This document shows positions 1-64,000 of a DNA stretch of 64,000 nucleotides, in pieces. Origin of the DNA: Pseudomonadota bacterium (GTDB lineage Bacteria; Pseudomonadota; Alphaproteobacteria; Rhizobiales; JAKPQE01); NCBI GenBank assembly GCA_029572955.1, contig JAKPQE010000154.1:1-64000 (forward strand). Reading direction: 5' to 3'. The translations under genes were made by a program, and so were the position numbers. The notes under the pieces are model-generated. The model did not search any database, was not told the DNA's origin, and saw only the letters and a list, made by a program, of their open reading frames with translations. The first letter of the stretch is position 1. Every line of letters begins with the position of its first letter.

Positions 1-37
1 CGGACGAGGCCGGGGCGCGGGCCGCGCGGCGCCGGGC

Positions 38-376
38 TCAGCCGCGCGGCGGCGGCGTCGGCGGAACGTAGCGAATCGGTTGGCCGGAGGTCATGCCATC
101 GGGCCCGGCAAGGGGACCGGTGGTGACGAAGGGCAGACGGGGCGGGCTGCAAAGACCGGCCGTAACGCAGGCCGCCGGGCAGAGGCAATCGCCCTGATCG
201 GAATGGCCGCAATCTTTCTCGCAGGGCAGGGCGGCGAGGTGCGTGGCCGGGTCGCGGGCGACCGCGGCGGCCGGTCCGCCATGCGCGGCATGACCGCCGG
301 CGCCCGACGAAGCGTCGACCGGCCCGCCGACGAAGGTCAGGCAAAGAAAGGCGAGGGCGAGAAAGGCACGCAGCAT
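38..376 (-). CDS. Small secreted cysteine-rich protein, function unknown
   Basis: The product is about 112 residues. A clear signal peptide (about residues 1-22: charged start, Leu/Ala/Phe-rich core) is followed by a His/Gly-rich stretch, six cysteines within about 25 residues, and a proline-rich tail. This suggests an exported, possibly metal-binding or disulfide-bonded protein. I chose the ATG at 376; a GTG two codons upstream (382) is an alternative. It lies about 100 bp downstream of the RND efflux gene on the same strand, so it may be co-transcribed with that operon. I do not recognise the family, and the metal link is only inferred from composition. Confidence 0.6.
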   Translation of the reverse strand: MLRAFLALAFLCLTFVGGPVDASSGAGGHAAHGGPAAAVARDPATHLAALPCEKDCGHSDQGDCLCPAACVTAGLCSPPRLPFVTTGPLAGPDGMTSGQPIRYVPPTPPPRG

Positions 377-485
377 GGACACCCGGCGACGATGATCGAC
401 GTCGGCCGGATGCTAGACCGCCGCCCGCCGCGCCGATAGTGGGCGGGCGATCACGATCGCGACATCGCGCGCGCCGGCGTCCTGG

Positions 486-3400
486 CTATTCGGCAGCATC
501 GCGCAGGCGCACGACGTTCTCGCCATTGCCGTTCTGCGGGGCCGGTCCGTCCGCTGCCTCGGCCGTGTCGGGCCCGGTACCAGCTTCGGTGTCGGCCTTG
601 CCGGCGTCGGCATCGGCGGCCGGCGGCCGGTCCCCGGCCGAGGCCATCATCGCCGAGGCGGTGGGCGCCGCCTTGATCCAGCCGCGCCGGGCGAGCCCTT
701 CGCGCCAGACGGTCGGGGCGGCCAGGAGCGTCGGCACCATCACCAGCGTCAGCAGCGTCGAGAAGGCGAGGCCGAAGATCACGGCGGTCGCCAGCTGCAC
801 CCACCAGCCGGCGGTGATCGAGCCGATCTGGGTGGCACGGGTGACGAAGTTGAAGTTGAGCTGCAGCGCCATCGGCACGAGGCCGGCGATGGTGGTGATG
901 GTGGTGAGCAAGATCGGCCGCAGCCGCTGCGCCGAGGTCTTCAGGATCGCCTCGATGGTCTCGATACCGTCCTTCCTGAAGCGGTCGTAGGTGTCGATGA
1001 GAACGATCGCGTTGTTGACGACGATGCCGGCCAGCGCCACGACGCCGGTGCCGGTCATGATGATCGAGAAGGTCTGGCCGGTGATCATCATGCCGATCAG
1101 CACGCCGAGGATCGACATGACCACGGTCGAGAGGGTGAGGGCGGTCTGGTAGAAGGAATTGAACTCGCTGACGAGGATGATGAACATCAGGAACAGCGAG
1201 CCGAGCATCGCCTTCATCAGGAAGGCGCCCGATTCCTTGGTTTCCTCGTCGGCGCCGCGGAAGCGGAAGACGATGTCCTCGGGCCAGGTCTCGCCGTCGA
1301 TCCAGCTCTGGATTTCCTTGACCTTTTCGTCGGCGAGAACGCCTTCGACGACGTTGGCCTTCACCGTCATGGTGTAGAGGCCGTCCTTGCGGGTGATCGA
1401 GGAAACCTTGGGCTCGGCGGTGCGGTCGACGAAATTGGCGATCGGCACGAGGCCGTTCGGCGTGCGCAGGCGCAGCTGGTCGAGGTCGTCGAGGGTGCGC
1501 TCGCCTTCCGGCAGGCGCACGCGGATTTCCACCTCGTCCTCCGAATCGTCGGGCCGGTACTTGCCGATCATCACGCCGTTGGTGACGAGCTGGACCATCG
1601 AGCCGACCGAGACGATGGCGGCGTTGAAGCGGCCGGCCTCCTCGCGGTCGATGGCGAGCTGCCATTCGATGCCGGGCAGGGGGCGGGTGTCCTCGATGTC
1701 GCGCAGGCCCGTGAAGCCGTTGTCGAATTGCGCGCGGACGCGGGCCGCGGTGACGGCGACCTCGTCGTAGTTGCGCGACTTGACCTCGAGGCGCACGTCC
1801 TTGCCGGTCGGCGGGCCACCCTCGATCTTGCGGGTCTCGACCTTGATGCCGGCGATCGGGGCGACGCGCTCGCGGATCTCCTCGAAGATCTCGCTCGCCG
1901 GGCGGCGGCAGCAGAAATCGGAGAATTCGAGATTCATCTCGCCGATGAGGTCGGCCGGCTTGTCCTGCACGTCGCCGAGCTTGACGCCGCCGTTGCGGCC
2001 GCCCGAGGCATAGGAGGTCATGACGACGTTCTTCAGGCCGTGAACGGCGAGGACCTCGCGTTCGACCTGGCCGACGAGATCGCGCGCCTCGATGGCCGAA
2101 AGATTGCCGCGGCCGGAGACCAGCACCACGGCCTGGTCGGGCTCTTCCTCGACGAAGAACTCGACGCCGTTGCCGTATCGGGTGAACAGCGTGACGATGA
2201 GAACCGCGACCGCGACCGCCCCGGCGAGGACGAGCCCGGGCCGGCGGATCAGCCGGGCGAGCAGGCGCACATAGGCGCCGGTCAGGCCCTTCACCCATTC
2301 GGGGTGGAAATGGTCGTCGCCGGAGAGCGAGCGGGCGAGTTCGACCTCGTGCGGGTCGGCCTTGGTGCGGCCGAGGAGGCCGCCCATCACCGGCAGGAAG
2401 ATCATCGCCGTGATCAGCGAGGCGCTGAGCACGATGATCACCATCTTCGGCAGGTAACCCATGAACTCGCCGGGCACGCCCGGCCACAGCAGCATTGGCA
2501 GGAAGGCGGCAAGGGTCGTCGCGGTCGAGGACATCACCGGCCACAGCATCAGCTTGGCGGCGCGGATATAGGCCTCGGTGCGGTGCATGCCCTCGGCGAT
2601 CTTGCGGTCGGCATATTCGACGACCACGATCGCGCCGTCGACGAGCATGCCGACGGTGAGCACCAGGCCGAACATCACCATCATGTTGAGGGTGATGCCG
2701 GTGAAGCCGAGGAACAGGAAGCCGACCATGAAGGAGGTCGGGATGGCGAGGCCGACGAGGAGGCCGGAGCGCGGGCCGAGGGCGGCGAGCACGATGACCA
2801 TGACGAGGAAGATCGCCGTCAGGATGGTCATCTCGAGCGAGCCGAGCACCTCGTAGATGAAGGTCGACTGGTCGAGCAGGAAGTCGACACGGATCGAGGA
2901 CGGCCAGTCCTTGGTGAACTCGGCGACGGCGCGGCGGACTTCCTGGTTGTTCTCGATGATGTTGGTGCCGACGCGCTTCTTGACCTGCACGGCGATCGCC
3001 GGCTTGCCGTTGACGCGGGTGAAGGTCGAGGGGTCCTTGAAGGTGCGGCGGATCTCGGCGACGTCGCCGAGGGTGACGACCGCCTCGCCGTTCTGGCGGA
3101 TCGGCAGCGAGTAGACGTCGGCGGCGGTCTCGACGAGGCCGGGAACCTTGAGGTTGAAGCGGCCCTTGCCGGTGTCGATGAAGCCGGCCGGAATGAGCTG
3201 GTTGTTGCGGGCGAGCGAGTCCAGCAGCTCCTGCTGGGTGATGTCGTAGGACTCCAGCTTCATCATGTCGATGACGACCTCGAGGAGTTCCTCGCGGTGG
3301 CCGGAGAGATCGGCCTCGAGCACGCTCGAAATCGCCTCGAGACGATCCTTGAGGCGGCGCGCATGGGCATAGAGCGTGCGTTCCGGCACGTCGCCCGACA

Positions 3401-3830
3401 CGGCGACGATGATCGTCGGGATGAGGCTGAAATTGGTCTCGAAGATCTGCGGCTCGTCGGCCTCGTCGGGCAGTTCGGCTCTCGCCTGGTCGACCTTGTC
3501 GCGCACGTCCGAGAGCGCCTGGTCCTTGTCGAAGTCGATGTTGAACTCGAGCACCACGCCGGCGTGGCCCTCGCTGGCGACGGCGGTCACTTCCTTCAGG
3601 CCGTCGAGGCCGCGCAGCTGGGTTTCGAGCGGGCGCACCAGCAGCCGCTCGGCATCCTCGGGCGAGATGCCCTGCTGGGTGACAGAGACGTAGAAGACCG
3701 GCACGTCGATGTCGGGATTGGCTTCCTTGGGGATGCTGACATAGGCGGCGATGCCGGCGAGGAACATCACCACCATCATGGTCAGCACCGACCGCGGCCG
3801 GCGCAGGATGGATTCGAGAACGGAGTTCAT
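486..3830 (-). CDS. RND-family multidrug efflux permease (HAE1/AcrB type)
   Basis: This 1114-residue inner-membrane proton-driven pump would export drugs or other amphiphiles through a tripartite complex. The N-terminal helix follows the motif SILRRPRSVLTMMVVMFLAG. Two large periplasmic loops separate two sets of about six helices, and the TM4 motif GMLVDGAIVVVEYADRK matches the AcrB proton-relay region, with one Asp where AcrB has two adjacent ones. The length fits the family (about 1030-1100). The C-terminal tail of about 60 residues is Ala/Asp-rich and looks disordered. The start codon overlaps the membrane-fusion gene stop (ATGA), so the two are translationally coupled. No outer-membrane channel gene is adjacent. 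Confidence 0.93.
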   Translation of the reverse strand: MNSVLESILRRPRSVLTMMVVMFLAGIAAYVSIPKEANPDIDVPVFYVSVTQQGISPEDAERLLVRPLETQLRGLDGLKEVTAVASEGHAGVVLEFNIDFDKDQALSDVRDKVDQARAELPDEADEPQIFETNFSLIPTIIVAVSGDVPERTLYAHARRLKDRLEAISSVLEADLSGHREELLEVVIDMMKLESYDITQQELLDSLARNNQLIPAGFIDTGKGRFNLKVPGLVETAADVYSLPIRQNGEAVVTLGDVAEIRRTFKDPSTFTRVNGKPAIAVQVKKRVGTNIIENNQEVRRAVAEFTKDWPSSIRVDFLLDQSTFIYEVLGSLEMTILTAIFLVMVIVLAALGPRSGLLVGLAIPTSFMVGFLFLGFTGITLNMMVMFGLVLTVGMLVDGAIVVVEYADRKIAEGMHRTEAYIRAAKLMLWPVMSSTATTLAAFLPMLLWPGVPGEFMGYLPKMVIIVLSASLITAMIFLPVMGGLLGRTKADPHEVELARSLSGDDHFHPEWVKGLTGAYVRLLARLIRRPGLVLAGAVAVAVLIVTLFTRYGNGVEFFVEEEPDQAVVLVSGRGNLSAIEARDLVGQVEREVLAVHGLKNVVMTSYASGGRNGGVKLGDVQDKPADLIGEMNLEFSDFCCRRPASEIFEEIRERVAPIAGIKVETRKIEGGPPTGKDVRLEVKSRNYDEVAVTAARVRAQFDNGFTGLRDIEDTRPLPGIEWQLAIDREEAGRFNAAIVSVGSMVQLVTNGVMIGKYRPDDSEDEVEIRVRLPEGERTLDDLDQLRLRTPNGLVPIANFVDRTAEPKVSSITRKDGLYTMTVKANVVEGVLADEKVKEIQSWIDGETWPEDIVFRFRGADEETKESGAFLMKAMLGSLFLMFIILVSEFNSFYQTALTLSTVVMSILGVLIGMMITGQTFSIIMTGTGVVALAGIVVNNAIVLIDTYDRFRKDGIETIEAILKTSAQRLRPILLTTITTIAGLVPMALQLNFNFVTRATQIGSITAGWWVQLATAVIFGLAFSTLLTLVMVPTLLAAPTVWREGLARRGWIKAAPTASAMMASAGDRPPAADADAGKADTEAGTGPDTAEAADGPAPQNGNGENVVRLRDAAE

Positions 3831-4945
3831 TTGCCGGCCTCCGTTTCGGCGATTTCGACGACGCTGCCGGCCTTGACGTATTCCTGGCCAACGGTGATCA
3901 GCGTGGCTTCATCGGGAAGGCCGCCGATCCACATGCCGTTTTCCGACTGGCCGAGGATGGCGACGGGCAGGAACGCGACCTTGCCGGTGGCCCGGTCGGC
4001 GGTGCGCACCCCGACGCGGCCCTGATCGTCGAGGACGAGGATCGCTGGCGAGACGAGATGGCCGCGGACCGGGGCGAGCGGGATCTCGGCAAGGGCGGTG
4101 ACGCCGTCGCGCAAGGCACCGTCCGGGTTCGGCGCGTCGATGTCGACGCGGAAGGTGCGGGTGGCCGCGTCGGCGGCCGGGGCGATGTAGCGGATGCGGC
4201 CGGTGACCGTCTCGCCGGTGACGAGGCGGGCGCTCGCCTCCATGCCGAGCGAGAGCTTGGCGACGTCGCGCTCGGAGACCTGGCCGATGATCAGCATCGG
4301 ATCGGCGTCGATGACGGTGGCGCAGGTGGCGCCGGCCGACAGGAGGTCGCCGACCTCGGCGATCGGGCTGGCGACGGTTCCGGCGATCGGGCTTTTTATC
4401 TCGGTGCGGGAAAGTTCGATCTCGGCTTCGGAAACGGTGGCGCCGGCGGCGTCGAGGGAGGCTTTCAGGGCCTTGACGCGGGTCTCGGCGGTAAAGCCGC
4501 GCTCGGAGAGGTGGCTGGCGGCGCTGTAGTCGAACTCGGCCTGGGCGAGGGCGGCGCGGGCCTGGGCGAGACGCGCCTCGCGGGCGCCGCGGTCGAGCGC
4601 GCAGAGGAGATCGCCGACGGCGACCTTGGCGCCCTTCTGGACCGGACGGGCGGTGACGAGGCCGGCGGTCTCGGCGCGGACGGCGACCGTCGCGTCGGCC
4701 TCGGTGCGGCCGCGCAGCATCAGCGAGGAGCGCCGGTCGGTGGCGTGGAAGGTCTCGACGGCGACGCGGAACGGCTTTTCGGGTCCGGCCTCGCCGATGG
4801 TGGTGGCGATGCCGTCCTCGTTCGGCGTCAGGCTGTCGGCGCTCGGCGTGCCGGCGACGATGACCTCGCCGGTCGCCATCCAGGCGACGACGACGGCGCA
4901 GATGACGGCGGCCAGAATGTGGGACGATCGGATGCGTTTCATCAT
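3827..4945 (-). CDS. RND efflux periplasmic adaptor (membrane fusion protein, HlyD/AcrA family)
   Basis: The 372-residue adaptor would link the RND pump to an outer-membrane channel. An N-terminal membrane anchor (about residues 9-27) precedes a lipoyl-like half motif, an alpha-hairpin rich in Ala/Glu (about 110-165), the second lipoyl half (PIAGTVASPIAEVGDLLSAG), then beta-barrel and membrane-proximal domains. It sits between the PadR gene (28-bp gap) and the pump (4-bp overlap), giving the order regulator-adaptor-pump on one transcript. Confidence 0.9.
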   Translation of the reverse strand: MMKRIRSSHILAAVICAVVVAWMATGEVIVAGTPSADSLTPNEDGIATTIGEAGPEKPFRVAVETFHATDRRSSLMLRGRTEADATVAVRAETAGLVTARPVQKGAKVAVGDLLCALDRGAREARLAQARAALAQAEFDYSAASHLSERGFTAETRVKALKASLDAAGATVSEAEIELSRTEIKSPIAGTVASPIAEVGDLLSAGATCATVIDADPMLIIGQVSERDVAKLSLGMEASARLVTGETVTGRIRYIAPAADAATRTFRVDIDAPNPDGALRDGVTALAEIPLAPVRGHLVSPAILVLDDQGRVGVRTADRATGKVAFLPVAILGQSENGMWIGGLPDEATLITVGQEYVKAGSVVEIAETEAGK

Positions 4946-4973
4946 CGCTCGAGGTTCCGTCTTTCGGGGCCGG

Positions 4974-5519
4974 TCATTCGGCGGCCGCTGCGGCCGGGGG
5001 CATGGCGAGGGCTTCGAGGGAAGCGCGGTTTTCCTTCAGGTAAGCAAGCGACGTGCGCATGCAAGCCAGTCCGTAATTGACCACCCAGCATGTGCCCGGA
5101 TGGTCACAGTCGGCGGCGATCAGTCCGAGTTGCTCGATCTCGGTCTCGAGCTGGGCGACCTGCGTGTCGATCGCGCGGCGGATCACCTGGGGGTTCTGCA
5201 GGTCGGCGCACATGGCGATCAGCAGGAATTCGGAGCGGAAGATGTCGCGCGCCGGCGGCTGGGCCAGCGCCTCGCGGAAGGCGGCCCGGCCGGCATCGGT
5301 GATGGCGTAGATCTTCTTGGCCGGCTTGCCGGCCTGGGTTTCGAGCCGACCGGTGACAAGGCCCTCGCTCTCGAGCTTGTTCAGGGCCGGATAGATCGCG
5401 CCGAAGCTGGCATAGACGAAATAGGAGAAGTCGCCCTCGGTCGAGAGCTTGCGGATCTCGTAGCCGCTGGCCTCGCCGAAGGAGAGGATCGCAAGGCAGA
5501 TGGTGCGTACATTCATCAT
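4974..5519 (-). CDS. PadR-family transcriptional regulator
   Basis: The 181-residue protein has the PadR winged helix at about residues 5-80 (CLAILSFGEASGYEIRKL, then YPALNKLESEGLVTG and the wing KKIYAITDAGRAAF), followed by a helical C-terminal dimerisation domain (Vir_act_alpha_C-like) containing three cysteines. I start it at the tandem ATGs at 5519/5516 because a GGGAAG ribosome site lies about 8-10 bases upstream; an in-frame longer reading to 5603 has no such site. It is the first gene of the efflux operon and probably represses it, releasing on binding of a pump substrate. The palindrome just upstream is the likely operator. Confidence 0.88.
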   Translation of the reverse strand: MMNVRTICLAILSFGEASGYEIRKLSTEGDFSYFVYASFGAIYPALNKLESEGLVTGRLETQAGKPAKKIYAITDAGRAAFREALAQPPARDIFRSEFLLIAMCADLQNPQVIRRAIDTQVAQLETEIEQLGLIAADCDHPGTCWVVNYGLACMRTSLAYLKENRASLEALAMPPAAAAAE

Positions 5520-5604
5520 GGCCGGCCGGTCTTCCCGTTGTCGTCGCCGCCGCGGCGCGAAGGGCCGAGGTCCGCCCTCGCATCGCGCGGCCATTTCAGC
5601 CACC

Positions 5605-5636
5605 TATGCTTGCTCGCCATATGACAGTCAAGCATA
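5605..5636 (-). promoter_or_regulatory. Palindromic operator and overlapping promoter of the PadR-RND operon
   Basis: TATGCTTG (5605-5612) and CAAGCATA (5629-5636) form a perfect 8-bp inverted repeat with a 16-bp spacer centred on CATATG. On the minus strand TTGACT and CATAGG, 17 bp apart, fit a sigma70 promoter inside the same segment. A symmetric site over the promoter, about 90 bp before the regulator start, is the expected layout for autorepression by PadR. The rest of 5637-5812 shows no gene. Confidence 0.55.
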
Positions 5637-5812
5637 TTCTCGTTCGATAGATTAACGCCCCCTTGGCGGCCGGACGGAGCCGCCCGGCGCGGCCCGCGAC
5701 GCGGTGGCCATGACAATTCTCGTTGGCAGTCGGCTGCGGGCGTGGTTTCCTGAGATTCGACGATGCGGCCGTGCAGCGGTCGGCGAGGGTATTTGACGTG
5801 GGAGGACCGACC

Positions 5813-6178
5813 ATGTTCGAAGGTGCCAGGAAGTTGCTCGGCAACCCGCTCATCAAGCTGTTGGCGATCAACGCGGCGGCCGGCACCACGGCGGCGGCCG
5901 TGGCGGTGGCGGCGCTGCTCTATAGCGATCCGCACGGCATCGCGACGCTGATCCTCGAATCCTCGAACCCGGTCCTGCCGATCGCCCTGCTTTTCGCGGG
6001 CTTCACGATCACGCTGGCGGCGGTGGCGATGGGCGTCGCGGTGATGACGCTGCCCTATGATCGCGACTACGGCACGGGCCGTGGCCTCGGCGTCGAGGCC
6101 GTCGACGAGGACGAATTCGAGCCGATGCTGGTGCCGGTTCCGGTGCGCAAGAACGAGGCGCGGACGCTCGGCCGCTGA
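5813..6178 (+). CDS. Small inner-membrane protein, function unknown
   Basis: The 121-residue protein has two probable transmembrane helices (about residues 15-40 and 55-80) and an acidic, proline-containing cytosolic tail. ATG 5813 is preceded by GGAGG at a good distance. A rho-independent terminator lies about 65 bp after the stop, so it looks like a single-gene unit, divergent from the PadR operon. I do not recognise the family. Confidence 0.65.
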   Translation: MFEGARKLLGNPLIKLLAINAAAGTTAAAVAVAALLYSDPHGIATLILESSNPVLPIALLFAGFTITLAAVAMGVAVMTLPYDRDYGTGRGLGVEAVDEDEFEPMLVPVPVRKNEARTLGR

Positions 6179-6244
6179 CAGGGACGCTGCGGCGGCGACA
6201 GCCGTCGCGAAAAGCGCTTTTCGCAAGGCGCCACACCGTGTAGA

Positions 6245-6287
6245 AGCCGCTCGCCCGGGCCAGACGCGCCGGGTCGGCGGCTTTTTT
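6245..6287 (+). terminator. Rho-independent terminator
   Basis: A GC-rich stem (AGCCG..CCCGG pairing with CCGGG..CGGCT) runs straight into six T residues (6282-6287). It ends the 5813-6178 unit and separates it from the DUF486 gene. Confidence 0.75.
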
Positions 6288-6348
6288 CGTGCCTTGCCCG
6301 TCGCGCCGCGAGGCTGCGCCGAGCCGGCCCCGAGCGGAGGGTGGTGCG

Positions 6349-6705
6349 GTGTTGCGGTGGCTCGTTTCGCCGGCGGTCCTGCCGGTCGTTCTCCTCGTCT
6401 TTTCCAATCTCTTCATGACCGTCGCCTGGTACGGCCACCTGAAGTTCAAGGGTGCGCCGCTCGCCGTCGCGGTGATGGCGAGCTGGTCGATCGCGTTCGT
6501 CGAATACTGGCTGGCGGTGCCGGCGAACCGGATCGGCCACGCGGTCTACAGCGCCGCCGAGCTGAAGACGATGCAGGAGGTGATCACCCTCGTGGTCTTC
6601 GCCGGCTTCTCGGTCGTCTACCTGAAGGAGCCGCTCGGCTGGAACCACGCGCTCGGCTTCCTGCTGATCGGCTCCGGCGCCTGGCTCATCTTCCAGCGCC
6701 CGTGA
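6349..6705 (+). CDS. DUF486 (DMT-superfamily-like) small membrane protein
   Basis: The protein is about 118 residues with four predicted helices. The DUF486 signature is visible: FSNLFMTVAWYGHLKF, a central ASWSIAFVEYWLAVPANRIG and a C-terminal YLKEPLGWNHALGFLLIGSG. I chose GTG 6349 because GGAGG lies 8-13 bases upstream and the resulting length fits the family; a longer reading from 6289 adds a non-conserved Arg/Pro tail. DUF486 proteins resemble small EmrE-like transporters, but no substrate is known. Confidence 0.85.
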   Translation: MLRWLVSPAVLPVVLLVFSNLFMTVAWYGHLKFKGAPLAVAVMASWSIAFVEYWLAVPANRIGHAVYSAAELKTMQEVITLVVFAGFSVVYLKEPLGWNHALGFLLIGSGAWLIFQRP

Positions 6706-6767
6706 GGCGCCGTGCCGGCCCGCGCGACGGCCCCATCGGCCCTTGCCCGCGCGGGCGTTCGAACCTT

Positions 6768-6790
6768 CGATCGACCCATCGGGTCGATCG
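6768..6790. terminator. Palindrome between convergent genes, possible bidirectional terminator
   Basis: GATCGACCC (6769-6777) and GGGTCGATC (6781-6789) pair around a 3-base loop, extendable by one pair. It lies between the convergent DUF486 and MarC genes. There is no T-tract on either side, so termination activity is only inferred from position. Confidence 0.4.
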
Positions 6791-6814
6791 CTGCCGTCGG
6801 CACGGCACCGGCTC

Positions 6815-7441
6815 TCACCCGCGGGCGAAGGCGAGGATGCCGTCGGCGACGTATTGCACGGCGAGGGCGGCGAGGATGACGCCGAGCAGCCGGGTCAGGA
6901 CGATGCGGCCGGTATCGCCGAGCAGGCGCTCGATCCTGCCGGCGGCGAGGAAGACGACGAGGCAGGAGGCGACGAGGACGGCCGCGACGAGGGCGATCTC
7001 GCCGACGACGAGCGCGTCCGGGGCGCGGGCGGCAAGCAGGATCGTCGCCGAAATCGCGCCGGGGCCGGCGATCAGCGGGATTGCCAGCGGGAACACCGCG
7101 AGATGGCCGACGTCCTCGTGGGTCAGCGCCCGCTCGACGCTCTCGGCCTTGCGCCGCTCGCGGCGCTCGAAGACCATCTCGAAGGCGATGGCAAAGAGCA
7201 AGAGGCCGCCGGCGATGCGGAAGGCCGGCATGGTGATGCCGAAGAAATCGAGAAGCCTCTGGCCGACGACGGCAAAGACCACCAGCACGGCGCCGGCGAC
7301 GATGACGGCCCGGATGGCGGTCTGGCGACGCTGCTCCGAGGTCATGCCGCGGGTGACGGCGAGGAACACCGGCGCCATGCCGATCGGGTCGATCGTCACG
7401 AACAGGGTGACGAGCGCCTGGGCGAACAGTTCCGTCGGCAT
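6815..7441 (-). CDS. MarC family integral membrane protein (UPF0056)
   Basis: The 208-residue protein has six hydrophobic helices and the family motifs FVTIDPIGMAPVFLAVTRG near the N-terminus, GGLLLFAIAFEMVF, and FPLAIPLIAGPGAISATILL around residues 115-135. Length and layout match MarC proteins. The physiological role of the family is not established; the original link to multiple antibiotic resistance was withdrawn. It lies about 30 bp downstream of the nucleotidase gene on the same strand. Confidence 0.88.
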   Translation of the reverse strand: MPTELFAQALVTLFVTIDPIGMAPVFLAVTRGMTSEQRRQTAIRAVIVAGAVLVVFAVVGQRLLDFFGITMPAFRIAGGLLLFAIAFEMVFERRERRKAESVERALTHEDVGHLAVFPLAIPLIAGPGAISATILLAARAPDALVVGEIALVAAVLVASCLVVFLAAGRIERLLGDTGRIVLTRLLGVILAALAVQYVADGILAFARG

Positions 7442-7471
7442 CGGCGGTCTCCTTGACGGGGCGCGTCAGTT

Positions 7472-9022
7472 CTATTTCGGTGCCGCGCCGCGCCCGACGA
7501 GGATGCGACCCTCGACGGTCGGGGCGACGGTTTCCTTGCCGCGAATGTAGCTCATCACGTGATTGGCGATGAGCTTGGCGTTGACGTCGCCGATCCTGAT
7601 GGTCGCCTTTTTCAACGCGGTATAGCCGTCGCCGCCGCGGGCGAGGAAGTCGTTCGTCGCCAGCAGGTATTCGCGGGCCGGGTCGAGCGGACTGCCGGCG
7701 ATCTCGACGGCGACGACGCGCTCGCCGGCGGGGCGGGTGAGGTCGGCCTTGACGGTCATGCCGGAGACCTGCGGGAAACCGCCGGTGAGGTTCTCGGCCT
7801 TGGCGAAGCCCTGCTCGAGCGCTGCCTGGAGGTCGGCGCCGGTGATCGCCAGCACGAAGGTCAGATTGCCGAAGGGCAGCTCGGCGAGGACGTCGCGGCG
7901 GGTGATCTCGGTGCCGGCCGGATAGAGCCGGTTCGCCCGGAGGCCGCCGCCGTTGAGGATCGCCACCTCGGCGCCGGTCTCGGCGCGGATGGCGTCGGCA
8001 TAGAGGTTGCCGATCGCCGCCTCGCCGCCGCGCACTGCCGCGTTGCGGCTGTCGAGTTCGGTCTCGGTCTTGCCGATCGGCACGTCGAGCTCTTTCGACA
8101 GCACCTCGCTGTAGCCGGCGATCTTGGCCTCGGTGGCGATGTCGATCGGTGCGGTGACCGTGTCGAGGATGCGGAAGTCCGGCCACCAGCGCAGCTTGCG
8201 GCCCTTCTCGGTCTCGGTGACCGTGACGGTGACGTCGACGGCGGTCATGTAGAAGCCGTCCTGCATCGCCTCGGCGAAGGCGACCTTGCCGTTATAGGCG
8301 ACGAGGAGGTCGTGGTCGTCGCCCGAGAGGATGATATCGGCGCCGGAGGCATCGATGAGCTGGCGGTCGATCTCGCGGCGTTCGTGGACGAGCAGCACGA
8401 CGAGGTCGATGCCCTTGGCCCGCATCGCGGCGACCTCGCGCACGGCGGTGTCGAGCGAGGACTGGAAGGCAAGGTCCGGCCCCGGCGAGGAGCGCACGGC
8501 ATTGTCCTCGGCGGTGAGCCCGATGACGCCGACCTTGACGCCGTCGAACTCGAAGACCTTGTTCGGCGCGACGCCCTTGACCGGCGAGCCGTCGGCCATG
8601 GTCATGTTGGCGGCCAGCACCGGGAAGGTCGCCTCGGCCATGCGCTTCAGGAAGACCTCGGTGCCGAAGTCGAACTCGTGGTTGCCGGGGACGAAGAGAT
8701 CCGGCGGCTCGGTGTTGATGAGGTCGATCATCGACTCGCCCTTGTCGAGGCCGGACATCAGCGAGGGCGAGATGGTGTCGCCGCCATGGACGACGAGGAG
8801 GTTCTTGCGGGCGCCGCGCTCGGCGGCGATGACGCCGTTGATGCGGGACATGCCGCCGCGATCGTCGTCGTTCGGGCCCATCTCGTAGACGTCGCAATAG
8901 AGCAGGAAGCTGATCCGCGTCGTCATCGTCGCTTCGGCAAGCGCGCTGCCGAGCGTTGCGGCAAGGAGGCCGAGGGCGAGCAGCGGCGCGGCAAGTAAAG
9001 CCTGTCTCTTGATCGGATTCAT
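7472..9022 (-). CDS. Periplasmic bifunctional metallophosphatase/5'-nucleotidase
   Basis: The 516-residue protein is likely to hydrolyse 5'-nucleotides or related phosphoesters in the periplasm. A signal peptide (about 1-29) precedes a calcineurin-like metallophosphoesterase domain with GGDTIS, GNHEFDFG, LLVHERREID and GDDHD, then a 5'-nucleotidase C-terminal domain (about 300-480: AAIGNLYADAIRAETGAEVA, NGGGLR, LATNDFLARGGDGY). The first metal motif reads CDVYEM instead of the usual DxH; I recall DIY-type variants in related proteins. It probably leads a two-gene transcript with marC. Confidence 0.88.
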   Translation of the reverse strand: MNPIKRQALLAAPLLALGLLAATLGSALAEATMTTRISFLLYCDVYEMGPNDDDRGGMSRINGVIAAERGARKNLLVVHGGDTISPSLMSGLDKGESMIDLINTEPPDLFVPGNHEFDFGTEVFLKRMAEATFPVLAANMTMADGSPVKGVAPNKVFEFDGVKVGVIGLTAEDNAVRSSPGPDLAFQSSLDTAVREVAAMRAKGIDLVVLLVHERREIDRQLIDASGADIILSGDDHDLLVAYNGKVAFAEAMQDGFYMTAVDVTVTVTETEKGRKLRWWPDFRILDTVTAPIDIATEAKIAGYSEVLSKELDVPIGKTETELDSRNAAVRGGEAAIGNLYADAIRAETGAEVAILNGGGLRANRLYPAGTEITRRDVLAELPFGNLTFVLAITGADLQAALEQGFAKAENLTGGFPQVSGMTVKADLTRPAGERVVAVEIAGSPLDPAREYLLATNDFLARGGDGYTALKKATIRIGDVNAKLIANHVMSYIRGKETVAPTVEGRILVGRGAAPK

Positions 9023-9187
9023 CTTGGCGCGCTCCTCTGTCTGTTTTGGTTCTGCAAGGTTGTGGCCGGCCTCTTCCCAACGACCGGCTGAAACGCCGTC
9101 CGGTGCCGCCGGTCAGCCGTGCCTTTGCCGCGAGCCGCGGCCGGGCCGCGACAAGGCCCGGACGGCATTCGATAATATATTGAATCT

Positions 9188-9204
9188 GCTTCCTTATTGG
9201 AAGC
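9188..9204. repeat. Inverted repeat in the 9023-9363 intergenic region
   Basis: GCTTCC and GGAAGC (9188-9193 and 9199-9204) flank TTATT. They sit in the AT-richest part of the gap between the divergent nucleotidase and TAXI genes, which holds no gene. It may be a regulator site for the nucleotidase; its role is unknown. Confidence 0.3.
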
Positions 9205-9297
9205 GTCAAGGCGCTGCCTGGCCGGGCCGGCGGACGGTATCCGACGTCGTCGCGCCGCAGTGGTCGCGCCGAGTATTAAGGTTAATTTTGTATGAAA

Positions 9298-9327
9298 TTA
9301 GTAGCGTCCTCAAATATCAACTAGAAT
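9298..9327 (+). promoter_or_regulatory. Putative promoter of the TAXI gene
   Basis: TTAGTA and TAGAAT are separated by 18 bp within an unusually AT-rich stretch (9279-9330), about 37 bp before ATG 9364. This is a reading by eye only. Confidence 0.35.
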
Positions 9328-9363
9328 ATCCGGAGTGTTAGGTCTGGCGAGGTCTCCGGCCGG

Positions 9364-10395
9364 ATGAGAGTCGAGTGTGTTCTGCGTAACGTCATTGGCG
9401 GCCTGTTGCTCGTCCTCCTGCTGCTGGGCGGGGAAGCGGTCGGGCGGAGTGCGCTTGCCCAGGTGGCCGGCGACGTGAAGTTCGCCGGGACCGACGTCGA
9501 GACTATTCGCCTGCGCAACAAGAATACGGTCGGTGTCATCGCCGGCGACTATGCCGGCACCCATCTGCGGGTGGTGACCGATCTCTCGGCGGTGCTCAAC
9601 GACGGTGCGGAGCTGCGCATCCTGCCGGTGGTCGGCCTCGGCTCGGTGCAGAATGTCCAGGACCTCCTGTTCTTGCCCGGCATCGATATCGCGATCGTGC
9701 CCTCCGACGTGCTCGACTATCTGAAGCGCGGCGGTGCCGACGCCGATCTCGGCGACCGGATCACCTACATCGCCAAGCTCTTCAACGAGGAATTCCACCT
9801 CGTCGCCGGGCCCGACATCGCCACGGCCGCCGACCTCGGCGGTCGCAAGGTGAGCTTCGGGCCGGAGGGCGGCGGTGCCGCAATCACCGCGCAGGCGGTG
9901 TTCGACGGCCTCGGCATCACGGTCGAGCCGGTCTATCTCGATCCGGCGCTGGCGCTCGAGAAGGTGCGCTCCGGCGAAGTCGCGGCGATGGCCTATGTCG
10001 GCGGCAAGCCGGTCGACGTCTTTTCGGCGCTGAGGCGCGAGGACGGCTACCACCTCCTCGCGATCGACTATGCCGAGCCGCTGCGGGCGGCCTATCTGCC
10101 GGGCAAGTTCACCGTCGAGGACTATCCCGGCCTCGTCGATCGCGGCGAGCGGATCGCCACCATTTCGGTCGGCTCGGTGCTCGCGGTCTACAACTGGACG
10201 CCGTCGAGCGTCGATCGATACCAGCGCGTATCGCGCTTCATGGCGGCGTTCCTCGACAAGCAGGACGCCCTGAAGCAGGCGCCGCGCCACCCGAAATGGC
10301 AGGAATTCAATGCTGCCGTCGTCATTCCCGGCTGGAAACGCTGGGAACCGGCGGCGCGACTGATCGGCGAAAAGCCCGCCGGAGGCACGAACTGA
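9364..10395 (+). CDS. TRAP transporter solute-binding protein, TAXI family
   Basis: The 343-residue secreted binding protein has a signal peptide (about 1-33) followed by the TAXI fold: an N-terminal substrate region, GLGSVQNVQDLLFLPGIDIA and PSDVLDYLKRGG, a middle LGGRKVSFGPEGGGAAITAQ, and FDGLGITVEP. TAXI proteins deliver small carboxylates such as glutamate or 2-oxoglutarate to fused DctQM permeases. No permease gene is adjacent, so it is an orphan receptor or has taken another role. It may be co-transcribed with the following gene, 47 bp downstream. Confidence 0.85.
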   Translation: MRVECVLRNVIGGLLLVLLLLGGEAVGRSALAQVAGDVKFAGTDVETIRLRNKNTVGVIAGDYAGTHLRVVTDLSAVLNDGAELRILPVVGLGSVQNVQDLLFLPGIDIAIVPSDVLDYLKRGGADADLGDRITYIAKLFNEEFHLVAGPDIATAADLGGRKVSFGPEGGGAAITAQAVFDGLGITVEPVYLDPALALEKVRSGEVAAMAYVGGKPVDVFSALRREDGYHLLAIDYAEPLRAAYLPGKFTVEDYPGLVDRGERIATISVGSVLAVYNWTPSSVDRYQRVSRFMAAFLDKQDALKQAPRHPKWQEFNAAVVIPGWKRWEPAARLIGEKPAGGTN

Positions 10396-10442
10396 CGCGC
10401 TGCCGAGGGTAGTGCGACGAGGGACAGGGAGGACGGCGAGCC

Positions 10443-11855
10443 ATGTCGATCGCCGATTTCGACAAGAGCCTGGAACGGGGCCGTGGGTCCCGCCCGGCCG
10501 CCACGCCCAGGCGGTCGCGAGACGAGAGGAGTTCGGGCATGACCGAGGATGCGATCAAGGCCAAGGACCTTGCGGGCGAAGGCGGCGCCGGCGAGATCAA
10601 GGCCGGCTCGTCGGAGAAGTCTCCGTTCGACGCGCTCGACGACATCATGAACATTGCCAACCGCGCGACGCGCAAGACCGCGCCGGCCGGCGAGGGCGGC
10701 GGCCAGGTCAACGGCTCGGCGGCAAAGCCCAACGGCGCCGCCAGGGCCGACGAGGGTCGGGACCGCGACGATGCGATCGAGCAATCGCTGTCCGAGGCGC
10801 TCGACGAGATCATGAACGGGGCGCCCGCTCCGGTGCCGCCGGCCCTGCCGAGCGCCCGCAGTGCCGCCGCTCCGGCCCGGCCGGGGGCGAGCGCCGCGGC
10901 TGCCGCGGCCGCGGCGCGGCCGAAGGCCGGCACCTTCACCGAAAAGCTGCTCTACCAGATGCTTTCCGACCTCAAGTCGGACATCGATGCGCTGCGCCGG
11001 GAAAGCGACACGACCAGGGCGCGGGCCCTGGCGCCGAAGCCGCTGCCGGACGAGGCCTCGGACGGCGAGAAGTTCATGTACGGGCTGCTCGCCGAGCTGA
11101 AGTCGGACATCGATGCGCTGAAGCACGAGACCGGCACGGTCGGCTACAACGCCATCGGCGCGCGCGGCAACGCGCACGAGGCCGAGCTCTACGCCATGCT
11201 GTCGAACCTGCGTTCCGACATCACCACGCTGAAGGCCGAAAGCGAGGCCTTCATGCATCACGGTGTCGGCATCCAGCCGCAGGTCTATGCCGCACCGCCC
11301 TCGACGCTGCGGCCGGTCCTGATCGGCGCGCTGACGGCGATCGCGATCCTCGCGGCCGGCGCCGGCGGCTTCTTCTTTGCCAACCAGCAGGCCGCGACGG
11401 GGCCCGAACCGGCGCCCGCGCCGGTGGCCTCGGCTCCCGCTCCGCTGGCGAGCGAACCGGTCCAGACGGCCGAGCCGGCCAAGCCGGCGGTGAGTGACGA
11501 GGGCAGCGAGATGCGCGCCCGCACGGTCACCACGACGGCCGTCGACGGCGGCAAGGCGATGTCGGCCGAGGAAGAAGACGCCATGCTCGGCCGTGCCGAG
11601 CGGCTGCTCGATCAGGGCGACATCGTCGCGGCGCGGATGATCCTCGACTATGCCGTCTCCGAAGGCAGCGCCACGGCGGCCTACCGGCTCGCCCAGACCT
11701 ACGATCCGAAGTACCTCGAGACCGCGAATCTTGCTATCGAGGCCCAACCGGACGTCACGCAGGCGCTGACGCTCTACTACTTCGCCGCCCGCTCCGGCAA
11801 TCAGGACGCCGCGGCGCGGATGGCCGAGCTGAAGCGCGAAACGGGCGACAACTGA
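10443..11855 (+). CDS. Single-pass membrane protein with repeated helical motifs and Sel1-like C-terminus
   Basis: The 470-residue protein has a cytosolic, low-complexity N-terminus holding two ALDDIMN/ALDEIMN motifs (about 63 and 118) and three related segments of about 24 residues (about 167-190, 209-232, 246-269), each reading like LLYQMLSDLKSDIDALRRE. One membrane helix lies at about 292-312, followed by a Pro/Ala-rich linker. The periplasmic end (about 375-470) has the ARMILDYA..GSATAAYRLAQTYDP pattern of Sel1/TPR-type repeats. GGGAGG precedes the ATG. This architecture resembles cell-envelope scaffold proteins, but I do not recognise it. Confidence 0.75.
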   Translation: MSIADFDKSLERGRGSRPAATPRRSRDERSSGMTEDAIKAKDLAGEGGAGEIKAGSSEKSPFDALDDIMNIANRATRKTAPAGEGGGQVNGSAAKPNGAARADEGRDRDDAIEQSLSEALDEIMNGAPAPVPPALPSARSAAAPARPGASAAAAAAAARPKAGTFTEKLLYQMLSDLKSDIDALRRESDTTRARALAPKPLPDEASDGEKFMYGLLAELKSDIDALKHETGTVGYNAIGARGNAHEAELYAMLSNLRSDITTLKAESEAFMHHGVGIQPQVYAAPPSTLRPVLIGALTAIAILAAGAGGFFFANQQAATGPEPAPAPVASAPAPLASEPVQTAEPAKPAVSDEGSEMRARTVTTTAVDGGKAMSAEEEDAMLGRAERLLDQGDIVAARMILDYAVSEGSATAAYRLAQTYDPKYLETANLAIEAQPDVTQALTLYYFAARSGNQDAAARMAELKRETGDN

Positions 11856-11974
11856 TCGAGGGCGGGGGAGCGCCCGCGACCGGCGAGGCCGCCCTTCGGG
11901 TGGCCGCCGGCGGACGGGCGCCGGGCCGCGGAATCCGCCCGGAACGGGCATTCGCATTCGCAAGGGGAACGACG

Positions 11975-12391
11975 ATGGCTCTTCTCAACTGGTCCAGCGA
12001 GTTCAGCGTTGGCATCGAGATCATCGACAAGCAGCACATGATCCTCGTCCGGGCGATCAACCTGTTGGCCATGGCGGTGGAGCGCAACGGCAGCCAGGAA
12101 CTGATGTCGGAGATCTTCCACACGCTCGTCGACTACACCAACACCCACTTCGCCTACGAGGAAGAGCTGTTCGACTATTACGGCTATCCGCAGACGGACA
12201 AGCACAAGCAGGAGCACAAGGCGCTGCTCGAGAAGGTGCTGGCGTTCAAGCGGCAGTGGGAATCGGGCCAGGCCGATCTCGGCCCGGAGGTGCTGAAGTT
12301 CCTCGTCGACTGGCTGCGCCACCACATTCTCGGCTCGGACAAGAAGTATACGGGCTTCCTCGTCGAGGCGATGCAGCAGGCGCACGCCTGA
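11975..12391 (+). CDS. Bacteriohemerythrin
   Basis: The 138-residue four-helix protein would bind O2 (or NO) through a di-iron centre. The ligand pattern is visible: GIEIIDKQHMILV (first His), HFAYEEELF, HKQEHKALL and WLRHHILGSDKKY. ATG 11975 is preceded by an AAGGGGAA ribosome site; the in-frame extension upstream has none. Single-domain versions are proposed to carry or sense oxygen. A terminator follows. Confidence 0.92.
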   Translation: MALLNWSSEFSVGIEIIDKQHMILVRAINLLAMAVERNGSQELMSEIFHTLVDYTNTHFAYEEELFDYYGYPQTDKHKQEHKALLEKVLAFKRQWESGQADLGPEVLKFLVDWLRHHILGSDKKYTGFLVEAMQQAHA

Positions 12392-12437
12392 TCGGGCTGC
12401 GGCGGATCATCGCCGCCTCGCCGTCGCAGGGGCCGGG

Positions 12438-12467
12438 GCCGATGGGCCGCCGGCCCTTGGCTTTTTT
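12438..12467 (+). terminator. Rho-independent terminator
   Basis: A GCC..GGGCC stem pairs with GGCCC..GGC across a short loop and is followed by six T residues (12462-12467), 46 bp after the bacteriohemerythrin stop. Confidence 0.75.
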
Positions 12468-12614
12468 GGAGAATCGGGCGAGGGCAGGGCGCGCCGGGCG
12501 CGACCCGGGGACGCCGGCGGGGCCTCCCCGGACTTTCGCCGGCGGCCGTTTCGCGCTATCGGGACGGCGCATCGGCGCGTCAGGACGAGCCGGGCAAGCG
12601 CGAGGGGACCGACC

Positions 12615-13160
12615 ATGGCATTTCTCAAGTGGCTGATGTGGATGACGCTGATCGCCTTTCTCGGTCTCGTCATGGTCGGCTTCATGCTGCCGCGCGACAT
12701 CGCGGTGACGCGCACGACGACGATCGCGGCGCCGGTCGAGAAGGTCTATGCCGAGGTCGCCTCGCCGAAGGCGACGCGCGACTGGCTGCCCTGGGGCAAG
12801 CTCGACGACGACACCGAATACGCCTTCGAGGGGCCGGAAGCGGGCAATGGCGCCATCATGACCTGGAAGAACCCGAAATACCGGGACTACGGCATGGGCC
12901 GCCAGACCATCGTCTCGGCGCGGCCGAACGAGCGCGTCGTCAGCGAGCTCGATCTCGGCAAGATGGGTGTCAGCCACATGGCGATCGAGCTGTTCAGCGA
13001 GGGCGTCGACACGCGCGCCGACATCAAGCTGGAGACCGGCCTCGGCCACAGCCCGTTCGCGCGCTGGGTCGGCCTGCTGCTCGACGACTGGCTGGCCGAG
13101 GACCTCGACAAAGCGCTCGCCGGCCTGAAGGCCAAGGTCGAGGCGCAGCCGGCGAACTGA
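12615..13160 (+). CDS. SRPBCC/START-like domain protein with N-terminal membrane anchor
   Basis: The 181-residue protein has one N-terminal helix (about 7-25), then a polyketide-cyclase/SRPBCC domain (TTTIAAPVEKVYAEVASPK, GNGAIMTWKNPK, AIELFSEGVDTRADIKLETG). These domains bind hydrophobic ligands; the anchor places it on the periplasmic face of the inner membrane. GAGGGGA precedes the ATG. The function is unassigned. Confidence 0.75.
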   Translation: MAFLKWLMWMTLIAFLGLVMVGFMLPRDIAVTRTTTIAAPVEKVYAEVASPKATRDWLPWGKLDDDTEYAFEGPEAGNGAIMTWKNPKYRDYGMGRQTIVSARPNERVVSELDLGKMGVSHMAIELFSEGVDTRADIKLETGLGHSPFARWVGLLLDDWLAEDLDKALAGLKAKVEAQPAN

Positions 13161-13218
13161 CGGCGGCGCGCGGGACATCGACCGCGCGGCCGGTTCGAAA
13201 CCGGCGAGTTCCGAGATT

Positions 13219-13354
13219 GATTCAACTGCTTCACGCGGTGATTCACCTCGTTGCCGATTTGATTCAAGCGCGCGGCGAAAATCGATGCAAGGCAACGGGT
13301 TGCCGGGAATCCGCGAGAACCGGATTCAGGTTGCCGGGGTTGCCGTGACGATTC
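13219..13354. other. Cluster of six GANTC (CcrM-type) sites between convergent genes
   Basis: GATTC at 13219, 13240, 13261, 13323 and 13350 and GAATC at 13307 give six sites in 136 bp of GC-rich DNA. Several are embedded in repeated phrases (GATTCA, GGTTGCC), and GGCAAC/GTTGCC form a small hairpin. GANTC is the target of the cell-cycle methylase CcrM in this class. The region lies between convergent genes and has no gene of its own. Confidence 0.55.
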
Positions 13355-14126
13355 AGGAAGCGGGCGCAGAGAGCGCCAGGAGCTTTTCTGCCGCGGCGCG
13401 GTTGGCGGCGTGAATGCGCCGCCCGAACGCTGCGAAGACCAGGCCGGTGACGAGGGCCGAGAAGGCGAAGACGGCGAGGGCGGAAACCTCGAGCCCGCCG
13501 GTATAGCGGGCAAGGGCGAGCCAGCCGAAATAGCCGATGACGCAGAATTCGAGCGCCTGTGCCGCGGTCGTGGCGCCGGCGAGACGCTGCGGCGAGGGGC
13601 CGGCGGCGCGGGCGATGGCCCGTTTCAATCGCAGGGCAACGCCGAGCGAGGCAAGGCCGATGAGGCCGACGATCAGTCCGGAAATCGGGAACGAGACGGC
13701 GATCGGGAGCGGCGGCCAGCCGATCACCTGGGCCGACTTGGCCGGTCCCGACCAGAGCGCATCGACGCTGACGGCAAAGACGACCGCCCAACCGAAATGC
13801 TCCGCGATGTCCGGTTCCCCGGTCGTTTCGGGATGCTCCAGCCAGCCGGCGACGGCGTCTTTCAGGAACCAGAGCACCATGGCGCCGGCGGCAAGGCCGA
13901 GGAACGGCGCGACCGCCGCCATCGCGCGGGTGGCGAAGACGAAGCCGTAATAACCGATCATCGGAAAGAGAATGTGGGTGGCGGTGATCCGGCCGACCCA
14001 GCCGAGGCCGTCGGACGGCGAACGGATGGCGTGGAAGCGGCCGATGGTCGCCAGCGCGACGTCGATGCCGATGCCGGTCGCCATGACGAGGCAGGCGAGG
14101 GCGAAAGAGACTGGATCGGGCGACAT
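13353..14126 (-). CDS. Polytopic membrane protein, function unknown
   Basis: The product is about 257 residues with six likely helices arranged as two similar halves (helix 1 ALACLVMATGIGIDVALATI; helix 4 around PISGLIVGLIGLASLGVAL). Small residues and a buried Asp in helix 1 suggest a transporter of the LysE/MntP type, but no decisive motif is present. An ATG at 14141 is an alternative start. Confidence 0.65.
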   Translation of the reverse strand: MSPDPVSFALACLVMATGIGIDVALATIGRFHAIRSPSDGLGWVGRITATHILFPMIGYYGFVFATRAMAAVAPFLGLAAGAMVLWFLKDAVAGWLEHPETTGEPDIAEHFGWAVVFAVSVDALWSGPAKSAQVIGWPPLPIAVSFPISGLIVGLIGLASLGVALRLKRAIARAAGPSPQRLAGATTAAQALEFCVIGYFGWLALARYTGGLEVSALAVFAFSALVTGLVFAAFGRRIHAANRAAAEKLLALSAPAS

Positions 14127-14277
14127 CGGGCACTCGCGCATGCGACCCGACGGGTCGCGGGCGGCGACGATCTAACCCGAATTCGGCGGCGGCGCCAGCC
14201 TGCCGACCTATCGACACGGCCGCCCCGGCGCCCTATTGATTGCCGCCGAAGGAAACGATCCAAGGAAGGCAAGCCCG

Positions 14278-14826
14278 ATGTCGCGCATCGACGAGACCCG
14301 CCCGTTCATTCCCTGCCGCATCGCCGTTCTGACGGTTTCCGACACGCGCACGCTCGACAACGACAAGTCGGGCCGGACGCTCGAGGACCGGTTGACGGAG
14401 GCCGGCCACATCCTCGCGGAGCGGGCGATCGTCAAGGACGATGTCGAGGCGATCCGCGCCAAGGTGAAGGGCTGGATCGACAGCCCCGACGTCGACATCG
14501 TGATCACCACCGGCGGCACCGGCTTTACCGGCTTCGACGTGACGCCGGAGGCGGTCGAGCCGCTGTTCGAGAAGCGCATGGAAGGCTTCTCGACGGTCTT
14601 CCACATGATCTCGTTCGGCAAGATCGGCACCTCGACGATCCAGAGCCGGGCGACCGGCGGCGTCGCCAACGCGACCTATATCTTCTGCCTGCCGGGCTCG
14701 CCGGGCGCCTGCCGCGACGCCTGGGACGGCATCCTCAAGATCCAGCTCGACTACCGCCACATGCCGTGCAACTTCGTCGAGATGATGCCGCGCCTCGACG
14801 AGCACCTGCGGCGGGGGAAGGATTGA
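14278..14826 (+). CDS. moaB: Molybdenum cofactor biosynthesis protein B
   Basis: The 182-residue MoaB/MogA-fold enzyme would adenylylate molybdopterin or otherwise act in molybdenum cofactor assembly. It has the MoCF-binding core: AVLTVSDTRTLDNDKSG, the DIVITTGGTGFTGFDVTPEA loop and the LPGSPGACRDAW region. ATG 14278 follows a GGAAGG ribosome site; the length is normal for MoaB. No other Moco genes are nearby. Confidence 0.92.
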   Translation: MSRIDETRPFIPCRIAVLTVSDTRTLDNDKSGRTLEDRLTEAGHILAERAIVKDDVEAIRAKVKGWIDSPDVDIVITTGGTGFTGFDVTPEAVEPLFEKRMEGFSTVFHMISFGKIGTSTIQSRATGGVANATYIFCLPGSPGACRDAWDGILKIQLDYRHMPCNFVEMMPRLDEHLRRGKD

Positions 14827-14839
14827 TCGGGCGTCGATC

Positions 14840-15727
14840 TCAGATCCCCTGGAATACAGCTTCGTCGATCGAGACTTCCTCGACCATCCGCACCTTCACG
14901 CCGATGCCGAGGTCCTTGAGGAGGAGGCACAGATCTTCGCCGTCGACGAGGTCGATGGCGGGGGCGCCGTCCCGGGTCGCCTCGCGCCTTGCGTCGGCGG
15001 TGAAGCGGCCGGTGGTCATGATGAGCCCCTTGTCGGCGCGGCCGACCATGGCACCGCGGAAATCGCGGACTACGGAAGCGCCGACGGCGTCGCGCCAGCG
15101 CTTGGCCTGGAATAACACCTGAAAAGAGACGAGCTTCATTCGCAGCACACCGTGGCCGTCGATGCCGCCGTCGCCAGACCGTCCCGTTACCTCAACTTTC
15201 GTGAAACCGGCCTCTCGGAGGACTCGTTGGCACAGCCTCTCAAAAGCGTCCGGCTGCATTGTGAGCAGGGCCGAAATGAGGTGTTCCTGCCAAGTCTCGC
15301 CAGTGTCTGCTTCCTCGTCCTCGATGTCGGTAAGTGACTCGGATTCCAATCGGCGTTTTCGCCGTTCAGCATTCATAGAACGGACTAGGCTCGGGACACG
15401 TTTTGCATCATCGGGACTCATGGCACGCCCGTGCGGCAACAACGTCCAGACGCCACGTTGCGTGTTGTCGATTGCTTCCATTTTTTTCAAATATGTTCTT
15501 GCCCAATGTAGGCGATAGGCAAGATATGTTATCCTGCCGTTCTTATGCGGAATTTCAACTATTTCTTCTGGTAAATTTAGTATTCTTATTACTTCGTCGT
15601 GAATTTCTTCGTTAGACGCCGATCCCCCAAGATCTTTTAGGGCCTCCAGCGTTGCGATGATTAGCGTCTCAAGTCTTGGAGTATCTTTCTTGGTTGCCAT
15701 GTTTATCTCAATTGTCGCCTCGGCCAT
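14840..15727 (-). CDS. Mrr-type restriction endonuclease (putative type IV defence nuclease)
   Basis: The 295-residue protein has an N-terminal Mrr_N winged-helix domain (about 15-100: DLGGSASNEEIHDEV, RGVWTLLPHG) and a C-terminal Mrr catalytic domain (about 155-280) with GDGGIDGHGVL and FQAKRW, the D..QxK-type active site of the PD-(D/E)xK fold, plus GLIMTTGRFTADARREA. Such enzymes cut methylated foreign DNA. The first third of the gene is distinctly AT-rich compared with its own 3' half and its neighbours. ATG 15700 is an alternative start. Confidence 0.88.
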   Translation of the reverse strand: MAEATIEINMATKKDTPRLETLIIATLEALKDLGGSASNEEIHDEVIRILNLPEEIVEIPHKNGRITYLAYRLHWARTYLKKMEAIDNTQRGVWTLLPHGRAMSPDDAKRVPSLVRSMNAERRKRRLESESLTDIEDEEADTGETWQEHLISALLTMQPDAFERLCQRVLREAGFTKVEVTGRSGDGGIDGHGVLRMKLVSFQVLFQAKRWRDAVGASVVRDFRGAMVGRADKGLIMTTGRFTADARREATRDGAPAIDLVDGEDLCLLLKDLGIGVKVRMVEEVSIDEAVFQGI

Positions 15728-15878
15728 TCAACGGTTGGCGCGTTCGGCCCCGCCCTCGCGCCCGAGCCAGCGGGCGACGAAGGTCTCGACGTCTCCGGTT
15801 GCAGATGAATTGGACGTCGCCTCTGTCATGTCGGCGACGTTAGGCCATGGCCGTTGCCATCGGCAACAGCTTTTACCC

Positions 15879-16490
15879 TCACATCCCGTGATGCGCGATG
15901 GCGTCGAAGCCGAAGACGAAGGCGAGCACCACGGCGGTGGTGACGAGGATCGAGATGGCCCCGATGACGAGGCCGGCGATGGTCACCCAGCCGTCGCGCT
16001 CGATCAGGCCGAAGGACGTCACGAAGATCGAGGTTGCCGGGATGTAGCCGCTGAGCGGGATCGGCAGGAACAGGTTGAACGCGACGACGAACAGGAAGAT
16101 GCCCATCAGCCGTTCGTAATAGGGCGTGAACAGGTACTTCATGCGCGGATGGATGATCCGCTCGATGCGGGCGATCGCCGGGCGCAGGCGCATCACCACC
16201 TTCTTGAAGGCGCGCCGGTCGACCGAGCGGCGGGTGAGGAACTGCGGCAGGTGCACGTAGTCGAAGCCGATCGCCATCTGCCCGGTCAGCCACAGCAGCG
16301 GCAGGGCGGTGATCATGTTCGAGCCGATCGGCATCGGAATGAGGTTGAACAGGCCGAACAGCAACAGGCTCCAGCCGAAGGAGCGATCGCCGAGGCTCTG
16401 GATGAGTTCGCCGATGGTGATCGGATCGGGGGCGCCGTTGCGCTCGGCTCCGTCGCTCTTCCTCGCTGCCCGGATCAGGGTCCGCGACAT
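15879..16490 (-). CDS. ExoD family membrane protein
   Basis: The 203-residue protein shows the exopolysaccharide-synthesis ExoD pattern: GELIQSLGDRSFGWSLLLFG, the Pro-rich helix LFNLIPMPIGSNMITALPLL, and paired C-terminal helices. ExoD was named for a rhizobial mutant with altered exopolysaccharide and alkali sensitivity; its biochemistry is unknown. I use ATG 16490 because the upstream in-frame segment is Arg/Pro-rich and not family-like. Confidence 0.85.
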   Translation of the reverse strand: MSRTLIRAARKSDGAERNGAPDPITIGELIQSLGDRSFGWSLLLFGLFNLIPMPIGSNMITALPLLWLTGQMAIGFDYVHLPQFLTRRSVDRRAFKKVVMRLRPAIARIERIIHPRMKYLFTPYYERLMGIFLFVVAFNLFLPIPLSGYIPATSIFVTSFGLIERDGWVTIAGLVIGAISILVTTAVVLAFVFGFDAIAHHGM

Positions 16491-16934
16491 CTTGCGACGA
16501 AGGCGTGGTTGGCTTTGTTCCAAGAAGGATCCCCGCTGCCGTGGGTTGCCGCGTGTGGTCCGAATATCGGTATGCCCGCGGTCGTTTCCCAGTTTCTTTT
16601 TTTTCGAACTCCCGGGCTCCGGCGCCCGCGCGGATCGAACCTTCCCGCCACCGTCGGCCGACGACGACAGCCGCTCGCGGCCCGTTGCGGGTTCTCTCTG
16701 ACGGCTCGGCGCCCGCCTTGGAACCCCTCCCTTCGGCCGTGGCCGGATTGTCGGCGGGGCCGGCGACATGGTCAAGGCGCATTGCAGATCGTGGTTGCGC
16801 GGCCGTCATCGCGGCGGCGCTACAGCCGGGGGGCGCTTGTGCGACAATTTGGCAGTGGTAAGCTCCACCGGCCCGAGGCCGCGTCCGGATGGTCCGACGA
16901 ACGGCGCCTCCGGCCTCGTTTCCTTGGGGGGCGT
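16491..16934. other. Intergenic region without a recognisable gene
   Basis: This 444-bp gap between the divergent exoD-like gene and the small secreted protein gene has no convincing reading frame. It includes an 8-T run (about 16592-16599) and GC-rich flanks. Promoters for both neighbours should lie here, but I cannot place them with confidence. Confidence 0.5.
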
Positions 16935-17267
16935 ATGTCGTTCCAACGCGCGCGTCATGTCATTGCCGGTGTCGTCGCATCGTTCCTCGCCGGCGGTCCG
17001 GCGATGGCCGAAGACCTCGTGTTCAAGCTGCAGAACACGGCCGATTCCAACGTTCTCGTCGTCAATCTCTCGCCGGTCGGCACCGACGACTGGGAGGAGA
17101 ACATCATCTCGGGAGCGTTCCTCGCGCCGAATCACGAGGTCGACGTGCATGTCCGGGACGGCCGCGACGTCTGCGAATACGATATCCGCGTGATCTTCGA
17201 GGACGGCTCGACGGTCGAGGACGAGGGCGTCGATCTCTGCGAGCTCGACACCTACACGGTGGAATAG
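16935..17267 (+). CDS. Small secreted acidic protein, function unknown
   Basis: The 110-residue protein has a signal peptide (about 1-25) and an acidic beta-rich mature part with two cysteines (VCEYDIRVIFEDGS and VDLCELDTYTVE). It looks like a compact periplasmic domain closed by one disulfide. GGGGGG lies just before the ATG at 16935. I do not recognise the family. Confidence 0.65.
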   Translation: MSFQRARHVIAGVVASFLAGGPAMAEDLVFKLQNTADSNVLVVNLSPVGTDDWEENIISGAFLAPNHEVDVHVRDGRDVCEYDIRVIFEDGSTVEDEGVDLCELDTYTVE

Positions 17268-17270
17268 CCG

Positions 17271-17594
17271 TCAGCCGGTGCTCCAGATGCGCGGCTTCTT
17301 CATGCCGGCGATCTTGCAGGCCTGCTTGACGTAGCCATAGGGGAACAGCTCGAACAGGCGGTTCCGGCCGCCGCCGCGCTCCTTCAGGAATGCGACGGCG
17401 AGGCGCGGGCCGGGGGAGACGCCGTGCTCCTCCTGCCACGCCCGCATCCAGCGGATCAGCGACCAGTGCTCCTCGGTGAGCACCAGCCCCTCGCGCGCGG
17501 CGATCGCCTCGGCGAAGGCCTCGGTCCAGTCGCGCGGGTCGACGAGATAGCCCTCGTCTCCGGTGGCGGGCGATGGGTCCGGATGGTTGCTCAT
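17271..17594 (-). CDS. DsrC/TusE-family sulfur-relay-like protein lacking the C-terminal cysteine
   Basis: The 107-residue protein follows the DsrC/TusE fold throughout: GYLVDPRDWTEAFAEAIAAREG, LTEEHWSLIRWMRAWQEEHG, FPYGYVKQACKIAGMKKPR. It ends IWSTG, so the penultimate cysteine that carries the persulfide in TusE and DsrC is absent, while the upstream cysteine (ACKIAG) is present. It therefore cannot act as a normal TusE. It may be a regulatory-type DsrC homologue. No tusBCD or dsr genes are adjacent. Confidence 0.85.
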   Translation of the reverse strand: MSNHPDPSPATGDEGYLVDPRDWTEAFAEAIAAREGLVLTEEHWSLIRWMRAWQEEHGVSPGPRLAVAFLKERGGGRNRLFELFPYGYVKQACKIAGMKKPRIWSTG

Positions 17595-17697
17595 GGCGCC
17601 TCGAAATGTCGGTCGAGCGGGAAATAGTCGCCGACCGGCGCACGCCAAGCCTTGACCGGCGCCAAGCGGGGCTGTCGATCCGGCGCCTCGCGGCGGG

Positions 17698-18396
17698 TCA
17701 ACCGAGTTCGTCCGTCAGCCAGCCGATCAGCGGCATCATCGCGGCGATGCGCGGGGTGATGGTTTCGACGAGGCGATCGTCGAACAGCCAGTCGGGATGC
17801 GGCTCGTCGGACCGGACGATGACGCATTTGTGGCGCAGGAGTTCGCCATGGGGGGCGCTCGCGTCGAAGCCGCGCGGCGGCCGGGCGAGAGCCGGCGGAT
17901 CGAGCCGGGTGCCGCCGTCGGTCTCGGCCGTGGCGATGGCGGCGGCGAGGGCGGCGGCCGAGGCCTCGTCGGCGATTGCGGCGCGGTAGCGGGCAAGCGT
18001 CTCGCCCTCGAAGCCCCATTGGCCGGCGCCGAAGCCGAGACTGTCCGGCCCGATGACGAAATGCACGCCGGCGCCGTGATTGGGTCGCTCGCCGGCCCAG
18101 AAGATGACGTGCAGCTGGTCGTGGAACGGACGCTTGTCGGCGGAAAAGCGGGTATCGCGATGGATGCGGCGGAGCGAGCGGTTGGTCCGCGGGTCGGCGC
18201 CGAGCGGCGGCTCGAAGGCGGCGACGATCCCGGCCATGGCGGCGACGAAGGCCTGGGCGGGCGCGACCAGCAGCGCCTCGTAGTCGGTGCGATGGGCCTC
18301 GAACCAGGTCTTGTCGTTGTTGTCGCGCAGCTCTTTCAGGAAGCCGACGAGCTCCCGCGGAAAGCCGGGGAAGGTCTCGGACTGCGGTTTCGCCAT
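17698..18396 (-). CDS. DUF2461 domain protein
   Basis: The 232-residue soluble protein has the DUF2461 signature: [22 protein letters not shown] at the start, [24 protein letters not shown] in the middle and a C-terminal [17 protein letters not shown]. Length and order match the family. Its function is unknown. It is divergent from uvrB with a 128-bp gap. Confidence 0.9.
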
Positions 18397-18524
18397 GGCG
18401 CGGGCTCCTCGTCGCGGTCGATCGCGGCGAGGATAGCGGCACGGCGGGCGGCAGGGAATGGCGCCGTGAACATTTCGTGATCGAAAGGCTTTCCCGACGG
18501 CGGGACTCGGCCCATATTGGCGCC

Positions 18525-21155
<2,631 letters not shown>

Positions 21156-21157
21156 AA

Positions 21158-21189
21158 CCCGCCCCGGCGGCCGGGGCGGGAATCCTTTT
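21158..21189. terminator. Terminator hairpin between convergent uvrB and SIMPL genes
   Basis: CCCGCCCCGG and CCGGGGCGGG pair around a short loop (21158-21180) immediately after the uvrB stop, followed by AATCCTTTT on the plus strand. The T-tract is weak, but the stem is strong and probably serves both converging genes. Confidence 0.65.
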
Positions 21190-21203
21190 CTGCAATCGCC
21201 CGA

Positions 21204-21908
21204 TTACTTGCCGAGCGCCCAGGTGATACGGACGTCGGCGCGGAAGCTCAGCGTGCCGGCCTCGACCGGGACGCCGGCGCCCTTGTCGAAGGAGCGGGCA
21301 TAGAGCACCGGCGGCTGGCCGGCGGCGGCGCCTTCCGAGATCGCGGTGATGGCACCGAGGGCGACTTCGGCATTCTCGGCATAGAGCTTGGCCTTGCGCA
21401 TGGCGTCCTTGACGGCGGCGGCGCGGGCGGCGTCCATCAGCGGCGTGTCGTCGGCGACGGCAAAGCTGATGCCGCGGATCTGGTTGGAGCCGAGCGAGAC
21501 GGCCTGATCGAGCACGCCGCCGAGCTTTTCGAGATCGCGCACCTTGACGGCGAGCTGGTTGGAGACGGTGTAGCCGGCGATGAACGGAGCCTTGTTCTCC
21601 TTCTCGTTCGGATAGACCCAGCGCGGCTCGACCGAGAAATCGGAGGTCTGCAGGTCCTCGGCGGCGATGCCGGCGCTCTTCATCGCCTCGACGACGGCGG
21701 CCATCGCCGCGTTGTTGGCGTCGAGCGCCTCGCGGGCGGTCTTGGCCTCGGTGACGACGCCGGAGGTGACGACCGCCATGTCCGGCGCGGCGAAGACCTC
21801 GCCGACCCCCGAAAGCGTCATCGAGGGCGCGGGTTCCTCGGCCGCGGCGGCGAAGGCGGCAAGGGAAAAGAGGGCCGCGGCGGCGGCTACGGCGAGGGAG
21901 CGGAACAT
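21204..21908 (-). CDS. SIMPL domain (DUF541) periplasmic protein
   Basis: The 234-residue exported protein has a signal peptide (about 1-23), then the SIMPL domain: MTLSGVGEVFAAPDMAVVTSG, IAAEDLQTSDFSVEPRW, and a C-terminal AEAGTLSFRADVRITWAL. AAGGA precedes ATG 21908. SIMPL proteins are periplasmic or outer-membrane linked and are associated with oxidative stress protection in a few bacteria. Confidence 0.9.
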   Translation of the reverse strand: MFRSLAVAAAAALFSLAAFAAAAEEPAPSMTLSGVGEVFAAPDMAVVTSGVVTEAKTAREALDANNAAMAAVVEAMKSAGIAAEDLQTSDFSVEPRWVYPNEKENKAPFIAGYTVSNQLAVKVRDLEKLGGVLDQAVSLGSNQIRGISFAVADDTPLMDAARAAAVKDAMRKAKLYAENAEVALGAITAISEGAAAGQPPVLYARSFDKGAGVPVEAGTLSFRADVRITWALGK

Positions 21909-22130
21909 GGCTCGATATCCTTTCGGTCCGGCTCTCGTCGGAAATCCGACTTTTTGCGATTCGTCGGCGACGCACCGCAATGAGGCGCCACCTTTGCTAC
22001 CCATGCAAGGATTAGCGCGCTTTCAGACCAAATTGCGTCGGCCACGCCCCCCGGCTCGGCGCGGCTTGCCCGATCGCGGCGATTGGTATAGGCGAAGAGC
22101 ACCACCCGACGGGGTCCAAAACCCCGCGGC

Positions 22131-22206
22131 GGGCCTGTAGCTCAATGGTTAGAGCCGGCCGCTCATAACGGTCTGGTTGCAGGTTCGAGTCCTGCCGGGC
22201 CCACCA
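22131..22206 (+). tRNA. tRNA with CAU anticodon (Ile2 or elongator Met)
   Basis: All cloverleaf arms fold: acceptor GGGCCTG/CGGGCCC with one G-T pair, D arm, anticodon arm GGCCG/CGGTC with loop CTCATAA (anticodon 22164-22166), T arm GCAGG/CCTGC with TTCGAGT, discriminator A and encoded CCA. A CAU anticodon with this body fits either lysidine-modified tRNA-Ile2 or elongator Met; I favour Ile2 by resemblance. Its 3' part is the attachment site of the adjoining satellite, which restores the gene on integration. Confidence 0.92.
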
Positions 22207-22208
22207 TC
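22188..22208. repeat. attL core (tRNA side)
   Basis: The 21-bp core begins AGTCCTGCC in the T-loop of the tRNA and runs through the encoded CCA to ATC. An identical copy is at 34405-34425. The integrase gene ends 6 bp inside it, the usual layout for tRNA-targeting tyrosine recombinases. Confidence 0.9.
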
Positions 22209-22213
22209 CATCT

Positions 22214-23299
22214 CTATTTCTCCCTTTTGTTCAATGTGTTGTTTCTGAAATTGTCCAACCTTTCGACAGAGTTGGACACACTCAAGAGCTTTCGCATTCC
22301 CGAATCGCCGAGTCGCGCCCGATCTGCCTGCCGGGTGTAGGTCTTCGCTTCGGCGGGTGTTTTGTGGCCGAGGAAGGCCATGATTTCGAATTCCGTGGCG
22401 CCGGCATTTGCCAATCTGGTCGCGCCGGCCTTGCGCAATCCATGCGCTGGGCAGTCGGTCAGGCCGGCCGCTCGGCATTGATCGCGGAACCAGTTGCCGA
22501 AGGATTCGGGGGTGTAGCCGCGGCCTCCGGCATGGGTGAGAAAGAGGAACTGATCGCTCGGTACCTTGGACAACACGGCCGCCAGATCGGGGTGGATTGG
22601 AAGGTCGACTTCGCCGCCAGTCTTGTGCCGGCGATAGGCGATCCGATCGCCCTTCAGGTTCTGCCAGCCCATTGCCGCCGCGTCTTGGCGAGCCGCGCCG
22701 GTGTAAAGCATGAGCCGGAGGGCCAATACCGCCTTCGACCCTTCGCCATGGTGCGCCTCGTATCGCTGAATTTCGGCATCCGTCCAGGTGTGGTAGCCGT
22801 CGGGATTGGTGGCAAACCGCTTGATGCCGTAGGTCGGATCGGTGCTGATGATGCCGCGACGGATGGCAAACTTGCACAACCGGCGGATCAGTTTCAGGAG
22901 CTTGTTGGCTGCCGCTGGGGTCTCGGCCTTCTTGCCGATCAGCACCTCGACATGACGGGCCTCGAGGCCAGATACAGGCCGGCGACCATGCTCCTGCCGA
23001 AACCGCTCGATCTCATATGCCAGATTGCGCCGGTAGATTTTGCCAATTCTCTGGAAGTCAGGCGATCTCAGGTATTGCTCGATCAACCAGGAGAAGGAAC
23101 CGTGGGGGTTGCGGTTCAGGGTGTCCGGGAAGACCGGCTGGCTCGCGAGCGCCCGATCGTAGTTCGCCTCGAATTCCTTCGATCCGTATTCGCCATGAAC
23201 ATAGCAGGCGGGTCGGCCCTTCATTCGAAAGCGCCAACGGACTCTGCCGTGACGGTCGATCACGCGCGTCAAGCCGGGGTAGGGGTTGCGCCGCCTCAT
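22214..23299 (-). CDS. Tyrosine-recombinase integrase of the satellite
   Basis: The 361-residue site-specific recombinase would catalyse integration at, and excision from, the tRNA. The SAM-like core-binding domain is at about 65-165; the catalytic domain shows the first Arg in MLYTGAARQDAAAMGW, HGLRKAG (His-x-Leu-Arg), LGHKT, and the nucleophilic Tyr in AKTYTRQAD. The first motif has Gln-Asp after the Arg rather than the common Ser-Glu, which is tolerated in phage integrases. Its start overlaps the stop of the 60-residue gene upstream (ATGA). Confidence 0.94.
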   Translation of the reverse strand: MRRRNPYPGLTRVIDRHGRVRWRFRMKGRPACYVHGEYGSKEFEANYDRALASQPVFPDTLNRNPHGSFSWLIEQYLRSPDFQRIGKIYRRNLAYEIERFRQEHGRRPVSGLEARHVEVLIGKKAETPAAANKLLKLIRRLCKFAIRRGIISTDPTYGIKRFATNPDGYHTWTDAEIQRYEAHHGEGSKAVLALRLMLYTGAARQDAAAMGWQNLKGDRIAYRRHKTGGEVDLPIHPDLAAVLSKVPSDQFLFLTHAGGRGYTPESFGNWFRDQCRAAGLTDCPAHGLRKAGATRLANAGATEFEIMAFLGHKTPAEAKTYTRQADRARLGDSGMRKLLSVSNSVERLDNFRNNTLNKREK

Positions 23300-23478
23300 T
23301 CCAGCACCTCATCCCAAGTCGCGTCGTTGACGTCGGTGTGCTTGTTCTCGGGGTCGATGAGGACGCGAACGCCGTCCGCTGATGCAATGACTTCGCGCAC
23401 CTTGAGGCCGGCGACAACGACGCCCTTGATGGCGCGTGTCACGTCGGCTTGCGTATATGGTGCGGGGCGATTGGCCAT
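23296..23478 (-). CDS. Small protein coupled to integrase, possible excision factor
   Basis: The 60-residue protein (MANRPAPYTQADVTRAIKG..., ending in DVNDATWDEVLE) overlaps the integrase start by ATGA, the place where an excisionase would sit. The first 30 residues could form a small helical DNA-binding unit, but I see no canonical Xis/MerR motif. I have the impression that similar short proteins occur in rhizobial prophages. The assignment as excision factor is inference from position. Confidence 0.55.
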   Translation of the reverse strand: MANRPAPYTQADVTRAIKGVVVAGLKVREVIASADGVRVLIDPENKHTDVNDATWDEVLE

Positions 23479-23590
23479 TGGATCGGTCCAGAGTGGCGAT
23501 ATTGCTGGTTTCGGCTGCCGGTCCCGCACAGTCCATGACGGGGGACGGGACCGGCTCAAAGCCTGCCGAAGGGCTTCGGAGATACCCCCG

Positions 23591-23917
23591 TCAGTTAGCT
23601 ACCCGGACAGCGACGGTGACCGCGGCGACGGCCGCGGCCTCGACGGCATGGCCGATGAGGGTGTTGTCCGTCGCCGTGGCGGTCACGTTAGCGTTGGCCT
23701 CGCTCCAATAGACCTTCTGGCCTTCGACGAGGCTTTCGTCGGTGGCTTTGGGGAGGAAGAAGACGCCATCCACCTTCACCGCCACCTTCTTTCCTTCCGC
23801 GGCATCCGTTGCCGCGATGCCGAAGAGGTCGCCGAAAAGATGGGCCTGGCCGGACACGAGGCCGCCGGCCGGAGCGGTCAGGTCGAGGGTGTCGCCCGGC
23901 TGAATGTAGTTCCGCAT
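23591..23917 (-). CDS. Capsid decoration protein (DUF2190 type)
   Basis: The 108-residue Ala/Val-rich beta protein (MRNYIQPGDTLDLTAPAGGLVSGQAHLFGDLFGIA) matches the DUF2190 group, which contains trimeric cement proteins on HK97-fold capsids. It is separated by 1 bp from the gpW-like gene and lies directly after the head genes. Its presence implies the satellite builds a stabilised capsid of its own. Confidence 0.75.
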   Translation of the reverse strand: MRNYIQPGDTLDLTAPAGGLVSGQAHLFGDLFGIAATDAAEGKKVAVKVDGVFFLPKATDESLVEGQKVYWSEANANVTATATDNTLIGHAVEAAAVAAVTVAVRVAN

Positions 23918-23918
23918 G

Positions 23919-24128
23919 TCAGTATCCCTTCGAAGTCATGGGGTAGATGATGCGCGGCGAGGGCTTGAGCGCCGCCGCGATGCGTCGTTCGAGGTCGGCG
24001 ATCGCAGCGGCAAGCTCGCTGTCGCTGCGATATTCGGTTTCGTCCTCGCCGAACCGCGTCTTGCGGACGCCCTCGGCGCGAAGGGCGCGAAGGTTGGCAA
24101 GCTGTTCCTGCATCTCGGCGAGGGTCAT
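23919..24128 (-). CDS. gpW-like head completion/connector protein
   Basis: The 69-residue, highly helical protein (two helices: LAEMQEQLANLRALRAEG and DSELAAAIADLERRIAAAL, ending PRIIYPMTSKGY) has the size and pattern of lambda gpW, the ring under the portal that prepares the head for tail joining. A head completion protein in a tail-less element indicates the heads are meant to receive tails. Confidence 0.75.
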   Translation of the reverse strand: MTLAEMQEQLANLRALRAEGVRKTRFGEDETEYRSDSELAAAIADLERRIAAALKPSPRIIYPMTSKGY

Positions 24129-24134
24129 GGCGGG

Positions 24135-25910
24135 CTACGCTCCGGCCGTGTGATCGAGCCGGGTCCAGGACCGCCATTCCAGCCAGCCGAGGCCGAAGGG
24201 GAAGCGAATCTTGAACTGCACGGCGTCCGTGTCGAAGTCGATCCGGCTGTCGGTGAAAGGCGCTTCGTGTCCCTGAAGGTAGACCTGCACGGCGCCGTCC
24301 ATCTTCGCAGGGGAGGCGACGAGCCAGGAAACGTTGGGATCGGCCAGCCGGGGTTCGACCACCACCTGCAGCTTGCCGGCGAGCGGGTTGACATCGGCGA
24401 TGGCCGAAGCCTGCACCGATGCCAGAAGGCGAAGGGCGGTTTCTTCGAATTCCGAATGGACCATCCAGTGGGTCGGATAGGTGCCGATCATGACATCGCC
24501 GATGCCCTTGCGCTTCGCCATGGCAGAGCGGAAGCCCATGAGGCTCCTGACCATCGTCGCTTCCACTTGAGGGAATTCGACGATATTGCCGCGGCTGGCG
24601 TGGAAGACCGGGTTGCCGTCCTTCATGGTCGGGCCGGCGTTGCTCGCCTGCTGGACGAAGGCAACCTTGCGATCGGCGATCTCGGCCGCCGACCGTTTGC
24701 CGAACTGCGCCCCGTCATTGCCGAGGCGGGCGCCAGCATTGATGGTCAGTTCGTAGCTCTTCGAGGTGATGCCGCCGATGATGGCAACCTGCACCGTCTC
24801 GCCGCTCTCGTGGATGAACGAGTGCTTGTAGTGTCCGTCTTCGAGCTTGTCGGCGAGGGCGAGGGAGGTCCAGTCGACCTGGGCGCGGGTCTCGGGGTTG
24901 AAGGTCGCCACCGTGTCGCGGCCGAACAAGGCGGCGATCGGCGAGGCGGCTGCTTCCATCTCGCGGCGCATGGCGAGGTTGAAGGTGCCGCCCGCGATGA
25001 TCGGGAAATCCGAAGTGGTTGCGGCGCGGCGGATCACCTCGGCATCGGCAAGGCCGATGGTCGAGATGCCGGCGTTGCGGCAGAGCCGTTCGGCAAGGGC
25101 ACGCTCGCCCTGGGCGAAGACTTCCGCCGCCTGTCCGGTCGGTGCCTCGCCCCGGTTCACCGCGTCGTAGAACTCGATCACAGCGGTGCGAAGGACGCTC
25201 GGATTGTCGAGCGTCTGGTCGTTGTGCTGGCGGACGGTGCGAACCGTCGGCTGGCGGTTTTCGGTCGCTGCAAGGGCGAGACGCATCTTGTCTTCGTCGG
25301 CGGCGTCGCTCTCGCGAAGCGCCTCGCGAACGTCGTCGGGCACGCCGGCCGCTCGGCAGACGGTGTCCCACTGAACGGGGGTCATACGGGTCATTTCGGT
25401 AGTCGCGGGGTCCATGGGGTTGCTCCTGATCTTGGAGAGAGGGTCTGCGGGGGAAACGACGAAGCTGCCCTCGATGAGCCGGCCAGCGAGCGCGGTGCGC
25501 ACCTTCCGGCCAGTCGCGGGGTCTGTTCCTTCCCGCCACTTCGAAACGGTGAAGGAGATGGAAAAGCTGGTCTGGACGCCGTCCTTGAGGTTGGCGGCGA
25601 TCGCTTCGTTGTCGGCCCGGCTCGAAAGCCGGCCATCGGCGACAAGGGCGGTGACGCCATCGTCCAGCGTCTCGGTATGGAAATTGGTGAGTGTGCCCAC
25701 CGTGTCGCGGACGCTTGCCGAATGGTCCGTCTGCAGTGGCAGACTCGGCGGCCAGCCTTCGGCGCCGAAGGATGCGAGGTCGAGAACTTCGAGATGGCTG
25801 CCGCGATCGACCGGGGCGTTGGTCGCGACGATGACAGTGAATGTGCGCGTTTCCGGGTCGAAGCTGTTGGGCTTCGCCTCGGCCAGAAAGCGGTGAATGG
25901 GATGGGTCAT
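24135..25910 (-). CDS. Fused prohead protease-major capsid protein
   Basis: This 591-residue single frame has a prohead protease at about 1-165 (FTVIVATNAPVDRGSHLEVLDL, PLQTDHSASVRDTVG with candidate catalytic His, SFSISFTVSKW, GSFVVSPADP) and an HK97-fold capsid protein (about 290-591: ATTSDFPIIAGGTFNLAMRR, GETVQVAIIGGITSKSYELT, and a C-terminal KIRFPFGLGWLEWRSWTR). The ATG at 25910 overlaps the portal stop (ATGA). An internal ATG at 25415 is preceded by AGGAG at ideal spacing, so a 426-residue capsid-only product may also be made. Confidence 0.82.
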   Translation of the reverse strand: MTHPIHRFLAEAKPNSFDPETRTFTVIVATNAPVDRGSHLEVLDLASFGAEGWPPSLPLQTDHSASVRDTVGTLTNFHTETLDDGVTALVADGRLSSRADNEAIAANLKDGVQTSFSISFTVSKWREGTDPATGRKVRTALAGRLIEGSFVVSPADPLSKIRSNPMDPATTEMTRMTPVQWDTVCRAAGVPDDVREALRESDAADEDKMRLALAATENRQPTVRTVRQHNDQTLDNPSVLRTAVIEFYDAVNRGEAPTGQAAEVFAQGERALAERLCRNAGISTIGLADAEVIRRAATTSDFPIIAGGTFNLAMRREMEAAASPIAALFGRDTVATFNPETRAQVDWTSLALADKLEDGHYKHSFIHESGETVQVAIIGGITSKSYELTINAGARLGNDGAQFGKRSAAEIADRKVAFVQQASNAGPTMKDGNPVFHASRGNIVEFPQVEATMVRSLMGFRSAMAKRKGIGDVMIGTYPTHWMVHSEFEETALRLLASVQASAIADVNPLAGKLQVVVEPRLADPNVSWLVASPAKMDGAVQVYLQGHEAPFTDSRIDFDTDAVQFKIRFPFGLGWLEWRSWTRLDHTAGA

Positions 25911-27202
25911 GCGGCGACTCCCGGGATTGTGGGGGCGGGGTCCGCCTCTATCTCGGCCGAGACGGTTTCGAACTCGCGGCCCCGCGCCTCGATGATCTCC
26001 TTGCGGGACTTGAGACGGGCGGTGAGGAGGGCGATTTCGCCGGCCGCTTCCTTCTCTGGGTCGATCTGTGGCCAGGCCGGCTCGATCCAGGACGGCTCGA
26101 CTTCGGCGCGGGTGCGGCCGGCGAGCTTTTCGATGGCGTGCCAGCGCTTGAAGACCGGATCGAGGACACCCTCGATCAGCAGCACCTTGCGCAGCGCCTC
26201 GGCCTTGCGCCGGGCGGTCAAGGCGCCGCCCCGGAAACTGCTGTAGTTGACGCCTTCGAGATCGCCGATCAGGTCTTCGTAGGTCACGCCGGCCGCGGCG
26301 GCGATCTGGCGATAGAGCACCTTCATGAAGGCGTTGAAGTCCGGGGATTGCGGACCGTTGACAACTTCCGCTTGCTCGCCCGGTCGCACCCGCACCATGG
26401 CCCCCGGCTCGAGCGAGGGATTGGGATTGCCGTCGAAGGCATCGGCGCCGTCCGGGCTCGTCAGGATCACCGTCAGCATGGCACTGACCTGGAGCTGCTT
26501 CAGCCGGGCCTCGATGGCGATGCTTGCCTGGTTGAGGACCGGCAGGACCGCCACGAGCGGGGAAATGCCGCGCCCCTGGCCGACGAACTCGGCTTCGAAT
26601 ACGTGCACCACCTCGCTTGCATCGAAGCGATAGGATTGCGTGTTGCTGGCGAAGGGGTCGCCCGGTGAATTCGGCAGTATCCAGTAGCCTGTGATGACGC
26701 CGCGCCGGTCGCGGTCGACACCGGCGACGATCGCGCCAGCCTCGCCGCGATCCTCGTTTTTCGAGCGGTCGAGCTGTTCGGGGTCGAGAAGCTGGAAGGC
26801 GTAGCGACCGTCGATGACGCGGTGCAAACCGAGAATTTCGCCGCTCATGATCCAGGAACGGATCGCCGCGCGCTGAAGGGCGGTGATGGAAAGGCGCCCG
26901 GAAGGGTCGAACCGGCCCGCATTGAACCGTTCGTCGAGCGCCTGGTCGGGGGTGTTGAGCCGAATGCCGCTGCCGACGATCTGCGAGACGATGAGGTTGA
27001 CTGCCGACCGGACTACCGGATCGTTGAGATAGAGCCCCGCCACCCGCTGGGCGACCGTCTGGCCGGCCTGGCGAATATCGACCGCAGCGGCGAGCGAGCG
27101 GGGATCGTCCGGCCATTTGGCCGAGGCGGCGTTCACTGCCCGGTCATGCTTTGCTGATGGTTTGTTCGTGCGCGAGAAAAGACGGGGGAAGGGGAAGGCC
27201 AT
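25907..27202 (-). CDS. Phage portal protein (lambda gpB type)
   Basis: The 431-residue protein would form the dodecameric vertex ring for packaging and head-tail joining. Lambda-family portal signatures are visible: QRAAIRSWIMSGEILGLHRV, a VVHVFEAEFVGQGRGISPLV core, YRQIAAAAGVTYEDLIGD and NYSSFRGGALTARRKAEALR. Lambda gpB is about 530 residues, so this is a short version. It is 3 bp from the upstream regulator gene and overlaps the capsid start. Confidence 0.9.
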   Translation of the reverse strand: MAFPFPRLFSRTNKPSAKHDRAVNAASAKWPDDPRSLAAAVDIRQAGQTVAQRVAGLYLNDPVVRSAVNLIVSQIVGSGIRLNTPDQALDERFNAGRFDPSGRLSITALQRAAIRSWIMSGEILGLHRVIDGRYAFQLLDPEQLDRSKNEDRGEAGAIVAGVDRDRRGVITGYWILPNSPGDPFASNTQSYRFDASEVVHVFEAEFVGQGRGISPLVAVLPVLNQASIAIEARLKQLQVSAMLTVILTSPDGADAFDGNPNPSLEPGAMVRVRPGEQAEVVNGPQSPDFNAFMKVLYRQIAAAAGVTYEDLIGDLEGVNYSSFRGGALTARRKAEALRKVLLIEGVLDPVFKRWHAIEKLAGRTRAEVEPSWIEPAWPQIDPEKEAAGEIALLTARLKSRKEIIEARGREFETVSAEIEADPAPTIPGVAA

Positions 27203-27205
27203 GGA

Positions 27206-27862
27206 TTAGTCCTCCCCGCGCGCAAAGAGCTGGCCGATGGCGTGAAACACGCCCGCGCCGATCTGACACTCGACAGTGAAGGCCTTTGGAGCCGCGTCAG
27301 CAGCAAGACTGCCCCATTCAGAATAGTGTAGGAAGACGTTGATCTTCTTTTCCCCGCGGATGCGGGCAAGCGGGTCGCTTTCAGAAATATCGAGGTAGAT
27401 GTCTGCGCTGAATCGATGGCGATCAAAAGAGACGCTGAACTCAGAGGGAGCAGCATAGTCTGGTGTGAATGTTGAAAGATTGAATACCGCGTATTCAATA
27501 AGGGCTTCCAGCGCATCGATCAGGTTGTGGTCTTCGCGCTGAAACACCGAAAGTGGCGCCTCAAGCGGGGCATAGTGGTTACCCGTCGTGTGCTTGTGGC
27601 TCTCTGCCTCGATGATGAGATTCTGTGCCCGCTCGATGGTCTTTTCGGCGAACCCGGCTGGCTGGTCGCTCATCAGCATCACCAGCAAGTGGGCCGCATC
27701 GCGATAGGTCGGGCGGGGCGACTTGGGAGAGCGGTTCTCCTTGGTGAAGAGCCCCGCCTCCCGCAGGCGGCGCGTGGTCAGCTGCACCCTGTCGAAATCC
27801 AAACCTGTCTCTGCCGCCAGTGTTGCCACGAGGTTTGCCGTCTTGATCATAGTTGCACTCAT
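27206..27862 (-). CDS. Winged-helix-like DNA-binding regulator of the satellite (putative)
   Basis: The 218-residue protein has an N-terminal segment (about 5-60: TANLVATLAAETGLDFDRVQ, LTTRRLREAGLFTK, AHLLVMLMSDQP) that reads as a phage-type helix-turn-helix, followed by an unrecognised domain. Its start codon lies inside one of two identical operator palindromes that bracket its promoter, so autoregulation is likely. It is followed after 3 bp by the portal, so it would also set expression of the portal, capsid and gpW-like genes. Confidence 0.65.
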   Translation of the reverse strand: MSATMIKTANLVATLAAETGLDFDRVQLTTRRLREAGLFTKENRSPKSPRPTYRDAAHLLVMLMSDQPAGFAEKTIERAQNLIIEAESHKHTTGNHYAPLEAPLSVFQREDHNLIDALEALIEYAVFNLSTFTPDYAAPSEFSVSFDRHRFSADIYLDISESDPLARIRGEKKINVFLHYSEWGSLAADAAPKAFTVECQIGAGVFHAIGQLFARGED

Positions 27863-27931
27863 TTCATGAAACGATTTCTACAGGATGTCGCGGTCGCGCG
27901 TCAAGTGAAAATGTATTCGTTTCATGAAATG
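27860..27931 (-). promoter_or_regulatory. Promoter bracketed by two identical operators, satellite head operon
   Basis: CATTTCATGAAACGA (27860-27874) and its exact reverse complement TCGTTTCATGAAATG (27917-27931) each contain the 10-bp palindrome TTTCATGAAA. Between them the minus strand reads TTGACG, 18 bp, TAGAAA, a good sigma70 promoter. The first operator covers the start codon of the regulator and the second lies upstream of the -35. This is the classic arrangement for repression by looping or cooperative binding. Confidence 0.75.
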
Positions 27932-27955
27932 GCGTCCAGAAGCTATCGCACTTTG

Positions 27956-28138
27956 TCAGGCCGGGCTGCCGGCCAACGAAGCCTTGAATGCTGCAGCCTG
28001 GTCACGAGCCGCAGATTCCCGGAGCTTCTGGCCGACTTCGTCGCAGAAACTGATGGTCCTGCCGGAGCCGCACTCCGCCCGGACGTCACCCATGGTGACC
28101 TTGGCGGCAATCACATCCACCGCTGAGGATTCAGCCAA
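27956..28138 (-). CDS. Possible small satellite protein, TTG start
   Basis: A 60-residue frame starts at TTG and overlaps the stop of the 28131-28781 gene by 8 bases, the kind of coupling seen elsewhere in this element. The sequence (AKVTMGDVRAECGSGRTISF..., ending KASLAGSPA) contains two cysteines and no known motif. It fills the gap before the operator region. Support is only positional. Confidence 0.35.
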   Translation of the reverse strand: MAESSAVDVIAAKVTMGDVRAECGSGRTISFCDEVGQKLRESAARDQAAAFKASLAGSPA

Positions 28139-28781
28139 TCATCGCCGCCGTTGCACCGTAGCTTTCCCCGAGGAAGCTCGAAAGCAGCGCGTCGCCGGCC
28201 GCATCCGGCAGCTCGTCGAAGGACATGCGGCCGATAACCTTGCGCATGCCGTCACGTTTGGTGGCGAGGTCGGCGGCCGTCTCCGCAGGAAAACTGAGAA
28301 GGGCGATCAACGCGGCATCGGCAGTGCGGAGCGCCGAAAGCCATGCTTCCTCGGCCGCGTCGGTGTTGCACTCGGCCCGAATCATCTCGAGGCGATCATG
28401 CGCGTTCCGGATGCGTAGCACGGCCGCGTCATATGCGCTGTCGAGCATCACCCGCGCGCCGTCGCGGACAGCGCCCGGCAAATATTCATTGATCACTTTG
28501 AACGCCGAATCATACTGGGAGCGCAATCTGTCGAGGCTCACTTCCCGGTCGACTGAGGGAAGAATCTCGATGAACTGGTCGTTGTCGAGAGCAACGACCC
28601 GCCTCGGCGTTTGCTTCAGGGCCTCGTCATACCGCCTGTCGGCGGCGGTAAAGGCATCCCAAAACGGCTCGGCCTTGGCCTTGGTCTTCAACGCTCTGTC
28701 GATCAATTCGACCAGCTCGGGCGAGGCGACGGGGGTAGCGGTTTCTTCAATCGTGGCGATGGCTTCTCTGCGGGTCTGCAT
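28131..28781 (-). CDS. Satellite accessory protein, unknown, helical
   Basis: The 216-residue protein is almost wholly alpha-helical and rich in Ala, Arg and acidic residues (SPELVELIDRALKTKAKAEP, LDRLRSQYDSAFKVINEYLP), with a C-terminal FDELPDAAGDALLSSFLG. Long amphipathic segments suggest a coiled-coil or bundle. It is divergent from the XRE gene and separated from it by operator-like repeats. I do not recognise it. Position between packaging and head genes suggests cargo or a satellite-helper interaction factor, which is inference. Confidence 0.6.
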   Translation of the reverse strand: MQTRREAIATIEETATPVASPELVELIDRALKTKAKAEPFWDAFTAADRRYDEALKQTPRRVVALDNDQFIEILPSVDREVSLDRLRSQYDSAFKVINEYLPGAVRDGARVMLDSAYDAAVLRIRNAHDRLEMIRAECNTDAAEEAWLSALRTADAALIALLSFPAETAADLATKRDGMRKVIGRMSFDELPDAAGDALLSSFLGESYGATAAMIG

Positions 28782-28814
28782 TGTCGTTGCTCCTCAATTG
28801 GATTGATTGGAAAG

Positions 28815-28875
28815 GCTTACATTGATATATTTCGATCAACGTCCATCGAAAGTCAATTGGTATCAATCAAATTGA
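28815..28875. promoter_or_regulatory. Operator-like repeats in the divergent XRE control region
   Basis: AT-rich spacer between divergent genes. TTGAT (28822-28826) and ATCAA (28835-28839) form an inverted repeat with an 8-bp spacer, and CAATT (28855-28859) and AATTG (28870-28874) form a second pair around TATCAATC. These are plausible binding sites for the adjacent XRE regulator, controlling both directions. Confidence 0.45.
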
Positions 28876-29129
28876 GTGAAAAATATCAAATCCTCGGCCG
28901 TCAGATTGCCGCCGGACGAGCCCTCACCGGGCTCAGCCAAGCTGAATTGGCCGGAGCGGCGTCGATCTCGGTTCCGACGCTCCGTCGTATGGAGGCGAGT
29001 GAGGGGATCGCAAGCGGCCTGCCGAACAACGTCTTGGCAGTCCGCAACGCCCTCGAATCGGCCGGCGTGGTGTTCATCGAAGAGAACGGCGGCGGGCCGG
29101 GGGTGCGGCTGAGGAGGTCACTTAGCTAG
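28872..29129 (+). CDS. XRE-family HTH regulator of the satellite
   Basis: The product is about 85 residues with a Cro/C1-type HTH: LGRQIAAGRALTGLSQAELA (helices 1-2), AASISVPTLRRMEASEG (recognition helix), then LPNNVLAVRNALESAGVVFI, the common short rhizobial form. It is the only plus-strand gene of the element. No ATG is available; TTG 28872 or TTG 28857 are the likely starts, neither with a good ribosome site. It converges with and slightly overlaps the next gene. It is probably the maintenance repressor or its antagonist. Confidence 0.7.
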   Translation: MSEKYQILGRQIAAGRALTGLSQAELAGAASISVPTLRRMEASEGIASGLPNNVLAVRNALESAGVVFIEENGGGPGVRLRRSLS

Positions 29130-29417
29130 GTAGGCGCGGCGACATCGCGAGAGCGCAGGCCCTTCGATGTAAGTGAAATTCGTGCCCAGCACCTCAGAAT
29201 GTCCGATCACGATCCCGAGTTCTTTCATCCTGATCGCAGTATCCGTATCGATATCGCCTGAGGAAAGAACAAGCAGCTCACATCCGCACAATTTGCAGCT
29301 CGATCGAATACGATATGGTGCTCCATTATAGCGGCGCCATGGCCGCATTTCGTGGCCATTGAGGTTCGCTTTTTCCATCGCGATGCGCTTTGCATCGCTT
29401 ATCTTCAGGAATTCCAT
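29118..29417 (-). CDS. Small protein with CxxCxC motif, unknown
   Basis: The 99-residue protein has an N-terminal helical part (LKISDAKRIAMEKANLNGHE), a central SSCKLCGCELLVLSSGDIDT that could hold a zinc knuckle with a further Cys near the C-terminus (ALSRCRRAYLAK). It follows TerL by 4 bp and converges on the XRE gene. I do not recognise it; nucleic-acid binding is only a guess from the cysteines. Confidence 0.55.
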   Translation of the reverse strand: MEFLKISDAKRIAMEKANLNGHEMRPWRRYNGAPYRIRSSCKLCGCELLVLSSGDIDTDTAIRMKELGIVIGHSEVLGTNFTYIEGPALSRCRRAYLAK

Positions 29418-29421
29418 CGCC

Positions 29422-31206
29422 TCATCCTTTCATCCATTTGCTCTTGATCACCGCTTGCATCTTTGGCGCGCTACCCTCGATGCCGCGCCGGAGATCATCT
29501 GCCCGCTGATCCCAGTTCACATTGACGATCTGCCGTGCCGCGAAGGCATAGACGGTGCAATCGAGCGCTTCGGCCCGGCGGCCGGGGATGCGCTCGAAAC
29601 GTCGCCTCGGTTGCCCGCGAGAATAGCGGATAATCAAGCGTTCGGCGGCAAGTTGTTCAAACCAGGACGGCGGCAGGCTGTCAGAAAAACGGATCGAGCG
29701 GGTTCGGGCCAGTCGTGAGGTCAGATGGCTTTTGATGCCGTCGACGCCGACGATCCACAGCGCGCCGCCGCGAATCTTCTGCTTGGATTTCTCGATCCAC
29801 GGCCGATTGCCCTCGACGCCCTTGATCGCCAGAACCTTGCGCGACGCGCGGGGGAAACAGAACCGATAGACATTCTCCATGGTTTCACCGTCGCCGCTGT
29901 CGACGGCCGTCGCGTCGAGCCCGATCTTGCCGCCGAGCCGATGGGCGAATCGCATTTTCAGAACGTCGTCGAGCTCCGACCAGGTGGCGTCGTCATCCGG
30001 CAGGCCCCAGAGAACCTTGTGGCCGAGCACGAAGGCTTCGCCCTCGCGGGTCCAGCCGACAAAGGTAATTTCCAACCGGTCGCGCTGCACGTCTACACCG
30101 GCCGTCATCGCCAGCACGTCCGCCGGCATGACGTCGAGTGAGAAGTCCTCCGCTCGGCTGGCCAGCTCGTTGTCGTCGAGTTCATCGCCGTCTTCTCGCC
30201 AGCCTTGGCCGAGGATCGTGTTGACGAAGGTCTGAAGCCTTGCCGGATCGTCCTTTGCGGCAAGGAACTCGGCCGCGAGCCGGCCCCAGGAGGCGTTCGC
30301 CAAAAGCGATATGAGGGCGTTGAGGCGGAAGCCCGCATGCCCCTCGACTTCGGGCCTGGTGGCCCGCCAGCGGCCGCCAGCGACCATCTCGGGCTTGTGC
30401 CGTTCCTCGACGACCGAACCGCAGGATCGGCACACATAGTGCGCCTTGGCCGGTTCGCCCTCTGGCCACTGAATGTCCGACCACAGGATTTCGTGAAAAT
30501 CGCCGCATTCCGGGCAGGGTACCTCGAAAACGCGGGCGTCCGATTCGCCGTAGGACCGCAGGACGTGCGAGGTATCCTCGAAAACCGGCGTCGAGCCGAT
30601 GACGATTTTGCGATCCGCGAAGGACAGGGTGCGCTTTTCGGCGAGAAGAATCGGTGAACCTTCGGCGCCGTTTTCCATGCCGTCCACCTCGTCGCAGAGA
30701 AGGACGCGGACATTGTGGCGGCGAAGATTGCGGGGCGCCTTCGCGGCGACCACCTTCAGCGACCCGCCTGGGAAGCGGCGCGACAGGATCGTGTTGCGGC
30801 CCGTCTCGTCCTTTTCGTTGCCGATCAGGCCGGCAAGGGCAGGGGATGCGTCGAAGATCGGCTCGATATCGCTGACCATGTAGTCGCGGCAGTCCGCCTC
30901 GGTCGGCAACAGGCAAAGGATCGGCGCGGGGTCGTTGGCGATGTAGCTGGCGAGCGCGCCGGTCAGAAGCGTCGTGAAGCCGACGCGCACCGGCTTGACC
31001 AGGGTGACGCGCTCGATCGTCGGGTCGCCGACGGCGTTGGCAATGTCCCGCTGGAAAGGCCACAGGCGCACCGTGCCGGGCAGCGCGGAGACGCCTTCCG
31101 GCAGGAAGACGCTCTCCTCGATCCAGTCGGCGAGCAGCCGGCGTGGCGGCGGCGTGAAGACGGCGAGGGCTTCCCGTCGCAGCGATGCGAGGGTTTCACT
31201 GATCAT
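29422..31206 (-). CDS. Terminase large subunit (GpA type) of the satellite
   Basis: The 594-residue packaging motor has an N-terminal ATPase with WPFQRDIANAVGDPTIERVT, the GpA-type P-loop region around VKPVRVGFT, Walker B-like VRVLLCDEVDGM, then a CPECGD/CRSCGS zinc pair (about 230-265) and a nuclease domain with GLDATAVDSGDG. It is lambda gpA-like and slightly short for that family. I place the start at ATG 31206, overlapping the TerS stop; an alternative five codons upstream exists. It should cut and package satellite concatemers into satellite heads. Confidence 0.92.
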   Translation of the reverse strand: MISETLASLRREALAVFTPPPRRLLADWIEESVFLPEGVSALPGTVRLWPFQRDIANAVGDPTIERVTLVKPVRVGFTTLLTGALASYIANDPAPILCLLPTEADCRDYMVSDIEPIFDASPALAGLIGNEKDETGRNTILSRRFPGGSLKVVAAKAPRNLRRHNVRVLLCDEVDGMENGAEGSPILLAEKRTLSFADRKIVIGSTPVFEDTSHVLRSYGESDARVFEVPCPECGDFHEILWSDIQWPEGEPAKAHYVCRSCGSVVEERHKPEMVAGGRWRATRPEVEGHAGFRLNALISLLANASWGRLAAEFLAAKDDPARLQTFVNTILGQGWREDGDELDDNELASRAEDFSLDVMPADVLAMTAGVDVQRDRLEITFVGWTREGEAFVLGHKVLWGLPDDDATWSELDDVLKMRFAHRLGGKIGLDATAVDSGDGETMENVYRFCFPRASRKVLAIKGVEGNRPWIEKSKQKIRGGALWIVGVDGIKSHLTSRLARTRSIRFSDSLPPSWFEQLAAERLIIRYSRGQPRRRFERIPGRRAEALDCTVYAFAARQIVNVNWDQRADDLRRGIEGSAPKMQAVIKSKWMKG

Positions 31207-31732
31207 CGGCAAGCTCCTCAAGCGTGCGCCGCAGTTCGGTGTCGATCACTTCCACGTCGTGCACCGAGAGGTGCGCGAGTTGCTGGCGGATGCGGGCCGG
31301 GACGGCAAGGATCTTCGACCGGGTCTGCCGGACAATGCCGGCCCAAAGAGACTTCACCTCGGCGACCGGCACCAACTCGCGGCGCAGGGCGGCGTTCTTG
31401 AGGGCCGTGTTGTCGGCTTGTTCCTTCGCCAGCCGTGCGCGCTCGGCGGTGAGGAAGAGCTGGTGTTGCTCGTCACCGCGGCCGGCCGCCATCTCGCGAA
31501 GGTGCGAGGCATAGGATCGCAGAGAAGCAGTGAGGTCGTAGCGGTTGTCTCCGACCTTCACGATGATATCGCGCTGGGCGAGGTCGCGGACGGTGCGGCC
31601 GTGAATATTCACCAACTTGCCGAACGTTTCGCCGTCAACGATCAACTCGGCATCGGCCAAGTCCGCTGCGTAGCGCTCGCTTTCGCCAAGCAAATTTCTA
31701 TGCAAACCAATGACTTGTGCGGTATCAGCCAT
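31196..31732 (-). CDS. Terminase small subunit (Nu1-like)
   Basis: The 178-residue protein has a Nu1-type winged-helix domain (about 45-95: VDGETFGKLVNIHGRTVRDL, AQRDIIVKVGDNRYDLTASL), a charged coiled coil (about 110-135, LTAERARLAKEQADNTALKN) and a C-terminal terminase-interaction part. I place the start at ATG 31732, embedded in the stop of the upstream 108-residue gene. It determines which DNA is packaged, so in a satellite it would select satellite pac/cos sites. Confidence 0.85.
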   Translation of the reverse strand: MADTAQVIGLHRNLLGESERYAADLADAELIVDGETFGKLVNIHGRTVRDLAQRDIIVKVGDNRYDLTASLRSYASHLREMAAGRGDEQHQLFLTAERARLAKEQADNTALKNAALRRELVPVAEVKSLWAGIVRQTRSKILAVPARIRQQLAHLSVHDVEVIDTELRRTLEELADDQ

Positions 31733-32051
31733 CGGCCCGGCTTCCCCTTGCAATTTTCGTTTGCGACCGAAATCCTGCAGTCTCCCCGCCCCGCGTCGCA
31801 TGGCTGAGGGGAAGGACCCGTAGCTCCAGCGCCGCCTCGCGGATGGCGAACAGCAGTTCTGATTTCTCCTCGTGAAAGCGCATCGGGTCTCGGGCTGACG
31901 GGGCGAGCCGCTCAAGCCGATCGGCGATCTCGTCGAGGGTGGTCGTGACACCCCCGACGCCCCCCCTAAGGGGGGCTAGGGGTGTCACGCCCCTCGCATC
32001 GCCGTGACATTTGGACGTGTCACGCTGTGACAGTCGTGTCACGCCAGCCAT
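31725..32051 (-). CDS. Small conserved satellite protein between primase and TerS
   Basis: The 108-residue protein is coupled at both ends: its ATG lies within the last codons of the primase gene and its stop overlaps the TerS start (ATGGCTGA). The middle (TTLDEIADRLERLAPSARDP, MRFHEEKSELLFAIREAALE) is a conserved-looking helical motif of the sort seen in rhizobial phage genes. The first 40 residues are encoded by DNA carrying the iteron-like repeats and a GC hairpin, which probably dictates their low-complexity composition. Function unknown. Confidence 0.6.
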   Translation of the reverse strand: MAGVTRLSQRDTSKCHGDARGVTPLAPLRGGVGGVTTTLDEIADRLERLAPSARDPMRFHEEKSELLFAIREAALELRVLPLSHATRGGETAGFRSQTKIARGSRADG

Positions 32052-32224
32052 ACTTGCCCCCTGTCTATGCCGATGACCGCAAGGCGTAAGAGCTTGGTTT
32101 TCGAGCGTTCCCAGACCTTTCTGAATGAAGCATCGTTGTCCAAGGCCAACTTGTTGCGGACCGCGTTGCGCCATTGATCGACCGTGACAGTCCGCGTGAC
32201 ACATGCCGCTGTCACACCTGTCAC
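31945..32224. repeat. Iteron-like cluster of GTGACA/TGTCAC hexamers, candidate satellite origin
   Basis: Ten copies of GTGACA or its complement lie at 31945, 31983, 32004, 32018, 32027, 32037, 32184, 32196, 32210 and 32219. Six fall within 98 bp and four within 41 bp, at close spacings of 9-14 bp, and a CCCCCC-TAA-GGGGGG hairpin (31961-31975) lies among them. They overlap the 3' end of the primase-helicase gene and the next gene. Iterons inside or beside the replication gene are typical of lambda (inside O) and of PICI origins. Confidence 0.65.
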
Positions 32225-33907
32225 GCGCGTCACGCTCTCGTCCGCGAGAAGGTCCGCGAGGCATCGGCGGGCGATTTCTTCCCGATCCGAAAGACGGGGC
32301 TTTCCTACCGGCTCATTGCCCGCGCCCGTGCCGATCGGGTCCAAGACGCAAGAGGTGATCGCATCACCATCCTCGCCTTCCCCGACGGTCGATTGCAGCA
32401 GGTTGAAGCGGTATTCCTGGCCGTCCTCGCCATCCTTCTGTTTCATGACGACGGCGCGCAGCGGGCCGTCGGTGTCGCTTCCCTTGATCTCGATCACTGT
32501 GTCTGCGTAGTCGCGCAGCATGGAGCTGCCGCGCATCCCTCGCTCGGTCTCCTTTCCGCTGTGGTGGACGATCATGATGTGCGCGGCCGTTTCCGCACGG
32601 AGCCGCTCTGTGTTCTCAAGGAACGCCTTTACGTCGCGGGGCTCGCTGTCGACGCCGCCCGGCATCATTCGGGACAGCGTATCGAGGACGATCAGGCCGA
32701 CCGCCTGACCTGTCGTGTCCTTCACTTCGGCGATCGCATCCTGAATGGTCTGGATCGCATCACTCTTGGCGTCGAGAAGGTCTATGGAGCGCGCCATCAT
32801 GACGAAAGGCGCTCCTTCAGCTTCCCGATACCGCTGCCGCCACGCCTTCATTCGCAGTCGAAAGCCGGACGAACCCTCGGCCGCGACATATAGGACCGGG
32901 CATTCGAAGAGGGCGTGATCGAACCACTCGATCCCCGCGGCGACGTGTGCGCCGAGGTCGAGAGCGAAGAAGCTCTTTCCGCCGCCGGACGGCGCGTGGA
33001 CGATCGACATTTCGTTCTGGCCGAGCAGACCCTTCACCAGCCACTTTCGCGGCGGAACGCGATCTTCCTCGCCAAGCCACGTGAGCGGCAGCCGGCTGGC
33101 CGGTCGCCAGTCTGGCGCGCCCTCGGCGAGTTCGTAGAGTCGCTCAATGCTATTTCCGGCGGCGAACCAGTCCGAAACGTCGCCTTTGTTGCGCAGATCG
33201 AGCAAACGAAGAACGCGAATTCGCGCCGCAATTCCTCTGAGGCTCCTGGCAACCTTCTCGGCGTGCTCGTCGCCGGCCTTGTCGTTGTCAGGGATGATGA
33301 TGACGTCGGCGCCCTTGAGGAATGCCGAGTGTTCGTCTTTCCACTTGCCGGCGCCGCCAGCATTGCAGGTCGCAGGCGCTCCAAGAGACGCAAGCCGATC
33401 GACATCCTTTTCGCCTTCGACGATGAAGACCGGACGCTCCATCGCGATTGCTTCCGTGATTTCCGGCAGGTGATAGGGCACGACCCGCACGCCTTTCACC
33501 GAATAGTCCGTTTCGGATCGACGTTGCAGGAAGGCCTTTGGTTCTTTCCGAACGACTTCGAAGAGCTTCCTGCCGTCTTCATCGTGATAGGGATAGACCG
33601 CGACGACCCGGGCAGTTTCACAGCGCACCGTCTCCGGCGATCCATAGCGCTCGCGAAGCCATTCCTGCGCCCGCTTGTGATCGCCGCCGATCTTGTGATT
33701 GATCAGATCGAGCAACCCGCCGCTGGTGCCGGTCTCGAAGTCGGAGAACGTGCCGGCCGCCGTGCCGCCGATGGCTACCTTGAGGCTGCCGTTCGTCCCG
33801 AAACGAAGCTCGTCATTCTTGGAAAGGCGCTTGTTCGGCTCGCCAAGCAGCTCGCGGGCGACCGCTTCGGTAATGGCTGCAAAGTCGTACCCGCTTCCAT
33901 CGGCCAT
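32039..33907 (-). CDS. Primase-helicase of the satellite (Toprim plus RepA/RecA-like ATPase)
   Basis: The 622-residue protein has an N-terminal region (1-100), a Toprim domain (about 150-245: PVFIVEGEKDVDRLASLGAP, ADVIIIPDNDKAGDEH), and a RecA-like AAA ATPase (about 280-500) with Walker A HAPSGGGKSFFALDLG, Walker B LIVLDTLSRM and sensor MIVHHSGKETERGMRGSSML. This pairing primes and unwinds DNA for element replication. The C-terminal VTRVTGVTAACVTRTVTV stretch is encoded by iteron-like repeats. It lies 3 bp after the preceding gene and overlaps the next. Confidence 0.88.
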   Translation of the reverse strand: MADGSGYDFAAITEAVARELLGEPNKRLSKNDELRFGTNGSLKVAIGGTAAGTFSDFETGTSGGLLDLINHKIGGDHKRAQEWLRERYGSPETVRCETARVVAVYPYHDEDGRKLFEVVRKEPKAFLQRRSETDYSVKGVRVVPYHLPEITEAIAMERPVFIVEGEKDVDRLASLGAPATCNAGGAGKWKDEHSAFLKGADVIIIPDNDKAGDEHAEKVARSLRGIAARIRVLRLLDLRNKGDVSDWFAAGNSIERLYELAEGAPDWRPASRLPLTWLGEEDRVPPRKWLVKGLLGQNEMSIVHAPSGGGKSFFALDLGAHVAAGIEWFDHALFECPVLYVAAEGSSGFRLRMKAWRQRYREAEGAPFVMMARSIDLLDAKSDAIQTIQDAIAEVKDTTGQAVGLIVLDTLSRMMPGGVDSEPRDVKAFLENTERLRAETAAHIMIVHHSGKETERGMRGSSMLRDYADTVIEIKGSDTDGPLRAVVMKQKDGEDGQEYRFNLLQSTVGEGEDGDAITSCVLDPIGTGAGNEPVGKPRLSDREEIARRCLADLLADESVTRVTGVTAACVTRTVTVDQWRNAVRNKLALDNDASFRKVWERSKTKLLRLAVIGIDRGQVWLA

Positions 33908-33910
33908 CGG

Positions 33911-34255
33911 TCATGCCTCATTGAGCTGAAGCACGAGTCGGGAGCTGCCGCGGTCGTCGACAACGGCAACTTCGAACCACGGCTGGCCGGGCCGGGCCAG
34001 TGCCCGCACCTTGTCTCTTGCTCGGACGTCAAGGTCTGGATATTTGGTGCGGTCGATATGCATCTCGCCCTTGCGGGCGACGATCCGCGTTCGCCATGAG
34101 GTCGAGCCGCTGCCACCGATCGAGGTCGATTCCCCGCCGCCGACACGCAAGATCGCTTCGATCTCGCGGGCCGGCCGGGTCGCATCGAGCATCCCTTGGC
34201 TGGTGAAGAATGACAGGCGGACCGGCTCGGCGAATGCCTTGTCGTTGCTCGTCAT
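33911..34255 (-). CDS. First gene of the satellite leftward operon, unknown
   Basis: The 114-residue protein begins MTSNDKAFAEPVRLSFFTSQ; its C-terminal half looks like a small beta domain (HIDRTKYPDLDVRARDKVRA, then PWFEVAVVDDRGSSRLVLQL). It precedes the primase gene by 3 bp and is the first gene after attR, a place often held by early regulators or replication helpers. I do not recognise it. ATG 34255 is preferred to a longer reading to 34309. Confidence 0.6.
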   Translation of the reverse strand: MTSNDKAFAEPVRLSFFTSQGMLDATRPAREIEAILRVGGGESTSIGGSGSTSWRTRIVARKGEMHIDRTKYPDLDVRARDKVRALARPGQPWFEVAVVDDRGSSRLVLQLNEA

Positions 34256-34404
34256 CGAGCGATCGCGAAGCCTGTGGAAGCGGGCCGGGAGCATCACGCA
34301 CCTGCCCAAAACCGGTTGGACAATTCACCGAAAAGCCATTTGTTTTCAATGGCCGTCTTTTTCGGGTTGGTCGCGCCAAGGCGTTGATGTTTCAGTCGCC
34401 CAAT
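34256..34404 (-). promoter_or_regulatory. Satellite control region next to attR
   Basis: This 149-bp AT-richer leader contains GCCATT/AATGGC (34335-34340 and 34348-34353), a partial REP-like AAAACCGGTT (34310-34319), and no gene. The promoter for the whole leftward satellite operon must lie here. A minus-strand TTGAAA overlaps the hairpin, but a convincing -10 is not obvious. Confidence 0.4.
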
Positions 34405-34425
34405 AGTCCTGCCGGGCCCACCATC
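34405..34425. repeat. attR core
   Basis: This is an exact 21-bp copy of the tRNA 3' end (T-loop AGT through CCA and ATC) without the rest of the tRNA. Together with 22188-22208 it bounds the satellite. Confidence 0.9.
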
Positions 34426-34533
34426 AATCCGCTCACGCCGAGTTCGCTTCGCTCACCGGCTCCGCGAGGGCGGCCTCATCGGCCGGCGCGCAGTCGCGCT
34501 TGCGAGCCCTTCGGGTTCGGTTTTCGCTCACGC
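34426..34533. other. Sliver of chromosome between satellite and Mu-like prophage
   Basis: These 108 bp hold no gene. CACGC (34529-34533), just outside the prophage end, is the expected 5-bp target duplication to be looked for at the other prophage end. Confidence 0.45.
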
Positions 34534-34582
34534 TGTAGCGCGCAAAATCGAATGGCGCGGCGCGCAAGATCGAATGGCAGCA
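34534..34582. repeat. Mu-type right end: 5-bp terminus plus two 22-bp transposase-binding repeats
   Basis: The end starts 5'-TGTAG (34534-34538), followed by CGCGCAAAATCGAATGGC (34539-34556) and CGCGCAAGATCGAATGGC (34561-34578). These are 18-mers with one mismatch at an exact 22-bp period. Mu's right end has the same plan: TGAAG then two abutting 22-bp MuA sites R1 and R2. It sits at the outermost edge of the late genes, where the phage right end belongs. Confidence 0.7.
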
Positions 34583-34768
34583 GGTTATACCGTCCGAAAA
34601 GCGGTGACAGCACGACAACGGGGCGCCCTTGGCGCCCCGCACAGTCTTGGCCATCGCTGGATCAACGAGCAGCCTGATGCACCGCCTTGATCGCGGCGAG
34701 GAGATCGAGCGAGTGCCGGAGCGCAGGCTCGACAATCGAAAGGCTGCGTCGGTCTAGCTCGCCACCTC

Positions 34769-34912
34769 GTGACCGAGATCGAGCGGGCCGCGATCCCCGG
34801 CCGGGGCAATGCCGACTTCCTGCGGGAAGAAGCCTTGGCGGCGGTCGATCGCCTCGAAGCCGCAATGGACAGATGCCCACCATCCGATGATGCGAGAGCA
34901 CTCGGGGCTTGA
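34769..34912 (+). CDS. Possible small protein near the prophage right end
   Basis: This is a 47-residue frame from GTG (VTEIERAAIPGRGNADFLRE, then EALAAVDRLEAAMDRCPPSD). Composition is protein-like and it fills most of the 390-bp gap between the phage end and gene D, where Mu carries com/mom on the other strand. There is no visible ribosome site and it is opposite to its neighbours. The rest of 34583-34925 shows only a GGGGCGCC/GGCGCCCC hairpin (34620-34638). Confidence 0.3.
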   Translation: MTEIERAAIPGRGNADFLREEALAAVDRLEAAMDRCPPSDDARALGA

Positions 34913-34925
34913 CCGACTGACCCCC

Positions 34926-35927
34926 TCATTTCCGTCCTCCCTTCGGCGCTTCCAGCTCGATCGATGTCATGTACTTGCCCTCGACCACGTCCTCGACGGC
35001 GGCGGCGATCCAGAGGCCGTTGATGGAAGGGCGGAAGCCGGAGAGCACCACCTCGCACTCGGCCGCGGCCTCGGGCATGCCGGCAAGGGTGATGCGACCG
35101 GTCGCCGTCGCCTTGGCGAGGCGATCTCCCTCCGACTTTGCCATCCGCCGTGCCATCGCCTGATCCGGGCAAGGATGGCGCAGCACCTTCGCCGGCCCCC
35201 TCTCCATGCCGGTCGGCTCTTCCTCGTAGCGCATGCGGCCGGTGGTGCGGTCGAACCAGGGCGCCTTCACCGTCTCGTGGCGCGGTCGGCTTTCCGGGTT
35301 GAATTCCCAGGTCTCGCAGTCGCTCTTGTCGATTTCGAGCCGAGGCAGTACGAGACCGCCGGCCGAGCCCGTGCCCTCCTCGACGAAGAGCAGGGTCTTG
35401 TCCTTGACGGTGAAGATGCCGCCGTAGCGCTTGGCAAGGTCGCTGCCGAAGCCGAGGGTCGACTGGTTGAACCGGGCAAGATACGGCACGGGGATCGAGG
35501 CCAGCGACGGCGAGACCTTGACGGCGAGGCCATGGCGGGTGCCGATCGTCTGCATGACGTCGCCGAGGGTCGTGTCCTCGAAGTGTTCGGAGGCCATTTC
35601 CTTGAGGTCGCCCGACATGTCGGCCGCGCGGCCATGCACCCTCAAAAACTCTCCGCCCGGGCCACCGGAGGGACTGGCCGGCTTGTCGACCAGATAGGTG
35701 CCGCGCTTCACCATCCCGTCCTCTTCGTAGCCGATCGCGACCTCGATGACGGATCCTTCCTCCGGCTCCTCGATTTCGTTGTTCGCGTCGTCGAAGACGA
35801 GTTCGACCTCGTCGGATTCGGTGCCCTTGGCATCCCGCATCCGGGCCGACTTCAGCCGCTCGTAGAAGGCGGCGTGAGCCGGCTTGCCGTTGACCGAGAC
35901 CTCGATCTTGGGGATGTCGCGTGGCAT
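34926..35927 (-). CDS. Tail hub protein gpD (P2 late control D family)
   Basis: The 333-residue baseplate hub that carries the spike and connects to the tube matches P2 gpD along its length: an N-terminal VNGKPAHAAFYERLKSARMR, VELVFDD, a central MQTIGTRHGLAVKVSPSLAS and PYLARFNQSTLGFGSDLAKR, and a C-terminal GLWIAAAVEDVVEG. It is the last gene of the P2-order tail operon (after X). Confidence 0.9.
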   Translation of the reverse strand: MPRDIPKIEVSVNGKPAHAAFYERLKSARMRDAKGTESDEVELVFDDANNEIEEPEEGSVIEVAIGYEEDGMVKRGTYLVDKPASPSGGPGGEFLRVHGRAADMSGDLKEMASEHFEDTTLGDVMQTIGTRHGLAVKVSPSLASIPVPYLARFNQSTLGFGSDLAKRYGGIFTVKDKTLLFVEEGTGSAGGLVLPRLEIDKSDCETWEFNPESRPRHETVKAPWFDRTTGRMRYEEEPTGMERGPAKVLRHPCPDQAMARRMAKSEGDRLAKATATGRITLAGMPEAAAECEVVLSGFRPSINGLWIAAAVEDVVEGKYMTSIELEAPKGGRK

Positions 35928-35957
35928 CGCATCGGCCTCTTTGTCATTTCTCTTTCG

Positions 35958-36055
35958 TCGCTCGGCTTGTCCGAAAACCGGTTCCCACTTTTCGGGCCTC
36001 GGGTCTTTTCATCGCTCGGCTAGCCCGAAAACCGGTTCCCACTTTTCGGGCCTCG
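35958..36055. repeat. Tandem pair of REP-like repeats between gpX and gpD
   Basis: Two 44-bp units (35958-36001 and 36012-36055), two mismatches apart, each carry a core running from CCGAAAACCGG to CACTTTTCGG. A third related copy is at 40191-40215. I recognise the core as a REP-like repeat common in rhizobial chromosomes. Confidence 0.75.
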
Positions 36056-36057
36056 CT

Positions 36058-36315
36058 TTAGTCCCAGAGCCGAACGACACGGCGGCGATCCTCGACGATG
36101 AATTCCGGGATCGTGACGACGAGGCCGAGAGGCAGGATCGGGCCACGGCTGGCCAAGCCCGGATTGGCGGCAAGGGTCGCCTCGACGAACCCTTTCAGGC
36201 GCCCGGCGCGCTTCAGGTCGCCGAGCACTGTCCAGGCGTATTCGAAGACGAGCTGGTCGAGACTGACGTCCTCGCGCTCGATCCGGAGGGTGGCCCCGGG
36301 GATTGTCGTTGCCAT
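36058..36315 (-). CDS. Tail protein X (gpX)
   Basis: The 85-residue protein has a LysM-like fold typical of gpX (TLRIEREDVSLDQLVFEYAW, ...VEATLAANPGLASRGPILPL, TIPEF). In P2 it acts between U and D in tail completion. ATG 36315 is 4 bp after gpU. The REP-like pair begins directly after its stop. Confidence 0.85.
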   Translation of the reverse strand: MATTIPGATLRIEREDVSLDQLVFEYAWTVLGDLKRAGRLKGFVEATLAANPGLASRGPILPLGLVVTIPEFIVEDRRRVVRLWD

Positions 36316-36319
36316 CGGA

Positions 36320-36730
36320 TCACCCCCCGCGCCGGCCGTCGCCGGGATGCGGCTTGACCTCGATCGAGAAGGAAAGGCGCCGCCCGAGACCCATCGCGTT
36401 GATGGCGGTCTGGCTATCGGAGACCTTGAGGATGACGACGCGGCCGAAGACACGGGCCGCACCCGTCGTCGCCCAGCCCAGCATCATCACCGGGCGCCGC
36501 TTTCCTTGCGTCTCGCGGATCGCCTCGAACTCGGCGCGGCCGCCGAATTCATCGGGAAAGAGCAGGCCGGAGATCGTCATCCGGCCCTCGCCGAAGCCGA
36601 CGGACTGCGCGCCCGGCCGGCCGCCGAAGCGCGGGATCGCCGGCCACAGGGCCTCGGTCTCGCGCTCGATCTGCTGAAAATTCAGCGGTGCGATCTCGAA
36701 GATGTGGGGACCGAGAGCAAGCAGCGGCAT
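36320..36730 (-). CDS. Tail protein gpU (P2 type)
   Basis: The 136-residue protein contains ALGPHIFEIAPLNFQQIERE, then RFGGRPGAQSVGFGEGRMTI, GLLFPDEFGG and a C-terminal LSFSIEVKPHP, the usual gpU pattern. P2 gpU is needed to finish the tail end. Its start overlaps the tape-measure stop by one base. Confidence 0.87.
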   Translation of the reverse strand: MPLLALGPHIFEIAPLNFQQIERETEALWPAIPRFGGRPGAQSVGFGEGRMTISGLLFPDEFGGRAEFEAIRETQGKRRPVMMLGWATTGAARVFGRVVILKVSDSQTAINAMGLGRRLSFSIEVKPHPGDGRRGG

Positions 36731-39054
36731 CAGTCGGCTCCATCGGCGAGTGCACCGGCGCGGGCGCCGGCGATGCCGCCGACGTTGACGCTGATGCGCG
36801 CTCGGGAGATCTCGGCGGCGGCGGCCCGGCCCATGACCCGGCCGGCCTCGGCGGCGCCGGCGTTGATCGCGGCGTTGGCATTGGCGCCGAGGGCCTCGCC
36901 GGCCGCCGCGCCACCGGTCTTGATCTGGTCGGCCGCCTTCGAGGCGTCGATGGCGTTCTCGATGTCCGCTTTGACCCCACCCCAGTTGCCCCCGCCAGTT
37001 GGCGCGGCTCCGGCCGCGGCAGGCTTTGGTGTTGGTAGCGGAATATCACCTTCGGCGCGGGGTGCGGCCGGCCCCGACTGGCGCTTCTGCTCGGTGGCAA
37101 TGAAGTCCTGCAGCCCCTTCAAGTCCTCCTGGCGCGCCGCATAGGCGACGAGCTGGTCGCGGATATCGGTCAGCACCTTGAAGTCCTGGCCACCACCTTC
37201 GCCGGAGCTCGCCAGCCGCAGCCGTTCGCTCTCGATTTCCTTGGCAAGCGTCTGGGCATCCATGTCCCCGGCCATAAACCGGTCGACGCTGCCCTTCAGG
37301 CGTTTGCGCTCCATGAGGCCAAGGTCGTCGCCCGAGCCGATGCCGAGACCTTCGAAGAAGTCGCGGGTGGTCGTGTCCTTGAGGTTGCCGAACAGCTCCT
37401 CCCGCTGGCCAACGAGCTTTGCCTTCCACTCGGTCGCCTTGGCGTAGGCATCGGCGAGGTTGTTGCGGGCATTGGCGGCCCCGAGAGCGTCGGCAGCGTC
37501 GGCCGCCCCGAACAGCTCGGCCTTGAGGCGGGCGATGGTCTCGGCGTGTTCCTCTGCCGCCTGATTAGCATAGGCGTGCTCGTCGCGAAGGGCGAGAAAG
37601 GCGGCGCCGACAGCGACGACGGCAAGGGCAAGGGCGATGAACGGGTGGGCGGCGGCGGCGGCTCCGATACCCGCCAGACGCTTGCCGACGAGGCCGAGGA
37701 CACCCTCGCCGGAGCGCATCTTTGTGATGATTTTGAGGAGGCCGATGAGAGGCCCGCGCGCCAGCTCGAAGCCGTATTTGAAAACCTTCGAAGCGACACC
37801 GAAGGCGAGCATGCCGGCAGCGATCTTGACGAGGGCACTCGCGGCCTCCGGGTGGGCGCCGGCAAATTGTCCGAGAACGTTGACGGTGGCGGTGATGCCT
37901 TCGAGGATATCGCGAAAGACCGGAAGGAGATTGTCGCCGAGGCCGATGGCAGCGGCGGCAAGGCCATTGAGGGTCTTTTGCAGCTTGCCCCTCGTCGTCG
38001 CCGCGCGCTTCTCGAACTCGGCAAGGGCCGAGCCGGCATAGTCGGCCTCGTTGGCGATGAGACGGAAGGCCTCGGCGAGAAGCTCGGGATTGCCGACGAG
38101 CTTGCCGAAGTCGTCCGAGAAGTCCTGGCCGAAGAGGTCGATGAGCGCCTTTGCCCCCTTCGGCTCCTTCGACAGGGTTTCGAAGAGGTGCTGGATGGCC
38201 TTCGGAGCGTCGTCGGCCAGCGCCTCGCGGAAGCCCTTGAGACTGAGGCCGACCGATTTGAAGGCACCTTCGACCGCCTTGCCGCCCTTCTCGACCTTGT
38301 TCGCAAAGGCGTTGAACCCGCGCGCCCCCACTTCCGGAGCGATGCCGGCGGCGACCATCGCCGCGCCCACCGCCTCCATCTCGATACCCGTCAGCTTCAA
38401 TGTTCGAACGGCGCCGGCGGCCCGGTTGGCGAAGTCGGTGACCTCGCGGGCCTTCGCGGCCATGTTGTTCGAGAGATGGTTGGCGGCATCGCCGAGGCGC
38501 TCGATGCCCTCCTGATTGAGCTTGTAGACGTTGCGGAGCTTGGCGAAGCGCTCGCCGATCTCGCCGGCGGCCATGTCGAAGGCAACCGACGCCTTGGCGG
38601 CAAAGGCGGTGAAGGCTTCGAGATCCCCGTCCGGGATGCCACCCTCGGCGGCGGCACCCATGATCTCGGCAAGGCCCTTCGCCGTGACCGGGACGACGGC
38701 CGAGGTGTCGAGCAGGTACTGGCGCAGCTCCTTGAGGCGCGAGGCCGGCGCGTCGAGTACCTTCTCGACGCCGGCGAACGCCTCCTCGAAATCCATCGAC
38801 AGCTTGACCGGCAGGGCGAGCGTCATCGCCATGCCGAAGGCGTCCATCAGCTCGCCGCGCGCCGCCGACAGCCGGCGCTTGTGCTCGGCCTTCGCCTTTT
38901 CGATGTTTTCGAGATTGAGGTGGGTGTCGAGCGCCTGGCCGAAGCCCTGTCGGAAGCCGGTCGCGGCGTCGCGGATGCCCTCGACGGCCTTCTTGGCCTC
39001 GCCCGCCCCCTCGGTGAGGAAGCGGATCAGGACGGATGCGACCATCTCGCCCAT
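36730..39054 (-). CDS. Tail tape-measure protein (P2 gpT type)
   Basis: The 774-residue protein sets tail length. The N-terminal TP901-type core domain is visible (MDFEEAFAGVEKVLDAPASR, SAVVPVTAKGLAEIMGAAAE, AAMVAAGIAPEVGARGFNAF). Hydrophobic segments at about 450-510 and a long helical Ala-rich remainder follow. The C-terminal end (AEISRARISVNVGGIAGARA) is separated by a Pro/Ala linker. It follows the frameshifted E' extension by 4 bp. Confidence 0.92.
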   Translation of the reverse strand: MGEMVASVLIRFLTEGAGEAKKAVEGIRDAATGFRQGFGQALDTHLNLENIEKAKAEHKRRLSAARGELMDAFGMAMTLALPVKLSMDFEEAFAGVEKVLDAPASRLKELRQYLLDTSAVVPVTAKGLAEIMGAAAEGGIPDGDLEAFTAFAAKASVAFDMAAGEIGERFAKLRNVYKLNQEGIERLGDAANHLSNNMAAKAREVTDFANRAAGAVRTLKLTGIEMEAVGAAMVAAGIAPEVGARGFNAFANKVEKGGKAVEGAFKSVGLSLKGFREALADDAPKAIQHLFETLSKEPKGAKALIDLFGQDFSDDFGKLVGNPELLAEAFRLIANEADYAGSALAEFEKRAATTRGKLQKTLNGLAAAAIGLGDNLLPVFRDILEGITATVNVLGQFAGAHPEAASALVKIAAGMLAFGVASKVFKYGFELARGPLIGLLKIITKMRSGEGVLGLVGKRLAGIGAAAAAHPFIALALAVVAVGAAFLALRDEHAYANQAAEEHAETIARLKAELFGAADAADALGAANARNNLADAYAKATEWKAKLVGQREELFGNLKDTTTRDFFEGLGIGSGDDLGLMERKRLKGSVDRFMAGDMDAQTLAKEIESERLRLASSGEGGGQDFKVLTDIRDQLVAYAARQEDLKGLQDFIATEQKRQSGPAAPRAEGDIPLPTPKPAAAGAAPTGGGNWGGVKADIENAIDASKAADQIKTGGAAAGEALGANANAAINAGAAEAGRVMGRAAAAEISRARISVNVGGIAGARAGALADGAD

Positions 39055-39058
39055 GCGA

Positions 39059-39214
39059 TCAGTTCCTCATTGCCGACAACCGGCGCAGCTCGGCATGCAT
39101 TGCCAGGAATTCGCCCCAGTCGAGGTCGTCGAATTCTGCCGGGTTGCAGCGGAAGGCGAGCCCCAGCTCTACGCCGAAGGCGAGCGCCCGGTGGGCAGGT
39201 TCGCCGTAAAAAAA
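39059..39214 (-). CDS. gpE' extension, read by -1 programmed frameshift
   Basis: A -1 slip on the T heptamer opens a 51-codon frame (TAC GGC GAA CCT...) that encodes YGEPAHRALAFGVELGLAFR, then CNPAEFDDLDWGEFLAMHAE and a stop at 39059-39061, just before the tape-measure start. The E plus E' fusion would be about 175 residues. P2 and lambda make the same kind of shifted chaperone; the frame has no start codon of its own. Confidence 0.85.
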   Translation of the reverse strand, partial: FFYGEPAHRALAFGVELGLAFRCNPAEFDDLDWGEFLAMHAELRRLSAMRN

Positions 39215-39585
39215 CCGGCGATCTTCTCGCCGAGGTGCCAGAGGTCGACCGGGTCGAGGTCGTCGATGACGGCCGGCTTGACCTTGCAGAGATCGGCGAG
39301 GAGTTCGGTGAAGCCGTCGAGGCGGTCGGGATCGGTCAGCATGCCGATCGCCCTGGCGATGGCGTCGCCGGCGACCGCCGTGCCGCCGTCGCGGATCTTC
39401 GACAGGCCGTCGTCGGCCATCAGCGCCTCGACGAATTCCGGGCCGAGCAGCGCGGCGAGCTTCTTCATGTGACGGACGCGCGGCCGCTGCGGTCGGAGCC
39501 TGTCGATCTCCTCGACGATGCCGTCGTCGTTGGCAACCGGCACCGGAAAGGTGAGCGGGACGTCGGGCGAGGTCTCCTTGGTCAT
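39169..39585 (-). CDS. Tail assembly chaperone gpE (unshifted product)
   Basis: The 138-residue protein starts MTKETSPDVPLTFPVPVAND and runs through HMKKLAALLGPEFVEALMAD, the usual gpE/gpG chaperone region. Near its end the coding strand has GGT TTT TTT ACG, a T_TTT_TTT slippery heptamer (39208-39214), 13 codons before its stop. Chaperones of this position bind the tape measure during tail assembly. Confidence 0.85.
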   Translation of the reverse strand: MTKETSPDVPLTFPVPVANDDGIVEEIDRLRPQRPRVRHMKKLAALLGPEFVEALMADDGLSKIRDGGTAVAGDAIARAIGMLTDPDRLDGFTELLADLCKVKPAVIDDLDPVDLWHLGEKIAGFFTANLPTGRSPSA

Positions 39586-39596
39586 CTCACTTCACC

Positions 39597-40118
39597 TCAC
39601 CCGAAGAGGATGCGCCGGCGCGCTTCGTTGACGGCCTGGTAGTTCCAGGTAGTCCAGCCGCCGAGGAGCAGCGAGAAGCGGTGCATGACGCGGCCGTCCC
39701 ACGATTCCGAATAGGTCAGGATCGAGCCGACCTCGTAGTCGTAACCGGACGCCTTGCCGGCCTGCATCTGCTCGCCCTCGGCCTTCAGGAGCCGGCCCTT
39801 GATGTCGATGGCGTGTTCGTGCTCGCTGCCATCGACCTCGTCGACGACGAACTTCTTGGCGGTGAAGTCGTGGCGCGTGCCCGGCGGACCACCGATGAGG
39901 CCGGTGACCAGCGGATTGTGGCTCTTCAGCTTGAAGGGCATCTTCGGCGCCTTGAGGCCGAGGCCGGCGACGGTGATTTCGATGTCGCTGCCGCCCGGCT
40001 GGAAGTCCTCGGTCTTTTCCTCGAGAGAGGGGAGCTTGGCCTCCTCGATCTCGATGCCGAGATTGTTGGCGTCGTTGACGACGAGGGTGAAACCGCGAAG
40101 AAGGCGGAACGAGGTCAT
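39597..40118 (-). CDS. Major tail tube protein (P2 FII type)
   Basis: The 173-residue tube protein starts MTSFRLLRGFTLVVNDANNL and has LPSLEEKTEDFQPGGSDIEI and KMPFKLKSHNPLVTGLIGGP, the FII signature, with the C-terminal end RVMHRFSLLLGGWTTWNYQA. It polymerises inside the sheath. A good GGGAGA ribosome site precedes ATG 40118. Confidence 0.9.
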   Translation of the reverse strand: MTSFRLLRGFTLVVNDANNLGIEIEEAKLPSLEEKTEDFQPGGSDIEITVAGLGLKAPKMPFKLKSHNPLVTGLIGGPPGTRHDFTAKKFVVDEVDGSEHEHAIDIKGRLLKAEGEQMQAGKASGYDYEVGSILTYSESWDGRVMHRFSLLLGGWTTWNYQAVNEARRRILFG

Positions 40119-40190
40119 GGGTCTCTCCCTTGGAGCCTTTCGTCGTTTGTGCCGAAAGGCTCCGGCTGATTGAATTGGCGCGTTTTCTTG

Positions 40191-40215
40191 CGGAAAACCG
40201 GTTCCCACTTTTCCG
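40191..40215. repeat. REP-like repeat between sheath and tube genes
   Basis: Single copy running from CGGAAAACCGG to CACTTTTCCG, symmetric at its ends, in the 105-bp gap between FI and FII. It is related to the pair at 35958-36055. Confidence 0.7.
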
Positions 40216-40223
40216 GAAAACGC

Positions 40224-41510
40224 TTAGGCCGCGAGCGCCTGGTATTCGCCGACGGTGCGCGAGAAGGAGACCGAGATCCGGCGCTCGATCTCGGCGGCGA
40301 GGTTGTCGAAATAGGCCTCGTTGCGACGCGAGCCGAAGATCAGGTCCTCGATCGGCGGAGCTTCCTCGGCATCGAACTCGACCCGGAGCTTGCCCATCCG
40401 CATCGCGGCATTGGTGTTGACGTCGCGATCCCAGAAGACCTGGCCGCCGAGGATGGCGCCGACACCGATCAGCTCGTCGAGGAGTTCCTGCAGCGAGCGC
40501 ATGATGGCGAGCACCGACTGCGGCGACATATTGAGGTCGTTGGCCCAGGGCCGGAACGAGCGGATAATCGCCTTCTCGATCGTCGCGCGGGTGCGCACCA
40601 CGTTGATGAAGACCCAGAGCGGATCGAGCGAGGTGGTACGGTTGCCCCAGAAGATGCGGCCGTTGGCGGCGTACTGGCCGCCGGTGCCCTGGATCATCTT
40701 CGCCGGGATGAAGGTGGCGATGCCGTTTTCGTTGAGATAGTTGGCCTCGTGATCGGTCTCGCCGTCGAAGAAGGTGACCGGGCGCGAGAGGCCGAGAATG
40801 CCGAGGCATTCCTGGTTGGACGGCGACCAGTAGGGGCCGCCCTTTTCCTTGTCGCGCTTGATCATCAGGCCCGCCGCGTAGGGGCTCGCCGGCCGGTTGA
40901 CGATCTCGGTGGCGCCGGTCGGCAGCACCCGCACCTGCGGGCTGACGAGATAGGTCAGCCGCGAGGAGAAGTCGGCGCGATACTCGTAGTCGGCCTCCTT
41001 CGCGGAGCCCGGGCAGTTGAGGATGGCGACCGACTGGAGCTTGGCCGCCACCTGTTCGACGGCGTCGGCGACCGGGTTCTTGGCGTTGTCGACGCGGAAG
41101 CCGTCATAGCCCGGGGCGAGCAGGATGTCGGGCTCGATGCCGACATGGCCGAGGGCGTAGGAAAGCCCATGGACGCCGGTCATCGAGGCGGCCGAGCCGA
41201 CCATGTTGGCGATCGTCGCGGCCGTATCGGCCCCTTCCTCGACGCGCACGAAGACGCAGGAACCTTCGATGCCCTGCGCGCGGATGGCGTTGACGATGTC
41301 GATGGCGGTGCCGGTTGCCCCGAGCGCCGCCACCTTGTCGGCCTCGTGGGTGTAGAAATGAACCGGCTCGTCCGGCGGGAAGACGCTGGCGTCGGCGTCC
41401 GGCGCGGTGACGACGGCGCCGATGGAGGAATAGTCGGCGACCTCGATCGGGCGCGGCTCGTCGCCGAGACGCAGCACCCTGGTGCCGTGGTTGAAGGTGG
41501 TAACCGGCAT
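40224..41510 (-). CDS. Tail sheath protein (P2 FI type)
   Basis: The 428-residue contractile sheath protein has an N-terminal domain (HGTRVLRLGDEPRPIEVADY, GAVVTAPDADASVFPPDEPV), a central GLSYALGHVGIEPDILLAPG and a conserved C-terminal domain (TSLDPLWVFINVVRTRATIE, QVFWDRDVNTNAAMRMGKLR). ATG 41510 is preceded by the late-promoter-like motif 64 bp upstream, so sheath, tube and the following tail genes may form one transcript. Confidence 0.93.
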   Translation of the reverse strand: MPVTTFNHGTRVLRLGDEPRPIEVADYSSIGAVVTAPDADASVFPPDEPVHFYTHEADKVAALGATGTAIDIVNAIRAQGIEGSCVFVRVEEGADTAATIANMVGSAASMTGVHGLSYALGHVGIEPDILLAPGYDGFRVDNAKNPVADAVEQVAAKLQSVAILNCPGSAKEADYEYRADFSSRLTYLVSPQVRVLPTGATEIVNRPASPYAAGLMIKRDKEKGGPYWSPSNQECLGILGLSRPVTFFDGETDHEANYLNENGIATFIPAKMIQGTGGQYAANGRIFWGNRTTSLDPLWVFINVVRTRATIEKAIIRSFRPWANDLNMSPQSVLAIMRSLQELLDELIGVGAILGGQVFWDRDVNTNAAMRMGKLRVEFDAEEAPPIEDLIFGSRRNEAYFDNLAAEIERRISVSFSRTVGEYQALAA

Positions 41511-41573
41511 GTCGGCCTCGCGCTTGACGACGGAAATCTCAAGCGCGAGAGTACGGAGCCCCCCGAAAAGCGG

Positions 41574-41592
41574 CGCCCCTGACAGCTGTCAG
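41574..41592 (-). promoter_or_regulatory. Candidate late-activator site upstream of the sheath gene
   Basis: The plus strand reads CGCCCCTGACAGCTGTCAG. The palindromic part CTGACAG/CTGTCAG and the flanking CGCC match the site at 56182-56200 in 18 of 19 positions. Its position before a late operon suggests binding of a Mor/C- or Ogr-like activator. Confidence 0.55.
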
Positions 41593-42146
41593 AGAGAATT
41601 TCCGGCGATGGTTTCCAACGTCGCCAAGACCCCTCCGATGAAGAGAGCTAGCGAGCCCACCGCAGCGGCGATGCCGCCGACAAGCGTTGCCGTGATCCAG
41701 ACCCCATCTCCTTCATTCCCATAATCCTCGACGGGTTTTCCGTGAACCACGAGCCAGATGATCTCGTGGATTGCCGCCGTGCTGGACCCGAGAAAAACAA
41801 AGTTCAGGTAGCCAATTCCAGCCACCCCCAACGCGAAGGCAAGGCCCCAGCCGAACCACCAGAACGATGACGCCAACGCGACCGCGCGGACGAAGAGAAC
41901 ATCGGTGATGATGCCTTCCGAAGCGATCTGGTCGAGGGTGTTCTTGGCCTCACCGGCGCCGAGCAGCGCGATCGTCTCGGTGTCGTCGGTCGAGATCGAG
42001 ATCGGCTTGTGCATCTCGATCGAGTTGTCGGCGTTCGGCGTCGGCAACACCATGGCGATGCGCGTTACCCGCGCGTCGATCGAGGCGAGGGTCTGCCGGA
42101 GGTCGGAAAAGACGCGGACGCCGACGTTCGGGGTGGTAGCGCTCAT
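41589..42146 (-). CDS. Tail-sheath N-terminal domain fused to membrane helices (novel arrangement)
   Basis: The product is 185 residues. Residues 1-88 parallel the N-terminus of the neighbouring sheath protein (VGVRVF..., a DAD/NAD-containing strand, then ALLGAGEAKNTLDQIASEGI and the FVR end that aligns with ALGATGTAIDIVNAIRAQGI and FVR). The sheath body is then replaced by two or three membrane segments (about 92-122 and 150-182) around a short polar loop. It lies between a strong terminator and the late motif, so it has its own transcription signals. It could be a decayed sheath copy, or a membrane-targeted decoy or exclusion protein. Both are inference. Confidence 0.7.
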   Translation of the reverse strand: MSATTPNVGVRVFSDLRQTLASIDARVTRIAMVLPTPNADNSIEMHKPISISTDDTETIALLGAGEAKNTLDQIASEGIITDVLFVRAVALASSFWWFGWGLAFALGVAGIGYLNFVFLGSSTAAIHEIIWLVVHGKPVEDYGNEGDGVWITATLVGGIAAAVGSLALFIGGVLATLETIAGNSL

Positions 42147-42208
42147 CGTTCGAGAAACCCGGTTGATTGCCGATCAATTCCCCGGCATCCTACGGGCAGG
42201 TCGAGAGC

Positions 42209-42238
42209 AAACGGGGCTGACGCACGTCAGCCCCGTTT
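42209..42238. terminator. Strong bidirectional terminator
   Basis: AAACGGGGCTGAC and GTCAGCCCCGTTT pair perfectly (13 bp) around a 4-base loop, with short T runs on both strands. It closes the fibre/QueC/DUF1353 transcript before the sheath-fusion gene. Confidence 0.75.
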
Positions 42239-42257
42239 GTCGTTGGCGGCCTCGGCG

Positions 42258-42674
42258 TCAGCTCGCCGCGCGAAGGCGGATGCGCAGGCGGTGGAGTGCG
42301 AAGCCCCCGCCCACCCTCACGGCGGCCCACATCGCCCAGCGCAGTGCCGTGGCCGTGCCGAGCACGGCCATCGCCTCGCGGAACACCCGATCAGCATCCC
42401 GCCGCGTCGGCGCCATTTGATGCGGTGTTCCCGCGGCAAGGAGGCGATAGAGTAGATCGTGGATCACGGCCGCCCGGCCATAGGTGCCCCAGATCGCTAG
42501 GAACAGCCGGGCGAACGTGGGGATCGAGGCCCCGTCGGTCTCGAAGCCGGACGGGACTTCGATCCAAGCCCCCGAGCCCTTCGAACCGACCTCGTAGCGA
42601 ACCGGATCGACGAGCTGCCAGAGCCGGCCGGGCTCGAGTTCACGGATGGTGAGGCACCCGGTGAAGGCGGACAT
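42258..42674 (-). CDS. DUF1353 family phage protein
   Basis: The 138-residue protein contains the family core: VPSGFETDGASIPTFARLFL, AAVIHDLLYR, RDADRVFREAM. DUF1353 proteins are frequent near phage fibre or lysis genes and are thought to be zinc-dependent peptidase-like or membrane-associated; their role is unknown. Its start overlaps the upstream stop (TGATG). A terminator follows. Confidence 0.82.
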   Translation of the reverse strand: MSAFTGCLTIRELEPGRLWQLVDPVRYEVGSKGSGAWIEVPSGFETDGASIPTFARLFLAIWGTYGRAAVIHDLLYRLLAAGTPHQMAPTRRDADRVFREAMAVLGTATALRWAMWAAVRVGGGFALHRLRIRLRAAS

Positions 42675-43180
42675 CAGAGCACCGCGAGGATTTCGTCGCG
42701 GCGGGCCGAAGTGATCAGCCCTGCGAGAACCAGGTTCTCCATTCCGGCGACAGTGTCCTGGTGTGCGAGATCGATCTCCTGGGCCGCGACGGCGCGGGTG
42801 ACCCACCCATAGAGATCCGGGCTCTGGAGAGCCGCCGCAGAGATCGCCTGAAACTCCGGCTGGGTGAACCGGGCGAGAAACTCGAACGGCGTGATGTAGC
42901 GCTTCGGCTCATCGTCGGGGTCCGGAATCCGCTCGATCGAGTGAACCTGCTTGACGATCCCGCCAATCCGCTGGAAAGCGAACGACACACTCCGATAGCC
43001 GTCCGGGATCGCTTCCTCAGGGACGCGGTAGATGTCGAGTTCCGCAAGCTCGGCGTCGCTCCACAACGCAAGGATTTCCGGCGGGTGTTTGACGCGGTTC
43101 GCCCCTTGCCCGGAGACAATCGCTGTCCTCGTCTCGACCGGATCGAAGACGTCAGGCGAAATTTCTCGCACGAAGAACAT
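42674..43180 (-). CDS. Tail-fibre-region protein, probable fibre assembly factor
   Basis: The 168-residue protein has an N-terminal MFFVREISPDVFDPVETRTA, a central IPDGYRSVSFAFQRIGGIVK and a C-terminal helical half (FEFLARFTQPEFQAISAAAL, ENLVLAGLITSARRDEILAV). Similar proteins accompany fibre genes in phages. The start overlaps the QueC-like gene by 29 bases. Assembly role is inferred from position. Confidence 0.55.
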   Translation of the reverse strand: MFFVREISPDVFDPVETRTAIVSGQGANRVKHPPEILALWSDAELAELDIYRVPEEAIPDGYRSVSFAFQRIGGIVKQVHSIERIPDPDDEPKRYITPFEFLARFTQPEFQAISAAALQSPDLYGWVTRAVAAQEIDLAHQDTVAGMENLVLAGLITSARRDEILAVL

Positions 43181-43817
43181 GCGCGACCTCCACGGTTCGA
43201 TGGGGAATTCCAAGCTCGCGCCTGCGCCGGCAGGCGTGGCATTTGCGACAGGGTTCGATGATGCCGTCCCTGTAGTCCGGATGGCGGCATGACCATGTCT
43301 TGTCGAGCAGCGTTGATCCGATCATTTCCGCGACTTGCACCTTCGTCATGGTCAGGTGTGGCGGGGGATCGATGACGAAGCGGCTGGCATCCGCCCCGAA
43401 GCCTGCCGAGATCTTGGCGACAGACCGCGGCATGTACGCGCCATTGGCCCATCCGTTGGTCGCATAGCGCTCATGCCCGACCTCGTTCATCCCCCACGCG
43501 ATGCCAACGTCGAGGTGCGCGAATTGCCGGAGAAGAACGCCGGTCATGTAGAGCCAGAAGGCGCTGTCCTCAAAATCCGTGAACTCGCGGACGTCGATCG
43601 CCATGCGGTGGATCGTGAGCTGCGGGTGCCTGATCGACAGATGGGTCAGGACATCCTCTCGGCACACGAACTCGACATCGGCCCTTCCGAGCCTCGTCTG
43701 CAGCTTGATTGCCAGGGCGACGACCTGCTGCGCGTGGGCAAGCGCATCGACAAGGATGCCCGTGCTGTCGAGGCCGCCTGAGAAAGGCACGATGATGCAG
43801 TCACGCCCAAGCGACAT
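43152..43817 (-). CDS. QueC-like PP-loop protein (7-cyano-7-deazaguanine synthase family)
   Basis: The 221-residue protein has an N-terminal PP-loop IIVPFSGGLDSTGILVDALA, a middle domain, then TWSC and a CRKCHACRRRREL zinc cluster, which is the QueC pattern. QueC converts carboxy-deazaguanine to preQ0 with ATP. Some phages use preQ0-type bases to protect DNA. No other deazaguanine genes are visible here, so it would depend on host precursors or do something else. It overlaps both neighbours, so it belongs to the fibre operon. Confidence 0.75.
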   Translation of the reverse strand: MSLGRDCIIVPFSGGLDSTGILVDALAHAQQVVALAIKLQTRLGRADVEFVCREDVLTHLSIRHPQLTIHRMAIDVREFTDFEDSAFWLYMTGVLLRQFAHLDVGIAWGMNEVGHERYATNGWANGAYMPRSVAKISAGFGADASRFVIDPPPHLTMTKVQVAEMIGSTLLDKTWSCRHPDYRDGIIEPCRKCHACRRRRELGIPHRTVEVAHVLRARNFA

Positions 43818-44430
43818 CGATAACACCCGCAGAGCCGTACCCGGAGGTCGAGTATGTGGTCGACCTGTTGCCGCCAGAACCGATCGTCACGGGGATTGTT
43901 TCACCTGGCACCGGCGCGCCCGGATCGCCCAGGTTCCACGTCATCACCGCCTTGCCGCCGGCGCCGCCATAGCCGCCACGACCACCAGAGCAGCCGCTAC
44001 CCGTTCCGTTGCCATAGGATCCGACCGGACGGTTGGAGCCGCCTGTAGTGAGGATCGCGCCGGGCGGGCCTGATGCCGTTCCGCTGCTGCCATTGGCCCC
44101 GGCCGAGGACGACCCTGGGGAGCCGCCGGCACCGCTGTTTGCGATGAGCGCAGTCGACGAATTGAACTTCGACTGCCCCCCCGCACTTCCGGCATACCCG
44201 GTCTGGTAGCTGTAGGTGTAGTAGCCGCCGGCGCCGCCATCCAAGCCAGGGTTATATGTCGCCGTGCAGTAGCCGCCGCCGCCGCCGCCGCCGGTTGCCC
44301 CGTTGATGGTCACGGTCAGCGTGTCGTACTCCGGAACAATGAAGCCGCCGCTTGCCGTGAACTGCTGCCAGCCCGGCACGACGACGCGCGTTGGCGGAAA
44401 AGGTTTGAGGCCGGGAAGCACAGATTTCAC
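43801..44430 (-). CDS. Glycine-rich tail tip/adhesin-like protein
   Basis: The 209-residue protein has a short N-terminal attachment region (LPGLKPFPPTRVVVPGWQQF), then long Gly-rich loops (a run of seven Gly; GGYCTATYNPGLDGGAGGYY; GGRGGYGGAGG) ending in IPVTIGSGGNRSTTYS. Poly-glycine loop architectures form the receptor-binding tips of T-even-like and other phages. It follows the fibre gene by 4 bp. Confidence 0.75.
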   Translation of the reverse strand: MKSVLPGLKPFPPTRVVVPGWQQFTASGGFIVPEYDTLTVTINGATGGGGGGGYCTATYNPGLDGGAGGYYTYSYQTGYAGSAGGQSKFNSSTALIANSGAGGSPGSSSAGANGSSGTASGPPGAILTTGGSNRPVGSYGNGTGSGCSGGRGGYGGAGGKAVMTWNLGDPGAPVPGETIPVTIGSGGNRSTTYSTSGYGSAGVIDVAWA

Positions 44431-44434
44431 CCCG

Positions 44435-45370
44435 CTACCGGACGCCCTTCGCCGCGGAAATGAACGGCTTGCCGGTCGACTGGACGTGATAGAAGAGCAG
44501 CGTCTTGCGGCTCGCGGTGGTGTCGATCGAGATCGCGGCGTCGTCCGCCGTTTCCCAATCCGCCGCGAGGGACAAGGTCCGGCCGCCGGTCGCGTCTTGC
44601 CAGACCTCGATCACACCGGATTGACCGACTTTCGCGTTCGTCGGGCTCCCGAGGGTCCGATTGCCGGCAAGGGTGACCTTGCCATTGATCATCGTGTTGA
44701 GGTCGACGGCGATCGTTGCGGCGTCCGCGAGTGTGACATAGGCGGCCGAGCCCCAGACACCGCTCGTGTCGAGCAGTTTCGAGGCCGTGTTGGCCGTGAA
44801 CTGTGCGACATTCGCGACGTTCACGGCAGTCAGCATCAGTGAAGCGATTTCGCCGAGGGTGTCCCGATCGGCGCTCGCGCCGTTGATGAGGCTGGCGATC
44901 GCCGAAGTGATGGCTGTCGTCACGTCGCCGGAGCTGGCGGCGCCGGCAATTGCCGTCCTCTCCTCCGGGGTCAGCCAGAGCCGATCGACCGTCTCGGCGA
45001 CGGCCGAGGCGTCGAGGACGCCGGAAAGCCACGTATCGCGCTGGGCGTTGACCTCGGCGATCGCGGCGGCGAGGTTCGCCTGGGTTTCCGACAGGTCGCC
45101 GTCCGCCGACGCGAGCAGGGCCGCAAGGTCGGCGGCGGTGGTGGCCAACATGGCCGCGATGGAGTTGCGCTTGCTGCCGGCATCCTCGACGAGCGGGGAC
45201 AGGTAGTCCTCGATCACCTGCAGGCCGCGGGCGGCAACGGCCTGGGCAACCACCTTGTTGGCGTCGACGTCCGTCCGCAGCGCCGCAACTTCGGCGACAA
45301 GCGCGCGGACAAAGGCGTCCCAGACGGCGCGATTGAGCTCCTTGAGGCCGATATATTTGTCGAGGCTCAT
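44435..45370 (-). CDS. Tail fibre protein
   Basis: The 311-residue protein has an N-terminal helical base (LNRAVWDAFVRALVAEVAAL), a coiled-coil-like middle (ADLAALLASADGDLSETQAN), heptad-like repeats (TTAITSAIASLINGASADRD), and a C-terminal beta domain (VTLAGNRTLGSPTNAKVGQS, VIEVWQDATGGRTLSLAADW), a common fibre tip fold. It overlaps the 60-residue gene upstream (ATGA). Confidence 0.75.
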   Translation of the reverse strand: MSLDKYIGLKELNRAVWDAFVRALVAEVAALRTDVDANKVVAQAVAARGLQVIEDYLSPLVEDAGSKRNSIAAMLATTAADLAALLASADGDLSETQANLAAAIAEVNAQRDTWLSGVLDASAVAETVDRLWLTPEERTAIAGAASSGDVTTAITSAIASLINGASADRDTLGEIASLMLTAVNVANVAQFTANTASKLLDTSGVWGSAAYVTLADAATIAVDLNTMINGKVTLAGNRTLGSPTNAKVGQSGVIEVWQDATGGRTLSLAADWETADDAAISIDTTASRKTLLFYHVQSTGKPFISAAKGVR

Positions 45371-45549
45371 TCGACCGGCTCCGCCTTGAGGACCGCAGCG
45401 GCCTGGGCCTTGTCGGATTTCAGTGCCTTGACGGCCTCGGCCGAGAGGATGAGCCCCGGCCGAGGCATGATACGCGCCCGACCGATCGTGACCGGTCGGG
45501 AAAGAACGACACGGTAGAAATCCGCGGCGCGGGGCTTGGGTCTTGCCAT
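45367..45549 (-). CDS. Small phage protein between fibre genes, unknown
   Basis: The 60-residue basic protein (DFYRVVLSRPVTIGRARIMP, then GLILSAEAVKALKSDKAQAA) resembles the small lysine-rich linkers seen beside phage fibre or head genes. It is coupled to the fibre gene by ATGA and lies 24 bp after the large fibre gene. Function unknown. Confidence 0.6.
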   Translation of the reverse strand: MARPKPRAADFYRVVLSRPVTIGRARIMPRPGLILSAEAVKALKSDKAQAAAVLKAEPVE

Positions 45550-45573
45550 GGCGGCCTCCTCAGCCGACCGCGA

Positions 45574-47829
45574 CTACGCGGCCGGCGTGTAGATCTCGGT
45601 GTCGAAAGCAACCCGGAAGATCGACGTCGGCCCTGCGGTCGCGCCGGCGAGCTTGATGCGGAACTCCGTTCCCGCCGCAAATCCGGAGAACGTCCATTCG
45701 CGCACGAGCGAGCCGTCGCCCTGGACTGCGTCGACCGTCGCCGTCGCCGCAACCGGGGTTTCTCCGGCGCCGACGAGCAACGTGCAGTCGAGACTGTGAT
45801 CGGCCTCCTTGTAGCCGAGCACACGCGCCGTCACCTTCACGGTGTCGCAGGCAGCAAGAGCCGTGTAGGCATCCGAGAAGTGAACGAGGTCGGTGCGCGG
45901 CCGACGAAGGCGGGCCTTCGAGCGGTTGAGCCAGATGCCCGGCATCATGTCCCGATCGCCGAGGAAGATCAGCTTCGGGGCCATGGCCGCCGGCGTGCCG
46001 TCGAACGGCGTCGCATCGGTCGTGCCGCGATCCTCGATCGTTTCATAGTCCGGGAGCGGGGCGACCTGAGGCTGGACCTGCCAGACCAGCGACGTGCCAT
46101 CCGGCGCGATCTCCTCGGTCGTCAGTTCGATGCCGGCGATGCCACCGTCGAGGTTCCAGGTCGAGAGCTTTGCTTCGACGCGCGGCGCCGCGAACTCGGC
46201 GTAGTGGATCTCGAAGCTCATGTCCTTGGAAAGGTCGCCCATCGCCCAGGCGCCGTCGGTCGAGGTGAAGAAGGTACCGCCGGCATAGGCATTCTTGTCG
46301 GTCATCGCGACCCAATGATTGCCGGCCGTGATGAGGACGACGGCATAGCGCTTGCCGGCCTCGGCATAGAAGGGGCCGATCGGGATCGATGACATCTGGT
46401 CGTAGAGCACGAGGTCGTTGCGATTGACGGTGACGAGGGCGATGACCTTGTCATAGGCCGGCGTGCCGGCGGTCGTCGTCTCGGTGATGGCGACGGTGAC
46501 GTCGCCGGCGGTGTCGAGGCGCGAGAAGCCGATCGTGACCTTCGGCACCCAGCCGGAACGCGGCGCCGCGAAGGTCTGGGCGCAGACGTTGCCGACGTAG
46601 CTGACCTGCTCGGTGACGGCGCTCCAATAGGCCTCCTGATAGGTCTCGTACCAGTAGTAGTAGCCGTAGTAGTGGCGCCAGAGATAGGCCTCGCCGACGC
46701 CCCAGTAGCCGAGGTACGGGTCATACCAGCCGCCGTTCCACCAGTAGCCGGGCCAATAGGCATAGCCGTAGCGGAGCCTCGTCTTGGTCGCGTATTTCTT
46801 GACGAGCGTGGTCTCGGTCGCTCCGGCATTGGAGAGCGGCACCTCGGAGACCTTGCCCTTGTTGGAGACGGTCACATTCGTTGTATAGGCCGGCAGGACG
46901 AGCCCATTGGCGTGGACGACGATGTTGCTGTCGGCCGGATTGAGAAGCTGCGGCGTCATATCGGCCATGTTGGCGTCGGCGAAGGTGAGCCCCCCGTCGA
47001 TCGAGGCGAAATAGCCGGTGTGGCCGGGATCCGAGTGGTCCGCGTCCTTGAAGTCGTTGGTGCGCGCATAGCCGGCCGTGCCGGCGAGACCGACCTGTTC
47101 GTTGAGGCGGGCAACGGAAGACAGGAGATAGTCGATCAGGGCGGCCTGGCTCGACGGCCCGGAGGTGGTGCCGGCGAGCTTCTTGATGTCGCCGATGAGG
47201 CCGGCGACCTGCGGCAGCAGCAGCGCCTGATTGGCCTCTGCCTCGGCGAGGCGCCCCTCCACCTCATTGAGCGGCTTCATCCGATTGGTCGTGGCATTGT
47301 CGGCCGAGATGATTTCAGTCGAGGAAAGCAGGACCCAGCCGATGACGAGCGCACCGATATCGACCGTCGGCTTGATCGGATCGGCAGCGGCGGTGCCGTT
47401 GACCGTCTGCACGGTCGAGCGGCGGTATCTGCGCGTCGAGGTCGGCCGCGCCTCGTAGGTGTAGACGTCCGCCGTCTTGTCGACGACGAAGTCGCGCGGC
47501 TCGGTCTCGTCCTCGATCGTCTCGCCGATGGCGACGACGGCGACCCATCGCTTGAGGCCGGAGCCGGGCAGCGCCGAGATCAGATCGATCTCGAAACTGC
47601 CGGCGAGATCGTTCGAGAAGATGGCCCCGCTCTTGTAGAGGGTCAGAGGTCGCGCGACGGAGAGGGTCGTCACGCCGGTCTTGGCGACGCCGCCGCCGGC
47701 ATACTTCATCCCCGCCTCGATCGCCGTCGAAACCAGAAGGTCGGCGGCGTCGCGCGGATCTTCGGCGAGGTTCTGGAAGTCGACAAGCTCGGCAGTCTGG
47801 GCTTCGACGAAGCTGGTGATCCGGGTCAT
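45574..47829 (-). CDS. Large tail fibre/host-specificity protein with Tyr/Trp-rich insertion
   Basis: The 751-residue protein has an N-terminal baseplate-attachment part (FVEAQTAELVDFQNLAEDPR, VARPLTLYKSGAIFSND), a middle with coiled-coil-like AEAEANQALLLPQVAGLIGD, and a C-terminal half of beta domains (WNLDGGIAGIELTTEEIAPD, REWTFSGFAAGTEFRIKLAG). Residues about 352-403 are extraordinary: 24 of 49 residues are Tyr or Trp (around GYAYWPGYWWNGGWYDPYLG and YYGYYYWYETYQEAYW). It is separated from the tail I gene by 3 bp. Confidence 0.78.
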   Translation of the reverse strand: MTRITSFVEAQTAELVDFQNLAEDPRDAADLLVSTAIEAGMKYAGGGVAKTGVTTLSVARPLTLYKSGAIFSNDLAGSFEIDLISALPGSGLKRWVAVVAIGETIEDETEPRDFVVDKTADVYTYEARPTSTRRYRRSTVQTVNGTAAADPIKPTVDIGALVIGWVLLSSTEIISADNATTNRMKPLNEVEGRLAEAEANQALLLPQVAGLIGDIKKLAGTTSGPSSQAALIDYLLSSVARLNEQVGLAGTAGYARTNDFKDADHSDPGHTGYFASIDGGLTFADANMADMTPQLLNPADSNIVVHANGLVLPAYTTNVTVSNKGKVSEVPLSNAGATETTLVKKYATKTRLRYGYAYWPGYWWNGGWYDPYLGYWGVGEAYLWRHYYGYYYWYETYQEAYWSAVTEQVSYVGNVCAQTFAAPRSGWVPKVTIGFSRLDTAGDVTVAITETTTAGTPAYDKVIALVTVNRNDLVLYDQMSSIPIGPFYAEAGKRYAVVLITAGNHWVAMTDKNAYAGGTFFTSTDGAWAMGDLSKDMSFEIHYAEFAAPRVEAKLSTWNLDGGIAGIELTTEEIAPDGTSLVWQVQPQVAPLPDYETIEDRGTTDATPFDGTPAAMAPKLIFLGDRDMMPGIWLNRSKARLRRPRTDLVHFSDAYTALAACDTVKVTARVLGYKEADHSLDCTLLVGAGETPVAATATVDAVQGDGSLVREWTFSGFAAGTEFRIKLAGATAGPTSIFRVAFDTEIYTPAA

Positions 47830-47832
47830 AGG

Positions 47833-49086
47833 CTAGATCCTCGAAATGGCAACGGTCTCCCCGAAAGCAAAGCCGCTATCGAGTGAGTATCCGTCCGCAA
47901 GAGTGCGCGGCCGGCGCGTGGCCGTGGTGAAGGTGATCTTGTCCCGGTAGGCCCGGGAGGCTTCGAGCGCGACGGAGGGATCGCGCCAGGGGTCCCGCGC
48001 GATCGCGATGGTCGAGCCGATGGGAGACCCGACGAAGAAGGGGCGCCCCCGGCGCTTGATCGGCTGCGAGAGATGCAGCTCTGCCGTGAAGGCCGGCCAG
48101 GAAATCCGGCTGACGCCGACGACGGTCGAGATCAACCCGGAGCGCCGCGTTCCTGTCCGCGTCCGGTCGACAAGGCGCCAACTGTCGTAGATCGGCATCC
48201 GCGACCTGGTCAGGACGCCGCCGACGGGATTGCCGACGCTGGCGATCCCGCTGCTGCCGGTGCCGCGGCCGAACACACGCTCGGGGGTCACGTTGACGAC
48301 GTCGAGCCCCTCGTGACGCGCCGGCATGACGCGGGGTTCGTTTCCCGTCGATGACCGATCGACGCCGATGGTGAAGATGCGCGAGCGGGTGCCGGAGAGG
48401 ATGACGGCGCCGCCGACCACCGCCCTGTCGGCAGTCGCGCGGCGAGCGTCGCCCTTTGCCGGGATGATGATCCGCTCGACGGGGACACCACTTCCTTCTC
48501 CGGCGGTGCCCGGAACAATGCCCCATTTGATCGTCTCGGACACACCGTTCCGCACGAGTTCGGCGCGCCTTGCCGTCCGGTCATCCGCCCCGGAGACGAT
48601 GACCGCTCCCGCCGTCGGGCACCGGAGCGTTTGTGCCTCTCTGCCCTTGCCGTCCCGCCGCGGGCGGTAGACGTGCACGCGCAGCTCCGGGAGGCCGGCA
48701 AGGGCCGCCCGCCGCTCGCTCGCGGTGCGCGCCTGTATCACGACGCAGCGGTGCGGCGGCACGATGACGTCGTTGATGGCGACGCCGACAAGCGCCAGAT
48801 GCTCGCGGATGCCGGCGAGCGTACCCTTGTGACGGTGGAGCCAGATCGCCTTGTCGATGACGAGCCGCTTGGTCTCGACCGGCCACGTCGGGTTCCAGAG
48901 GTCGACCGACAAAGAGGCCGCCAGATAGGGCAAGAGGTGCTCCGGGCATTTCCACGGGTCCCAGACATCGCGGATGACGTCGACCGGCCACGGATGGCGT
49001 TCGGCACTGGTCAGATCGACCGCGATCTCCCAGGGCGTCGAATTGGTGGGCAGGATCGAGACGGCGGTCGTGCTATTTGCCATCAT
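47833..49086 (-). CDS. Baseplate protein gpI with long C-terminal extension
   Basis: The product is 417 residues. The first 140 match P2 tail protein I (STPWEIAVDLTSAERHPWPV, LLPYLAASLSVDLWNPTWPV, IDKAIWLHRHKGTLAGIREH). P2 gpI is about 176 residues; the rest (about 240 residues, with repeated ILSGTRSRIF/VIVSGADDRT-like strands) is unlike it and probably forms an extra fibre-attachment domain. The start is ATG 49086. Its 5' end faces the plus-strand gene at 49115. Confidence 0.82.
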   Translation of the reverse strand: MMANSTTAVSILPTNSTPWEIAVDLTSAERHPWPVDVIRDVWDPWKCPEHLLPYLAASLSVDLWNPTWPVETKRLVIDKAIWLHRHKGTLAGIREHLALVGVAINDVIVPPHRCVVIQARTASERRAALAGLPELRVHVYRPRRDGKGREAQTLRCPTAGAVIVSGADDRTARRAELVRNGVSETIKWGIVPGTAGEGSGVPVERIIIPAKGDARRATADRAVVGGAVILSGTRSRIFTIGVDRSSTGNEPRVMPARHEGLDVVNVTPERVFGRGTGSSGIASVGNPVGGVLTRSRMPIYDSWRLVDRTRTGTRRSGLISTVVGVSRISWPAFTAELHLSQPIKRRGRPFFVGSPIGSTIAIARDPWRDPSVALEASRAYRDKITFTTATRRPRTLADGYSLDSGFAFGETVAISRI

Positions 49087-49114
49087 GTCCTCCCGTCATG
49101 AAGAGGAGGATTCG

Positions 49115-49417
49115 ATGACTTCCTTCGGTGATCTTGCGAATGACCCTATGAAGGCGATCACGGAACTCGCCGAAGCGTTGGCGAAGCAACGGATCGACAG
49201 TGCCTTTCACGCATGGCAGGTCGTGACAGCAGAAATCCTGTCCGTCATGGTCGAGAAGGACCTCCTCACAATGGATGAGTTGGTGGCCAGGCTTGACAAG
49301 CTCGATGCCGGGGCAGCGAGGCACAAGAAGACTGCGCCGATGAACGCCGAGTTCACGACCCAGGCAACGATGGCCCTGCGCAACGCCTTCGGCCTCGGTC
49401 CGCAAAGCAAGAACTAG
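49115..49417 (+). CDS. Oppositely oriented small gene in the tail operon (moron-like)
   Basis: The 100-residue helical protein (MTSFGDLANDPMKAITELAE, AWQVVTAEILSVMVEKDLLT, ATMALRNAFGLGPQSKN) has an ideal AGAGGAGGA ribosome site. It occupies the only sizeable gap in the minus-strand tail operon, between gpJ and gpI, on the opposite strand, so it must have its own promoter and could be expressed from the prophage. I do not recognise it. Confidence 0.7.
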   Translation: MTSFGDLANDPMKAITELAEALAKQRIDSAFHAWQVVTAEILSVMVEKDLLTMDELVARLDKLDAGAARHKKTAPMNAEFTTQATMALRNAFGLGPQSKN

Positions 49418-49496
49418 CCTGGCGAGAGCGGACCGCACATCGAGACGGTTCTCGACTTCGCGCAGAGCGTCTTCGTGCATCAGGGCAATGGCGGGA

Positions 49497-50363
49497 TCAG
49501 TCATCGACCACCTCCACAGTCACCGTGGTGCCCGCGCACTTCGCTGCCTGCCGCTTGGTCACGGAAATTGGGGACACCGGGCTTTCGATGATGACATCGC
49601 GGACGTTGGGGACCCGGGCCGCCGCGGTGATGGCGGACAGGGGCACCGACCGGCCGATGACGAAGAGGGTCGCGGCCTCGGCCGCGAGGGCCGCCTCGGC
49701 ATTCGCCTTGACGATCAGGGGGTCCGGCCCGGCCGGGATGAGCAGGCGGACGGCGATCGAATAGGACACGATCCCGGCCGCCGAGACCGAGAGGATGTCG
49801 GTGAACGGTTTGACCGTGTCCTGGAAGAGCCAGGCGCGGACAATATCGACGAGATCCGCGCTCGCGGCACCGCCGGCCTCGGTGATGGTCACGTCGACAT
49901 GGCCCGGCGCCGGCCTGTCGACGCCGACGTCGTAAACCGCGAGCGCCGCGGTCGCCGCGTGGAAGATATAGGCACCCTTGGTGCCGGCACAGCTCATCGC
50001 CTCGGGGGCGAGCAGGACCCGGGCGCGCAGACGGGTATTGTCCTCACCGGGAAGGCGGATGACGCCGTAGCGCAGCGCGATCTGGTCAAGATCGCCGCCG
50101 GTGGCAAAAAGCGGCAGGACGGCGCGAACGGCATCATTGATGGCGCCGTAGCCGAGGAGTTCGCGATTCGCGTCTTCGATCTGCAGGATGACTGCGGGGT
50201 CATACTTCAGCCGATCTACGTCCCAGGCAATGCCGACCTCGGCAAATCGCGCTTTCAGGCTCGCGAGCCGCTCTGCCTCGATTGCCTTGAAATCGAGGTC
50301 CCGCAGGGCGTTTGGTGCCGGCAGACGCGACAGATCGAGAGGAACGGCGGAAAACCGGCTCAT
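49497..50363 (-). CDS. Baseplate wedge protein gpJ
   Basis: The 288-residue protein of the gpJ/gp47 baseplate family shows YDPAVILQIEDANRELLGYG, the conserved LIPAGPDPLIVKANAEAALA region and VPLSAITAAARVPNVRDVII. I use ATG 50363, which overlaps the gpW stop (ATGA); the longer in-frame reading is Arg/Pro-rich. A short minus-strand frame starting within its stop codon (MTDPAIALMHEDALREVENR) suggests a displaced downstream gene. Confidence 0.9.
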   Translation of the reverse strand: MSRFSAVPLDLSRLPAPNALRDLDFKAIEAERLASLKARFAEVGIAWDVDRLKYDPAVILQIEDANRELLGYGAINDAVRAVLPLFATGGDLDQIALRYGVIRLPGEDNTRLRARVLLAPEAMSCAGTKGAYIFHAATAALAVYDVGVDRPAPGHVDVTITEAGGAASADLVDIVRAWLFQDTVKPFTDILSVSAAGIVSYSIAVRLLIPAGPDPLIVKANAEAALAAEAATLFVIGRSVPLSAITAAARVPNVRDVIIESPVSPISVTKRQAAKCAGTTVTVEVVDD

Positions 50364-50767
50364 GCTCCGACCTCCACTGCCGCAACCCGGGCGCTGCTCA
50401 TCGGGATGATGGCGTGCTTGTTCTCGGCGAGGGTGAAATCGCCGAGGTGGCCGCGCGGGAAATAGTCGCCAGCGAGTTCGAAGGCGAAGCGGCCGTCGCG
50501 CCCGCCGAGGACCATTTCGATCGTGTCGAGCCGGAAGCCGGGTTCGCCGTCGGTCTCGTCCTCGATTGCCTCGGCAAGGGCGACGTAGAGTTCGAAGAGG
50601 GTCCGGGGATTGGCGTTGGCGTCCTGCAGATCCGGCACATTGGAGCCGAGGTGGCGGTAGAAGGTCCGGGTATTGACACGGGTCCGGACGATCTTCCCGA
50701 GGCTCTGGACGACATGCGACCAGCCTTCGAGCAGTTGTCCCGTCGTTGCGTCGACCCCGGTCCGCAT
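50360..50767 (-). CDS. Baseplate protein gpW (GPW/gp25 family)
   Basis: The 135-residue protein contains SHVVQSLGKIVRTRVNTRTF, YRHLGSNVPDLQDANANPRT and FELAGDYFPRGHLGDFTLAE, the gp25-like wedge fold with the conserved Arg-Gly region. It follows the 85-residue gene by 24 bp and is coupled to gpJ. Confidence 0.88.
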   Translation of the reverse strand: MRTGVDATTGQLLEGWSHVVQSLGKIVRTRVNTRTFYRHLGSNVPDLQDANANPRTLFELYVALAEAIEDETDGEPGFRLDTIEMVLGGRDGRFAFELAGDYFPRGHLGDFTLAENKHAIIPMSSARVAAVEVGA

Positions 50768-50791
50768 CGCCTTCGAAACCCCTTCGAACGG

Positions 50792-51049
50792 TCAACGTTT
50801 GGTCTTGCGCGAGCCGCCGTCGGTGGCGTCGGCCGGCACAACATCGGCATCCTCGGCGATGGCAGCCGGGGCGGCCTCGCCGGATTTCCCGGCATCGGCC
50901 TTGGCGGGATCCTCGATCTCGCCGGCGATGAGGGCGTAGCGCGCCGCCTCGGGCGTCAGATCGATCGTCTTGCCGGTGCCCGGGTTGCGCCTGCCGGCAA
51001 CGAACGTGCCGGCCTTGGCGGTGATGCGGCAGGTCTTGAGTTCGGCCAC
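50792..51049 (-). CDS. Small protein between gpV and gpW, unknown
   Basis: The 85-residue protein has a compact N-terminal part (VAELKTCRITAKAGTFVAGR, LTPEAARYALIAGEIEDP) and an Ala/Asp-rich disordered tail ending in basic residues. GTG 51049 follows the gpV stop with GGAGGA upstream. It resembles the small head or tail stabilisers often found at this position in phages; I cannot assign it. Confidence 0.6.
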   Translation of the reverse strand: MAELKTCRITAKAGTFVAGRRNPGTGKTIDLTPEAARYALIAGEIEDPAKADAGKSGEAAPAAIAEDADVVPADATDGGSRKTKR

Positions 51050-51054
51050 GGTGA

Positions 51055-51690
51055 TCAGTCCTCCGGATAGGGGTCGGGGCCGAGGATCATCGGCGAGGCG
51101 ATGATCTGCCCGGCTTCGAGGTCGATGGTGACGTGCAGGTCGGCCGGGCCGGTAGGCTTCAGCCGCGCCTTCAATTGCAGGCGCTTCTTGCGGATGACGG
51201 CGAGCACCTTGTCGCCGAAGGTGACGCGGATGCGCTCGTTCTCCTCGTCCAGCTCGACGATTTGGGTCCCGCGTTCGAGCGAGACGCGACCCTCGCGCAT
51301 CTTCAGCTTGGCCTCGCCGGCCGGACCGACAGCGACGACGTATTCGTCGTCCCGCTCGGTCGGCCGCGGGCTCCGGTCGGTGTAGCCGTCGCGGATGGCG
51401 AGCGAGGCCGGGCCGATCTCGCCGGACGGCGAGAAGAGCCGCATGGTCTCGCCGATGCGGATCGGTGCCGCCGTCGAGACCCCGCCCTGGCCGCCGCCGG
51501 CCTGCTCCTGCACCTGCACCCAGGGAGAGAGCATCGGCTTGCCGAGGACCGGGCAGTCGAGGAGCTTGAGACGCACCTTCTTGCCGGCGACAGCCGCCAC
51601 GTCGCCGGTGATCTGCGATGCCGCGAGGCGCCGGTCGAGATCCTCGATCCGGGTATGAAGATCGCGGAATGCGGCGGGGACCGATGTCAT
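51055..51690 (-). CDS. Baseplate assembly protein gpV (spike)
   Basis: The 211-residue membrane-piercing spike protein of contractile tails has an N-terminal RLAASQITGDVAAVAGKKVR, an OB-fold core (LSPWVQVQEQAGGGQGGVST, GETMRLFSPSGEIGPASLAI) and beta-helix-like repeats toward the C-terminus (RVTFGDKVLAVIRKKRLQLK). It is coupled to the gp37-like gene (ATGA). Confidence 0.88.
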   Translation of the reverse strand: MTSVPAAFRDLHTRIEDLDRRLAASQITGDVAAVAGKKVRLKLLDCPVLGKPMLSPWVQVQEQAGGGQGGVSTAAPIRIGETMRLFSPSGEIGPASLAIRDGYTDRSPRPTERDDEYVVAVGPAGEAKLKMREGRVSLERGTQIVELDEENERIRVTFGDKVLAVIRKKRLQLKARLKPTGPADLHVTIDLEAGQIIASPMILGPDPYPED

Positions 51691-52220
51691 GGCGCCGCCT
51701 CCTCGAAGAGATCGTCGAGAGAGACCTCCTCGTCGTTGATGTAGACCTCGGGCGGCAGCACGCCCGCTTCGAGGATTGCGGTCCCGATGCCGTTGAGCTT
51801 CTGGGTCCACTGGACAACGACAATCGAGACCCCCCGGTCGGAAAGTGCCGACGAGAGCACCGGCGAGATCTTCACCTTCTCGATCTCGCCAATGTCGTCG
51901 AGGCCCCAGCGCTGGGTGGAGTGCGCCGTCGCCGCGATAACCTCGGCGATCGCCCAGGCGGCATCGTCGCGCTTTGCCTCGGGGCCTCCCGTCACGGCGA
52001 AGGCAGCAACTTCGATGAAAACCGAAGACGTCGCATTGGCGTTGACCTTCAGCGGTGCGGCGAGGATCCCGACGAGCACCGCCGGCGTGCGCAGCGATGT
52101 CTTTTCGAGGCGGTCGAGATCGAAACGGCCAAGCTGCGCCTCGCAGGTCTTCAGCGCCGGCATGAGCGGCCGGAGGGTTGCCGGGACGGCAGCGCGATAG
52201 GTGTTGATGCGGCCGGTCAT
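51687..52220 (-). CDS. Mu gp37-like protein (DUF1834)
   Basis: The 177-residue protein has an N-terminal GRINTYRAAVPATLRPLMPA, a central TPAVLVGILAAPLKVNANAT and a C-terminal SIVVVQWTQKLNGIGTAILE, the usual Mu gp37 (DUF1834) pattern. It is likely a head-tail joining or tail terminator component. ATGA overlaps at both ends. Confidence 0.82.
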   Translation of the reverse strand: MTGRINTYRAAVPATLRPLMPALKTCEAQLGRFDLDRLEKTSLRTPAVLVGILAAPLKVNANATSSVFIEVAAFAVTGGPEAKRDDAAWAIAEVIAATAHSTQRWGLDDIGEIEKVKISPVLSSALSDRGVSIVVVQWTQKLNGIGTAILEAGVLPPEVYINDEEVSLDDLFEEAAP

Positions 52221-52723
52221 TGCAGCAGTCCCCTCAGCCACTCCTCGGTCGCGTCGAGGATCTCGATCTCGTTGTCGAGGGAGAGGCCGAGATACTGCCG
52301 CGGCGGAATGAGAGAGCCCGGATGGTTGACCTTGGAGCGATAGACGAGATCGCCGCCAGCCATGAAGGCGAGCGTCTTTCCCTTTTTGGCGCGGATCTCG
52401 TGCGGGCTGGTCTTGCCGCCGGTCTGGTGGATGCCGGCATAGGGCAACCCCGAGCCGACCATCACCTGGTCGTCACCGGCGATGTAGTCGATGGAACCGG
52501 CGAGGGCGCCGGAGCGATAGAGGATCGGGGTGCCGGCAAGGTTCGCCGGCCACGGACGGCCCGCCGGGGTGGTCTTCTCGTCGGTGATGCGGCGGCGCGT
52601 CTGCTCCTGGACGAGCCGGCCGATATTGTCGAGAAGCTCGTGCTTCGGCGCATGTTCGAGACCGTCGAGGGTCGCGAGGATCTCGGAGAAGCCTTCCTCG
52701 AAGATTGCGACGGCGGCGTTCAT
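52217..52723 (-). CDS. Phage virion morphogenesis protein (Mu gpG-like)
   Basis: The 168-residue protein matches the virion morphogenesis family: GRLVQEQTRRRITDEKTTPA, PWPANLAGTPILYRSGALAG, GLPYAGIHQTGGKTSPHEIR and IPPRQYLGLS at the C-terminus. It is required for head-tail assembly in Mu and P2-like phages. Confidence 0.87.
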   Translation of the reverse strand: MNAAVAIFEEGFSEILATLDGLEHAPKHELLDNIGRLVQEQTRRRITDEKTTPAGRPWPANLAGTPILYRSGALAGSIDYIAGDDQVMVGSGLPYAGIHQTGGKTSPHEIRAKKGKTLAFMAGGDLVYRSKVNHPGSLIPPRQYLGLSLDNEIEILDATEEWLRGLLQ

Positions 52724-53145
52724 GGCGTCCCCCGCGTGAACCGGCGCGGATTGGCACTGAAGGCCGCGCCGGAACCAGCCGCGGCGTCGGCATCGCCATC
52801 CGTCGAAACCCTTGGCTCGGCGACGCCGAGACCGGCCCGGCCGGTGCCGATCCGGCCGAGCAGATCGACCGCGTCCTTGTGGCGGTCCTCCATCGTCGTC
52901 GTCAGCACGGCGTGGCGGTTGGCAAGGAGATAGACGGCGATGTCGGCCGCCGGCCCCACGAGCCCGGGCGGCAGGGTCGCGAGCGGCAACTCGTAGCGGG
53001 CCGACAGGTGCAGGTCGATCACCTCGGAGGCGCGCTTGAGGGCGGCCGCGACGGCGGCCTCGGCATCGACATCCTCGGGCAGGATGTCGGCGAGGAAGCC
53101 CGCGCCCCAGATCTCCTCGATGTCGGCTTTCGTCGCGTAGATCAT
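52720..53145 (-). CDS. Mu gp36-like head protein (DUF1320)
   Basis: The 141-residue protein has the DUF1320 pattern: IYATKADIEEIWGAGFLADI, ALKRASEVIDLHLSARYELP, ADIAVYLLANRHAV. In Mu, gp36 belongs to the head-tail connector. Its start is preceded by a 146-bp gap with no gene. Confidence 0.85.
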   Translation of the reverse strand: MIYATKADIEEIWGAGFLADILPEDVDAEAAVAAALKRASEVIDLHLSARYELPLATLPPGLVGPAADIAVYLLANRHAVLTTTMEDRHKDAVDLLGRIGTGRAGLGVAEPRVSTDGDADAAAGSGAAFSANPRRFTRGTP

Positions 53146-53291
53146 GGGTGCCTCTGAGAAAGGGGTGGGCGGCGAGCTGACGCTCCCTGTCGACCCGGAC
53201 TGGTCTCAACCCCCGAAAGGCCGTCGCCGGCGTCGGGAGTGCTGGGGGCCTTGCGAGCCGTACCAGACCGCCCTCGGGTTTTCCGTCTCCG

Positions 53292-53666
53292 TCAGTCCCA
53301 CTCACCCTTGATGGCCTTGAGGTGCTTGAACGTGTCGAACTCCGCCCGGGTGAGATCGAGGAGCGAGCCGACGGGCCGGGTGCGACCCGCCATGCGGACG
53401 AGAGAAACCGTCACGAACTCGCGGCGCTCCTCCTTGTCGGCCTGCACTTCCGGCTTTGCAGCCGGCGGATTGCTCGGCGCAGCGTTCGCATCGCCGTCGC
53501 CCGTGGCCGCAGGCGTCGTGTCCGTCGTATCGGTCGGCTTCGTGGCATTGACCTCGTCCGTCTTCGCCGCCGCAGCGTTGGCGTCACTGCCATTCGCGGC
53601 CGGCGGGGTCGCGTCGGCGGCATCCGCGGGCTTCTTGTCTTCGGTCTTGGCGCTCTTGGCGGCCAT
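53292..53666 (-). CDS. Mu-like gp35/HI1506-type protein with disordered N-terminus
   Basis: The 124-residue protein has about 80 low-complexity Ala/Asp/Thr/Pro residues, then a small conserved domain (EFVTVSLVRMAGRTRPVGSL, LDLTRAEFDTFKHLKAIKGE) like the end of the FluMu HI1506 group found after Mu capsid genes. Its role is unknown. Confidence 0.65.
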   Translation of the reverse strand: MAAKSAKTEDKKPADAADATPPAANGSDANAAAAKTDEVNATKPTDTTDTTPAATGDGDANAAPSNPPAAKPEVQADKEERREFVTVSLVRMAGRTRPVGSLLDLTRAEFDTFKHLKAIKGEWD

Positions 53667-53708
53667 CGGATTTGCCTCCGGTCAGGGGTGTTGGAACCGA
53701 CCGCCGCC

Positions 53709-54677
53709 TCAGGCGGCGATCGGGTTCTGGATCAGGTAGCCGAGGTCCTTGGCGACGATCAGTTCCTTGACCCGCTCGCCCGAGCGGATGCGGAAGCCAC
53801 CCTCAAGGCCGATGTTCGGATCCTCAATGCGGCCGGAGATGCGGGTGCCGAAGGTGGCGGTGATGCCCCAGGTCATCTCGCCCTCGGGGCGGGCGGCCGG
53901 ATCGATGTAGAGCGCGGCAATGAAGTTGCCCCAGACCCGGTTGAGCGCCGCCACCTGGCCCGGCCGGGCGGTGTTGACGAAGCTCTCGCCGACGATGACC
54001 TCGCGGATTTCGAGGAGGTCCGCCAGCTGCTGCTTGGTGATCGCGCCTTCGTCGGAAAGGCCACCCTTGACCGCCTTGATGAGGCGGGGATGGCGCTTGA
54101 TCTTCGCCCAGACCGGCTGACCCATGACGAGGGTATTGGCGCGATAGACGAGCAGGCCGTCGATCGCCTCGTCGAGGACGCCATAGGGATCCGAGTTGAC
54201 GAAGTCCGAAAGCTGCTCGTTGCCGGCGAGCGCCACCTTGCGGTCGGCCGCGTAGTTGGCAGGGTTCTGGACGACGCCGGCGACGCGGATCTCGCGGTCG
54301 AGCTCGACGAGCCGGGTCATCGCCTCGGCCGCATGGCCTTCCGGGTCGTAGGTCGAGCGCTTCGCTGCCCGCGCCGCCGCAGCGGCGTTGATGTCAGACA
54401 TGACGACCGGGGCGTCGAGACCGAAATCCTCGACGGCGCTCTCGCGCTCCTCGCCATTGAAGACGACCTGGTTGACCTGGCCGCGCCGGCCGACGCGAGT
54501 GTCGGGAACGGTGAAGCCCTCGACCAGCGGATATTCGGTCCACTTGAAGGTTTCCTGGCCGACCGGCTGCCGCGGCAGGACGCGATCGGCGATCATGCTC
54601 TGGGCCGGGTTGTTGTAGGCAATGGCGATCGCCGTCAGCGCGGGATCGACAACGAAGGGACGCGAAGTCGGAGCCAT
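53709..54677 (-). CDS. Major capsid protein (Mu-like group)
   Basis: The 322-residue protein has an N-terminal FVVDPALTAIAIAYNNPAQS, a central REIRVAGVVQNPANYAADRK, PVWAKIKRHPRLIKAVKG and a C-terminal GLEGGFRIRSGERVKELIVA, consistent with the HK97 fold. It follows the decoration protein by 32 bp. I use ATG 54677; a longer in-frame reading is Arg-rich. Confidence 0.87.
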   Translation of the reverse strand: MAPTSRPFVVDPALTAIAIAYNNPAQSMIADRVLPRQPVGQETFKWTEYPLVEGFTVPDTRVGRRGQVNQVVFNGEERESAVEDFGLDAPVVMSDINAAAAARAAKRSTYDPEGHAAEAMTRLVELDREIRVAGVVQNPANYAADRKVALAGNEQLSDFVNSDPYGVLDEAIDGLLVYRANTLVMGQPVWAKIKRHPRLIKAVKGGLSDEGAITKQQLADLLEIREVIVGESFVNTARPGQVAALNRVWGNFIAALYIDPAARPEGEMTWGITATFGTRISGRIEDPNIGLEGGFRIRSGERVKELIVAKDLGYLIQNPIAA

Positions 54678-54709
54678 GGTGTCAGGTCCTTGGGGAGTGA
54701 TGTGGCGGA

Positions 54710-55090
54710 TCAGGCGGCGGGCGTCGCGAGGACGCCGGGCGCGACGAGGTAGTCGATGACATCGCCGAGCGCGGCATCGCTCTGGGCAAAGCCGGCGACG
54801 CGCACGACGGCGCCGGCGACCGGCTCGGCCTTGATGGCACGACCTTCGGCGTCGGAAGTGATCGGATCGCCGGGCGCGATGGCGCCGCCGGCGACGACCT
54901 CGCCCCAGCCGCCCTGGATGACGTCGGCCATGCCGCCAGCGACGACGGCGAGATGGTCGGAGACGCCGATGATCGGATCGGTGGCAGCGGCCGCCGGGAC
55001 GACGGTGGTCGTGCCGGCCGAGAAGGCGACGAGGCGCCGCGCCGGAATATCCGCGGCGGCGAGGAAACTCTTGATGAAGGTCGGGGTCAC
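54710..55090 (-). CDS. Capsid decoration protein (DUF2190 type) of the Mu-like phage
   Basis: The 126-residue Ala/Gly/Val-rich beta protein (FIKSFLAAADIPARRLVAFS, DVIQGGWGEVVAGGAIAPGD) is like the satellite's 23591-23917 protein in type but not closely similar. GTG start overlaps the protease stop. Confidence 0.7.
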   Translation of the reverse strand: MTPTFIKSFLAAADIPARRLVAFSAGTTTVVPAAAATDPIIGVSDHLAVVAGGMADVIQGGWGEVVAGGAIAPGDPITSDAEGRAIKAEPVAGAVVRVAGFAQSDAALGDVIDYLVAPGVLATPAA

Positions 55091-55668
55091 TTGCGCTTCT
55101 CCTTGACGGCGGCGACCGCGTCGGCGGTCGTGATGGAAATGCCCTTGCCGAGCTTCTCGTCGCGATAGGCCCGCGCCTCGGCGGCGAGCGCGGTCGCATC
55201 GATCTCGCCGCCGCTATCCGGCACGTCCTTGCCGTCGAGGTCGGACGGGGCGCCGATGACCGGCAGGGTGCCGACGAGGTCCTTGAAGGCTTCGAGGCCG
55301 CCGTCCTTGGCGCACAGCGCGGCGTAGTGGTCGCGCGAGGCCGGGGCAATCTTGCCGGCCTTGACCGCGCCATCGATGGCGGCAGAGATCTCGGCCTTGC
55401 GATTGCCGTCCTTGATGGCGGCAAGTTCGGTCTGCATCGTCCCGAGCTGGCCCTTCAGCAGCTCGTAGTCGGCACGCGGCACGAACGAGGCAACGTCGGG
55501 GCCCTTGGCTGCTTTCTCGACCGCGGCGAGGATGGTCGCCTGGTCGGCAGTCTTGTCGAGACCGAGGGCGGCGGCGAGCTTGCCGTGGCCCTTTTCGATG
55601 GCCGCAAGGATGGTGGCCGCGTCGGCGTCGTCGGCAAGGCCGAGCGCCTTGGCGATGTTCTTCAGCAT
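55087..55668 (-). CDS. Nested scaffold protein (Mu gpZ equivalent)
   Basis: An in-frame ATG at 55668 (MLKNIAKALGLADDADAATI) is preceded by AGAGGAAG at good spacing, giving a 193-residue helical scaffold identical to the protease C-terminus. Mu encodes its scaffold Z inside I in the same way. Confidence 0.65.
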   Translation of the reverse strand: MLKNIAKALGLADDADAATILAAIEKGHGKLAAALGLDKTADQATILAAVEKAAKGPDVASFVPRADYELLKGQLGTMQTELAAIKDGNRKAEISAAIDGAVKAGKIAPASRDHYAALCAKDGGLEAFKDLVGTLPVIGAPSDLDGKDVPDSGGEIDATALAAEARAYRDEKLGKGISITTADAVAAVKEKRK

Positions 55669-56148
55669 GGGGGCGTCTTCCTCTTCTCGGCGGCGGGCGA
55701 GCGCCGTCATGGCAAAGGCGGGGCGATTGACAAGGCCGGCGGCCGAGATCGAGATGACCTCGCCGGTCTTTTCGTCGACCTGGAACTCGGGTGAGATGTA
55801 GCGGTATTGGCGCGCTGCGATCTTGGCGGCAGCCGCCTCCGACCACTCGACACGGCCCCAGATCTCGCCGTCACGGACCTCCATGTCGGAGATCCAGCCC
55901 GCAGCCTCCGACGATCCGCCGGCGTCGACGTCGTAGAAAGAGCGGTGATCGAAGTCGACGAGCAGCGGCCGGCCAGATGCCTTGAAGCGGGCGATGATCG
56001 CCGCCGGATCGCTCATCTTGAAGGAGCGCCCGTCGACTGCCGCCAGCTCCGGCCCCTGCGGGAAGAGCTGGATCCAGTCGGGCGCCGCCCCGCCGGAGGT
56101 GGCGAGTTCGGAGGGCGTCAGCAGCAGTGTTGCGTTCGTCGTCGGCAT
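55087..56148 (-). CDS. Prohead protease with scaffold domain (Mu gpI)
   Basis: The 353-residue Mu-type protease has LLVDFDHRSFYDVDAGGSSE, QYRYISPEFQVDEKTGEVIS and AGLVNRPAFAMTALARRREE, then a long helical scaffold part (about 160-290). The candidate late-activator motif sits 34-52 bp upstream of its ATG, the position of the Mu PI promoter. The scaffold part is also readable from an internal start (separate entry). Confidence 0.9.
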   Translation of the reverse strand: MPTTNATLLLTPSELATSGGAAPDWIQLFPQGPELAAVDGRSFKMSDPAAIIARFKASGRPLLVDFDHRSFYDVDAGGSSEAAGWISDMEVRDGEIWGRVEWSEAAAAKIAARQYRYISPEFQVDEKTGEVISISAAGLVNRPAFAMTALARRREEEDAPMLKNIAKALGLADDADAATILAAIEKGHGKLAAALGLDKTADQATILAAVEKAAKGPDVASFVPRADYELLKGQLGTMQTELAAIKDGNRKAEISAAIDGAVKAGKIAPASRDHYAALCAKDGGLEAFKDLVGTLPVIGAPSDLDGKDVPDSGGEIDATALAAEARAYRDEKLGKGISITTADAVAAVKEKRK

Positions 56149-56181
56149 GCGCCAACAATGGGGCGCGAGGCGCGCGGCTTT

Positions 56182-56200
56182 CGCCCCTGACAGATGTCAG
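56182..56200 (-). promoter_or_regulatory. Candidate late-activator site upstream of the protease (PI-like)
   Basis: CGCCCCTGACAGATGTCAG on the plus strand differs by one base from the copy at 41574-41592. It lies in a 216-bp gap without genes (56149-56364), where Mu has its late promoter PI. Confidence 0.55.
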
Positions 56201-56364
56201 GCCCGGGGATCACCCTGCCGACGACGTCGCCGCCACCGAGCGATCCCGAAATAAACCGCTTTCGAAGGGGTTTCGAACGGCCCTGAGGCGCCGCCGGACT
56301 TCTCCACGGCCCGTCGCAGGGCCTGAGGGCGTTCGGCTGATGTCGGGCCGCTATCGCAATCGGT

Positions 56365-56748
56365 TCATTGCTCGATCTGCCGGTCGCAGTCGTCCTGCCA
56401 CTCATTGAAGCTGGCGAGGTCCTGCCGCATCGCCTTGATGCGCTGAGCCGAGGGCGGGTCGATGGTGTCGAACATGTACTGGACGAAAGTGTTGGCGGCG
56501 GCCGCACATGAGCTATAGGGGTCGGGCTCGGTCCGCCGGTCGAAATAGTCGCGCACCGCGATCTGCAGGAGCGGAATTGCCTTTTTGTCGATGGCCTTCA
56601 CGTCGCCGGCCTTCACCGCGTCGGTGAAAATCTCGGCCGCGTCGGCGATCTTGCCGTAAAGCTCCACCGCCAGGGCGCGTTGGCGATCTTCGGCTGCGGC
56701 CGGAACGATGAGCGCCACGATCACGGCAAGCACGGCGAGAACACGCAT
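56365..56748 (-). CDS. Secreted protein inserted between head genes (moron-like)
   Basis: The 127-residue protein has a signal peptide (about 1-20) and a helical mature part with two Cys (SSCAAAANTFVQYMFD; DDCDRQIEQ). It interrupts the Mu gene order between gp30/F and I. GGAGG precedes the ATG; upstream lie promoter-like elements (TTCGCA, 18 bp, TATCCT on the minus strand) and an ATATT/AATAT palindrome (56814-56824). A periplasmic lysogenic-conversion product is the simplest reading; function unknown. Confidence 0.65.
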   Translation of the reverse strand: MRVLAVLAVIVALIVPAAAEDRQRALAVELYGKIADAAEIFTDAVKAGDVKAIDKKAIPLLQIAVRDYFDRRTEPDPYSSCAAAANTFVQYMFDTIDPPSAQRIKAMRQDLASFNEWQDDCDRQIEQ

Positions 56749-56886
56749 GGGACACCTCCGGGCCGCGAGGATAGCAGCGCCTATGCCCGGTTGCGAAGCG
56801 GCAAAAAAACGCCCATATTGAATATGGATCGAGGCATGGAAAACCCGGCATCTGCCGCGAGGGCCATCCGCCCCTCCGATCCGCGA

Positions 56887-56904
56887 GCGGCCCTTCAGGG
56901 CCGC
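56887..56904. terminator. Hairpin after the gp30-like gene
   Basis: GCGGCCCT and AGGGCCGC pair around TC (56887-56904) immediately downstream of the 56908-58182 stop. The T-run is on the plus-strand side (TTTT), so for the minus transcript it is a stem without U-tract. It separates the head gene from the inserted secreted-protein gene. Confidence 0.45.
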
Positions 56905-56907
56905 TTT

Positions 56908-58182
56908 TCATTTGAGCCGGGGCAGATCGCGGATGGCTTCGAGCTGCCTGTCACGCAGCGGCCGGAAGCTTTTCAGGAAGATTTCCTCACCCGTCGCCGT
57001 GCGGCGCAGCACCGCCTGCCACCATTTTCCGCGATATTGGGTGAGGACGACCAGGTCGCCGTCGCCGTCGCGGTGGATGTCGCCGGCGTCGATCGCCGCC
57101 TGGATTTGGCGGTAATCCTCCGGCCGGAGCAGCTGCTCGCCGGTCTTGCGGACCCGCTTGCCGCGCTGCTTGGCGGCATCGGCGACCGAGAACCGCACCA
57201 CCTTCGTCTTTGCCCCGAATCCTGCCGCGACATCCTCGGAGATCGTCGCCACCGGCGCCGCGATATTGCGGCGGCGCATCTCGCCGGGCGTCAGTATGGC
57301 CGGATCCACCTTGCCGGGCGGATAGGCAATGTCGCCGCCCTGGATGGCGCGGAAGAGCTTCGAGCCGGTCATGTCGGCAATGGCGGTCCGCCGGGCGTCT
57401 TCGTCCATCGCGTCGAGGCGGCCGGCGAGATGGTCGGCAACATTCCTTGCCCGCCGCTTGCCCGGGTTGGTCGCCCAGCCCGGGTCGATGCCGTTCGGCA
57501 CCATCTCAACCTCGCCGGTGCGCTTGTTGAGCCAGGGCCGTTCGTCGAGAGCCGGCGCCACCGTCTCGGGGGTGTAGCCCCGCGCCACCGCCTCGCGCCG
57601 CGTAATCTGGCGCACCCCGCACTGGCAGAGCCAGCCGTTCGGAGGATAGTGGCTGTTCCACCAGGGATCGTCGACCGGCAACACCACCGGCTTCCTCGCC
57701 CATTCGGCATGGAGCGGCCGTTTGTGCTCGGCCGTCGACAGCGTGTAGAGGAGGAACGGCAGGAAGGCCTTGGTCCGCTCGGTCCGCTCCCATTCGCCGG
57801 CGGCATGGGCCGAGCGGGTGTTCGCCCAATAGATGGTCCGGAGCCGCCGCGGGCTGCCGAGCTGGACGGTGACCGTCTCGCCGGTCTTTGGGTCGATCGC
57901 CGACTTTTTGCCCCACCAGCCCTTGGCGATCAGCGTCGGCTCGAGTTCATCGCGGAATTTCTCGAACGGGATCCGGTCGACGACAGCCTGGCGCGTTGCC
58001 GCCCGGAGGTCGCCGAGCACGTCATAGCCGGCCGTCTTGGCGACGGTGAAGCCGAGGGCGTGTTCGCTCGGCGCGACGTCGCGCCAGTCGAAGCTCGGGA
58101 GAGACCGCCGTTCGTCGAAGTAGCGGACGACCTCTTCGGGCGCCGTTTCAAAGAGCTTCGATGCCTTGTCGACGCCGGCCAT
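56908..58182 (-). CDS. Phage head morphogenesis protein (Mu gp30/F, SPP1 gp7 family)
   Basis: The 424-residue protein contains YFDERRSLPSFDWRDVAPSE, RTIYWANTRSAHAAGEWERT, the minor head domain HAEWARKPVVLPVDDPWWNS and HYPPNGWLCQCGVRQITRRE, as in Mu gpF. It acts in head assembly and is carried in the capsid. It is 10 bp after the portal stop. Confidence 0.88.
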   Translation of the reverse strand: MAGVDKASKLFETAPEEVVRYFDERRSLPSFDWRDVAPSEHALGFTVAKTAGYDVLGDLRAATRQAVVDRIPFEKFRDELEPTLIAKGWWGKKSAIDPKTGETVTVQLGSPRRLRTIYWANTRSAHAAGEWERTERTKAFLPFLLYTLSTAEHKRPLHAEWARKPVVLPVDDPWWNSHYPPNGWLCQCGVRQITRREAVARGYTPETVAPALDERPWLNKRTGEVEMVPNGIDPGWATNPGKRRARNVADHLAGRLDAMDEDARRTAIADMTGSKLFRAIQGGDIAYPPGKVDPAILTPGEMRRRNIAAPVATISEDVAAGFGAKTKVVRFSVADAAKQRGKRVRKTGEQLLRPEDYRQIQAAIDAGDIHRDGDGDLVVLTQYRGKWWQAVLRRTATGEEIFLKSFRPLRDRQLEAIRDLPRLK

Positions 58183-58192
58183 GGTGGATCCC

Positions 58193-59833
58193 TCAGCGCT
58201 CGCCGGTATCGCCGAGGCCGCGAGCCTTCATGCCGAGGACCGCGAGACGCTCGGCGAGCGGCCCGTCGTCGAGATCCGCGCCGACCTCGTCGAGGGCGGC
58301 GAGGAAGTCGTCATAGCTCCCGGCCCTGGCAAGGGCGGTGCGGATCGGCGCCAGCATCGGATCCATCACCTGTTCCCAGTCGCCCAGCTCGTCCTCGACG
58401 AGGCGGTCAGTCTCGAAGCCAGGATCGCCGGCCGCACCGAGATGTACGCCACCACAGGACGAACAGACCGAAGGACTTGCGGCCGCCTTCTCCGTTGCGG
58501 GCGGATCCTCAGGATCGGGTGCCGGGGCCTCCGGGGCGTTCGGATCCTGCGGCGTCTTCGGTCCTTGTGGTGCAGGTGGGTCCTTTGGCGCCGGCGCCTT
58601 CGCGCCGAGCAGCAAGGCGCCCTCGTCCGGTTCGGCAAAGCCGAGGCGGTCGCGGACCTCGCTCATCTGCACTTCGAGGCCGAGCGGCACGAGCTTGTCG
58701 AGGACTTCGGAAAGGGTCTTGATGTCCTCGGGCTCGGTGACCGGGATCTCGAAGCGCGGATAGTCCGCCTGCGGGCCGAAGTTGAAGGCGACGAAGGGCT
58801 CGATGAGGTCGCGGTTGATGGTCGCCGCCAGCTGGCGGGCATCCGAGCGCAGGATGTCGATGCGGACGTTCTCGTGGATCGCGGCCTGGGCGAGCGACGA
58901 GCCGTCGTCGGTGGTCATCGTCTGGCCGAGCACGCCCTTCGAGACCTGGGCGTCGAGATATTCGGCCATCGCGCCGAAGACCGCGTTGCCCTGGCCGCCC
59001 TTCGCCTCGATGAATTCGATCGACATGCCCTCGGGGATGATCGCGGCGGCATCGGTGCCGAGGTCTCGCACCGCCCGGAGCAGCACCCGCTTTTCTTCCG
59101 GCCCGGCCTCGCGCCCGTACTTGCCGACGCGCAGCGGCATGCCGAAGACTTCGAGGAAGGCCGCCCAATCCTTCAGCGTGAAGGCCTTCAGCACGAAGGC
59201 CCAGGCGGCGAGACGGGCAAGGCCGCCGCGGATCGGCAGCCCCGACTTCAGCTTCGGCACATGGGTGATGAAGGCGTAAGGGGCGAGCGGCAGCCCCTCG
59301 CGCTCGTGGTCGCTTTTCAACCGCAGCTCGCGGCCGGTCTTGTCGAAGCGGAAAAAGCGCGGGTCGCGGTGGATGTAGTCGCGCGGCCGCCAGACGTCGC
59401 CCCGCTCCCACAGTGTCTCAACCGCGGCATAGCCCTTGCCGAGTCCATCGAGGAGGTCGTCGAGCATGGCGGCGAAGCGCGGATCCTCGACGAGGCGGCG
59501 CGTCGCGTCGGCCTGGGCGACATGCGCGGGCTCGTCGCTCGCCGCGACGATGATCGGCTCGATGCCGGTCAGTGCCCGCTTGCGGGTGCCGAGCACGGCG
59601 GCGTAGTGGAGATCCCGCTCCTCCATTTCCTCGGCAAGGGTGAGGAAGTCGCCGGCCTCGCCCTCGGCGGCGCGCTTCAGGATCGTCGCCAGCCGGAACG
59701 GGTCGAGGCCGGAGGCGATCGCTTCGGTCGCCACCTGACGGACGCCGGTCACCGTCGGGGTCGCCTGTTCGGTGGTGAGGGTCTTGATTTCGATCGGCCG
59801 GCCGTCGGGGCCGAGAATGGAAGACTTCGCCAT
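58193..59833 (-). CDS. Portal protein (Mu gp29/H, DUF935)
   Basis: The 546-residue portal contains LATILKRAAEGEAGDFLTLA, EEMEERDLHYAAVLGTRKRA, LDGLGKGYAAVETLWERGD and GQTMTTDDGSSLAQAAIHEN, the DUF935 signature. Near the C-terminus is a Pro-rich linker and a small CSSCGG motif. The ATG (59833) overlaps the terminase stop (TGATG). Confidence 0.9.
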   Translation of the reverse strand: MAKSSILGPDGRPIEIKTLTTEQATPTVTGVRQVATEAIASGLDPFRLATILKRAAEGEAGDFLTLAEEMEERDLHYAAVLGTRKRALTGIEPIIVAASDEPAHVAQADATRRLVEDPRFAAMLDDLLDGLGKGYAAVETLWERGDVWRPRDYIHRDPRFFRFDKTGRELRLKSDHEREGLPLAPYAFITHVPKLKSGLPIRGGLARLAAWAFVLKAFTLKDWAAFLEVFGMPLRVGKYGREAGPEEKRVLLRAVRDLGTDAAAIIPEGMSIEFIEAKGGQGNAVFGAMAEYLDAQVSKGVLGQTMTTDDGSSLAQAAIHENVRIDILRSDARQLAATINRDLIEPFVAFNFGPQADYPRFEIPVTEPEDIKTLSEVLDKLVPLGLEVQMSEVRDRLGFAEPDEGALLLGAKAPAPKDPPAPQGPKTPQDPNAPEAPAPDPEDPPATEKAAASPSVCSSCGGVHLGAAGDPGFETDRLVEDELGDWEQVMDPMLAPIRTALARAGSYDDFLAALDEVGADLDDGPLAERLAVLGMKARGLGDTGER

Positions 59834-61185
59834 CACCAGAGGCCTCCGGTTATGCGGTGGGGATCGAGGCCGCGACTGCCAGCGCCCGCCTCGTCGTCGA
59901 AGGTGCTTTCGTCTTCGTCGCGATAGGCCGGCGTGTAGCCGTATTCGGTAGGCCCGTCGCCGGCGGCGTGGATGCCGAGGAAGGCGGCCCAGGTGCGGTC
60001 GGCGTGGTCGTCGTCGCGGTCGGCGACGAATCGCGGTGCCCCGGTCGCCGAGGCAACCTTGCGGAGCTTGTGGAGGTCGGCGCGAAGGGCCGGGTCGCCT
60101 TCCTTGATGCGCACCGTCCTATCCTCGAACCGCTCCTTGCCGCGCGTCGCCATGACGAGCTTTGCCGGCCCGGTGAAGATCACGCCCTCGATCACCGAGC
60201 CGTAGCGCCGCTGCGCGTCCTCGACGACCTTCTCGCCCATGCCGGTCTGGTCGATGCAGGCGCGGGCCACCTTGTAGCGCCGCATGACGTCGTCGAAGGC
60301 CTCGTCCATCGCCGCGAAGGTCGCGCGCTTCTGCTCGATCAGCTCGCGCTGCCAGAGGACGTCGCCGACCTTCTCCCAGACCCAGATGGCGTGAAGGTCG
60401 TTGCGCCGGCCGATGTCGCGGCCGACGAAGCAATAGCCGCCCTGGTACTTCGACGGGTCGCCAGCGTCCGGGTGCTCGACCGAGGTGATGAGGTCGTAGG
60501 AAAGCCAGGCGCTCGCCTCGTCGAGCCATTTGAGTTCGTATTCCTGTGCCCAGGCGTCGTCGTCGGCAAGACCGGCCCTCAGCTCCTCGATGTCGCGCGG
60601 CAGGCCGTCGGCGACGGCCCGGTAGATGTCGACCACATGGCGGGACCAGGTCGTATCGGCCGCCGTCATCAGCTCGTAGAACTTGTTGTCCTTGCCGTTC
60701 GGCGTCGAGGTGATGCGCAAGCGGTGGCCGGCCGAGATCACCGGAAAGAGCGCCTTCCAGATGGCCCGGCTGTCCTTGTGGAAGGCGAACTCGTCGAGGA
60801 AGACGTTGGCCGAGAAGCCGCGCGCCGTGTCCGGATTGGCCGGCAGCGCCGTGATCTTCGAGCCGTGCGGCAGCGTGGCTTCGAGCGCCTTGTACCTGGC
60901 GCCGCTGCCGCCCTCCCACTCGAATTCCTCGATGTCAAAGACGAGGTTATAGGCTTGTGCATGACGCTTCACGCCCTCGTCCATCGCTTCCTTGGCCTGG
61001 CGCTCGCCGCGACTGAGGATCACCCAGCGCACGCGCCGCCCATGGGCAGCTGCCTGGAAGCAATGGTCGACGAGTTCGAGCGTCGTCGTGAACGTCTTGC
61101 CGGTCTGACGGGCGAACATGCCGATCTTGAACCGGGCCTGGTCGGCGATCCATTGCCGCTGGTAGGGATAGAGCAGCGTCGTCAT
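59833..61185 (-). CDS. Terminase large subunit (Mu gp28 type)
   Basis: The 450-residue motor has Walker A FARQTGKTFTTTLELV, Walker B NVFLDEFAFHKDSRAIW, coupling motif RLRITSTPNGKDNKFYELM and nuclease residues in FVGRDIGRRNDLHAIWVWEK and ACIDQTGMGEKVVEDAQRR. It is distinct from the satellite's GpA-type enzyme, so the two elements use unrelated packaging motors. Confidence 0.92.
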   Translation of the reverse strand: MTTLLYPYQRQWIADQARFKIGMFARQTGKTFTTTLELVDHCFQAAAHGRRVRWVILSRGERQAKEAMDEGVKRHAQAYNLVFDIEEFEWEGGSGARYKALEATLPHGSKITALPANPDTARGFSANVFLDEFAFHKDSRAIWKALFPVISAGHRLRITSTPNGKDNKFYELMTAADTTWSRHVVDIYRAVADGLPRDIEELRAGLADDDAWAQEYELKWLDEASAWLSYDLITSVEHPDAGDPSKYQGGYCFVGRDIGRRNDLHAIWVWEKVGDVLWQRELIEQKRATFAAMDEAFDDVMRRYKVARACIDQTGMGEKVVEDAQRRYGSVIEGVIFTGPAKLVMATRGKERFEDRTVRIKEGDPALRADLHKLRKVASATGAPRFVADRDDDHADRTWAAFLGIHAAGDGPTEYGYTPAYRDEDESTFDDEAGAGSRGLDPHRITGGLW

Positions 61186-61760
61186 GACCCGATCCCGTAG
61201 ACCTCGCGGATCTTTTGCAGGATCTCCTCGGCCGAGATCGAGCGGCCGTCCGCGGCCGCGGCATCGGCGACGGCGTTGACCGCGGCTTCGGTCTTCTTGC
61301 CCGCCTCCTTCATCAGCGCGGCCTTGTGCTCGCTGCTGGTCTTGAGGGCCGACACCGTCGCCTGGAAGGCGCGCGCCAGTTCCATCGCCTGGCGGGCGCC
61401 GATGGTCGGATCGTCGATCAGCTCGTCGATCAGGGTCTTCAGGAACTCGCCGAGCACGCGGTCGGTCGCGGAGACCGAATCCGGCGTCAGCTGCTCGGCG
61501 ATGCCGGCATAGACCGTCTGGCGCTCGGCGATGCGCCGCGCCCGGGCGGCCATCTTCATCGACTGGCGATTGAAGGCCGACTTGCTGATCGGCCCGAGCC
61601 CCTTGACGGCGAGGCGATCGTTCAGCTCGAAGAGGATATCGGCCTGGGTGCGCTCCCGCTTGTTGAGTTCGGAAAGCGCCCAGATGATGTCATCCCCGGC
61701 CTCCTCGGGCAGAAGGTCGATCGACGATAGCCGGCCGCGGCCCTCCCGGTTTTCTGCCAT
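61182..61760 (-). CDS. Mu gp27-like protein (DUF3486), putative small terminase
   Basis: The 192-residue helical protein contains SSIDLLPEEAGDDIIWALSE, LNKRERTQADILFELNDRLA and LGPISKSAFNRQSMKMAARA, the DUF3486 pattern. It is predicted to be the small terminase subunit in Mu-like phages. It overlaps the TerL start by 4 bases. Confidence 0.85.
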   Translation of the reverse strand: MAENREGRGRLSSIDLLPEEAGDDIIWALSELNKRERTQADILFELNDRLAVKGLGPISKSAFNRQSMKMAARARRIAERQTVYAGIAEQLTPDSVSATDRVLGEFLKTLIDELIDDPTIGARQAMELARAFQATVSALKTSSEHKAALMKEAGKKTEAAVNAVADAAAADGRSISAEEILQKIREVYGIGS

Positions 61761-61762
61761 CG

Positions 61763-62065
61763 TCACGCCTCCGGCGGCGACGGCCGCTTGACGCCTTCGA
61801 GGACGACCCGCCGCTCGACGTGGTCGAGGCCGCGCCGGGTGATGGTCGCGATCAACACCGTGCCGGCTTCGGTCAGCGTGACGGCGCGGGCCTCGCCTTC
61901 GAGGAAGCGCAGCTCGTTGCGGACGTAGTCGCGGCTCTTGCGGTGACCGAAGCGCTCCATCTCGGCGGCAAGCAGCGTCTCGTTGAGGGTGTAGTCGACC
62001 TCGGCGGCGAGCGCCTTGAGGATGATGAGCCGGACGTCGGCCGCGATGATCTCGGACATGCTCAT
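61763..62065 (-). CDS. Mu gp26-like winged-helix protein
   Basis: The 100-residue protein (IIAADVRLIILKALAAEVDY, RFGHRKSRDYVRNELRFLEG, TRRGLDHVERRVVLEGVKRP) matches the phage ArsR-like wHTH proteins at this position in Mu-like phages. Role unknown; possibly packaging recognition or late regulation. Coupled upstream by ATGA. Confidence 0.75.
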   Translation of the reverse strand: MSMSEIIAADVRLIILKALAAEVDYTLNETLLAAEMERFGHRKSRDYVRNELRFLEGEARAVTLTEAGTVLIATITRRGLDHVERRVVLEGVKRPSPPEA

Positions 62066-62472
62066 TTTCGTTTTTCCCCGTCCAGTTCGTTCTGCGTCAG
62101 CAGGCTGACCTGGTGAGCGACGTTGGCGAGCAAGGCACTGACACCTTCGATCCGCGCGACGGTGCCGCTCAGCGATGCCTCGACGCCGGCGAGCCGGCGG
62201 AACATCTCGCGGATATCTTCATGGCCGGGCATGGCGGCGAGTCTGCGCTCGACACCGCGCATTGCCTCGCCGTTTTTCTCGATATCGCCGTCAACCCGAT
62301 CGAGCCTCTTGCCGATCCCGTCGATCGCGGCCTTCAGATCGTCCTTCTTGGCGAAGTCCTCTGAAAGGCGCCAACGCAGCACCGCGTAGATGGCGGCGCC
62401 GACGATGCCGGCAGGCGCGATCAGCTTGCCGCCGGCCTCGACGAGATCCCAGATGGTCGCGCTGTCGATCAC
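62062..62472 (-). CDS. Mu gp25-like protein (DUF2730)
   Basis: The 136-residue protein has an N-terminal membrane helix (about 14-32) then a long coiled coil (KDDLKAAIDGIGKRLDRVDG, VEASLSGTVARIEGVSALLA), the DUF2730 layout. GTG 62472 overlaps the holin stop. It is possibly a spanin-like or lysis-associated component, by position only. Confidence 0.75.
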   Translation of the reverse strand: MIDSATIWDLVEAGGKLIAPAGIVGAAIYAVLRWRLSEDFAKKDDLKAAIDGIGKRLDRVDGDIEKNGEAMRGVERRLAAMPGHEDIREMFRRLAGVEASLSGTVARIEGVSALLANVAHQVSLLTQNELDGEKRK

Positions 62473-62882
62473 GAGCGCCCCCTTGCGAGATACCCGCGAG
62501 CGACCTTCTCGAAGGGCCGCGTGACGAAATAGGCGCCGATGATCCAGCCCGACCATTCGTCGAGCGGCGCCGGCAGGGCGGCGACGTTCCACTCGAACTG
62601 GAAAAGACTGTCGGCAATGACGGCGCCCCACCAGATGGCGAGGGGCCAGGCGAAAGCCGGACGGATGAGCGCTGTCACCCACCAGCCCTGCTCGGCAATG
62701 ACGATGTCGGCCGCCGCCCGCCGCGCCGTGACCTCGGCGCGGATCGTCTCGATCGCGACGTCGGTCTGGAGCCGCTGCCGCTCGGTCTCGGCGTCGGCGC
62801 GGCGCTCCAGGTGATCGAGGACGCGGGTCAGCATGCCGCCCGAGAGCCAGCGCAGCAGGGTCGCGAGTAGGCCTGAGATCAT
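62469..62882 (-). CDS. Holin of the 3TM/GTA type (putative)
   Basis: The 137-residue protein has an amphipathic N-terminus, a helical ADAETERQRLQTDVAIETIR segment, then QGWWVTALIRPAFAWPLAIW and a further hydrophobic stretch (about 110-125). The WW..R.P.FA motif resembles holins of gene transfer agents and their phage relatives. It would form the membrane lesion that releases the endolysin. It is coupled to the 30-residue gene upstream (TGATG). Confidence 0.75.
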   Translation of the reverse strand: MISGLLATLLRWLSGGMLTRVLDHLERRADAETERQRLQTDVAIETIRAEVTARRAAADIVIAEQGWWVTALIRPAFAWPLAIWWGAVIADSLFQFEWNVAALPAPLDEWSGWIIGAYFVTRPFEKVARGYLARGRS

Positions 62883-62974
62883 CACCACCACCCTTTCAGC
62901 GCGGCGATCGTGCCGATGATGAAGCCCGCGACGAGCAAGCCGAAGAAGATGTCCGCCCAGTCCTTGCCGGTCAT
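62882..62974 (-). CDS. Tiny single-helix membrane protein of the lysis cassette (30 residues)
   Basis: MTGKDWADIFFGLLVAGFII followed by GTIAALKGWW. One membrane helix fills most of it. It overlaps the holin start (TGATG) and starts 3 bp after the 27-residue gene. It may be an antiholin or holin partner. Confidence 0.6.
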   Translation of the reverse strand: MTGKDWADIFFGLLVAGFIIGTIAALKGWW

Positions 62975-62976
62975 GT

Positions 62977-63060
62977 TCAGGCCTTCAGAATGAAAACGAT
63001 GATGATCGCCCCGAAGACGACGATCCTTGCCAGCTCGACCCAGGGAGCCGCGTCACTCAT
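62977..63060 (-). CDS. Tiny single-helix membrane protein of the lysis cassette (27 residues)
   Basis: MSDAAPWVELARIVVFGAII followed by IVFILKA. Its ATG overlaps the endolysin stop (ATGA). One membrane helix with a charged C-terminus, like small holins or release regulators. Translational coupling supports that it is real. Confidence 0.6.
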   Translation of the reverse strand: MSDAAPWVELARIVVFGAIIIVFILKA

Positions 63061-64000
63061 CCGACGTGCCTCCATTCCCTGGCGTCGCTGAGGCGCCGAC
63101 CCTTGATCCGCCAGGCGACATAGACGACGCCGGCGGCGGCGATCGCCACGGCAAGACCGGGATGCGCGCCGACGAGATCGAGCGCCGGCGCGGCGAAATC
63201 CTTGACCTTGCCGAGAGCGTCGGTGGCGAAGGAGAGCCAGCCGGCGTCCTTGATCGAGCCGGCCTCGCCGACCGAGCCGAAAAGGAGCGCGACGACGCCG
63301 CCGATCGTCAGGCGATCCGCCTGCTTGATCGTCTGCGACCCCCGATTGCGGAGATCCGCGACCGTCAGCCCGTCGCGGCTGTTGCCGGGCTGGTCGTTGA
63401 TCGGGACTGCCTTGTCGAGCAGCGCCTCGGTCTCGGGGCCGACGATGCCGTCGACAGCGAGGCCGTGGTCGGCCTGAAAGGCGACGACGGCGCGGCGGGT
63501 CGCCGGGCCGAAGTCGCCATCGACGACGACGTGATAGCCGAGGGCGACGAGCCGCTCCTGCAGCGCCTTGACCTTGTAGCCCTCGGAGCCGAGGCGGAGC
63601 ATCGCCGAACGCCCCGGCACGCCCACCACCGTCGTGACGGTCGGGAGGTCACCCTTGCGGACGGCCCGCTTTTCCGACCGCGCCAGGAGCTTGCGATATT
63701 CGGCATCGATCATGCCGGCATAACGGGCGACCTGGCCGGAGCCGTTGTAGCGCCGGGCGATCGCCGGGCTGTCCTTGGCGCGCAGTTCGTCGGCGAGGCC
63801 GACAGCTTCGAGGAACGCGATGAAGGCCACGTCGTGGGCGTCGCTGTTCTCGGCGAGCGCCAGAACGAATTCGGTGACGCTGGAATAGCCGGCGAGCTTG
63901 TGGTTGAAGCCCATGATCTGCGGCTTGCCGTAGCTCGCCGACATGAGCGCCGCCGTCTCGTGCAGCTCGACCATCCGGCGCAGCCGGGTCCAGCGCCTGT
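63057..64000 (-). CDS. Endolysin: N-acetylmuramidase with peptidoglycan-binding domain (5' end beyond window)
   Basis: At least 313 residues lie inside the window. The reading frame is open to the right edge (RRWTRLRRMVELHE...), so the true start is outside. The C-terminal part of a DUF3380 N-acetylmuramidase domain (SASYGKPQIMGFNHKLAGYS, ...AIARRYNGSGQVARYAGMID) is followed by a PG_binding_1 repeat (about 150-210: LKALQERLVALGYHVVVDGD, FGPATRRAVVAFQADHGLAV) and a C-terminal membrane segment. The Mu lys gene has the same place in the genome. Confidence 0.88.
   Translation of the reverse strand, partial: RRWTRLRRMVELHETAALMSASYGKPQIMGFNHKLAGYSSVTEFVLALAENSDAHDVAFIAFLEAVGLADELRAKDSPAIARRYNGSGQVARYAGMIDAEYRKLLARSEKRAVRKGDLPTVTTVVGVPGRSAMLRLGSEGYKVKALQERLVALGYHVVVDGDFGPATRRAVVAFQADHGLAVDGIVGPETEALLDKAVPINDQPGNSRDGLTVADLRNRGSQTIKQADRLTIGGVVALLFGSVGEAGSIKDAGWLSFATDALGKVKDFAAPALDLVGAHPGLAVAIAAAGVVYVAWRIKGRRLSDAREWRHVG

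Follow-up and report, generated by a model that had tools for sequence, protein, structure and literature searches.

A 12-kb tRNA-Met island of an alphaproteobacterium that appears to encode its own phage head but no tail

A tRNA gene occupied by an integrase, a replication gene and a set of phage head genes, with no gene for a tail, raises the question of what such an element is: the remnant of a prophage, or a satellite that builds its own head and takes the rest of the particle from a helper. Capsid-forming PICIs (cf-PICIs), reportedly described by Alqurainy et al. in 2023, indicate that a satellite can steal tails alone. A second, unrelated head cassette would, if true, mean that this strategy arose more than once. 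Here, we analyze an island of this kind in a bacterium of the order Rhizobiales (Alphaproteobacteria), based on a stretch of 64,000 nucleotides from contig JAKPQE010000154.1 of assembly GCA_029572955.1 (henceforth termed the window), on the remainder of the host genome and on relatives in other bacteria.

Borders and gene content of the island

The island measures 12,217 bp (window 22188-34425) and sits in the 3' end of a tRNA-Met gene between two copies of the direct repeat AGTCCTGCCGGGCCCACCATC, which agree at all 21 bases and at 24 of 25 positions over a wider match. Because of this 21-bp repeat, and because its first 19 bases occur only twice in the whole 3.76-Mb genome, both times at the att positions, the borders proposed in a preliminary description of this DNA are exact to the base. 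The minus strand carries nearly all island genes, arranged in compact groups, with overlaps of 4 bp between portal and capsid genes and of 11 bp between those for the large and small terminase subunits (TerL and TerS; Table 1). An empty site was not recovered for the window copy, since its right flank is taken up by a Mu-like prophage as far as the contig reaches. The host genome encodes a two-piece tmRNA, which is class-specific for Alphaproteobacteria.

The genes named in the preliminary description are all present, each with a significant Pfam or PHROGs match, and its statement that tail, baseplate and lysis genes are missing holds as well: the Pfam and PHROGs profiles gave zero matches to such families among the island proteins, and no tail, baseplate or lysis genes of the kind found in a complete lambda-type prophage lie inside the att sites. 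Judged from its sequence, the island appears to carry the full gene set for its own DNA-filled head and none for a tail. Comparison of the capsid protein with solved structures returned no match, a search of viral contigs with the primase gave weak matches at best, and PADLOC matches to defense genes as possible cargo were weak.

Table 1. Features of the island and its integration site (positions in the window)
Feature	Position	Strand	Basis
tRNA-Met (CAT), integration target	22131-22206	+	ARAGORN
att repeat, tRNA side, 21 bp	22188-22208	+	direct-repeat comparison
Tyrosine integrase	22214-23299	-	PF00589 1e-12, phrog_1
Small protein between cement gene and integrase	23296-23478	-	slot conserved across the island family
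Head cement/decoration protein	23591-23917	-	PF09956 5e-29, phrog_122
gpW-like head-tail adaptor (Ad1)	23919-24128	-	phrog_2545 3e-15
Prohead protease-major capsid fusion	24135-25910	-	PF25209 1e-24, phrog_4523 ('major head and protease') 3e-67
Lambda-type portal	25907-27202	-	PF05136 3e-68
Gene directly upstream of portal	27206-27850	-	position-conserved slot
Accessory protein, TerL-portal variable region	28131-28781	-	no family match
XRE-type helix-turn-helix regulator, start uncertain	28740-29129	+	HTH_31 4e-5, under curated cut-off
Small accessory protein	29118-29417	-	no family match
TerL, gpA type	29422-31206	-	PF05876 8e-86, PF20454 7e-98
TerS, Nu1-like	31196-31732	-	phrog_57 3e-24, PF07471 3e-4
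Predicted cos site	31744-31819	-	resembles lambda cosQ
Primase-helicase (Toprim + AAA_25)	32039-33907	-	PF13481 4e-40, phrog_239 2e-44
Probable head-tail stopper (gpFII-like)	33911-34294	-	phrog_25398 4e-45; predicted fold
att repeat, distal side, 21 bp	34405-34425	+	direct-repeat comparison

Two elements of the island were not listed in the preliminary description. The first is a predicted cos-like site upstream of terS. Located 613 nt upstream of the TerL start, ACGGGTCCTTCC is nearly identical to the lambda cosQ sequence ACGGGTCCTTTCC; the lambda element stands just before the cos cut, and the island element occupies the same place relative to terS. In the 900-nt zones that precede TerL in 28 islands (25.2 kb in total), the motif GGGTCC[CT][CT]CC was counted 19 times, versus twice in their other 652 kb. 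Given this lambda-like site and the concentration of the motif upstream of TerL, we would expect the island to be packaged from cos by the terminase it encodes.

The second element is a probable head-tail stopper, which falls into a PHROGs family of unknown function and is conserved at 60-76% in four relatives. Its structure was predicted as an all-beta fold (pLDDT 67.5) that aligns with phage neck or stopper chains in the PDB at VIA-align Z values of 8.0-9.8, and the top rows include the head-tail connectors of Chi, lambda and R4C. Profile comparison tied the protein to the one that follows the capsid in tape-measure-bearing islands (83%) but gave no match to classical stoppers, which is why we term it probable.

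Regulation may involve two further genes. The XRE-type regulator recurs in many relatives at the same position and on the opposite strand, and the slot upstream of the portal is filled in most family members by a protein of 150-250 amino acids that is variable in sequence and often helix-turn-helix-like. We regard the latter as a candidate late regulator that may act as a late activator matched to the helper; a structure model of the window protein was uninformative (pLDDT 39).

Relatives in other Alphaproteobacteria

To survey the island family, we searched the capsid protein against viral contigs, named genomes and 397 genomes of the host's order. Strong matches were found in 29 of the 397 genomes, and 29 loci from this survey were read. 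Twenty-four are islands bounded by a tRNA-end repeat; all but one of these span 9.9-13.1 kb, the exception being a 16.8-kb island with a tape-measure gene. The other five comprise four undelimited or damaged loci (L094, L095, L097, L099) and one of the tape-measure type (L105). A full tail module adjoining the head block was present in none of the 29. When all searches are taken together, 35 att-bounded islands carry a related capsid, with a median size of 11.9 kb and 34 of them within 9.9-13.1 kb. Their targets include genes for tRNA-Met, Ser, Phe, Arg, Asn, His, Gln, Glu, Gly, Val, Lys and Cys, and in Brucella pituitosa one relative abuts the tmRNA gene while a second island with a different integrase resides at tRNA-Phe of the same genome.

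Gene order in the family is fixed and runs from the replication gene through TerS and TerL to a variable region with an opposite-strand regulator and a position-conserved slot that is often helix-turn-helix-like, followed by portal, protease-capsid, gpW-like adaptor, cement, a small gene, integrase and tRNA. The window island shares the portal-capsid-gpW-cement-integrase series, the size of ~12 kb, the tRNA att repeat and the cos-like site upstream of terS. Tail and lysis families were absent from the 21 Pfam families matched by 108 other island proteins and from the 25 commonest of the 77 PHROGs families. A few relatives have HNH matches, and some encode small AlpA/HTH_17-like proteins; the window island shows just the weak XRE-type match. 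The search of related genomes suggested in the preliminary description recovered the same gene set, with att borders and without tails, in dozens of loci. Close relatives in which these genes continue into tail genes, named there as the contrary outcome, were not found; the head block instead runs straight into integrase and tRNA.

Several loci depart from this plan. The sole apparent exception to the absence of tails is a near relative (L116/L042) in a metagenome-assembled genome, which borders a P2-like tail module, but one encoded on the other strand. We rejected it as an intact head-and-tail phage: homology to the other islands ends inside terS and TerS is truncated at the junction, and the locus is a recombinant or an assembly artefact. 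A tape-measure-like protein accompanies the capsid, in some cases with chaperones and with no other tail genes, in L046, L047, L007, L082, L105, L110 (with L120), L113 and L115. L110 was also dismissed as a full prophage, as its extension shows a chaperone and the tape measure alone, followed by host genes. Opinion could fall either way on whether the family forms an independent, widespread alphaproteobacterial lineage of graded head-building satellites, some with the head alone and others (L046, L047, L082, L105, L110, L113, L115) with a tape measure and sometimes chaperones that would set the length of the helper tail.

For a tRNA-Phe island of genus g89, the flanks lie ~2 kb apart in genome G172 and ~17 kb apart in G313; from this spacing we read the island as absent or replaced in both, and neither provided a clean empty site. 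In two more genomes (G405, contig C5; G414, contig C4), the tRNA-Phe att sequence recurs at a spacing of 11.1-11.6 kb, which probably marks further islands. We found no published description of this family in the open-access papers searched, although the original cf-PICI and SatelliteFinder listings may include some alphaproteobacterial members, and a large family of ~12-kb islands in Alphaproteobacteria seems not to have been described previously.

We compared the islands with the tailed relatives RcKemmy, Pben1, F10, S1 and MinM1 and with tailed prophages of the class. Where these have a gpW-like gene, it is found between TerL and portal, and their stopper and tail genes come after cement; in the islands, gpW lies behind the capsid, and cement is followed by the integrase. 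In a set of 50,697 phage records, TerL identity peaked at 37% and capsid identity stayed below 28% among the matches listed, whereas TerL identity in most islands is 52-72%. Because the nearest isolated phages are this remote, function is argued here from protein families and not from close characterized relatives. Quick tree searches, with support by SH-aLRT alone, placed the window TerL in a clade of 29 island rows, itself included, with zero tailed phages (SH-aLRT 100), and the window capsid in an island-only clade of 15 rows; other island capsids fall into another large group together with a few tailed phages. Details differ between the TerL and capsid trees, e.g., for L087-L089, which points to an exchange of modules. 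Between the two islands with differing integrases in one Brucella genome, dN/dS amounts to 0.019 for TerL, 0.033 for the capsid and 0.075 for the portal, values that indicate strong purifying selection on the head genes.

These data bear on the reading that the island is a defective prophage whose tail and lysis genes were lost by deletion. Such an origin would agree with the homology of its head genes to those of tailed phages and with the presence of tailed relatives in the same class, but it sits poorly with a gene set, order, size and att borders that repeat in dozens of species and at many tRNA genes, with the selection on the head genes, with a gpW position that differs from the tailed relatives and with a head block in which no pseudogene was seen. 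We therefore consider a deleted prophage highly improbable and, as far as the sequences tell, take a one-off deletion to be excluded for the window island.

Proposed satellite cycle and candidate helpers

We consider it very likely that the island is a phage satellite with a small head that it assembles and fills by itself, while a helper supplies tail and lysis. In the cycle that we infer, the integrase would excise the island from the tRNA-Met gene and the primase-helicase would replicate the excised DNA. After a cut at the cos site ahead of terS, the island's TerS and TerL would load ~12.2 kb of linear DNA into capsids that consist of the island's portal, protease-capsid and cement proteins, and the gpW-like adaptor and the stopper would then close the neck to yield a tail-ready head. 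A helper tail would join this head, lysis by the helper's holin and endolysin would set the particle free, and once inside a new cell the island DNA would be inserted at tRNA-Met by the integrase. The uniform size of ~12 kb predicts a fixed small capsid.

A tail-less phage-like particle that exits and enters cells with no tail taken from a helper, or a capsid domesticated for DNA delivery, is the least likely of the readings we weighed. The island has no tail gene and its helper is a matter of candidates, both of which would suit this idea; yet the gpW-like adaptor and the probable stopper serve tail reception, a lysis gene is missing, and integrase, primase and cos belong to a mobile element and not to a gene transfer agent.

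For the satellite with a borrowed tail, the host genome offers two candidate helpers, neither of which is favored by the data. One is the adjacent Mu-like prophage (L117 on contig C47), which starts at ~34.9 kb, reaches the end of the contig (77.7 kb) and has a P2-type contractile tail and its own terminase, portal, capsid, MuA (71433-73595) and MuB. Its full P2/Mu-type tail module starts ~500 bp outside the island (34926 onward). We considered these tail genes as a part of the island and rejected them, as they lie beyond the att repeat and belong to a separate prophage with its own head genes and MuA. The contig ends inside this prophage. By eye, window 43152-43826 within it encodes a PP-loop/QueC-like protein possibly involved in DNA base modification, and two 49-nt direct repeats, 94% alike, lie between tail genes of this prophage at window 35953-36055. 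The other candidate is an apparently complete contractile-tail prophage with a gpA-type terminase at ~11-60 kb of contig C132 (L142-L144).

The idea is open to a direct test in a type-culture strain that holds both a family member and an active phage. Paracoccus versutus (bengalensis) DSM 17099 (Rhodobacterales; L174) carries a 10.6-kb island at tRNA-Glu (pBEN ~920206-930795) with a cos-like site upstream of terS and with TerL and integrase 64% and 49% identical to those of the window, and mitomycin C induces the release of the siphovirus Pben1 from this strain (PMC6536676). The head cassette is common in rhizobia, Brucella relatives and methylotrophs. If the satellite reading is true, many 'incomplete prophages' at tRNA genes of these bacteria would be explained, and the islands would probably serve to transfer genes between such bacteria.

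Comparison with known head-building elements

With lambda, RcKemmy and Pben1 the island shares the TerS-TerL-gpW-portal-protease/capsid-cement set and, as predicted from its sequence, a cos-type site upstream of terS and probably a gpFII-type stopper. These lambda-type phages differ in their full tail and lysis modules, in gpW lying between TerL and portal and in a size of ~40 kb, and protein identity to the window island is low. The Streptomyces satellites MulchRoom and MiniFlayer also bring their own encapsidation genes and need a helper, without homology to cf-PICIs and with an independent origin; a primase is missing from them, their genomes have direct terminal repeats and their helpers are virulent phages (PMC10690885), whereas the window island has a primase-helicase and a cos-like site. 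The Vibrio satellite plasmid cf-PISP is capsid-forming and tail-less, with helper tails proposed, but differs from the island in being episomal, in its PF05065 capsid and in its occurrence in Vibrio alone (PMC13230959).

The closest parallel in strategy is offered by the cf-PICIs. The cited passages of PMC10690885 define them by capsid, protease, portal, connectors, both terminases and HNH, with tails given by the helper; those of PMC13230959 assign the published capsids to PF05065; and those of PMC10803314 report an average of 14 kb and an occurrence mainly in Enterobacteriaceae, Firmicutes groups, Pasteurella and Morganellaceae. As seen from genes alone, the island resembles them in being integrated and in combining integrase, replication gene, terminases, portal, protease, capsid and connectors without a tail. 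It differs from these descriptions in its capsid, a PF25209 protease fusion in place of PF05065 (PMC13230959), in its 12 kb versus ~14 kb, in its alphaproteobacterial host and apparently in its regulators. HNH endonuclease, the marker of the cf-PICI packaging block in the cited passages of PMC10690885 and PMC13230959, had no match in any protein of the window island.

Common descent with the gammaproteobacterial and firmicute cf-PICIs would account for the same logic of own capsid, terminases and connectors with no tail, but is opposed by the capsid family, the missing HNH gene and possibly the lack of a recognized AlpA/Stl regulator; we rate it slightly less likely than a deleted prophage. 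Of the two relations to cf-PICIs that the preliminary description had left side by side, equivalence gains from a tail-less family with its own head set, while membership loses on capsid family and HNH. Since the capsid is not PF05065 and HNH is absent, we file the island as a separate lineage, in line with what PMC10690885 argued for the Streptomyces satellites, and, set against the published cf-PICI descriptions, a distinct alphaproteobacterial line that would follow the cf-PICI strategy is well supported.
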